This document shows, piece by piece, positions 1 to 22,240 of a stretch of 22,240 nucleotides of DNA; positions within the stretch are counted from its first letter, which is position 1, and the number at the start of each line of letters is the position of its first letter. A model generated the notes under the pieces. It did not search any database and had not been told where the DNA came from. It was given only the letters and a program-made list of their open reading frames with translations. The translations under genes and the position numbers were made by a program. Where the stretch lies: IMG/VR virus record IMGVR_UViG_3300010885_033367, positions 1 to 22,240 of that record; one strand, given 5' to 3'. This DNA is from a virus.

Positions 1-2
1 TG

Positions 3-53
3 AGCGGCGGACTATTCCAACCAGGTTTATTTTATACTTTCCAGGGATATTAA
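3..53 (+). CDS. C-terminal fragment of an upstream gene
   Basis: The third reading frame is open from the window edge to a TAA at 51-53 and gives SGGLFQPGLFYTFQGY. Its aromatic, glycine-containing end is plausible for a virion protein. A strong terminator follows 25 bases later, as expected at the end of an operon. Too little is present to assign a family. One other frame is also open, to a TAG at 77-79, but it runs into the terminator stem, so it is less likely. Confidence 0.45.
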   Translation, partial: SGGLFQPGLFYTFQGY

Positions 54-77
54 GGAACAGTATAACTGCTGTAAAAT

Positions 78-104
78 AGGACTCCGAGCAGTCCTGTTTT
101 TTTT
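78..104 (+). terminator. Rho-independent terminator
   Basis: AGGACT (78-83) pairs perfectly with AGTCCT (90-95) around a six-base loop. A G and eight T residues (97-104) follow directly. It separates the upstream gene from the tail-fibre transcription unit, whose late-promoter box starts at 106. Confidence 0.85.
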
Positions 105-105
105 G

Positions 106-113
106 GCTAAATA
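106..113 (+). promoter_or_regulatory. T4-type late promoter box (GCTAAATA)
   Basis: GCTAAATA resembles the T4 late consensus TATAAATA. It lies just after a terminator and 21 bases before the first fibre ATG at 135. Similar boxes precede most other structural operons in this window, which supports the call. Confidence 0.6.
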
Positions 114-134
114 TTGGATATTACAGGAACTACA

Positions 135-554
135 ATGGCCTTAACTAGACCGCGTGCCGCGCAGATATTCAATTTAGACTACAAACAATCCACGAGAGTG
201 GTTGCGACCGCCACGGTTAATCTTGCAGGCGGCGCCCCTAATCAAGTCGACGGTGTAAATCTCAGCTTGAACGACAGAATTTTAGTCACAGCACAAAATA
301 CAGGCAGTCAAAACGGACTTTATCTAGTTGATACAGTAGGATCGGGCGCCAACGGTACCTGGATCAGAACTTTGGACGGCAATGAAAACGGTGAAATTGA
401 AGCTGGCATGATTGTGATGGTGACCGAAGGCGCCATCTATGCTGACACACAGTGGAAACTGATCACTGATGATCCTATTACGATCAACACCACGGCCCTG
501 ACCTTTACACAAAACTACATGGCAACTCAATATCGTCAGGCACATCAAATGTAG
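135..554 (+). CDS. Tail-fibre-like protein, N-terminal part (frameshifted gene)
   Basis: This encodes about 139 residues from ATG 135, chosen because AGGAA (125-129) lies five bases upstream. An in-frame ATG at 114 lacks such a site and sits on the late box. The sequence has the pattern of an N-terminal module of phage fibres, with alternating short beta strands and a T.TQ end. The frame closes at TAG 552-554 after a C-terminus (YMATQYRQAHQM) that does not look like fibre. The next frame is already fibre-like from about 521 (GNSISSGTSNVVV), upstream of its first possible start. Adding one base near 518 (TAC AAT GGC) joins the two into a continuous 567-residue protein. I therefore read 135-1837 as one fibre gene carrying a one-base deletion or error. 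The virion location is inferred. Confidence 0.75.
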   Translation: MALTRPRAAQIFNLDYKQSTRVVATATVNLAGGAPNQVDGVNLSLNDRILVTAQNTGSQNGLYLVDTVGSGANGTWIRTLDGNENGEIEAGMIVMVTEGAIYADTQWKLITDDPITINTTALTFTQNYMATQYRQAHQM

Positions 555-1837
555 TGGTCAACTCAAATGCCAATGTCACAATAAGTAGTGCTGGCACAGC
601 CAACGTGTTGACCGTAAGTTCTACCGGCACTGTAACTATTGGAACAGCCAGTGTTACTGGTAATTTAACTACAGGAAATATCAACACCACAGGCAACGTG
701 ACCGGTGGCAATATTGTCACAACAGGTCAGGTCAACGTTAACACGCTCACGGTAAATGGTGAATCAACATTCACTGGTAATCTTTTGCCGTCGGCCAATG
801 TTACATACAATCTTGGAAGCCCAACACAACGATGGAAAGAAATATTTCTAGCGGCCAATACCATTGACATTGGCGGTGCATTGATTAGTGCTGATCTTGC
901 AACAGGCAGTTTGATATTAACAGGCCCCGACGGGGCAGAATTTATACTATCTGGTACCAGTCCAACAACATCTGTGGGACAGTTTGGTATGATTCAAATT
1001 AGCAACACCATGAGTTCTCACGATACCACAACAGGAGCTCTTACTGTAGTAGGCGGCGCTGGTATTGGAGGTAATATAAATGTAGGCGGTGTAGCTAATA
1101 TTGCTGGTAATATTTTAACTCAAGCCAATATATCTGTTGGTGGAAGTATCATAGTAAACTCATCAATATCTGCCAATGGATCCATCATTGCCAACAGTAA
1201 TTTGTTTGCCAATGCTATTGTATCTGCGGCCGGCAATGTTGTAGGTAGCAATGTCTACACCGGTGGCCAGGTAAGTGCTACGGGAAATATCACTGGCGGC
1301 AATCTTATCACTGGCGCCCAGGTATTGGCCACCGGCAATATCACAGGCAGTAACATTGTTACAGCAGGACAAATTTTGGCTACGGGCAATATTGTTGGAT
1401 CTACATTGATAGCCAGCGGTAATATTGTAGTTCAATCAAGGCAACAGGTCAAATTTTATGACACTGACAACAGTAATTTTATCTCTTTACGGGCACCCAA
1501 TGCTCTCACAGGCGATTATCTATTAACACTGCCAACAAGTTATGGAAATGCAGATCAAGTCTTGAGTACCAACGGGGCCGGCATTTTAGCCTGGGCCGAT
1601 CAAACTGGTGGAGGTGGTGGCAGTTCAGCAACAAGCTACCCTAACAGCACAGTAAGTCCTGTTCCGGGATCTACTGGAAATTTTGATTTGAGCTTTAATT
1701 TCGTACAAACCTCGCAGGAAGTACCGTTTGAGTCATCGGCTACTGATGCGTTTGGAGTAAATCTTGGCGAAGTTTACAGCATGATGGATCCTGGAGGAGA
1801 AGTATTAGAACCCGTGGATCTGGGCCCACTAACTTAA
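554..1837 (+). CDS. Tail-fibre-like protein, repetitive shaft and C-terminal part
   Basis: Up to 427 residues are open here, from a GTG at 554 that is probably not a true start. No ribosome site precedes it, and the coding pattern continues upstream in the same frame. The protein is rich in G, N, T, S and V, with repeats of the type GNI.G.N..T.GQ..AT. This is typical of trimeric beta-structured fibre shafts. A segment near residues 86-112 (YNLGSPTQRWKEIF) and the GALTVVGGAGIGGNINVGG segment are patterns seen in fibres of T4-like marine phages. The C-terminus (residues ~380-427) is acidic and not repetitive. With the upstream part it forms one 567-residue protein if the frameshift near 518 is repaired. 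If the frameshift is real, the shaft would be made only through ribosomal slippage or internal initiation. Confidence 0.75.
   Translation: MVNSNANVTISSAGTANVLTVSSTGTVTIGTASVTGNLTTGNINTTGNVTGGNIVTTGQVNVNTLTVNGESTFTGNLLPSANVTYNLGSPTQRWKEIFLAANTIDIGGALISADLATGSLILTGPDGAEFILSGTSPTTSVGQFGMIQISNTMSSHDTTTGALTVVGGAGIGGNINVGGVANIAGNILTQANISVGGSIIVNSSISANGSIIANSNLFANAIVSAAGNVVGSNVYTGGQVSATGNITGGNLITGAQVLATGNITGSNIVTAGQILATGNIVGSTLIASGNIVVQSRQQVKFYDTDNSNFISLRAPNALTGDYLLTLPTSYGNADQVLSTNGAGILAWADQTGGGGGSSATSYPNSTVSPVPGSTGNFDLSFNFVQTSQEVPFESSATDAFGVNLGEVYSMMDPGGEVLEPVDLGPLT
1232..1435 (+). repeat. Four tandem 51-base (17-residue) fibre repeats
   Basis: Four consecutive 17-residue units begin with GNVVGSNVYTGGQVSAT. 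They continue as GNITGGNLITGAQVLAT, GNITGSNIVTAGQILAT and a degenerate GNIVGSTLIASGNIVVQ. Codon-level divergence between units indicates an old duplication kept at protein level. Related, less regular copies occur near 660-740. The repeats should form a regular beta-shaft segment. Confidence 0.8.
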
Positions 1838-1844
1838 ATAAATA
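1837..1844 (+). promoter_or_regulatory. T4-type late promoter box (AATAAATA)
   Basis: AATAAATA lies immediately after the stop of the first fibre gene and 18 bases before the ATG at 1863, which has AGGAG at 1852-1856. It matches the late-box pattern seen elsewhere in the window. Confidence 0.5.
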
Positions 1845-1862
1845 AAGCAACAGGAGAATTCA

Positions 1863-2915
1863 ATGCCAACAGTCTTACAGTTCCGTAGAGGAACTACATC
1901 ACAAAATAACTCATTTACCGGATCACCCGGGGAGTTAAGCGTTGATACTGACCTGGACGTAATACGAGTGCATGATGGGTCTACTCCTGGTGGATTTGCG
2001 CAAGTTGGGCTAAATTGTGTTCAAACCATTACTAATAAAGTTTATAATGGAACAAGTTTGAGTGTGACAGGTAACATTTCGTCAAGTGGTAACATTGCTG
2101 TAGGTGACACTAACTCTATAAGCATTGGTACCTTGGTCATAACCGACGATGCAATTCGCTCTAGCGATCATCAAATTACTATTGGGTCGGCTGGCAACAT
2201 TGGCAACGTAATCATTGGTGGAAATTTAACCGTAAACGGAACTACTACAACCATCAACTCCAACACTGTTACTACAAACGACCTGGTGATCAGCGTTGCT
2301 AACAATGCAATCAGCAGTGCTGCAGCCAATAATGGTGGATTTGAAGTCGGCCCAGCCAACAATCCATATATTACTTGGTTGTATAACAACACCAGCAATA
2401 TTTGGGTAAGTAGTGGTGGTATTGCCTTGACCGGTAATATTGTCAACAACGGTGCCAACGGTACAGGTAACATCGGCAGTTCAACTGGGTATTTTAACAC
2501 TGTGTTTGCCAAAGCAACATCGGCACAGTATGCTGACTTGGCAGAGATGTACTGTGCTGACGCAGAATATACTCCTGGAACTGTGCTTGAGTTTGGTGGC
2601 AAAGAAGAAGTCACTGCCACAACACAATCACATAGTACTCGAGTAGCAGGCATTGTAAGTACCACTCCAAGTTACTTGATGAACAGTACATTGACATGCA
2701 CCAACGCTGTTGAAGTGGCCTTGGTTGGACGAGTTCCGTGTCAGGTAGTTGGCACCATTGCCAAAGGTGATCGATTGGTTGCCAGCTCCAGGCCAGGCAC
2801 TGCCACACGGTTAGACATGGCACAGTATCAACCTGGTTGTATTATTGGCAAAGCTCTCGAAGCATATGACTCAGAAACTGTAGGTACAATTGAAGTGGCT
2901 GTGGGCAGGAATTAA
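1863..2915 (+). CDS. Second tail-fibre-like virion protein
   Basis: The protein has 350 residues and starts at an ATG seven bases after AGGAG. Its first ~40 residues (LQFRRGTTSQNNSFTG, then PGELSVDTD and IRVHDGST) match the small N-terminal module common to phage fibre and tropism-determinant proteins. The middle (residues ~65-215) is low-complexity G/N/T/I repeat resembling the first fibre. The last ~130 residues begin with a QYADLAEMY motif and form a compact non-repetitive domain (TPGTVLEFGG, STRVAGIVSTTPSYLMNS). In T4-like marine phages this domain ends many fibre and baseplate-associated proteins, and it resembles peptidase-G2-like C-terminal domains. Whether it self-cleaves cannot be told. 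It overlaps the next ATG by one base (TAATG), so the two are translationally coupled. Role inferred: receptor-binding or baseplate-associated fibre. Confidence 0.75.
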   Translation: MPTVLQFRRGTTSQNNSFTGSPGELSVDTDLDVIRVHDGSTPGGFAQVGLNCVQTITNKVYNGTSLSVTGNISSSGNIAVGDTNSISIGTLVITDDAIRSSDHQITIGSAGNIGNVIIGGNLTVNGTTTTINSNTVTTNDLVISVANNAISSAAANNGGFEVGPANNPYITWLYNNTSNIWVSSGGIALTGNIVNNGANGTGNIGSSTGYFNTVFAKATSAQYADLAEMYCADAEYTPGTVLEFGGKEEVTATTQSHSTRVAGIVSTTPSYLMNSTLTCTNAVEVALVGRVPCQVVGTIAKGDRLVASSRPGTATRLDMAQYQPGCIIGKALEAYDSETVGTIEVAVGRN

Positions 2916-3577
2916 TGGATGCCAGATACAGAACCGAATACCTTGGTGAGTTTGTAATTCTTGAAACCAAATGGTCTGGTGGTAAAAAATCTGAAACTCG
3001 CGAATGGATTGATAACCCTATTGTCAACCATCATCTCAGTGGACGTGCGGCCTGCATTGGCAGTGCCCTAGACCATGCACGTTTTAATTACACTATACTA
3101 CAACGCCACCGCGGCGGACTATTAGGCAGTAAAAAATTACAGACCTATGGCACTGGAGAAATTGCTCAACAGATGCGCCTAGACTTTACTGTGGAAACCA
3201 ACCCAGATAACCTGCTCAAAATTTTAGAAAGTGGGTATCAAACCAGTAACATTGTGTACACCAGTCCACGCTATTGTATTGCTCACCCAGGAGAGTTTTA
3301 TCTAATTCCCTTGCGACCCAGAATAGTTGACCTAGCCACTGTGGTATATCTAGCAGCCTTTGATGGGCACAAAGAAATATTCATGCTGGGCTACACAGAT
3401 GAAACCGCCGGCGGCCACAATGAATGGATGCAACAAATTACCAATGTATTTACTGCATACCCAGGTACAAAATTTTATCTAGTTGGAGAATCTACCCGCA
3501 TGCCTGACGTCTGGGTCAATTGTGCCAACACTCAGATCATGCCTTATCGAGACTTTATTGGTTACTGCGACGTTTGA
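2915..3577 (+). CDS. Unrecognised 220-residue protein, possible Rossmann/GT-like fold
   Basis: The ATG at 2915 overlaps the preceding stop (TAATG), and AGGA lies seven bases upstream. I do not recognise the family with confidence. Residues 1-60 are charged and aromatic. The central part has the rhythm of an alpha/beta protein. Residues ~115-160 (YTSPRYCIAHPGEFYLIPL, then DLATVVYLAAFDGHKEIFMLG) resemble a hydrophobic helix followed by a strand ending in LGY.DE. That pattern recalls DUF115/MptE-like and sialyltransferase-like proteins, where it borders a nucleotide-sugar site. This is a pattern impression only. Its place after two fibres would suit a fibre-modifying enzyme or a structural or assembly factor. 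The 3' end overlaps the read-through extension of the convergent Nudix gene. Confidence 0.7.
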   Translation: MDARYRTEYLGEFVILETKWSGGKKSETREWIDNPIVNHHLSGRAACIGSALDHARFNYTILQRHRGGLLGSKKLQTYGTGEIAQQMRLDFTVETNPDNLLKILESGYQTSNIVYTSPRYCIAHPGEFYLIPLRPRIVDLATVVYLAAFDGHKEIFMLGYTDETAGGHNEWMQQITNVFTAYPGTKFYLVGESTRMPDVWVNCANTQIMPYRDFIGYCDV

Positions 3578-3660
3578 ACAGTGGATTCAATAGTCAATAT
3601 TTTGTTTTGTACAGCTTCAAAATTCACAGTACTCCATAATCCAGGGTGCATGGGTCGTGG
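3562..3660 (-). other. Post-TGA continuation of the Nudix reading frame
   Basis: Downstream of the TGA, in the same frame, the minus strand reads PRPMHPGLWSTVNFEAVQN followed by KILTIESTVQTSQ and a TAA at 3564-3562. The HPGLW.TVNF.AVQ.KI pattern looks like the normal C-terminal helix region of a phage Nudix protein. The full frame would give 146 positions including the TGA codon. The last 16 bases overlap the convergent 220-residue gene. Confidence 0.6.
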
Positions 3661-4002
3661 TCATGTGCCCGAATCAATCCAAGCATAGCCTATGTGTTCC
3701 TCGTTGAGCCTGGGTTGGAATTCATAATCAACAAGACAGAAAAAAGTGTGATACTCAAATCCTGCGTCTGCGGTGGTAAACTTTTCCAAAGGAATCAGTC
3801 TAAAGTATTCGGGTACAAATCCTATTTCCTCTGTGCATTCACGATTCATAGCGGCCAGTAAAGTTTCGCCTGCTTCTACTTTGCCTCCGGGCAGGCCCCA
3901 AGCACCTGGATGTTTTGGATCGTTACGCATGAGATATAGATATCGTCGAGTGTTGATTGCGTAAAACCAAACTCCTACAGCCGTTATAATACTAGCGTCC
4001 AT
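3661..4002 (-). CDS. Nudix hydrolase, ended by an in-frame TGA
   Basis: The 113-residue protein carries a perfect Nudix box at residues 40-62 (GKVEAGE, then RE.TEEIGF), so the Mg-binding glutamates E55, E58 and E59 are present. Nudix enzymes hydrolyse nucleoside diphosphates linked to another group (oxidised dNTPs, NADH, ADP-sugars, RNA caps); the substrate here is unknown. The ATG overlaps the end of the gp15-like gene by 19 bases and has a strong GGAGGAAC site directly before it, so it is co-expressed with the neck and tail-completion genes. The frame stops at TGA (3661-3663) just after GYAWIDSGT. The same frame then continues for 32 sensible codons, so the protein is probably truncated. 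A homologue would be expected to have Trp (TGG) at this position. Confidence 0.85.
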   Translation of the reverse strand: MDASIITAVGVWFYAINTRRYLYLMRNDPKHPGAWGLPGGKVEAGETLLAAMNRECTEEIGFVPEYFRLIPLEKFTTADAGFEYHTFFCLVDYEFQPRLNEEHIGYAWIDSGT

Positions 4003-5378
4003 GTTCCTCCAGGGTAAAGCCCCTGATACGATTTAATCCACGAGGTTCCAGTCCATTCATATTGTATTTCTGTAGTGATATTTGTAACATACTGTATATT
4101 ATCTGGGCTTGATGTGTGGTCAAAAGAAATAATCCAACTGACTCCATCATATTCTACAATGTCGTTGGCACTGGCCACCAACGGTTCGTTATTGAGTCCT
4201 GCCCAGGCTTCTGCATACCCATCATCCCATGAACCAGTAGCTTCGGTAAACAGATATCGTTGCCCGGTAACCGCGGCAGCCAAGCCAGCACCTGGGCCAC
4301 TGCGTAACGGATCAATAACGGCCAACACCGGTGATAGTGTATTGCCAGGAACTGACGCTGGATCTACAGTGAACAATAAAAATCTATCATCAGTAGGATC
4401 ATAGCTTACATGACCTATCACTTCTGAGCCATCATCTTGTTCTAGTTTAATAAAACTAATTCCGTCTCTTAGTGTGCCATACATGCCTACTACGTTATGC
4501 CATAACAAATTGCTTTCTGGACTGTCTGGCGGAGTTAAACTGTCATTGGGCTGGTCCACTACCTGTTGTTCTCGCAATGCTTGTAACTTGCCACCAATCA
4601 ACAACACTTGGTAACCATATGGTGTAATATTTTGACGAGTGCCCAACAATAGATCATTGTCAAGTATGGCATTACTAGCGTCGCCGTTGGCATCAAACAC
4701 ACTGGCAATAATACGTTCAACCACGCCCAACTTCTTGACCTTGGCTGGACTTGAAATCCAAATCGGTATGTTAAATGTTAAGGTAGCTATGTCAATTGGA
4801 TTGTCCGGGCCCACTGGAATGTTACGACTACTCCACTTTACACTGTCAAGATTGCACACAGTAAGACTGGTCCAGTCTATGTAGTTGTCGGTGCTTTGAA
4901 TTTCTAAACTGGGGTTAAACAACACCAAAATTTGCTCTAGGATCTGCATTTTTTGATTGGTGTTACTGGTCCAGATATCCAATGCTAAGGTCAGTTTGTA
5001 CGGCACTGGCATCAATCTTTCAATGGTAAATGCATTGCCTTGTGTGGTTTCATAACTGTCAGTGGCTTCGTCGTAAGTGCGTTGCCGAACTTGCATGTTG
5101 CTTACAAAATTGGGTTCTTGTATTCTAGGACGATCGTAGTCAAGACTTGTAATATAAAATGTCATCAACGGTGTGCTGGGCATGTCGTTGGCTGAGTTTT
5201 GTTGTATAATTGTTTGGGCTTGACGGCTAGCATCTCCGTAACGCACTGGCACACGAACCAGCGTGTCATTTTTGCCAGCTTGATTAATACCATACTCAAC
5301 TTGAAAGTTACTGAAGATTCTAGCAAACTGTAGTAGGAAGCGACGAATTTGTTCATCGTAAAAAAATTGAGTAGCCAT
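3984..5378 (-). CDS. 15: Tail completion / sheath stabiliser protein, T4 gp15-like
   Basis: The protein has 464 residues, against 272 in T4 gp15. The N-terminal half carries the family signature: MATQFFYDEQIRRFLLQFAR, then FSNFQVEY, RVPVRYGD, and later LTLALDIWTSN and FNPSLEIQSTDNYIDWTS. T4 gp15 has the corresponding RRY...FSNIQI, RVPITY and FNTTM segments. In T4 this protein forms a ring at the top of the tail tube and sheath, ends tail growth and joins tail to neck. The C-terminal ~200 residues are an extension absent from T4. They contain GPGAGLAAAVTGQRYLF, EAWAGL and two W-rich beta segments, as in cyanophage homologues. The ATG overlaps the gp14-like stop by one base (TAATG), with AGGA just upstream. 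The gene order 14-15 matches T4. Confidence 0.85.
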   Translation of the reverse strand: MATQFFYDEQIRRFLLQFARIFSNFQVEYGINQAGKNDTLVRVPVRYGDASRQAQTIIQQNSANDMPSTPLMTFYITSLDYDRPRIQEPNFVSNMQVRQRTYDEATDSYETTQGNAFTIERLMPVPYKLTLALDIWTSNTNQKMQILEQILVLFNPSLEIQSTDNYIDWTSLTVCNLDSVKWSSRNIPVGPDNPIDIATLTFNIPIWISSPAKVKKLGVVERIIASVFDANGDASNAILDNDLLLGTRQNITPYGYQVLLIGGKLQALREQQVVDQPNDSLTPPDSPESNLLWHNVVGMYGTLRDGISFIKLEQDDGSEVIGHVSYDPTDDRFLLFTVDPASVPGNTLSPVLAVIDPLRSGPGAGLAAAVTGQRYLFTEATGSWDDGYAEAWAGLNNEPLVASANDIVEYDGVSWIISFDHTSSPDNIQYVTNITTEIQYEWTGTSWIKSYQGLYPGGTWTLVL

Positions 5379-6727
5379 TATCGTCCTGGAGGTCTTGGGT
5401 TAGGTGGTAAGTTGCCACCCTGGTCACCGTTGTCGGCTTGTGGTTTGAGTATTTGACTTAAACTTTGACGACTAGGTATGTTGCCCAAGTCAGTAGTAGG
5501 CACAGTGTAAGTGTTGTTGACAAAGCTAGCACGTTGAGTTAATGCCCCTTGCGCCAGGTCAAGATCTGTTCTTACGTTGTCCTCAACTTTGATCCAGGCA
5601 CGGCCGCTGTAACGGAACAAGCGATTAGGGAAATAATCTAACCTTAACGCATAATCGCCAGCCGCTGGATTAGGAGGAAAACTTACACCAGGAGTCACTG
5701 GCAATCCGTTAGGCGCATACTGATCTCCTGTGAGATACCCCATGGTATAACCAAAACTAGTAGGACTGTTGCCTGTGCCGCCTTGTGTACCATCCACAGT
5801 GGGATAAGTATCGTCGGCTGTAATTCCAGCACCCGCCGGCTGACCCAGATTAGTAGGCAAGATATAAAATTTTGTAACGTCGTATCCACTCAGTGGCACA
5901 TCCGCTTGAGCCTGTACCAACAAGGCATCATTGATTTCTAAATCTTTAGGACGAGTCGATTGATTATCACCAACAGTGGATGGGTTGGTAATGACAGTCC
6001 AATAAGAGGTGTCGGTAATATCAGCGCCAGCAGGTACATTTTGTGCGGCTTGATAATAGGTGTTGCCATAGTTAACAACAGTACCAGACGGATAAAAATT
6101 TCCGTTGTCCCAAATATTTTCAGGCATAAATGGCTGATCAATAATCTGACTAAACTCTTGAGCATTGACCATGGGTGTGGCTTTGATTCGCCACAGATGC
6201 GGCAACCAAGTTTGACTAAATCCTTCTGACGCATAATTGCCATCTTGGATGACATAATATCTTGGCAGTGCTTTAGGAATAGCTCGGTTAAGTGGATGAT
6301 AATCAGTTAAGTTTGGCACTTCAATCACATCACCGCTCATTAATTTGCGACCAAATGTGTCAATCATGTCATTGTAATGAAATGTAATAAACAGTGTATC
6401 GTTGTTTAAGAATAGGCCAAACTGTGTTAGATCAAAATCAACATCTTGTGTACGATAAACACCGCGCATGACATACACATCTGGATCATATGCACGGTCT
6501 CGATTTTCCAACAACAATAAATCTTCAATAAACAACGGGTTAGTGGTGTCGTATATAGGAAGTGTAGCATCACCTGGGTTATTGGCCTGATCTGGATCAA
6601 CAATGGGTCCGAGATACTTATGGACGTAAATATCAAGTCCGCCAACTGTGTACATTTCGGATATGGTACGATCCAAAAATTGGTAATCATTGGTTCTATT
6701 AGGGCGATAGAGCGATAAGCGTGGCAT
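5378..6727 (-). CDS. 14: Neck protein, T4 gp14-like
   Basis: The protein begins MPRLSLYRPNRTNDYQFLDR and contains TNPLFIEDLLLLENRDRAYD, PDVYVMRGVY, DFDLTQFGLF and GRKLMSGDVIE, the recognisable gp14 family core. T4 gp14 (256 residues) forms the neck with gp13 and joins the filled head to the tail. This protein is about 449 residues because of a later insertion. Residues ~208-248 (counted from the upstream ATG at 6733) form a small chitin/carbohydrate-binding-like module ending in YW, followed by a glycine-rich stretch and a second beta domain. The C-terminus is proline-rich. Two ATGs are possible, at 6733 and 6727. I prefer 6727 because family members usually start MPRL and because a late box (CTAAATA, 6741-6735) would place the transcript start there. 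No Shine-Dalgarno sequence is visible. Confidence 0.88.
   Translation of the reverse strand: MPRLSLYRPNRTNDYQFLDRTISEMYTVGGLDIYVHKYLGPIVDPDQANNPGDATLPIYDTTNPLFIEDLLLLENRDRAYDPDVYVMRGVYRTQDVDFDLTQFGLFLNNDTLFITFHYNDMIDTFGRKLMSGDVIEVPNLTDYHPLNRAIPKALPRYYVIQDGNYASEGFSQTWLPHLWRIKATPMVNAQEFSQIIDQPFMPENIWDNGNFYPSGTVVNYGNTYYQAAQNVPAGADITDTSYWTVITNPSTVGDNQSTRPKDLEINDALLVQAQADVPLSGYDVTKFYILPTNLGQPAGAGITADDTYPTVDGTQGGTGNSPTSFGYTMGYLTGDQYAPNGLPVTPGVSFPPNPAAGDYALRLDYFPNRLFRYSGRAWIKVEDNVRTDLDLAQGALTQRASFVNNTYTVPTTDLGNIPSRQSLSQILKPQADNGDQGGNLPPNPRPPGR
5990..6112 (-). other. Carbohydrate-binding-like module inside gp14
   Basis: About 41 residues with the pattern WDNGNFYPSGTVVNYGNTYY, then P.......YWTVI. This matches the small aromatic ChiA/B-type (CBM5/12-like) repeat: Y..G..V.Y.G..Y, a P-rich turn, then YW. 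A similar module sits in the tail sheath (12950-13110). Carbohydrate binding is inferred from the family pattern and not shown. Confidence 0.5.
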
Positions 6728-6734
6728 AGTCATG

Positions 6735-6741
6735 TATTTAG
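6735..6741 (-). promoter_or_regulatory. Late promoter box (CTAAATA) for the gp14-gp15-Nudix operon
   Basis: On the minus strand, GCTAAATAC lies directly before the gp14 start codons. With the spacing of T4 late promoters (start about six bases after the box), transcription would begin at or next to ATG 6727. It is back-to-back with the sigma70-like promoter at 6750-6778. Confidence 0.55.
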
Positions 6742-6749
6742 CGGTTAGA

Positions 6750-6778
6750 TTGACTTGAAAATCAAAAGCCAGTATAAT
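6750..6778 (+). promoter_or_regulatory. Sigma70-type promoter, TTGACT-17-TATAAT
   Basis: The -35 box TTGACT (6750-6755) and the perfect -10 box TATAAT (6773-6778) are separated by 17 bases. The ATG at 6785 is seven bases after the -10 box, which is where transcription should start. The mRNA would be leaderless. No Shine-Dalgarno sequence is present. Confidence 0.8.
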
Positions 6779-6784
6779 TACAAA

Positions 6785-7036
6785 ATGGACGAATTATTTC
6801 AACGACTAGATAGTGCAGAACGTGCTATTGCCGCTGTTAAAAACAAGGTAGCTCGCAAAGATCTACTTAAAATGACACGGGCTGTGGATCAAGCCATTGT
6901 GGCTGCAGATATGGAAAGTGTAGAATGTCGTAGACTCAAACGAGAAACCGCACGTTATCAAGAATTGGTCCAAACAGTAAAAGATAGACTTACAAATTTA
7001 GAACAACACATAACCTTTGCCAACCTACTTGGTTGA
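6785..7036 (+). CDS. Small coiled-coil protein, unknown function
   Basis: The protein has 83 residues from ATG 6785 (MDELFQRLDSAERAI). A TTG further upstream lies inside the promoter and is rejected. The whole protein is predicted helical by eye, with heptad-like leucines and many charged residues (LKRETARY, VKDRLTNLEQHI). A short coiled-coil oligomer is likely. I do not recognise a family. It is driven by its own strong host-type promoter, unlike the structural genes, so it may be expressed early. Its 3' end overlaps the -35 box of the next gene (the TGA stop lies inside TTGACC). Confidence 0.7.
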   Translation: MDELFQRLDSAERAIAAVKNKVARKDLLKMTRAVDQAIVAADMESVECRRLKRETARYQELVQTVKDRLTNLEQHITFANLLG

Positions 7037-7061
7037 CCTTACTTGAACTTTACTATACAAT
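7033..7061 (+). promoter_or_regulatory. Sigma70-type promoter, TTGACC-17-TACAAT
   Basis: TTGACC (7033-7038) overlaps the stop of the preceding gene. TACAAT (7056-7061) follows after 17 bases, and ATG 7069 comes eight bases after the -10 box. The predicted transcript is leaderless, like those at 6785 and 9062. Confidence 0.65.
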
Positions 7062-7068
7062 AAAGACT

Positions 7069-8214
7069 ATGGCTAAACTAAACGAAATCAAAAGATTAAA
7101 CCCCAAGGGTGCTGAAACCAAATACATAGGGTTTGAACCTGAATGGAAATTCCAACCTACAGAGGAAAATCGAGTCAGCAGTTTTGCCAATGCGTTTCAC
7201 TGGTACAACTATCACTATGGCAAAAAAGACGCCAAAGATATGCTATGTCATTATCTTGAACACAACGGCCGTAAGGCGGATGCTAAAACTATGCGTGGCA
7301 TTCCGGACAGCCAAATTCGTCTCACTCCGGCCTGGGTGTGTCGTATGACCCTACTTGGACTGGAATTAAAAGAACACGAACAGTGCAACATTGACGAGCA
7401 AATTTCAACCATGCTCAAGGCCAAACAAGAAATTAAACGAGCACAAAGTGAAGTTGATGCCGACACCGCTGTGGCAAAACTTACAATCCAAGATCATTTG
7501 CGTGAAAAAGTAAGTGAGTGTTGTGGAGAAATGGAGGCCATGTTTGATGACTTTATTGACGCTGGCGCAAAAATGAGTGCGGACTTCAGCCCAATCAAAC
7601 TCATGCGTGGTATGAACATCAGCCCCAATATGATTAGTACCGTGAGTCGGGTATGGGAATTGCGCTTGGCTGAATTTACAGAAGTGCTAGAAGGCAAAGA
7701 TGATCAGCTGGTCGAAGGTTATAGTCACCTTTCAAAACTACAACTTCGTAACTGTGTAAAATTCTGTGAAACAGTAATCAACGACTGCAACAGTTATGTT
7801 CAACTTAAAAAAGTAGAACGCAAACCACGTGCCAAGAAAGCAGTGAGCCCAGAAAAATTAACTCGCAAATTCAAGTTTATGAAGGAATTTGACGAGCTTA
7901 AACTCAAATCAGAATCAGTTACCAAACTGGTTGGCGCCACGGAAGCCTGGTTGTACGACACAGCAAAACGCAAACTTATCCATGTCATGGCAGACAGTCA
8001 TATTGGTACCTTTACTGTAAAAGGCAGTGCAATTGCTGGGTTTGATACTCTGGCAACTGTACAAAAAACACTACGCAAACCTGCTGAGCAGATCAAAGCA
8101 GTTACAGGCGGAGGTAAACCAGCAGCTCGCAAAGCATTTGCAGAAATTAAGGCCACAGAAACTAAATTTAACGGCCGCGGCAACGATAACTTGATTATAC
8201 TCTGGGCTTGGTAA
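7069..8214 (+). CDS. Unknown 381-residue helical protein
   Basis: It starts at ATG 7069 (MAKLNEIKRLNPKGAE). An upstream TTG at 7033 lies in the promoter's -35 box and is rejected. The protein is largely helical and charged. Residues ~10-120 contain aromatic motifs (YIGFEPEW, FHWYNYHYG) and RLTPAWVCRM. Residues ~150-240 are amphipathic helices. A basic linker (KVERKPRAKKAV, ~247-258) leads to a compact C-terminal domain with WLYDTAKRKLIHVMAD, TFTVKGSAIAGFD and an ILWAW end. This kind of protein occurs in T4-like marine phages, but I know no function for it. The basic linker is compatible with nucleic-acid contact. It is transcribed from a host-type promoter, so early or middle expression is inferred. 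Confidence 0.8.
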   Translation: MAKLNEIKRLNPKGAETKYIGFEPEWKFQPTEENRVSSFANAFHWYNYHYGKKDAKDMLCHYLEHNGRKADAKTMRGIPDSQIRLTPAWVCRMTLLGLELKEHEQCNIDEQISTMLKAKQEIKRAQSEVDADTAVAKLTIQDHLREKVSECCGEMEAMFDDFIDAGAKMSADFSPIKLMRGMNISPNMISTVSRVWELRLAEFTEVLEGKDDQLVEGYSHLSKLQLRNCVKFCETVINDCNSYVQLKKVERKPRAKKAVSPEKLTRKFKFMKEFDELKLKSESVTKLVGATEAWLYDTAKRKLIHVMADSHIGTFTVKGSAIAGFDTLATVQKTLRKPAEQIKAVTGGGKPAARKAFAEIKATETKFNGRGNDNLIILWAW

Positions 8215-8217
8215 ACT

Positions 8218-8225
8218 ACTAAATA
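8218..8225 (+). promoter_or_regulatory. Late promoter box (ACTAAATA) before gp13
   Basis: ACTAAATA lies four bases after the stop of the 381-residue gene and 23 bases before the gp13-like ATG at 8249. The short leader contains a small hairpin and the ribosome site. Confidence 0.6.
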
Positions 8226-8248
8226 CAGGGAACACGGAGCTCCCTTAC

Positions 8249-9019
8249 ATGGCCTTAGAAAATCAATCCAGCTTAGATACATTAAAACAAAATCTTATCG
8301 ATTATGTACGTCTACAACTAGGCGATCAAATTGTTGATATCGAGCTAGATGCTGAGCACTACGAAGCGGCCTATCAGCGTACCATTGGTGTATATCGCCA
8401 GCGAGCACAAAACGCCTACGAAGAAAGTTACATCTTTATGGAGTTGGTGACCAACGTTAACATCTACGACTTGCCACAAGAAGTACAAACAGTTAGACAA
8501 ATTTTCCGTAGAACCTTTGGCGACTCAACTGGTCCGTTTGCGTCAAACTTTGATCCGTTTAGTCAAGCAAGTATGAACGTGTACCTGATGAACTTCAACG
8601 TAGCCGGTGGTCTTGCTACCTATGACTTCTATTCACAATATGTAGAACTAGCCGGCCGTATGTTTGGCGCCTACATGAACTATACTTGGAATCCTGTGAC
8701 CAAGAAACTGCAACTGATCCGCGATCCTAAGGGCACTGGAGAATCAGTTCTACTTTGGTGCTATAATCTCAAACCTGAATTTAATCTCCTAAACGATTTT
8801 CAAATTGTACAATGGATCCGCGATTACATGACTGCTAGTTGTAAATTGATCATTGGCGAAGCACGTGAAAAATTTGGTACAATTGCTGGCCCACAAGGTG
8901 GCGGTACCCTAAATGGCACAGCCATGAAATCTGAAGCACAAATCAGTATGGACAAATTGGTTGACGAGCTCAAGAACTATGTAGATGGCAGCCAACCACT
9001 CAGCTGGGTAATTGGTTAA
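8249..9019 (+). CDS. 13: Neck protein, T4 gp13-like
   Basis: The protein has 256 residues, against 309 in T4 gp13. The N-terminus (TLKQNLIDYVRLQLGD, then DIELDAEHYEAAYQRTIGVY, then NAYEESYIFMEL) and the later NIYDLPQEVQTVRQIFRRTF are characteristic of gp13 and other head-tail neck proteins in T4-like phages. The C-terminal part is helical (IRDYMTASCKLIIGEAREKF) and ends ...SWVIG. In T4, gp13 and gp14 together close the filled head and form the tail docking site. Here it is on the opposite strand from gp14 and separated from it by two unrelated genes, unlike T4. It is preceded by a late box (8218) and a GGAG site (8236-8239). Confidence 0.87.
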   Translation: MALENQSSLDTLKQNLIDYVRLQLGDQIVDIELDAEHYEAAYQRTIGVYRQRAQNAYEESYIFMELVTNVNIYDLPQEVQTVRQIFRRTFGDSTGPFASNFDPFSQASMNVYLMNFNVAGGLATYDFYSQYVELAGRMFGAYMNYTWNPVTKKLQLIRDPKGTGESVLLWCYNLKPEFNLLNDFQIVQWIRDYMTASCKLIIGEAREKFGTIAGPQGGGTLNGTAMKSEAQISMDKLVDELKNYVDGSQPLSWVIG

Positions 9020-9026
9020 CACTCTC

Positions 9027-9055
9027 TAGACTTTTTTCTAAACTTATGCTATACT
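9027..9055 (+). promoter_or_regulatory. Sigma70-type promoter, TAGACT-17-TATACT
   Basis: TAGACT (9027-9032) and TATACT (9050-9055) are 17 bases apart. ATG 9062 follows the -10 box by seven bases, again predicting a leaderless transcript. It would drive the exonuclease-kinase pair. Confidence 0.65.
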
Positions 9056-9061
9056 CTTAGC

Positions 9062-9583
9062 ATGAGCTCATTAATGATTGACATAGAAGGTTTAGGAACA
9101 GGTCCCGATGCGACCATTTTAACCATTGCGGCTCAAAGTTTTGACCCGTTTAGTACAGGATACTATGCCCGCCAATACTATGCCCGCATCACCTTAGAAA
9201 GTCAAGAAAATCGTAACATCCAACAGGATACCATAGATTGGTGGGCCACTCAGCCTGAAGCACAAGCCGAAGCATTCATGGAAGAAGGTCGTGTTGATTT
9301 AGATGTGGCCTTGGACAGCCTATACAAGTTGGCTTGGCAACACAAATTTATCTGGGCCAATGGACCAACTTACGATATGAATATTTTGGAACACGCCTAC
9401 AAAAGTTATGGTAAAAGTTTACCTTGGCAGTTTTACAATGTGCGCGATGCTAGAACCATCTACAGCTTATGGCCCGAACTGCCCAAGCCACCCACAAGCC
9501 ACCATGCACTTGAAGATTGTCGTAGACAAATTGATATGTTACAGGCCACATTGAAACATTTAAACGTAAAGGAAATCAGATGA
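9062..9583 (+). CDS. DEDDh-type 3'-5' exonuclease, DexA-like
   Basis: The protein has 173 residues with the DEDDh signature: D7 and E9 in MIDIEGLG, D105 in GPTYDMNILEHAY, and H147/D152 in HHALED (HxAxxD). The intervening IDWWATQPEAQ matches the T.EWW..Q...A motif of T4 exonuclease A (DexA) and the RNase-T/Rv2179c-like group. These enzymes remove nucleotides from the 3' end of DNA or RNA with two metal ions. Whether the substrate is DNA or RNA cannot be told. The stop overlaps the ATG of the kinase gene (ATGA), so the two are coupled. The promoter is host-type with no leader, suggesting early or middle expression and a role in nucleic-acid turnover. Confidence 0.85.
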   Translation: MSSLMIDIEGLGTGPDATILTIAAQSFDPFSTGYYARQYYARITLESQENRNIQQDTIDWWATQPEAQAEAFMEEGRVDLDVALDSLYKLAWQHKFIWANGPTYDMNILEHAYKSYGKSLPWQFYNVRDARTIYSLWPELPKPPTSHHALEDCRRQIDMLQATLKHLNVKEIR

Positions 9584-10248
9584 TCATTGGTATTGCTGGG
9601 TTTCAAGGAAGCGGAAAAGATACTATTGCTGACTACTTACAAAACATCTACGGCTTTAAGCGTGATAGTTTTGCCAGCACACTTAAAGATGCTGTGAGTT
9701 CAGTATTTGGATGGGATCGTGAGTTGCTAGAAGGGCGCACAAAAGAAAGCCGTGCTTGGCGTGAACAAGTGGATGCATGGTGGAGTGAACGTTTGAACAT
9801 GCCCGATTTAACTCCCCGCTATGTGCTACAAGTATGGGGTACCGAAGTGGCTCGCAAGAGCTTCCACGATGATACTTGGATTGCTAGCCTGGAAAACAAA
9901 CTACGCAAAACAAACAACGATATTGTCATTAGTGATGTTCGTTTTCCTAATGAAATTGCAGCCATTAAACGTGCTGGCGGTGTAGTAATTCGTGTTACCC
10001 GTGGGCCGGAACCTGAATGGTACGATGCGGCATTGAGTGCAAATCGTGGGCCAGAAGGTAATATGACATGGGCATTAAGCCTGCAACAACTAGAAAGATC
10101 CAAAATTCATGCCAGCGAAACTGCCTGGATTGGTACTCAATTTGACGCAGTTATTGATAACAATGCTGACGGATTGGACAATCTCTACAGCCAAGTCAAA
10201 CGTCTGGTTCAAGATCTCCAGGTACCCAAGGGCGATCTAGCCGCTTGA
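9580..10248 (+). CDS. 1: Deoxynucleoside monophosphate kinase, T4 gene 1-like
   Basis: The protein has 222 residues, against 241 in T4 gp1. The P-loop is GFQGSGKDT (residues 7-15), followed by a helix and the FAS.LKDAV segment. DVRFPNE (about residues 119-125) and the preceding IVISD strand are typical of phage dNMP kinases. T4 gp1 phosphorylates dGMP, dTMP and hydroxymethyl-dCMP to diphosphates for DNA synthesis. Which bases this one accepts is unknown. RGPEPEWYDAAL is part of the lid region. It starts on ATGA overlapping the exonuclease stop. Together with the exonuclease it links breakdown of nucleic acid to nucleotide salvage. Transcription probably ends at the terminator at 10355-10384, inside the antisense HNH gene. 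Confidence 0.88.
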   Translation: MIIGIAGFQGSGKDTIADYLQNIYGFKRDSFASTLKDAVSSVFGWDRELLEGRTKESRAWREQVDAWWSERLNMPDLTPRYVLQVWGTEVARKSFHDDTWIASLENKLRKTNNDIVISDVRFPNEIAAIKRAGGVVIRVTRGPEPEWYDAALSANRGPEGNMTWALSLQQLERSKIHASETAWIGTQFDAVIDNNADGLDNLYSQVKRLVQDLQVPKGDLAA

Positions 10249-10543
10249 TCTCCTCTACACAATTTAGGCATATAGTTTTTAAATTGCGTAGTCCTGTGTT
10301 GTGTTGATTACCATCTACATGATAAACCAACAGTTGGCTAGCATATCTTGACCTAAACCCGCAACGATCACATGCGGGTTTTTTCTTATAACCTGCAGTT
10401 TTCCATCTTGCTTCTGGAATCTTAATCCCACGTTTTTTGGCAATACAATAGCCACACCGAGTTCTATAGTGTGGAACATCGTTACGATAGTAGTTTACAG
10501 CACTGGGTCTTTGTTTGCAACTTTGACAAATAGGGCGAATCAT
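10196..10543 (-). CDS. HNH-type zinc-finger nuclease-like protein
   Basis: The protein has 115 residues from the minus-strand ATG at 10543 (MIRPICQSCKQRPSAV). The longer frame from 10621 is rejected because it would read through promoter-like sequence. Four CxxC pairs are visible: CQSC, CGYC, CDRC and CLNC. The core YHVDGNQHNTGLRNL, then KTICLNC, is an HNH-like motif with H, D, N and the closing cysteines. Such small proteins are common in T4-like phages, either as free-standing homing-type nucleases or as regulators; activity is not shown. The 3' end overlaps the kinase gene by 53 bases on the opposite strand. A TATAAATA late box (10555-10548) lies immediately upstream, so the transcript may be nearly leaderless. 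Confidence 0.75.
   Translation of the reverse strand: MIRPICQSCKQRPSAVNYYRNDVPHYRTRCGYCIAKKRGIKIPEARWKTAGYKKKPACDRCGFRSRYASQLLVYHVDGNQHNTGLRNLKTICLNCVEEIKRLDRPWVPGDLEPDV
10355..10384 (+). terminator. Rho-independent terminator inside the antisense HNH gene
   Basis: AAACCCGCA (10355-10363) pairs with TGCGGGTTT (10373-10381), nine perfect pairs around a nine-base loop, and is followed by TTT to 10384. It acts for plus-strand transcripts leaving the kinase gene. On the minus strand the same bases encode KKPACDRCGF, a zinc-binding pair of the HNH protein. Confidence 0.8.
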
Positions 10544-10572
10544 GGTATATTTATAGAGAAAACCTTTGTCAA
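10544..10572 (-). promoter_or_regulatory. Promoter region of the HNH gene (TTGACA and TATAAATA)
   Basis: On the minus strand a perfect -35 box TTGACA (10572-10567) lies 17 bases before TATACC (10549-10544), which abuts the ATG. A perfect late box TATAAATA (10555-10548) overlaps this spacer. The late box fits the position of the ATG better, because a start from TATACC would fall inside the gene. Which one is used is open. Confidence 0.45.
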
Positions 10573-10606
10573 AGGCCTTAACAACTCCATTCTTTTTGTC
10601 TTTTAT

Positions 10607-10614
10607 TATAAATA
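10607..10614 (+). promoter_or_regulatory. Late promoter box (TATAAATA) of the tail sheath operon
   Basis: This is a perfect match to the T4 late consensus, 26 bases before the sheath ATG at 10641. AGGA lies at 10631-10634. It is the best late box in the window, in keeping with high demand for sheath protein. Confidence 0.8.
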
Positions 10615-10640
10615 TTAACAACTAGAAAAAAGGATTCACC

Positions 10641-13600
10641 ATGGCACTATTATCACCAGGCGTACAAGTTACAGTTGTTGACCAAAGTCAATATATTCCA
10701 GCTTCGGTCAACTCAGTCCCTTATATTTTACTCGCTACTGCCCAGAACAAAGTTTCCGGCACAGGAGTAGGCGTTGCTGCTGGAACACTACAGGCCAATG
10801 CTAACCGGGTATACCTGATTACCAGTCAACGTGATTTGTCGGCTACATATGGCGTACCATTCTTTTATAAAACCACAGCTGGCACACCGATCAACGGTTA
10901 CGAGCTGAACGAATACGGCTTATTGGCTGCTTACAGCGCATTAGGCATTACAAATCGTGCATATATTCAACGGGTCGATGTCGACTTGGCGGCACTTACA
11001 GCCAGCTTGGTTCGCCCAGTTGGCACTCCTCCTAACGGGACTTACTGGTTAGACACTGCCAGTAGTTTATGGGGATTGTTCCAATGGAACATTACCACAA
11101 ATGCATTTACCAATCAAATTCCATTGATAATCACAGACACAACACAGCTTGAAACAGATTCAACTGTGCCATTGCAAAGCATTGGATCCATTGGTGACTA
11201 CGCTATCACAGCAACCAACGTTAATAATCCTGGTTATTTTAAGCGTGGTGGCCCAACTACCAGTCAAACATCAGCTACAGACTTGTCTGACTATTATAAT
11301 ACCTGGGTAGAGGTTGGCAGCGACAATTGGAAAACAGCATGGCCTACAGTGCAAGGAACCTTGGCACCTGTTTCATTAACTGCTGCAAATACATTTTTTG
11401 TTAACGGTGAGCTAATTACCGTTCCTGCTAGCCCTAACAACACAGTACAAGGTGTCAGCAATGCCATTAACTCTGCTGCCATCACTGGTGTTTATTCTGC
11501 TTTTGTTGACGGCAAGTTACAAATTTATGCCAACAGCACAGCCGAAGCCGACGGTAGTACTGACTTGTCAAATGGTATTGTTGAAATTACTGTTGGAACC
11601 GGAACTGTATTGACTAATTTAGGAATTACTGGTGGTCAAACCTATCATGCTCCTGCATTTTTAGCTGCGCCAAATTACTCAGCACCACGTTGGAGAAGTA
11701 CCGATGATCAACCAGAACCAACTGGTTCAGTCTGGCAACGTACCAACAGTGTAAACTTAGGTGCCAACTTGTCAATGAAGAAATACAGCACAGTGCTAGG
11801 AACATATGTTCAACAAAGTTGTAACCTTTATTCCAATGATAGCACAGCCATTTATACACTAGATCCTTCAGGTGGCGGCAAAAACATTGTGGCTGGCACA
11901 ACCATTGCACTAACTAATCCTGAGTATAATACTCCTGCTACACTGGGACTTGAAATTTTTGAAAGATACTCAGCTGGAACAATGATAGTAACAGGTAACA
12001 CAACGTCTCCTGGTCCGTTTGTGAATGGCAACGAATTCACTATCAATGCAACTGTTCCTGGCCAAGCTGCACTTGGTGGTGCAGTAACTGCCACGTTGGC
12101 CGGAACCACAGTAGCAGACTTCCTCACAGCAGTCAGTGCCGCAGTTGGTGGCTCTACATTTGCATCTTATGTAACTGCCACAGTTGACAGTGCTGGTGCT
12201 ATTGTGTTTACTCACACCGCAGGCGGAGATATTGTATTAGACAATACCACTGGTACTCCGGTTAATACCGCAGGTTTTGTGCCAGTGATTGATGGTGATC
12301 CTGCTACGGAATTCTGCCGTGCTGGTGCAGATGGTTCTTTGATACTTAGCTATTGGGTAGGCACACCAACCTTTACTTACACAGCCAGTTCAACTGGGCC
12401 AGACCAAGATCCAGATACCGGAACTTACTGGTATTATTCAGCCACGACACAAGCTGATATTATGATTCAAAATAATGGCGCATGGGTTGGTTACCAAAAC
12501 GTAAGCAATGATGTACGCGGTGATAATTTAACTAATACCAATGCAACAGGACCTATATTCAGTACCACAGCTCCTACTACTCAAACCAATACATCGCAAA
12601 GTCCATTGGTATTCGGCGATCTGTGGATCGACACTAGTGATTTAGAAAACTATCCAGTGATCAATCGTTGGAGCAATGTAGACGGTTCAGATCAGTGGGT
12701 GCAGATCAACAACACTGACCAAACTACAGAAAACGGTATTGTTTTTGCAGATGCACGTTGGGCGCCTAACGGCACAACCAATCCAATCACAGACAATATT
12801 CCAACAATTAGCAGCTTGTTGACCAGTAACTATTTGGATCTCGATGCGCCAGAGCCTACATTGTATGCTCAAGGTACACTGTTGTGGAACACACGCAGAA
12901 GTGGATTCAATGTAAAATCATTTGAAAACAACTATTTTACCACTACTGATTTTAACGTAGACATTTATAGTTCCACAGCAGTATATACATACAATAGTTT
13001 TGTCAACTACAACGGTGTGATTTATGTTTGTACAGTTACACCTCCTGGTGCTGGATATCTACCTACCAACACCAACTATTGGGCTGCAATTGAAACTAAT
13101 ACTTGGATCACTGCCAGTGGTAATAAAAATGATGGTTCTCCATACATGGGACGCCAGGCTCAACGTAGTATTATTGTTGCAGCTCTTAAGAGTGGAATTG
13201 ATACCAGCGTTCTGGTTCGTGAAGAACAGCGTCAGTTCAACTTGATTGCTTGCCCTCAATATCCAGAGTTGATGCCTAACATGGTCGAACTTAACAATGA
13301 TCGTAAAAACACAGCATTTGTAATTGGCGATACTCCATTGCGTTTAGGCCCAGACAGTACAGATCTCACCGCGTGGCAGACCAACAACAGTGGTCTTGGA
13401 TTGCCAACCAATGATGGCTTGGCAAGTTCTGATACATACCTTGGTGTATTCTACCCTAGCTGTCAAACCACAGATTTGTCAGGTAGTCCAGTGGTACAAC
13501 CACCAAGCCACATGATGATCCGTACAATTATTCGTTCAGACGAAGTGTCCTATCCATGGTTAGCACCTGCTGGTACACGTCGAGGTGTAATTGACAATGC

Positions 13601-14114
13601 CGCACTGATTGGTTATGTAAACGGCACCACAGGAGAATTTGTAACCATTGGTGTAAATCAAACCACAAGAGATGTGTTGTATCAATTAAATATCAATCCA
13701 ATCACATTTGTTCCAGGTATTGGCATTGTTAACTTTGGTAACAAGACAGCCACAAATGTTACAACCGCACTGGATCGCATCAACGTAGCACGTTTAGTAG
13801 CGTTTATACGTGGCAGATTAACAGAAATTGGTAACACATATTTGTTTGAGCCAAATGATCAAATTACTCGTAACGAGATCACCAACACTATTACCAGTTT
13901 GATGATTGATTTGGTCAACAAGCGTGGTATCTATGATTACTTGGTGGTTTGCGATTTAAGTAACAATTCACCAGCTACTATTGATGCCAACGAACTGTAT
14001 GTTGATATTGCAATTGAACCGGTTAAAGCAGTTGAATTCATCTATATTCCATTGAGAATACAGAATACTGGAACAATTTCGTCTAGTATCAGTACTGTGG
14101 CCACTGCTGGTTAA
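10641..14114 (+). CDS. 18: Tail sheath protein, T4 gp18-like (enlarged)
   Basis: The protein has 1157 residues, against 659 in T4 gp18. The N-terminus (MALLSPGVQVTVVDQSQYIP, then PYILLATAQNK, then LITSQRDLSATYG) and the C-terminus (RRGVIDNA, INPITFVPGIGIVNFGNKTA, RLVAFIRGRL, VNKRGIYDYLVVCD) are the sheath family's conserved ends. The sheath contracts and drives the tube into the host. Large beta-rich insertions in the middle account for the size. Residues ~267-330 and ~489-535 are flagellin/hook-like repeats. A W-rich region (~590-760) resembles cyanophage sheaths. A carbohydrate-binding-like module lies at ~770-823. These probably face outward on the sheath. The perfect late promoter and good AGGA site indicate strong late expression. 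Stop TAA at 14112-14114. Confidence 0.93.
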   Translation: MALLSPGVQVTVVDQSQYIPASVNSVPYILLATAQNKVSGTGVGVAAGTLQANANRVYLITSQRDLSATYGVPFFYKTTAGTPINGYELNEYGLLAAYSALGITNRAYIQRVDVDLAALTASLVRPVGTPPNGTYWLDTASSLWGLFQWNITTNAFTNQIPLIITDTTQLETDSTVPLQSIGSIGDYAITATNVNNPGYFKRGGPTTSQTSATDLSDYYNTWVEVGSDNWKTAWPTVQGTLAPVSLTAANTFFVNGELITVPASPNNTVQGVSNAINSAAITGVYSAFVDGKLQIYANSTAEADGSTDLSNGIVEITVGTGTVLTNLGITGGQTYHAPAFLAAPNYSAPRWRSTDDQPEPTGSVWQRTNSVNLGANLSMKKYSTVLGTYVQQSCNLYSNDSTAIYTLDPSGGGKNIVAGTTIALTNPEYNTPATLGLEIFERYSAGTMIVTGNTTSPGPFVNGNEFTINATVPGQAALGGAVTATLAGTTVADFLTAVSAAVGGSTFASYVTATVDSAGAIVFTHTAGGDIVLDNTTGTPVNTAGFVPVIDGDPATEFCRAGADGSLILSYWVGTPTFTYTASSTGPDQDPDTGTYWYYSATTQADIMIQNNGAWVGYQNVSNDVRGDNLTNTNATGPIFSTTAPTTQTNTSQSPLVFGDLWIDTSDLENYPVINRWSNVDGSDQWVQINNTDQTTENGIVFADARWAPNGTTNPITDNIPTISSLLTSNYLDLDAPEPTLYAQGTLLWNTRRSGFNVKSFENNYFTTTDFNVDIYSSTAVYTYNSFVNYNGVIYVCTVTPPGAGYLPTNTNYWAAIETNTWITASGNKNDGSPYMGRQAQRSIIVAALKSGIDTSVLVREEQRQFNLIACPQYPELMPNMVELNNDRKNTAFVIGDTPLRLGPDSTDLTAWQTNNSGLGLPTNDGLASSDTYLGVFYPSCQTTDLSGSPVVQPPSHMMIRTIIRSDEVSYPWLAPAGTRRGVIDNAALIGYVNGTTGEFVTIGVNQTTRDVLYQLNINPITFVPGIGIVNFGNKTATNVTTALDRINVARLVAFIRGRLTEIGNTYLFEPNDQITRNEITNTITSLMIDLVNKRGIYDYLVVCDLSNNSPATIDANELYVDIAIEPVKAVEFIYIPLRIQNTGTISSSISTVATAG
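12950..13110 (+). other. Carbohydrate-binding-like module in the tail sheath
   Basis: YSSTAVYTYNSFVNYNGVIY, then P........NYWAAI and a following W. This is the same aromatic pattern as in the gp14-like protein (5990-6112). It sits between the variable insertions and the conserved C-terminal domain. Function inferred from pattern only. Confidence 0.5.
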
Positions 14115-14132
14115 TACCATGGCAAACAATAC

Positions 14133-14140
14133 CATAAATA
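14133..14140 (+). promoter_or_regulatory. Late promoter box (CATAAATA) before the tail tube gene
   Basis: CATAAATA lies in the 47-base gap between sheath and tube genes, 21 bases before ATG 14162. AGGAG (14149-14153) is at good spacing. This gives the abundant tube protein its own late start. Confidence 0.65.
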
Positions 14141-14161
14141 AAGTATATAGGAGATAATACC

Positions 14162-14788
14162 ATGGCAGTTTCATCGTTAACCAGAATGACAGTACCCTTG
14201 GCAAGTGATCAAAGTAGTCCAAGCCAGGGTTTATTAATGCCCAAACTCAAGTATCGCTTTCGCGTTACTTTGCAAAATTTTGGGGTTAGTACACCCGTTA
14301 CAGAATTAACTAAACAGGTTATAGATTTTGCTAGACCCAGTATTGAATTTGCAGAAATTCCAGTTCCTATCTACAACAGCACAATTAAATTGGCTGGAAA
14401 ATACACCTGGGCAGATGTGGCATGTAATGTGCGTGATGATGCCGGCGGCCATGTATCTAAACTAGTAGGCGAGCAATTACAGAAACAATTGGACTTCATG
14501 GAAATGGCCAGTGCTGCTTCTGGTATTGATTACAAGTTCTTAACTGTGTTTGAAGTGTTAGACGGCGGCAACGGAACTTCTACACCAGTTGCATTAGAAA
14601 CATGGGAACTGTATGGTTGCTATCTTAAGAGTGTCAACTATAATGATTTCAACTATGGAACCAGTGAAGCCGCTACAATCAGCTTGACAATTACATATGA
14701 CAATGCAAGTCAGGTACAAGGCCAAGGAGTTGGTACTACTATTGGACGCACCGTAGGTGACGTAGCAACTGGCGTTGGTACCATTTAA
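14162..14788 (+). CDS. 19: Tail tube protein, T4 gp19-like
   Basis: The protein has 208 residues, against 163 in T4 gp19. It lies directly after the sheath gene, as in T4. The tube-family pattern is visible in LKYRFRVTLQNFG, IDFARPSIEFAEIPVPIYNS, KLAGKYTWADVACNVRDD and a closing ETWELYGCYLKSVNYND with ISLTITYDNA. The protein stacks as hexameric rings to form the inner tube. The last ~20 residues (VGTTIGRTVGDVATGVGTI) are a glycine-rich tail absent from T4. The strong AGGAG site and the late box suit high expression. Confidence 0.9.
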   Translation: MAVSSLTRMTVPLASDQSSPSQGLLMPKLKYRFRVTLQNFGVSTPVTELTKQVIDFARPSIEFAEIPVPIYNSTIKLAGKYTWADVACNVRDDAGGHVSKLVGEQLQKQLDFMEMASAASGIDYKFLTVFEVLDGGNGTSTPVALETWELYGCYLKSVNYNDFNYGTSEAATISLTITYDNASQVQGQGVGTTIGRTVGDVATGVGTI

Positions 14789-14794
14789 TATATT

Positions 14795-15985
14795 ATGGCC
14801 TTTGGTCAAGATTTCCTTAAAGGATTCTTTGGCGCTGATGGTTTAAAAACCTACGATCACGCCAGCAAAACATTTCAAACCAATGGCTTTGAACTTGCTC
14901 CACGGCAAAAGTTTTTATTCCATGTTTATTTTACCATAAACACTCAGCAGATTCCTGCTCTGCGCGGTGCCTTTCCTAATTCAGATAATGCACAAATTGG
15001 TCTCATGGTCAAGACTGCTCAACTGCCATCATACACCATGGGCGTGGAAACTCTCAATCAATACAATCGTAAACGGTTGGCACAAACCAAAATTGATTAC
15101 AATCCGGTGCAGATAGAATTTCATGACGATGGTGGCGATCTTGTGCGTAACATGTGGTACAACTATTTTAAATACTACTACAAAGACCCTAGCCAAAAAT
15201 ACGATAACTTGGCCAACACCAATGGACAAATGGCTGCCATGATTGGAACACCGGCTGGATTCAGTTACAACAATAGAGATATCTATGACAACAGTCGCGC
15301 AGTCAACGACTGGGGTTATATTGGTGAATCCTACAATGATGGCTACACCACACTAGATGGCACACCAAGTGGTAAACCACCTTTCTTCCGCGACATTCGC
15401 ATTTATGGATTGAATCAGCGAAAGTTTGCTGAATATATTTTGGTCAATCCCATGATCACCGACTGGCAACATGACACATATGATTACAGTGCTGGCAATG
15501 GCATTATGAGCAACCGAATGACCATCAAGTACGAAACAGTCAAATACTACAGCGGAGCCATTGGCGGAGTCAGACCTGACACCAATGTGGTTGGGTTTGG
15601 GGATCCTGCCTATTACGACACAGTACCTAGTGCGTTGGCCAGGCCCGGCGCTACTCAGACTGTGTTAGGACAAGGCGGATTGCTCGACGCTGGAATTGGT
15701 ATTATTCAAGATTTAGAAAGTGGCACAGTGGGCGGCCTAATAGGAGCAACACAAAAAGCTGGCACTGCTTATAATACATTTAAAAATGTCAATCTTAGAA
15801 GTGTGGTCAATGGAGATTTAAACAAGGCAGCCAACAATGTTATTCGCGGTGTACTGCCCGGTGCACTACGTGGAGCAAGTTCTTCGCCGCTGACATCGCC
15901 AGTAGGTATACCCACACAATCTTTAGACTATCGTAGTGGCGGCATATTCTTTCCTACGCCACCTACTAGTACAACACCAGGCTAA
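14795..15985 (+). CDS. Tail-tube-fold structural protein, possibly baseplate/tube initiator
   Basis: The protein has 396 residues and starts six bases after the tube gene without a clear ribosome site, so translational coupling is likely. Residues ~35-270 look like an enlarged tube-type beta barrel: KFLFHVYFTINTQQIPAL, GLMVKTAQLPSYTMGVETLN, IDYNPVQIEFHDDGGDLVRN, FRDIRIYGLNQRKFAEYILV, then MTIKYETVKYYSGA. That strand order resembles gp19, gp48 and gp54-type proteins. In T4, gp48 and gp54 start the tube at the baseplate. The last ~110 residues are a glycine/alanine-rich, weakly amphipathic tail, as in T4 gp54. The exact role is uncertain: it could also be a tail-completion or second tube protein. 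Confidence 0.65.
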   Translation: MAFGQDFLKGFFGADGLKTYDHASKTFQTNGFELAPRQKFLFHVYFTINTQQIPALRGAFPNSDNAQIGLMVKTAQLPSYTMGVETLNQYNRKRLAQTKIDYNPVQIEFHDDGGDLVRNMWYNYFKYYYKDPSQKYDNLANTNGQMAAMIGTPAGFSYNNRDIYDNSRAVNDWGYIGESYNDGYTTLDGTPSGKPPFFRDIRIYGLNQRKFAEYILVNPMITDWQHDTYDYSAGNGIMSNRMTIKYETVKYYSGAIGGVRPDTNVVGFGDPAYYDTVPSALARPGATQTVLGQGGLLDAGIGIIQDLESGTVGGLIGATQKAGTAYNTFKNVNLRSVVNGDLNKAANNVIRGVLPGALRGASSSPLTSPVGIPTQSLDYRSGGIFFPTPPTSTTPG

Positions 15986-15987
15986 CC

Positions 15988-16353
15988 ATGACCACAGTTA
16001 ATGCTACCAACTTCTCAATAGATCAAACTGTTAGAATTTTTGATCAATTTTATAACTATGCGGCCAACGTACCATCACAGGAATATGATGCAGTGTTGAG
16101 TTATTTTAAAAGCGTGTTTACTACTGCAGCGGCCGCAGAAAATTTTACTTCAAGTCTGTTTAGAGTAGCCGACGAGTCCGACACTAGTGCAATGACACTG
16201 TTACAAACTTTTCAACAAGCTGGTCAAGCTGAACCACAAATAACTATCCTAATGGCCTATTACCTTAACAGTGTGCGTAGCACTTCTACATTGCTAGGTG
16301 TACTTGCTCCAACAACACCAAACTTCTACGCGGCAAGAAACGTAAAGGCCTGA
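15988..16353 (+). CDS. Small helical protein, unknown (121 residues)
   Basis: The ATG follows the previous stop by two bases (TAACCATG). The protein is predicted mainly helical: QTVRIFDQFYNYAANVPSQE, YDAVLSYFKSVFTTAAAAEN, LLQTFQQAGQ, ITILMAYYLNSVRSTSTLLG. No signal peptide or clear transmembrane segment is seen. It lies in a tight late operon between a tube-like protein and gp4. I suspect a virion or assembly role. I do not recognise the family. Confidence 0.75.
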   Translation: MTTVNATNFSIDQTVRIFDQFYNYAANVPSQEYDAVLSYFKSVFTTAAAAENFTSSLFRVADESDTSAMTLLQTFQQAGQAEPQITILMAYYLNSVRSTSTLLGVLAPTTPNFYAARNVKA

Positions 16354-16355
16354 CC

Positions 16356-16802
16356 ATGGCCATGAACTACCGTCAAGGCGCTTATGCTGTAAAAAACACT
16401 GCCAAGTATGTGGGCCGTGGCACACCAAGATACAGATCCGGGTGGGAACTTACCTTTATGATGTTTTTAGATTCAAATGAAAATGTCCTACAATGGGCCA
16501 GCGAAAGTATCAGTATACCTTATCGCAATCCACTTACTGGCAAGCAAAGTGTTTATATTCCAGACTTTTTGGTAACCTATCGCGGCCCCAACAACACTAC
16601 AAAGGCCGAGCTGATAGAAATTAAACCCAAAAAACAAAGCGTACTTGAAAGCAAGGCAAGTGACCGTGACCGTGCTGTTGTAGCATTAAATTATGCCAAG
16701 TGGGATAGTGCAACCAAATGGGCCAAGAAAAATGGCCTTACCTTTCGTGTGATCAACGAAGATCAGATTTATCATCAAGGCAACAAAAAGACCGGTAAAT
16801 AG
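16356..16802 (+). CDS. 4: Head completion protein, T4 gp4-like
   Basis: The protein has 148 residues, about the same length as T4 gp4. The features RYRSGWELTFMMFLD, VLQWASESISIPY, VYIPDFLVTYRG and AELIEIKPKKQ are the gp4 pattern. E31, D70, E88 and K90 form a PD-(D/E)xK nuclease-like set. In T4 gp4 acts after packaging to make the head competent for tail joining. In T4, head completion at this step involves gp4, gp2 and the neck proteins. Two starts are possible (16356 and 16362); I keep the first. It follows the preceding gene by two bases, which suggests coupled translation. Confidence 0.82.
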   Translation: MAMNYRQGAYAVKNTAKYVGRGTPRYRSGWELTFMMFLDSNENVLQWASESISIPYRNPLTGKQSVYIPDFLVTYRGPNNTTKAELIEIKPKKQSVLESKASDRDRAVVALNYAKWDSATKWAKKNGLTFRVINEDQIYHQGNKKTGK

Positions 16803-16805
16803 GTC

Positions 16806-17306
16806 ATGACTCGTAAATTAGAATCTCTTTTCAATTTTCCGCCCACAGAAGAAAGTGCCCAGGACGAACCAGTCTTGACCACAGCAGAAACACAGGCCGC
16901 TATTGTAAAAATAGACGATACCCTTGACAAAATTGATGCCGCCCTGCCGGCCATCCGCAATTTAGACGCCAGCGATCGAGAACTAGACGACATTGCCGAC
17001 TTGGCCAAAGAAAGCTACCAAAATCTCAGCGATTTAGGGTTTAATGTAGACAGTCGCTATGCTAGTGAACTGTTTGCAGTGGCCAGTACCATGCTAGGCC
17101 ATGCACTCACAGCCAAAACAACCAAACTAAACAAGAAATTAAAAATGCTGGATCTACAGTTAAAAAAACTCAAACTAGATCAAGATGCGGCTAAAAATGC
17201 ACCTGAGGATGCTGTCCAGGTAGGCGAAGGGCAAGTTTTAAACACCCTAAGTCGTAACGATTTATTGGAACGCTTGATAAGTTCAAGAGACCAAAAAACT
17301 GAATAA
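16806..17306 (+). CDS. 16: Small terminase subunit, T4 gp16-like
   Basis: The protein has 166 residues, against 164 in T4 gp16. The C-terminal two thirds match the family layout. A helix with SDRELDDIADLAKESY is followed by DSRYASELFAVASTMLGHAL, then a long basic coiled coil (TAKTTKLNKKLKMLDLQLKK), then a C-terminal NTLSRNDLLERLI. T4 gp16 has the corresponding SPRHMEVFATLMGQM, KLHKDMKD and PTELMDEI segments. The small terminase recognises phage DNA and stimulates cutting and packaging by gp17. The large subunit (gp17) is not in this window. Its 16 neighbour is gp4 here, not 15 and 17 as in T4. A weak AGG lies just before the ATG, and coupling to gp4 is likely. Confidence 0.78.
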   Translation: MTRKLESLFNFPPTEESAQDEPVLTTAETQAAIVKIDDTLDKIDAALPAIRNLDASDRELDDIADLAKESYQNLSDLGFNVDSRYASELFAVASTMLGHALTAKTTKLNKKLKMLDLQLKKLKLDQDAAKNAPEDAVQVGEGQVLNTLSRNDLLERLISSRDQKTE

Positions 17307-17307
17307 G

Positions 17308-17315
17308 CATAAATA
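17308..17315 (+). promoter_or_regulatory. Late promoter box (CATAAATA) before the putative internal-protein cluster
   Basis: CATAAATA follows the terminase stop by one base and precedes ATG 17335 by 19 bases. AGGA is at 17322-17325. No further box is visible until the window end, so the genes to 22198 may be one late transcript. Confidence 0.6.
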
Positions 17316-17334
17316 TCATATAGGAACCCGACCG

Positions 17335-17940
17335 ATGAAAAATTTTCAACAATACCTCGCAGAATCTGAGCGCACATACAACTACAGAATCAAAATTGTA
17401 GGTGATGTTGCTCCTGATTTCGTCAAACAGCTAGAAGAAAAACTTGCACAGTTTGACATTGTAAAAATCACCAAGCCAAAAACCACACCGGTGCAACTCA
17501 AGCCTGCTGACTTCCCCAAGCACAGCAACGACAGTGTAACCAGCATGGACGTGGAATTTCGTTATCCAGCTATTGAGCCACAGATCAAACAGATCGCTCA
17601 ATTGTTGATGATGGATCCAAATCGCATCATCATGTTGACTACACCGCATGAAGAAGGTATGGATTCAGAGCGTGAGCGTATTGCGGCACAGAACAAAGAT
17701 TTGTTGGACACGGATTATCCTGCTGACACCGCAGAACAAAAAGCCCTGATTGCGGATTATTCTGCTCCATATGATGAGCATGCAGTATTAAAGAACACAT
17801 ATCGTAGTGACTTTACAGTGGCCGGTGGTAAGACTCCGCCTGCAAAAACTACAAATGATTTGCCAATGGGCAACGACAGCCCAATGACCAAAGTAAAACG
17901 CCCACCACGTCCAGCTACTGGTGCCAACCCAAGAGGATAA
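17335..17940 (+). CDS. Putative capsid-interior protein with T4-like targeting peptide (201 aa)
   Basis: The N-terminus MKNFQQYLAE aligns over all ten residues with the T4 internal-protein capsid-targeting sequence MKTYQEFIAE: five identities and five conservative or similar changes. It ends in the L.E site expected for a prohead protease. After it, residues ~15-105 (TYNYRIKIVGDVAPDFVKQL, then EKLAQFDIVKITKPK and EPQIKQIAQLLMMDPNRIIM) look like a ferredoxin-like beta-alpha-beta domain. Residues ~120-201 are acidic, then proline/basic and probably disordered. I know similar proteins from marine T4-like phages only as unknown structural proteins. Packaging in the head and cleavage after residue 10 are inferences. 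It is followed four bases later by the 637-residue gene. Confidence 0.72.
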   Translation: MKNFQQYLAESERTYNYRIKIVGDVAPDFVKQLEEKLAQFDIVKITKPKTTPVQLKPADFPKHSNDSVTSMDVEFRYPAIEPQIKQIAQLLMMDPNRIIMLTTPHEEGMDSERERIAAQNKDLLDTDYPADTAEQKALIADYSAPYDEHAVLKNTYRSDFTVAGGKTPPAKTTNDLPMGNDSPMTKVKRPPRPATGANPRG

Positions 17941-17944
17941 TAGA

Positions 17945-19858
17945 ATGACATTTTTTTACGACTTAAACAAGAGATTGGCCACACTAGCTAGCAAACAAGA
18001 CGCAGAACAACTTGCAGAACACGCAACACCTGCTCCACAGCAACCTAAAAAAGGTTCATTGGCACAAGCACTGAACGAGCGTGACCTAGGCAAACACAAC
18101 AATGCTACAACAGGCTTCAAAGCCTTGGCCAAGAAAGCCGGCGGTGGAAACATCGAAAAGGGCAATCGTATTGCTGGCGCACAGTTGGCAAAAATGCGAG
18201 CCAAGGGCCAAGTTGAAGAAAGTGACATGGACGAAAGTGCATTCCAAGCAGCCATTGGTAAAAAGAAATACGGCGAAAAGGGCATGAAGGCTTTGCAAAA
18301 GGCCGGCCGTGAACATGCCAGCGACAAGACCATGGACAACATTCGCAACCGATATGACAAGTATGATGAGAGTCAAGGCATAGCTGATGAAGGTAATGCA
18401 TTTACAGGCAAACTTGCTTCAACACCAAAGGGTGGTAAGTTCAAGTTAGGCGATAAAGAATTTAAAGACACAAGCGAAATTGAAGAAGGTTTTAAAGAGA
18501 TGGATGCTTGGATGGCCAGTCGTGAAAAAGAAAAAGGCACAGGTAAGTTTGATAAAAAAGAACGCACATTGCCAGACGGAACAAAAGCCACTACTTACAC
18601 TCGTAAACACGAAGATGACGAAGAAGATGACAAAGACGCACCAGAAGCTAAAGGTGGCGCTCCTAAGAAAAAAGGACGTCCAAAATCTGCTGCATCAAAA
18701 GATTCAGAGCGTGTGACCAAAGGCAGTCACAAGTATAAAACAGTTGACGGCAAGCGTGTTAAGAAAGAAAAAACCAAAGAAGATCTTGATAGCGATAGTG
18801 TTATGATGACTCGTCCTACAAATTGTTCTAGCGAAAGTATTGAACACGGTGAACAGGCGGAGTATAATGACGAAGCTGGTATGACCAAAGATTCTTTGCA
18901 CACTATCATGCGTCATGCCAAAGAACTTGAAAGTGCCCTACGCGACAACGAAAACTTGCCAGAATGGGTACAAGAAAAGATTGGTCAGATCAAAGGCATG
19001 ATGAGCAGTGTTACTGATTACATTATCAGCACACACGAGCGTGACGCAGAACAACAAGTTATGCCCGAAGTGGCTCCTCCTGGTGCCAAAGCCGAACGCA
19101 TGGTCAAAGGTATTAAAAAGTCGTTGAGCAAAGATGGTCACCTGAGTGGTAAAGACAAGGCTATTGCTTATGCCACTACTTGGAAAGCTAAAAAGGATGG
19201 CAAGGTAGAAGAAGCTGGCAAGCCAGACTTTTTGGATCTAGACAAAGATGGTGACAAGAAAGAGCCAATGAAAAAAGCCGCCAAAGATAAAAAAGAAGAA
19301 AAAGTTGATGAAACAACTGTAGCCGGTAGTGTAGCTACAGCACCAGCCGGTGCTAAAAAATCCGCTGGTGGTTACAATTTTGGCGGCGGCGTGTACGAAG
19401 GATTAAACACTCAAGTTGAATCAATGATTACCGAAGGTATGAATGTTACTGTAAACATGAACGTTGGTGAGGATGGCGAAACTCGCAAGAGTATTACCGT
19501 CAGTGCCGAAGGCGAAGAAGCTGATCAGTTGGCCGCATTGTTAAAAATGGCTGGCTTACATGGTCAATCCGCTGAAGCTTGCGGCACATGTGGTAACACA
19601 CCATGTGGTTGCGAACAAACAGTTGATGAAGCCTATGGCGACACAGACGAAACGCTGAACGATCCGGATTGGCCAACTGACACAGAAACACTTGAGGCAG
19701 AACCAAATCTACGTACATACTCAGGTGGATTGAACGGTCCTAAGAGCACTGGTCAAACAACTGTTCCTGTTGTGGCTAGTCAAGAACGTCGTTTGCATTC
19801 TGAATCAGTAGAGCTTGAGCGTAGTTTGTTCAAGACTTGGAAAAATTATAAAGGTTAA
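17945..19858 (+). CDS. Large charged protein with AT-hook-like, EF-hand-like and Cys motifs; putative prohead core or internal protein
   Basis: The start is ATG 17945 (MTFFYDLNKRLATLASKQ) after AGGATAATAG. A GTG at 17921 would overlap the upstream gene and is less likely. The protein has 637 residues and is very rich in K, E, D, G and A. Residues ~45-140 hold two related helical segments (GFKALAKKAG and GMKALQKAGR). Residues ~241-248 (KKKGRPKS) match an AT-hook. Residues ~313-370 are a helical domain, and ~403-412 read KDKAIAYATTW. Residues ~430-443 (DLDKDGDKKEP) match an EF-hand or dockerin-like calcium loop. Residues ~487-537 are a beta-alpha domain with NVTVNMNVGEDGE and QLAALLKMAG. Residues ~546-556 form a C..C....C.C cluster. 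Several L/I-x-E sites (LAE, LNE, IEE, ITE) could be cut by a prohead protease. I infer a packaged or scaffold-core protein; none of this is proven. Confidence 0.75.
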   Translation: MTFFYDLNKRLATLASKQDAEQLAEHATPAPQQPKKGSLAQALNERDLGKHNNATTGFKALAKKAGGGNIEKGNRIAGAQLAKMRAKGQVEESDMDESAFQAAIGKKKYGEKGMKALQKAGREHASDKTMDNIRNRYDKYDESQGIADEGNAFTGKLASTPKGGKFKLGDKEFKDTSEIEEGFKEMDAWMASREKEKGTGKFDKKERTLPDGTKATTYTRKHEDDEEDDKDAPEAKGGAPKKKGRPKSAASKDSERVTKGSHKYKTVDGKRVKKEKTKEDLDSDSVMMTRPTNCSSESIEHGEQAEYNDEAGMTKDSLHTIMRHAKELESALRDNENLPEWVQEKIGQIKGMMSSVTDYIISTHERDAEQQVMPEVAPPGAKAERMVKGIKKSLSKDGHLSGKDKAIAYATTWKAKKDGKVEEAGKPDFLDLDKDGDKKEPMKKAAKDKKEEKVDETTVAGSVATAPAGAKKSAGGYNFGGGVYEGLNTQVESMITEGMNVTVNMNVGEDGETRKSITVSAEGEEADQLAALLKMAGLHGQSAEACGTCGNTPCGCEQTVDEAYGDTDETLNDPDWPTDTETLEAEPNLRTYSGGLNGPKSTGQTTVPVVASQERRLHSESVELERSLFKTWKNYKG

Positions 19859-19863
19859 TCAAC

Positions 19864-20157
19864 ATGGCTATTCAAGTAATCAATGCCGCAGGCAACGTAA
19901 CATGGACCACAGACAAAGCAGAAATCAATGCTAACAGTGCAGATGTTACCTATCAGGTATTTGCCAAAGCTCTGGGAAATGCCGCTCCGGTGGGCAACTT
20001 GTACGCCAATGTGGTCAGTGTTCCTAACGGAAGCACACGAGAAATTTATGTTGGCGCCGGTAACTACCTAATTATGGTAGGGACTACATTTACTGCCAGA
20101 GCATTGGGCACAGCCAGTTCAGCACAATCAGGTGTCTACAACGCCGCCGGAAACTAA
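19864..20157 (+). CDS. Small beta-rich protein, unknown (97 aa)
   Basis: The ATG lies five bases after the previous stop. The sequence is beta-strand-like throughout (VTYQVFAKALGN, NLYANVVSVPNG, REIYVGAGNYLIMVGTTF) with few charged residues. This is compatible with a small beta-sandwich, such as a head decoration or virion accessory protein. No family recognised. It sits between the charged 637-residue protein and the first of three paralogous proteins, and is probably co-transcribed with them. Confidence 0.7.
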   Translation: MAIQVINAAGNVTWTTDKAEINANSADVTYQVFAKALGNAAPVGNLYANVVSVPNGSTREIYVGAGNYLIMVGTTFTARALGTASSAQSGVYNAAGN

Positions 20158-20159
20158 AC

Positions 20160-20540
20160 GTGCGAGCCCGAGAGTTTATTGCCGAAGGTGGTAGAGGCGG
20201 AACCAGATCTGCTCCCAACCACGAATTTGAACAAGCACATCCAGGTCTAGTTGGTCCAGGCGGCCAAGGCGATGTGTATTGGGGCCGTTATTACGACCAT
20301 TATCGTGTATCAACATTGGCCGGAATGCATCCAGACGATATTGCTAAAATGGATGAAATTAACTTCTTTGGCAACTTGCCAATATTCAGTGCATACACTG
20401 AATATGACCGTAAAAAACTCAAGGCAATCATGAAAAAGCTTCGCATGAAGCCCACAGACTACATTGGTCCTGGCAGTCTTGAATCAACTGACACCAACCA
20501 CACCAGCCCAGTAACTGCGTTCAAGGGTTACGCAAAGTAA
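20160..20540 (+). CDS. Tagged paralogue 1: putative internal head protein (126 aa)
   Basis: It starts at GTG 20160, two bases after the previous stop. The start is fixed by its conserved N-terminus MRAREFIAE, shared with the genes at 21417 and 21812 and ending in the I.E site typical of T4 capsid-targeting peptides. The C-terminus HTSPVTAFKGYAK is also shared with the other two. Between the tags lies a segment with YDHYRVSTLAGM, then YTEYDRKKLKAIMKKLRMKP, corresponding in position to parts of its paralogues. The middle is much more divergent than the ends. Function unknown. I infer capsid packaging and removal of the first nine residues by the prohead protease. It is followed one base later by the hydrolase gene. 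Confidence 0.78.
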   Translation: MRAREFIAEGGRGGTRSAPNHEFEQAHPGLVGPGGQGDVYWGRYYDHYRVSTLAGMHPDDIAKMDEINFFGNLPIFSAYTEYDRKKLKAIMKKLRMKPTDYIGPGSLESTDTNHTSPVTAFKGYAK

Positions 20541-20541
20541 A

Positions 20542-21420
20542 ATGTGTATAATCATCGCCAAATACTTTGACGGTATTGGTTGGGCCGGCGCCAAAAATCG
20601 CGACCGTAACTATACTCCTGTGTTGGATTTTATTGAATCCGACGAAGACGGTGTTGAACGCATGATGATGCATGACGAGATTACCGGCTACAAAGAAGGC
20701 ATCAACAGCCACGGTATCAGTATCTTAAACACAAGTCTTGATGTGTACGATGATGAAAGTGAAGTCGAAGCAGGCACTGCCAAAGCAAGTCCTGATGGAA
20801 AAACTATTTCTGAAGCATTGTTGCAAGATACTGCACTTGCGGCAGCAAAAATCATTATCAAACGAAAAATGGGTGGGTTTACCATGGTGTTTGATCACGA
20901 CACCATGTATTTGATCGAAGCCAGTGACTGGGACGGTACCAAACCTTACAAATTTGTAGCCAAACGTATACCCAACGATCAATTGGTTGCTAGAACTAAT
21001 CACGGCGTTTGGTTGCCTGGTGCAGGATATCAACGTAAACCTGATAATCAAAGTGAAACACTCAGCAGAATCAGCAGTGAAACTAGATTGTTGTTGGCCG
21101 AGGCTGTGGTAGAAGCAGCTGAAGATCCAGAAGATTTAGTGGATGGCATGTGTCAAGTTTACATCAATGACTCCCAGCTAAATATAATGAGAACCAGCAC
21201 AGAAAAAAAGAAAATGCGGACTACTAGCCAGCAGTTATGTGTACCCAAGGAACGGACACTGTATTGCAGACCAGTTAGTAGTCATTCAAAATTTGATTTT
21301 TGGCGTCTTAATCGTCCCAATACCGGTGTATGGGTTGAGATATTGAGTAATCGTGCTTTATGGCAGAACACCCAAGGTGATCCTCCATTTGGTCAAATGA
21401 AACTGAAGGATGTAAAATGA
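20542..21420 (+). CDS. N-terminal-nucleophile hydrolase-like protein (C45/AAT-like)
   Basis: The protein has 292 residues and starts MCIIIAKYFDGIG. Removal of Met would expose Cys2 as the nucleophile. GAKNRDRNYTP (16-26) matches the N/G-R-D position of Ntn hydrolases (acyl-transferase, penicillin/bile-acid amidase and TANGO2-type proteins). YKEGINSHGISILNTSL (50-66) matches the conserved G.N..G.A... strand. MVFDHDTMYLIEASDW and LVARTNHGVWLPG (149-161) match later strands, with N153 and H154 in the TNH motif of the C45-like group. The family cleaves or forms amide bonds; the substrate here is unknown. It lies between putative internal-protein genes, overlaps the next ATG (ATGA) and has no capsid-targeting tag. 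It may be a virion-linked or host-modifying enzyme; this is inference. Confidence 0.7.
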   Translation: MCIIIAKYFDGIGWAGAKNRDRNYTPVLDFIESDEDGVERMMMHDEITGYKEGINSHGISILNTSLDVYDDESEVEAGTAKASPDGKTISEALLQDTALAAAKIIIKRKMGGFTMVFDHDTMYLIEASDWDGTKPYKFVAKRIPNDQLVARTNHGVWLPGAGYQRKPDNQSETLSRISSETRLLLAEAVVEAAEDPEDLVDGMCQVYINDSQLNIMRTSTEKKKMRTTSQQLCVPKERTLYCRPVSSHSKFDFWRLNRPNTGVWVEILSNRALWQNTQGDPPFGQMKLKDVK

Positions 21421-21815
21421 GAGCTCGTGATTTTGTAGCAGAGGCAAAGTTTGGATCAGCACAGGATGTGCCTGCCAACGCTAAAAAATTGCCAAATCAT
21501 CAGGCCACAGCTATCAAAGGTGCTATCAGCATGCCTGACATTAGCATGACCAAACAAGGCGGCAGTCCTTACACACAATGGCGTTTTGGTATTGCCATGG
21601 CTGGTGCGCCTGACTTTCCTACACCACCTGCTGGTGCGTTTGCTGGCGATCCGCTGTTGGCCACCTATACTGATGTAGACTTAGATATTATCAATGCCGC
21701 TGCCAAATCAGTTGGCGCTGGCCGCGTTACAAAATTAACAGACAATCGTAGCACTGAACACGAAGGTGTTTACAAAACAAGTCCAGTAAAAGGATTTAAA
21801 GGTTATCCAAGATGA
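21417..21815 (+). CDS. Tagged paralogue 2: putative internal head protein (132 aa)
   Basis: The ATG overlaps the hydrolase stop (ATGA). The N-terminus MRARDFVAEAK and the C-terminus KTSPVKGFKGYPR match the other two paralogues. The centre has YTQWRFGIAMAGAPDF, aligned with YDHYRVSTLAGM and YQTYRVGVALARA in its paralogues. It then has YTDVDLDIINAAAKSVGAG. Synonymous and non-synonymous differences at the tag DNA indicate protein-level conservation and not recent copying. It overlaps the next gene (ATGA). Packaging and cleavage after VAE are inferred from the T4 model. Confidence 0.78.
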   Translation: MRARDFVAEAKFGSAQDVPANAKKLPNHQATAIKGAISMPDISMTKQGGSPYTQWRFGIAMAGAPDFPTPPAGAFAGDPLLATYTDVDLDIINAAAKSVGAGRVTKLTDNRSTEHEGVYKTSPVKGFKGYPR

Positions 21816-22198
21816 GAGCCCGCGAGTTTATCACCGAAGAAAAAGCCCTGCCAGCTGATCAAGGCGACCCGTTGGCTTATGTATATAGGATAAACGGATT
21901 GTTCAGCAGCGATACCTATCAAACTTACCGAGTTGGTGTGGCCCTAGCCCGTGCCAGGAGCGATGCAGTAAAAGATGATGTGAATCCTTACATGTTGCCA
22001 TGGGACGACCAAGAAATATTTGGCGAGCACGGAGTTATAGCCGGAGTTGGTGAGGACGTCAGCAATCTTATAGATCAAGCCTTGCAAATGACCGACACTC
22101 CAGGTGGCAAACAATTAGTAGGTTCGGCTGCTAGCGAAGAACCTAAGTCTGTGGAAAAAACAAGTCCTGTAAAGGCATTTAAGGGTTACCCAAGGTAA
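21812..22198 (+). CDS. Tagged paralogue 3: putative internal head protein (128 aa)
   Basis: It starts at the ATG overlapping the previous stop. N-terminus MRAREFITEEK, C-terminus KTSPVKAFKGYPR. The centre has YQTYRVGVALARARSDAVKD, then a P/D-rich loop, then a helix VSNLIDQALQMTD. This is the same layout as its two paralogues, with little sequence identity between tags. The stop overlaps the start of the next gene (TAATG), so the whole cluster is translated from tightly coupled cistrons. Function unknown. Confidence 0.78.
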   Translation: MRAREFITEEKALPADQGDPLAYVYRINGLFSSDTYQTYRVGVALARARSDAVKDDVNPYMLPWDDQEIFGEHGVIAGVGEDVSNLIDQALQMTDTPGGKQLVGSAASEEPKSVEKTSPVKAFKGYPR

Positions 22199-22240
22199 TG
22201 GCAAATCCGCCACCACCATATTCAGACCTTACTGGTATAA
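22198..22240 (+). CDS. N-terminal fragment of the next gene (cut by window end)
   Basis: ATG 22198 overlaps the preceding TAA. Fourteen codons are visible: MANPPPPYSDLTGI. A proline-rich start of this type is seen in fibre-like virion proteins of T4-like marine phages, but the fragment is too short to assign. Confidence 0.5.
   Translation, partial: MANPPPPYSDLTGI

Follow-up and report, generated by a model that had tools for sequence, protein, structure and literature searches.

Early- and late-type promoters positioned for predicted leaderless transcripts in a lineage of T4-like freshwater phages

Three sigma70-like promoters in a 22,240-nt stretch of viral DNA (IMG/VR record IMGVR_UViG_3300010885_033367, positions 1 to 22,240; hereafter the window) end 6-7 nt before a start codon, raising the question of whether the genes behind them are translated from messages that begin at the first codon. 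The window gave no megablast match to named phages. Direct reading combined with a promoter scan located the three sites on the plus strand. The promoter at 6750..6778 (-35 TTGACT, 6750-6755; -10 TATAAT, 6773-6778; spacing of 17) lies 6 nt before ATG 6785 of an 83-aa gene (6785..7036), which had no match in PHROG or Pfam. At 7033..7061, TTGACC (7033-7038) and TACAAT (7056-7061), again with a spacing of 17, stand 7 nt before ATG 7069 of a 381-aa gene (7069..8214; PHROG 11903, unknown function), and the TGA stop codon of the 83-aa gene falls inside this -35 box; bacterial genomes searched for this protein gave no match. The third promoter, at 9027..9055, joins a weak -35 (TAGACT, 9027-9032) across a spacing of 17 to an extended -10 (TGCTATACT; TG at 9047-9048, TATACT at 9050-9055) and ends 6 nt before ATG 9062 of a gene assigned by family matches (Pfam PF16473, PHROG 255) to the DexA-like 3'-5' exonucleases (9062..9583). 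The A of the start codon is the 7th, 8th and 7th base past the -10 box respectively, in agreement with a preliminary description that had placed the ATG 7-8 bases downstream of each promoter, and the first T of TANNNT falls at -12 or -13 for all three genes.

The position of these promoters, rather than their number, sets the window apart. Promoter-like matches totalled 52, against 41 +/- 6 in shuffled sequence, which is not significant by itself; three genes carried a promoter matching at least 9 of the 12 consensus positions at 5-7 nt before the first ATG, while shuffling the upstream regions 40 times by dinucleotide gave a mean of 0.05 and a maximum of 1. The T4-like early layout, with the -10 box 25-34 nt before the ATG and a Shine-Dalgarno (SD) site in the leader, was not found at the three genes, and none of their upstream regions contained an SD-like tetramer, as the description had stated.

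Both boxes and their distance to the ATG persist across relatives. Counting distinct upstream sequences for up to 78 relatives per gene, the gap between TANNNT and the ATG was 6-7 nt in 77/78 for the 83-aa gene and 58/61 for the 381-aa gene, and 5-6 nt in 54/55 for the exonuclease; SD-like motifs occurred in 0, 1 and 0 of these sequences respectively. Neighbouring genes gave the opposite picture: SD-like motifs preceded the gp14 neck gene in 61/63 relatives (late box TAAATA, 23 nt, SD GGAG and ATG at 8220..8249, plus strand), the gp18 tail sheath gene in 63/63 (TAAATA, 26 nt, SD AAAAAAGGA and ATG at 10609..10641, plus strand) and, in 74/87, the dNMP kinase gene (9580..10248, plus strand), the second gene of the exonuclease operon, which has an overlapping start and the SD AAAGG. 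The hexamers resemble TTGACA and TATAAT at 16-18 bp and are kept while the spacer varies, as for host sigma70, and the 83-aa and 381-aa families retain TTGAC at -35. The exonuclease promoter stays before its gene even where a different gene lies upstream (L139, L133, L183, L143).

The arrangement extends across the lineage. We scanned five large relatives (182-344 kb), calling promoters as consensus matches and taking the first ATG as the start codon. Strong sigma70-like promoters peaked at exactly 6 bases before the ATG, and 42 genes had one at 5-7 nt; together with two in the window this gives 44 genes with a match of at least 10/12, of which one has an SD site, compared with about 40-45% of the remaining genes of the large relatives. 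For the window and four of the large relatives, the numbers of promoters at 0 to 9 nt were 7, 6, 6, 1, 1, 11, 39, 6, 2 and 1, whereas shuffles and internal ATGs gave about 1-4 per position; the distribution peaks at 6 nt, with troughs at 3-4 and 8-13 nt. The 381-aa gene has a leaderless position in every one of the five large relatives. The genome-wide count of -10-to-ATG distances that the description had proposed returned, for the window and the five relatives, 62 genes at leaderless positions against 9.0 +/- 2.8 in shuffles, about one seventh, although these genes are not independent, the five genomes being related, and fall into 36 families (17 with at least two members). With the conservation among relatives, this bears out the earlier view that the spacing is not due to chance. 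A pyrimidine at -1, as in a YR initiator, preceded 44/52 leaderless-position genes and 675/1431 other genes (p = 5e-8). The textbook -10 element spans -12 to -7, so that a mode of 6 nt is the distance expected with the A of the ATG as +1.

The layout is specific to the lineage among the phages compared. No gene of T4 or of Salmonella phage Munch, and one gene of PA5oct, had such a position; in T4 and Munch similar promoters lie farther out, with a peak at 25-34 nt, a layout that other genes of the lineage do show. Leaderless-position genes of known function are of early/middle type, namely the DexA-like exonuclease in the window and primase, SbcD-like nuclease, 5'-3' exonuclease and UvdE in the relatives.

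T4-type late promoters, too, often stand close to the ATG. In the lineage, late boxes with a TAAATA core, TATAAATA-like, peak at 4-8 and at 17-30 nt before the ATG, those at 4-8 nt without SD being about as many as those with leader and SD. TAAATA occurred 4-8 bases before the ATG of 103/1481 lineage genes (4 with SD), compared with 7/3001 in eight other phages and 1.5-3.8 per 1000 internal ATGs. Against shuffles the figures were 104 and 8.8 +/- 2.9, the genes again coming from related genomes and forming 57 families (27 with at least two members). Orthologues agreed in arrangement in 84% of comparisons (222/265), over a background of 1.6%. Each of the five large relatives has a gp55 homologue (E 5e-8 to 6e-7), which in one of them (G004) lies near a gp47/SbcD-like gene.

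Two window genes belong to this class. On the minus strand, TAAATA at 6735..6740, 9 bp from the -35 box at 6750, lies 7 nt before ATG 6727 of a divergent virion structural protein gene (5378..6727; PHROG 11591), which would be read from this box; the same distance was found in 5/6 orthologues. The first ATG, 6733, is only 1 nt past the box, so that ATG 6727 is the likely start, giving a 3-nt leader, ACT. On the plus strand, TAAATA at 16796..16801 lies 4 nt before ATG 16806 of a PHROG 16202 gene (16806-17306). We considered whether TAAATAG at this site merely coincided with a stop codon and rejected this, since all six orthologues have the box at exactly 4 nt while the flanks differ.

The preliminary description had assigned leaderless translation to early or middle genes, and late boxes plus ribosome sites to structural genes. 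The functions listed above and the late boxes with leader and SD of gp14, gp18 and gp19 agree with this division, but portal, tape-measure, baseplate-like and virion-structural genes with late boxes at 4-8 nt and no SD do not. Because late boxes also stand at 4-8 nt, the early/middle and the late programme would each be divided into a leaderless and a leader-plus-SD branch. The close late boxes are bimodal, at 4-5 and 7-8 nt, so that a strict rule of +1 at the A of the AUG fails for the second class.

Taken together, we consider it probable (roughly 0.8) that the host RNA polymerase reads the three sites as sigma70-type promoters, early or early/middle in timing, and begins the transcript at the A of each start codon. 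The resulting mRNAs would be leaderless, and the ribosome would begin directly on the 5'-terminal AUG by 70S-type initiation, without SD contact. Throughout this lineage of large T4-like phages from fresh water, such a branch would exist next to the leader-plus-SD one, and T4-type late promoters (TAAATA, with a gp55-like sigma factor) would join it, placing the AUG at the 5' end or after a leader of about 3 nt. The positions of the 5' ends, the polymerase and the mode of initiation are predicted here from promoter geometry and its conservation. A more speculative reading, which we think doubtful, is that the lineage runs a translational regulon throughout infection: genes of either timing whose leader has 0 nt or a quantised 3 nt ('ACY-AUG') would be translated differently from the SD class, protein ratios being set by the type of 5' end and not by SD strength, and the infected-cell ribosomes doing so might have been modified by phage bS21 or by changes in initiation factors. 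A phage-encoded IF3 as the cause of altered initiation was rejected, as no IF3 was found.

Other explanations of the three sites can be set against this one. The promoters might be real while translation proceeds mainly from longer mRNAs started upstream, through late-operon readthrough, coupling or SD-independent initiation, the spacing then reflecting packing into short gaps. The intergenic gaps are indeed short (32-51 nt), and the overlap of a -35 box with the preceding stop codon fits this idea, but packing leaves the 6-nt peak with its troughs, the absent SD sites and the preference for a pyrimidine at -1 unexplained, and Munch, T4 and PA5oct, which are densely coded too, have no such peak; we regard it as unlikely. 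Even less probable is that the start codons are misannotated and the promoters drive ordinary leadered mRNAs. The starts were taken as the first ATG, and upstream TTG starts appear in the list of open reading frames for two of the genes; these TTG frames, however, cross the variable spacer, and protein similarity to relatives begins at residue 1 (73-90% identity for the 83-aa protein). The next in-frame ATG is 29 codons into the 83-aa gene and 57 into the 381-aa gene, only the exonuclease having a near one, 4 codons on, and none of the downstream ATGs of the three genes has an SD site. Moreover, where the 381-aa protein has an in-frame N-terminal extension (L040, L047, L051), its first ATG is again 5-7 nt past a -10 box.

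If A+T-rich sequence simply resembled a loose consensus by chance, this would suit the promoter total of the window, which departs from the shuffles by about two standard deviations or less, but the positioned sites exceed shuffles in the window and in the six sequences alike and are kept in 54-77 of 55-78 distinct relatives, which has already refuted this reading and leaves it a negligible probability. A possibility to which we give more weight than to any of these, while still thinking it the lesser one, is that recognition of the hexamers falls to a factor encoded by the phage or acting in middle mode, and not to unmodified host sigma70, the genes being middle and not early. The poor -35 and extended -10 of the exonuclease promoter point this way, as does the early/middle expression of DexA and dNMP kinase in T4; against it, TTGAC is conserved at -35 in the other two families, and host sigma70 can itself use an extended -10. 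Such a factor would alter the timing class only and leave the leaderless reading unaffected.

Comparison with known systems places the lineage between bacterial leaderless genes and T4. In TA-led bacterial genes, TANNNT precedes the start codon by about 10-12 bp, SD sites are absent and leaderless mRNA is inferred (Zheng et al. 2011, PMC3160421; Deinococcus-Thermus, PMC12340547). The phage genes share the TANNNT distance, the first T at -12 corresponding to the 6-nt mode, and the lack of SD; unlike those cellular genes, they have good -35 boxes and a T4-type late promoter used likewise. In the -10-motif genes of Deinococcus-Thermus, the -10 motif alone acts as a promoter, which an added -35 enhances (PMC12340547). 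With T4 (Straboviridae) the lineage shares TTGAC/TATAAT promoters, TATAAATA late boxes, the gp55 homologue and homologous neck, sheath and sheath-stabiliser genes; in T4, late boxes peak 17-30 nt before the ATG and, like the sigma-type promoters, are accompanied by SD sites, and no T4 gene has a promoter of either type at the leaderless positions. The best cultured matches to gp14 and gp18 are the jumbo T4-like phages PA5oct, Atu_ph07 and Munch (about 36-51% identity among the matches listed), which share sheath and neck genes with the lineage; in PA5oct a homologue of the 381-aa gene lies directly upstream of the neck gene. In contrast to the lineage, none of the three shows leaderless spacing in excess, be it of sigma-type promoters or of late boxes (400 of 490 kb of Atu_ph07 for late boxes). 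Leaderless genes are in use in some hosts of alphaproteobacterial T4-like phages, which is why such phages were included; Cr30, phiM12, Ochrobactrum OC and the same part of Atu_ph07 showed no excess of close late boxes. Among other phages, phiYS40 of Thermus, infecting a phylum rich in leaderless genes, makes many leaderless transcripts, and lambda has a single leaderless gene, cI; the present genes resemble both, here with a predicted leaderless message. It was in lambda that the leaderless mode was discovered (PMC3160421).

Leaders and SD sites are the textbook form of phage gene expression in T4. In this widespread group of large T4-like lake phages, many early- and late-type promoters stand so near the ATG that messages should start at the first codon, judging from sequence, which those of T4 and the cultured relatives tested do not. 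Our literature search, confined to open-access papers and leaving subscription journals uncovered, found no report of leaderless T4-like phages or leaderless T4-type late promoters. In the lineage, 187/1510 genes, about 12%, directly follow an early or late promoter, portal and baseplate-like genes included. If the reading is true, a common freshwater lineage shows that rewiring can adapt the T4 programme to leaderless translation, and its natural pairs, leaderless and SD-led behind the same promoter type, offer a way to study the conditions under which leaderless initiation is preferred and the reasons for it. For annotation, gene finders that require SD sites will misplace leaderless starts.

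The host is probably a betaproteobacterium, because of a beta-type tmRNA and bS21, the latter found in two of the five contigs. A search with phage bS21 returned 38 loci, the best, at 55-58%, in Burkholderiales, Neisseriaceae and unclassified Proteobacteria bins, too distant to name a host. For large bS21-encoding lake phages with predicted Bacteroidetes hosts, bS21 has been proposed to bias initiation towards phage mRNA late in infection (PMC9723584); unlike those phages, the present lineage carries a tmRNA and bS21 that point to betaproteobacteria.

The three sigma70-like promoters of the preliminary description, read there as leaderless and lacking a Shine-Dalgarno (SD) sequence, precede an 83-aa gene (ATG 6785), a 381-aa gene (ATG 7069) and a DexA-like exonuclease gene (ATG 9062). 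Sequence reading and a scan returned the same coordinates, with gaps of 6, 7 and 6 bases between the -10 hexamer and the ATG and an SD at 0/3 genes. Comparison with shuffled sequences indicated that the promoter count in the window alone was not clearly beyond chance, while promoter position was above it (3 observed vs 0.05 in shuffles). Conservation was assessed on distinct upstream sequences of relatives aligned at the start codon. The -10 hexamer lay 6-7 nt from the ATG in 77/78 upstreams of the 83-aa gene and 58/61 of the 381-aa gene; for the exonuclease the distance was 5-6 nt in 54/55. SD-like motifs occurred in 0/78, 1/61 and 0/55 of these upstreams. The promoter hexamers were kept across relatives and the spacer between them drifted. 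Three loci (L040, L047 and L051) encode an in-frame N-terminal extension of the 381-aa protein, whose new first ATG again falls 5-7 nt after a -10, and in others, including L139, L133, L183 and L143, a different gene lies upstream of the exonuclease with the extended -10 and its distance retained. The contrast neighbours showed an SD motif in 61/63 (gp14 neck), 74/87 (dNMP kinase, 9580..10248) and 63/63 (gp18 tail sheath) relatives; both start types occur in one operon, where the SD-bearing kinase gene overlaps the end of the predicted leaderless exonuclease gene.

The analysis was extended to five large relatives of 182-344 kb (G001-G005), where the longest ATG-initiated ORFs were taken as genes. 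In the window and four of these, sigma-type promoters matching at least 9/12 hexamer bases were found 7, 6, 6, 1, 1, 11, 39, 6, 2 and 1 times at 0 to 9 nt before the ATG, vs about 1-4 per position for shuffles and internal ATGs. With all five relatives included, the genome-wide count of -10-to-ATG distances proposed in the preliminary description returned 62 genes vs 9.0 +/- 2.8 in shuffles. At a threshold of at least 10/12, 44 genes, 2 of them in the window, had a promoter at leaderless distance and one had an SD; the same class numbered 0 in T4, 0 in Munch and 1 in PA5oct. Promoters in T4 and Munch lie mostly 25-34 nt upstream of the ATG, a mode also present in the window lineage. A pyrimidine directly preceded the ATG in 44/52 leaderless vs 675/1431 other genes (p = 5e-8), a preference expected if the A of the ATG served in a YR initiator. 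The arrangement recurred in at least two genomes for 17 gene families, those of known function being primase, SbcD-like nuclease, 5'-3' exonuclease, UvdE endonuclease, phosphoribosyl transferase and DexA-like exonuclease.

The T4 late box has TAAATA as its core, and a peak of this hexamer 17-30 nt before the ATG was common to T4 and the window lineage. An SD was carried by 80/108 lineage genes of this kind. The proposal that structural genes use late boxes plus ribosome sites overlooked a second class of late box near the ATG, which includes that of the portal gene. Among the phages compared, additional TAAATA peaks at 4, 5 and 7 nt were confined to the lineage. Boxes at 4-8 nt preceded 103/1481 lineage genes (SD in 4) and 7/3001 genes of PA5oct, Atu_ph07, Munch, T4, Cr30, phiM12, BUCT-ZZ01 and Ochrobactrum OC, with rates in the lineage of 59-92 per 1000 genes vs 1.5-3.8 per 1000 internal ATGs; including the window, 104 were observed vs 8.8 +/- 2.9 in shuffles. 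Late-leaderless status was common to orthologues in 222/265 comparisons (background 36/2189), and the class comprised portal, tape-measure-like, baseplate-wedge-like and virion structural proteins. In the window, gene 16806 belongs to it, with the box 4 nt before the ATG in 6/6 orthologues. Two distance groups were distinguished. With the box at 4-5 nt, the ATG begins at the 5th or 6th base past it. The 7-8 nt group mostly has ACT or ACC directly before the ATG (at 7 nt, A occupies -3 in 25/30 and C occupies -2 in 23/30), and transcription from the same 5th/6th base would leave a 3-nt leader.

The divergent structural gene (minus strand, ATG 6727; the first ATG, 6733, is too near the box), the other window member of the late-leaderless class, has its late box at 6735-6740. 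This box and the plus-strand early-type -35 stand back to back, 9 bp apart (6735-6755), in the window and most relatives, so that the early and late programmes may exclude each other there. At a glycosyltransferase-like gene of G005 (G005:C1:306488, L256:6488), one ATG is preceded by both promoter types, the early-type one at 6 nt and the late box at 8 nt, which suggests two leaderless or near-leaderless mRNAs.

The close promoters have a defined geometry, are conserved and are specific to this lineage. From these sequences we infer the transcript ends, the polymerase used and the route of initiation. At early-type sites host polymerase would most likely start on the A of the AUG, and at late sites a gp55-modified polymerase would start there or 3 nt earlier; a gp55 late-sigma homologue was found in 5/5 large relatives. 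The ribosome would then bind the 5'-terminal AUG without SD, and genes downstream in the operon, such as the dNMP kinase after the exonuclease, would use SD. The reliance on first-ATG starts, consensus matching, five related genomes and metagenomic contigs weighs on the counts more than on the conclusion, since the peaks are narrow, shared by orthologues and missing in the control phages.

Many bacteria have leaderless genes recognisable by a TANNNT motif some 12 bp upstream of the start codon, and lambda provided the first case of leaderless initiation (PMC3160421; PMC12340547 for the motif). Every leader of giant phage AR9 measures 26-491 nt (PMC5312081). We found no description of leaderless early or late promoters in T4-type phages in the open-access papers searched.

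A betaproteobacterial host is likely for G004 and G005, judging from gene content, and was assumed for the window. Their permuted tmRNAs (Rfam RF01850/RF04321; L240:14180-14640 in G004, L257:3227-3631 in G005) matched the betaproteobacterial family with E values of 2e-33 and 3e-39. In both, a ClpX-like protein roughly 400 aa long is followed directly by bS21 (L233:13911-15331 and L250:2417-3831). Among bacterial assemblies, the best matches to bS21 fell in bins assigned to Burkholderiales, Neisseriaceae or unclassified Proteobacteria; the other three large contigs, possibly incomplete, yielded no bS21. Leaderless transcripts are present but few in Burkholderia cenocepacia, where the transcription start coincides with the start codon in 72 genes and lies within 10 nt of it in another 42, 24 of them tRNAs (PMC4603805). 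If this species is typical of the host, the phage would therefore not simply be copying a leaderless-dominated host. The predicted tmRNA tag peptides of G005 and G004 are unusually long (AKASTGEVTVSGKSVKFSARTAKASLAV and AKTSTGETTVSGKNIKFSARTAQRQSLAV), and G005 has a cluster of >25 tRNA genes spanning about 7 kb (L257:10262-17602).

The window is a linear 22,240-bp IMG/VR record of T4-like myovirus type, and none of 50,697 phage records matched it by megablast. Besides the exonuclease and dNMP kinase, it encodes a gp14-type neck protein, tail sheath, tail tube, head closure and the tail sheath stabiliser gp15 (PF16724). In comparisons of the neck and sheath proteins, the nearest cultured phages were the jumbo T4-like Atu_ph07, XaC1, PA5oct, Munch and CBB (about 36-51% identity among the matches listed), and PA5oct likewise has a homologue of the 381-aa gene directly upstream of its neck gene. 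Uncultured relatives were plentiful, with at least 80 loci per query at 73-100% identity. Three neighbouring genes (20160-20540, 21417-21815 and 21812-22198) apparently form a paralogous small-gene family, sharing an N-terminus MRARE/DFI/VxE and a C-terminus SPVxAFKGYP/A or similar. Finally, a minus-strand HNH endonuclease-like ORF (10196-10621) separates the dNMP kinase gene from the tail sheath gene and contains, on the plus strand at 10523-10551, a strong sigma70-like site, TTGACA-17-TATATT, with an extended -10.

Follow-up and report, generated by a model that had tools for sequence, protein, structure and literature searches.

A candidate cargo locus with T4-like, probably head-targeting tags in part of the genome of a T4-superfamily jumbo phage

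The stretch of DNA analysed here (the window) is an entire IMG/VR record of 22,240 bases, for which megablast against phages returned no match. Its tail sheath is closest to those of Sinorhizobium phage Phosso, Agrobacterium phage Atu_ph07 and Pseudomonas phage PA5oct, which identifies the window as a genome piece from a jumbo phage of the T4 superfamily. The genes, named here by position, run in the order tail sheath (10641), tail tube region (14162, 14795), gp4-like head closure (16356), 17335, 17921, 19864, 20160, C45-like gene (20542), 21417 and 21812. The features considered below are these:

16356..16802, + strand: head closure protein, T4 gp4-like, with a TnsA-like nuclease fold (phrog_218, E 8.8e-38; PF08722), upstream of the candidate cargo region
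17335..17940, + strand: 17335 protein, 201 aa, tag MKNFQQYLAE, phrog_14802 ("virion structural protein"), predicted cleavage after E10
17335..17364, + strand: capsid-targeting-like tag MKNFQQYLAE
17921..19858, + strand: K/E-rich protein of 645 aa, untagged, adjoining 17335
20160..20540, + strand: paralogue 1 of the small tagged family, 126 aa, tag MRAREFIAE, GTG start, C-terminus TSPVTAFKGYAK
20542..21420, + strand: C45/Ntn-hydrolase-like protein, 292 aa, untagged, within the array
21417..21815, + strand: paralogue 2, 132 aa, tag MRARDFVAE, C-terminus TSPVKGFKGYPR
21812..22198, + strand: paralogue 3, 128 aa, tag MRAREFITE, C-terminus TSPVKAFKGYPR, with a 4-nt overlap with the preceding stop

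In the near relative G001, a 182,566-bp contig whose 17335 homologue is 98% identical, most of the window's gene order is kept; the array there comprises two small tagged genes and lacks the C45-like one, and the terminase lies further along. An earlier note on this DNA had singled out four N-termini ending in (L/I/V)xE, and all four open reading frames proved real at these coordinates; the residue before the xE is L in 17335, I in 20160 and 21812, and V in 21417 (MRARDFVAE). The note's description of a cluster of four tagged proteins stands for the tags but not for the proteins as four separate cases, since these fall into two unrelated classes, the phrog_14802 protein and three unannotated paralogues. 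As homology among the three proteins starting MRA extends from end to end (26-31% identical to 21812 when aligned), the cluster represents two independent cases rather than four.

For 17335, the previously reported likeness to the T4 internal-protein peptide is borne out: MKTYQEFIAE, the start of both IPII and IPIII in the deposited T4 genome, is identical to MKNFQQYLAE at five of ten positions (M1, K2, Q5, A9 and E10), with conservative changes at three others (Y4F, F7Y and I8L). Residues 4 and 7 of T4 IPIII are the main ones for targeting, and 8 and 10 for processing (PMC9026906 section 2.6); the window's tag fits the T4 rules at all four, F4 and Y7 being aromatic. Across 26 aquatic relatives of the protein, M1, K2, F4, Y7, L8 and E10 are invariant. 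The match of 17335 to the phrog_14802 profile (E 2.6e-4) covers residues 1-130, so that the N-terminus is included, and all 14 aligned family members match this profile, the best at 4.3e-16. More distant homologues vary at the cleavage position. In PA5oct, EST35_0202 (also phrog_14802; 28.8% identity over 75%; annotated "structural protein, ESI-MS/MS") starts MKSFRDYYDA, and the Phosso homologue starts MKNFYEYLSS, both keeping F4 and Y7 without the glutamate at position 10, while LxE is present in the homologues of Atu_ph07 (MKTLQDYLTE) and Vibrio phage 2.275.O (MKDLNTILTE). Given the PA5oct and Phosso starts, cleavage is not general in this family, and a reading of these sequences suggests that targeting may be older than cleavage. 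The 17335 protein probably belongs to the virion, either as a structural component or in association with the core; its structure model (pLDDT 60, pTM 0.36) is too weak for fold assignment.

The small family has few counterparts in reference collections: its window members had no hit in Pfam, only scattered weak hits were seen in PHROGs (best 0.0065, one member each, none significant), and tblastn with four members against 50,697 phage records gave no match at relevant E-values. The same four-member tblastn found no homologues in cyanophages, and the idea that they carry this family was dropped. The 71 aligned members share one layout, in which the tag is followed by a linker hypervariable in length and sequence and then by a conserved domain; M1, R2, A3, F6 and E9 are invariant in the tag, and R40, S108, E110, S118, P119, F123, G125 and Y126 (21812 numbering) in the domain. 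The tag's codons vary synonymously among 89 sequences (R2 as AGA, CGA, CGT or CGG; A3 with four codons; E9 as GAA or GAG), and 14 of the 89 start with GTG; this set was picked by the tag motif together with a C-terminal motif, and its invariant P1 glutamate is therefore partly a product of construction. Homologues obtained by tblastn, with no motif requirement, showed the tag pattern unchanged, in the form MRAxEFIxE, MKINEIIxE or MKIRELME according to lineage. Tags of the type MRAxEF[IV]xE fit the EFIAE half of the T4 peptide, with F6 corresponding to T4 position 7; they are one residue shorter and have no aromatic residue at position 4. The structure model of 21812 (pLDDT 72, pTM 0.40) is likewise too weak for fold assignment, and its first ten residues are disordered. 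Viral structure matches were to uncharacterised phage proteins. At their other ends, all three MRA proteins carry an SPVxxFKGYPR-type C-terminal motif that the earlier note overlooked; the FKGY motif is confined to one lineage of the homologues.

Within the window, the tag motif occurs at 4 of 26 called genes and after none of 119 internal methionines, and in four related long contigs it follows only 6 of 4,892 internal methionines. A census of the motif covered 5,436 distinct genes of related contigs, with alternative starts allowed. Of the sites with matching form, 434 of 1,292 at gene starts and 33 of 334 at internal positions had glutamate at P1, a 3.4-fold enrichment at gene starts that is descriptive, as the contigs were found through tagged genes and the three strongest families hold most of the 434; aspartate at P1 was depleted at gene starts. 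After removal of the tag, the 434 genes formed 64 families, 22 of them with at least two members. These include an Fe/Mn superoxide dismutase whose Pfam domain begins at residue 15, after the tag, as well as a class 3 lipase, LysM proteins, a GNAT-like protein and proteins without annotation.

Another carrier of the tag is DUF6321 (PF19846), an unrelated domain which in uncultivated phage contigs often bears the lineage-type tag of the small family. In cyanophages it differs in being fused to longer proteins, and it is untagged in two 35-kb Pelagibacter podophages, HTVC010P and Skadi-7. We compared the tags of the two families in 21 contigs, which are phylogenetically non-independent and include some near-duplicates, with a single tag chosen for any family that has more than one: residue 3 agreed in 16 of them, a value reached in none of 20,000 shuffles, and the class of that residue (A or non-A) agreed in 18, with 3 mismatched (shuffle fraction 0.0009). 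If the leader has to match a core or protease particular to each lineage, such a joint tendency of tags on two unrelated families to change by lineage would be expected. The leader is conserved at the protein level, is found on unrelated families, and differs by phage lineage.

A 22-kb window is too short to show the prohead protease gene, which could only be sought in relatives. PF03420 (Peptidase_S77) scored above its cut-off in the four longest of them (G001-G004) and in G006, G007 and G011-G013; among ten long contigs with tagged DUF6321, all of them fragments, only six showed the S77 protease, and a comparison with contigs whose DUF6321 is untagged carries little weight because the fragments differ so widely in length. 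The earlier note had held that a genome without a prohead protease would count against its reading of the tags as gp21-cut prohead-core leaders; the near relatives do encode one, and this reading is supported by the conservation of the tags together with PF03420 in G001 and further relatives. The head cluster of G001 runs portal, gp67-like protein, acidic core protein, protease, scaffold and capsid protein, and candidate (L/I)xE sites were read by eye in its capsid protein (YLRE|NASS), scaffold (LINE|EAQ) and gp67-like protein (MILNE|IYS). In PA5oct, similar starts are found on the gp67-like EST35_0150 (MKINDIITE) and on EST35_0238 (MKIKDILVE), both with ESI-MS/MS annotation, and on the scaffold-like EST35_0153 (MKFEHILNE). 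Further PA5oct matches outside these three, such as 0271 and 0422, lack MS annotation, indicating that the motif alone is not specific; applied to T4, it picks IPII and IPIII, plus gene 61.1 and cd.2, and misses IPI.

We consider it likely that these genes form a cargo locus in a jumbo phage of the T4 superfamily, with tags that act as cleaved head-targeting leaders. The part of this reading held most firmly is that the tags are head-targeting leaders, which is very likely; that the leaders are also cleaved is probable. In the mechanism we propose, the 9-10 residue leader of each tagged protein would bind the prohead core, so that the protein is carried inside, a gp21-type S77 protease would cut after the glutamate of (L/I/V)xE, and the mature protein would stay in the head. 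The precedent of T4 makes it plausible that the cargo enters the host along with the DNA. For the three small paralogues a role as internal proteins is probable, and by our analysis the odds that they are injected are roughly even; injection appears less likely for 17335, which may be structural.

Among alternatives, the one that survives best, though it is unlikely, is that the N-terminus is an uncleaved docking helix, through which structural or assembly proteins of an ordinary kind would attach to a common partner (core, neck or tail) with no protease step. The PA5oct and Phosso homologues of 17335, which retain F4 and Y7 and not the glutamate, would suit such a helix, as would the 17335 model, which at low confidence shows a helix at residues 4-11 continuing into the first strand. 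Against it, the P1 glutamate is invariant among the aquatic relatives of 17335, the census found glutamate enriched and aspartate depleted at gene starts, and the 21812 model shows disorder over residues 1-10. Shared ancestry by itself, with the MRA starts alike through gene duplication and the likeness of 17335 to T4 due to chance, is a very improbable account: the full-length homology of the MRA proteins agrees with it, and two independent cases in 26 genes are modest by themselves, but the tag is conserved despite a hypervariable linker and synonymous codon variation, and it stands on unrelated families, the superoxide dismutase among them. Slightly less probable again is a tag that addresses proteins to somewhere other than the head, such as a replication compartment, membrane or degradation pathway in infected cells; a role in the cell would make sense for some tagged families too (superoxide dismutase, lipase), but in PA5oct the leader form recurs on head-core proteins, both gp67-like and scaffold-like, a matching protease is present in relatives, and T4 provides a precedent for the head. 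Least of all do we credit the possibility that the conserved ends serve translation, the FKGYPR codons supplying a Shine-Dalgarno sequence (AAAGG) and an ATGA overlap coupling the next MRA start: the 21417/21812 junction has this arrangement, with AAAGG upstream of the ATGA, and the K codon is AAA in 59 of 67 cases, but FKGYPR is kept in the array's last gene though the next start in G001 is 28 nt off, R2 and A3 use many codons, 14 of the 89 starts are GTG, and 20160 and the DUF6321 genes are tagged without such a partner. The 28-nt gap and the codon variety led us to reject a ribosome-binding site as the full explanation of FKGYPR; a ribosome-binding role may add to the C-terminal conservation.

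Taken as cleaved head-targeting leaders, the tags invite comparison with several known systems. As in T4 IPII and IPIII, small proteins begin with a short leader of basic and hydrophobic residues that ends in (L/I)xE, and the relatives encode an S77 prohead protease; they differ in that the mature parts have no sequence similarity, the leader here is on many families and changes by lineage, and the genes are placed between head closure and terminase and away from the ip loci of T4. T4-type leaders have about 10-19 residues, and the strict form of their site asks for L or I, which every window tag but MRARDFVAE supplies. Judged from sequence, the tagged proteins would work like the T4 internal-protein system, since leader form and protease agree, the aromatic residue at position 4 being mixed (present in 17335, absent from the MRA tags). 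PA5oct (Arenbergviridae) resembles the window in that EST35_0202 follows the head closure gene in the same order and is annotated as a virion protein; it is a different phage with a different host, and no member of the small tagged family turned up in it. The head ejection proteins of phiKZ and SPN3US, likewise found in the heads of giant phages, have N-terminal propeptides that a gp21-related protease removes by cutting after glutamate. In SPN3US, the propeptides are mostly 111-254 residues long, with two of 20-24, and the site is AxE (PMC10052503), in contrast to the 9-10 residue tags and (L/I/V)xE seen here.

To our knowledge, most of what is known about T4 internal proteins comes from a single phage group. 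At least IPI counters a host restriction enzyme (PMC9026906), and one E. coli strain can be infected only with the help of IPIII (PMC9391042). A literature search, with most subscription journals outside its scope, found no work joining capsid targeting with uncultivated phages. It is a balanced question whether the lineage-specific leader forms a general cargo code in many uncultivated T4-superfamily phages, by which dozens of unrelated proteins, enzymes included, would be sent into the head for delivery. If the leader code holds, the cargo of uncultivated giant phages could be listed from sequence through the tag of each lineage, many unannotated phage genes would become candidate first-response proteins, and what phages inject besides DNA would become testable at scale; a true cargo code would make the packed, possibly injected, protein set readable directly from metagenomic sequence.

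Two untagged genes lie among the tagged ones. The C45-like 20542, whose stop overlaps the 21417 start, encodes a protein with no Pfam or PDB match that reached E 1.7e-6 against NF040521 at 27.6 bits, under the curated cut-off of 85. For 17921 the start is uncertain: the longest open reading frame runs into 17335, and its G001 counterpart is better read from MTFFYDLNKRL. We considered whether 17921 might be a core protein with many cleavage sites and rejected this, its [LI]xE count being the same as in shuffles. The positional counterpart of 17921 in PA5oct, EST35_0203, carries the annotation structural, ESI-MS/MS.

Two neighbouring genes on sequence L285 both carry the tag, with MRANEFLNE at the start of the first (L285:4862-5482) and MRANEFLIE at the start of the second (L285:5482-5883), the latter encoding a GNAT-like protein. 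Judged by eye, the product of the first gene, for which there was no Pfam match, looks like an ADP-ribosyltransferase, a resemblance that would recall T4 Alt if it holds. An Fe/Mn superoxide dismutase encoded on an uncultivated phage contig (L362:5988-6518) has the tag MRAVEFLTE at its N-terminus, preceding the Pfam domain, and a class 3 lipase (L366:452-1171) begins with the tag-like MKTQLLLEF, which fits the pattern less well than the other tagged starts.

The N-terminus of a 109-aa protein of the cyanophage Synechococcus phage S-RIM2 (L403:3852-4178), MKSYKQFMSES, is close to the T4 leader, and this protein adjoins one annotated as virion structural. The hypothetical protein of T4 gene 61.1 (L143-L146, T4 18966-19130) begins with the leader-like MKTFKEFIKE.

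Within the window, the K/E-rich 645-aa protein at 17921-19858 weakly matches phrog_30733 and phrog_24078, both of unknown function. Among the tagged paralogues of the array lies an untagged C45/Ntn-hydrolase-like gene (20542-21420), with a weak NCBIfam match below the cut-off. At 21780-21815, the next gene's start overlaps the end of one paralogue, whose FKGYPR codons provide an AAAGG upstream of it; coupled translation may thereby be a further contributor to C-terminal conservation.

Follow-up and report, generated by a model that had tools for sequence, protein, structure and literature searches.

Three small genes in a 22.2-kb virus fragment are paralogues from a single new family, the products of which are probably small internal head proteins of T4-like phages, mostly jumbo ones. 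The proteins would work like IPI, IPII and IPIII of phage T4, with an N-terminal tag for docking, a cut by a gp21-type protease and a binding tail that is retained. The whole stretch of 22,240 bases that was analysed is referred to as the window. It carries a contractile-tail and head gene block, including genes for a tail tube, a gp4-like head closure protein and, at 17335, a virion protein with an N-tag. The three genes (copies 1–3) and the related features are as follows.

17335..17940, + strand: separate N-tagged head protein, upstream in the same block; starts MKNFQQYLAE, followed by S; phrog_14802 virion structural protein; outside the copy 1–3 family
20160..20540, + strand: copy 1 (type A), 126 aa, GTG start; N-tag at residues 1–9; C-tail TSPVTAFKGYAK
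20160..20186, + strand: N-tag of copy 1, capsid-targeting-like, MRAREFIAE; putative prohead protease cut after E9
20475..20537, + strand: C-terminal conserved segment of copy 1, SLESTDTNHTSPVTAFKGYAK, with S-x-E followed by SPVxxFKGY
20542..21420, + strand: gene separating copies 1 and 2, 292 aa, 879 bases, Met-Cys start, NTN-hydrolase (AAT/C45)-like
21417..21815, + strand: copy 2 (type B), 132 aa, the best conserved of the three copies
21417..21443, + strand: N-tag of copy 2, MRARDFVAE
21750..21812, + strand: C-terminal conserved segment of copy 2, STEHEGVYKTSPVKGFKGYPR
21812..22198, + strand: copy 3 (type C), 128 aa, acidic centre, pI 4.6
21812..21838, + strand: N-tag of copy 3, MRAREFITE
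22133..22195, + strand: C-terminal conserved segment of copy 3, SEEPKSVEKTSPVKAFKGYPR

The translations of the three ORFs possess common N- and C-terminal tags, as an earlier sequence-only reading had claimed. The C-terminal tags were HTSPVTAFKGYAK, KTSPVKGFKGYPR and KTSPVKAFKGYPR, of the form TSPVxxFKGY(P/A)(R/K). The record of 22,240 bases contained exactly three matches to their DNA pattern and none to its reversed control. The DNA-level differences within the tags that this reading had noticed were also found, as the copies differed at synonymous sites of both tags. Its description of three tandem paralogues was right about the paralogy. The copies are, however, not strictly tandem, because the unrelated NTN-hydrolase-like gene lies between copies 1 and 2. 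This gene starts one base past the stop codon of copy 1 and overlaps copy 2 by ATGA, and copies 2 and 3 overlap in the same way.

The 292-aa protein has neither the N-tag nor the C-tag. Its gene was present together with the copy 1–3 family in 49 of 73 loci and occupied the same position in most relatives. The protein showed a weak likeness to AAT/C45 acyltransferases, with PF03417 detected in 13 of 22 relatives (best E 0.0017), and residues C2, D21 and N153 were invariant. Its only named relatives were from two Chryseobacterium phages, at 36% identity. Among the tail genes of the window, a nudix-hydrolase-like gene (3661–4002, – strand) and a gp1-like nucleotide kinase gene (9580–10248, + strand) were recognized by sequence appearance. 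The phrog_14802 homolog at 17335–17940 also begins like a capsid-targeting sequence, with MKNFQQYLAE, and SP(M/V/F) is conserved close to its C-terminal end.

With a profile from which both tags had been left out, 420 ORFs were identified in 190 fetched loci, with one to four copies per locus; 300 sequences were distinct after start trimming. Among these 300 sequences, M1, R2, A3, E5, F6 and E9 of the N-terminal part were conserved at 98–100% (E9 at 99%). The Y..(Y/W)R motif pointed out earlier in the centre is real, as Y52 and R56 were each conserved at 98%. In the tail, the conservation was 100% for S122, 92% for P123, 96% for F127, 98% for G129 and 94% for Y130. The sequence-only reading had missed a further conserved element, S-x-E, about 8 residues upstream of SPV, of which S112 was conserved at 97% and E114 at 100%.

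The centres were also related to each other. Tag-stripped profiles of the copy-2 and copy-3 types aligned with E=1.5e-9 over 79 columns, and that of the copy-1 type matched two other types with E-values of 4e-6 and 4e-5 and the copy-2 type with 3e-4. The copy-1 and copy-3 types did not match directly in this comparison and were linked only via other types. Reversed controls of these alignments stayed below 2% probability. The dN/dS values among orthologs were 0.11 for the N-tag, 0.13 for the centre and 0.13 for the tail, which are rough values because synonymous sites were near saturation. The modular pattern of conserved ends around a divergent middle that had been proposed was thus not borne out. 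Because the centres are homologous without the tags and, among orthologs, evolve no faster than the ends, copies 1–3 are, by their sequences, one paralogous family rather than different effectors between common tags.

The predicted mature proteins of the three copies have pI values of 9.4, 8.8 and 4.6, and the family median is 8.0. The two structure models had a common order of a short N-terminal helix, a helix, the Tyr/Arg helix, another helix and an extended tail, with low pTM values of 0.47 and 0.44. One rigid domain including both ends, an outcome that would have spoken against the sequence-only reading, was not seen in these models, which are too weak to weigh much.

The N-tag consensus is MRAxEF(I/V/L)xE. 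IPII and IPIII of T4 start with MKTYQEFIAE (T4 tag read from NC_000866), of which the EFIAE part is identical to the N-tag identified here. Proteins with the T4 tag are directed to the prohead core, and gp21 cuts the tag at L/I-x-E (PMC9026906, PMC5694885). Co-occurrence of the C-terminal motif with MRAREF-type N-termini, which had been suggested for checking, was general: the N-tag was on all complete family members (413 of 420 ORFs, the other 7 being without a detectable start in the fetched stretch). In the same phages, the N-tag was also found on unrelated GNAT/kinase-like, HExxH metallopeptidase-like, basic and DUF6321-type proteins. The N-tag thus resembles the capsid-targeting sequence of T4 and, because unrelated proteins carry it, is regarded as a modular cargo tag. 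At 254 and 2861 of one locus (L271, G004), N-tagged proteins that resemble a GNAT/kinase-like fusion and an HExxH metallopeptidase are candidate head-packaged enzymes.

A prohead protease of the Peptidase_S77/gp21 family was encoded in 7 of 16 large relatives, in a block that also contained the T4-type portal gp20 and gp23, together with a core protein and a scaffold-like protein. The window fragment does not reach that region and contains no gp21 protease. The copy 1–3 family had no tblastn match in 50,697 named phage records including T4, and the three ORFs matched no Pfam or PHROG family, with one weak match at E=0.09. No homology to IPI, IPII or IPIII beyond the tag was found in Pfam or by tblastn of the same phage records. 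With copy 2 as the query, no relative was found in bacterial genomes. Searches of solved structures and folds gave only non-significant matches, and BFVD gave one uncharacterised relative-like match, A0A6J5KNQ7 (E 6e-4). Weak cyanophage matches (E 0.8) were regarded as chance, as they lie inside a giant tail-fibre gene.

The distribution of the C-tail was different from that of the N-tag. A scan with the strict pattern TSPVxxFKGY over 2.9 million viral contigs gave at least 130 matches in at least 119 stretches. All 130 matches listed were a few residues or a short distance away from a stop codon, and 128 of them were family members by the profile built without either tag. Of the remaining two, one was an edge fragment (L204) and one came from a family gene whose tail had been displaced by a frameshift (L177). 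A modular C-tag on unrelated proteins was therefore rejected, as all 130 listed matches belong to one family. Likewise, the C-tag was not found on the other N-tagged proteins of these phages. The wide occurrence in non-virion proteins that would have contradicted the sequence-only reading was not observed either, since among the matches listed from the 2.9 million contigs the motif was absent from unrelated proteins. A delivery system shared by different effectors, as that reading suggested, thus agrees with the N-tag, which precedes unrelated proteins, but not with the C-tag, which, among the matches listed, is confined to one family with homologous centres. In L177, near 1856–3254 on the – strand, the frame of the family gene is broken just before the tail, and the tail TSPVKSFKGYKKK runs on in another frame.

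A looser C-tag pattern was matched in 20 of 30 large relatives, one to three times each, and never in the controls. In the 344-kb and 320-kb records, three family members were top-ranked by the tail profile. In distant family members, SPV was kept and FKGY was replaced by lysine-rich ends, and their own paralogues ended likewise (L071, L075). The V-N-x-x-S-P-V heptapeptide of the C-tail was seen again as the C-terminal sequence of a prohead core protein (phrog_15696) that adjoins gp21 and ends with GVNTKSP(V/L), a GVNAKSPV-like sequence or GVNTKTPF (L104–L110). In 4 of 7 phages, no more than one of 879 other ORF tails equalled or exceeded the score of the core-protein tail, a rank that is somewhat optimistic because the motif was spotted by eye before the test. 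The motif was weak (TPF) in 2 of the 7 phages. The 'SPM' near the C-terminus of P0005 was rejected as the same motif, as it did not exceed background (rank fraction 0.13).

The last residues also co-varied within some genomes. Those of types A and B of one genome matched in 9 of 30 loci vs 1.5 expected, and those of types C and E in 27 of 36 vs 19.2 expected. In this within-genome comparison against shuffled pairs, co-variation was absent for A/C and weak for other pairs. The test is inflated by related genomes, as relatedness was controlled only in part, and position 4 of the N-tag also showed some within-genome co-variation. Gene conversion was rejected for the tails of types A and B, whose codon identity was not raised (0.407 vs 0.398 ± 0.028). 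Because the A/B tails match without raised codon identity, a shared partner is favoured over gene conversion. From these sequence comparisons, we infer that the C-tail may anchor to a head or core partner common to the paralogues.

It is also conceivable, though unlikely, that the C-tail is conserved simply as a piece of the fold of the family itself, packed on the Y52/R56 helix and without a separate binding role. The tail pLDDT of about 80 in the copy-2 model and the joint conservation of Y52, R56, S112, E114 and S122 are consistent with such packing. However, the pTM values are low and the tail is predicted without helix or strand. Moreover, the heptapeptide also terminates an unrelated core protein, and distant members retain SPV after the loss of FKGY.

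A second propeptide at the C-terminus is a poorer explanation, and we consider it improbable. The prohead protease would cut after S-x-E at E114 and both ends would be removed as in T4 Alt, so that the centre alone is released. The near invariance of S112 and E114 fits a cleavage site, S-x-E is the site recognized by phiKZ-type proteases, and both ends of T4 Alt are processed (PMC5694885). The other likely sites in these phages, however, are (L/I/V)xE, as in the N-tags and in LINE and YLKE of the scaffold-like and capsid proteins, and S at P3 would therefore mean a different specificity. In addition, the conserved peptide past the cut site would still need a role of its own. Equally improbable is that the constant ends serve to deliver various effectors, the centres, which would be ejected into the host like IPI and Alt of T4. 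T4 does package diverse ejected proteins by means of a common N-terminal tag (PMC3012670, PMC9026906), and enzyme-like proteins of these phages also start with the N-tag, but, among the matches listed, the C-tag is on the copy 1–3 family only and not on other N-tagged proteins, the centres are homologous, and the dN/dS of orthologous centres, as low as that of the ends, is unlike arms-race divergence.

For internal head proteins, packaging, cleavage and tail binding of copies 1–3 would proceed as follows. The N-terminal MRAxEF(I/V)xE helix would act as a capsid-targeting sequence by docking on the scaffold core of the prohead, and a gp21-type prohead protease would cut after the glutamate, giving mature proteins of 117–123 residues. 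The extended C-terminal SxE...SPVxxFKGYxR peptide would be retained on the mature protein and bind a partner common to the copies; the shell or another core protein is the probable candidate. In this way, the same kind of site would hold two to four diverged copies. This explanation is favoured because EFIAE is identical to that of T4 IPII/IPIII, large relatives encode the gp21 protease, the cassette is in a virion gene block, the N-tag is on unrelated proteins, the C-tail residues are invariant or nearly so, and the core protein beside gp21 ends similarly. It is disfavoured by the acidic copy 3, as T4 internal proteins are basic, by Pfam and named-phage searches that showed no likeness to the T4 internal proteins, by the patchy tail co-variation and the weak core-protein motif in 2 of 7 phages, and by a window without the protease.

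Similar to IPI, IPII and IPIII of T4, the proteins described here are small, several per genome and have an N-terminal tag ending in EFIAE/(I/V)xE; T4-type head genes and a gp21-family protease are found in the relatives. Different from the T4 internal proteins, of which only the N-tag is common (PMC3012670), the members of this family are homologous over their whole length and have a fixed motif at the C-terminus; one of the copies here is acidic, and homology to the T4 proteins is undetectable beyond the tag. T4 Alt, which is packaged in the head and cut at both ends, at ITE-6 and LTE-619 (PMC5694885), also has special sequences at both ends. Alt, however, is a large ADP-ribosyltransferase, and a C-terminal cut at S-x-E is only putative here. 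The encapsulin cargo-loading peptide is a short C-terminal peptide that docks cargo inside an HK97-fold shell. By analogy, the short C-terminal peptide found here could also dock cargo inside such a shell, although its sequence is different, an N-terminal tag is present as well and shell binding is putative. RaK2 (Alcyoneusvirus) is the nearest named phage by sheath DNA. Its gp046–gp051 block has the same gene order after sheath, tube and gp4, its genes are annotated as virion structural, and gp051 was detected by MS/MS (PMC3622015). RaK2, however, had no match to the family profile or to the N-tag pattern.

More tentatively, SPVxxFKGYxR may be a C-terminal docking peptide that holds the internal proteins and the V-N-x-x-S-P-V core protein to one capsid or core site after removal of the N-tag, a proposal to which we give only a small chance. 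If true, head anchoring in these phages would involve a second signal that is retained and is not known from T4, and the C-tail is a testable candidate for it. The T4 capsid-targeting tag is extended to uncultured T4-like jumbo phages, so that further cargo can be listed by the tag. An abundant and previously unlabelled family is now defined as likely capsid cargo of these phages.
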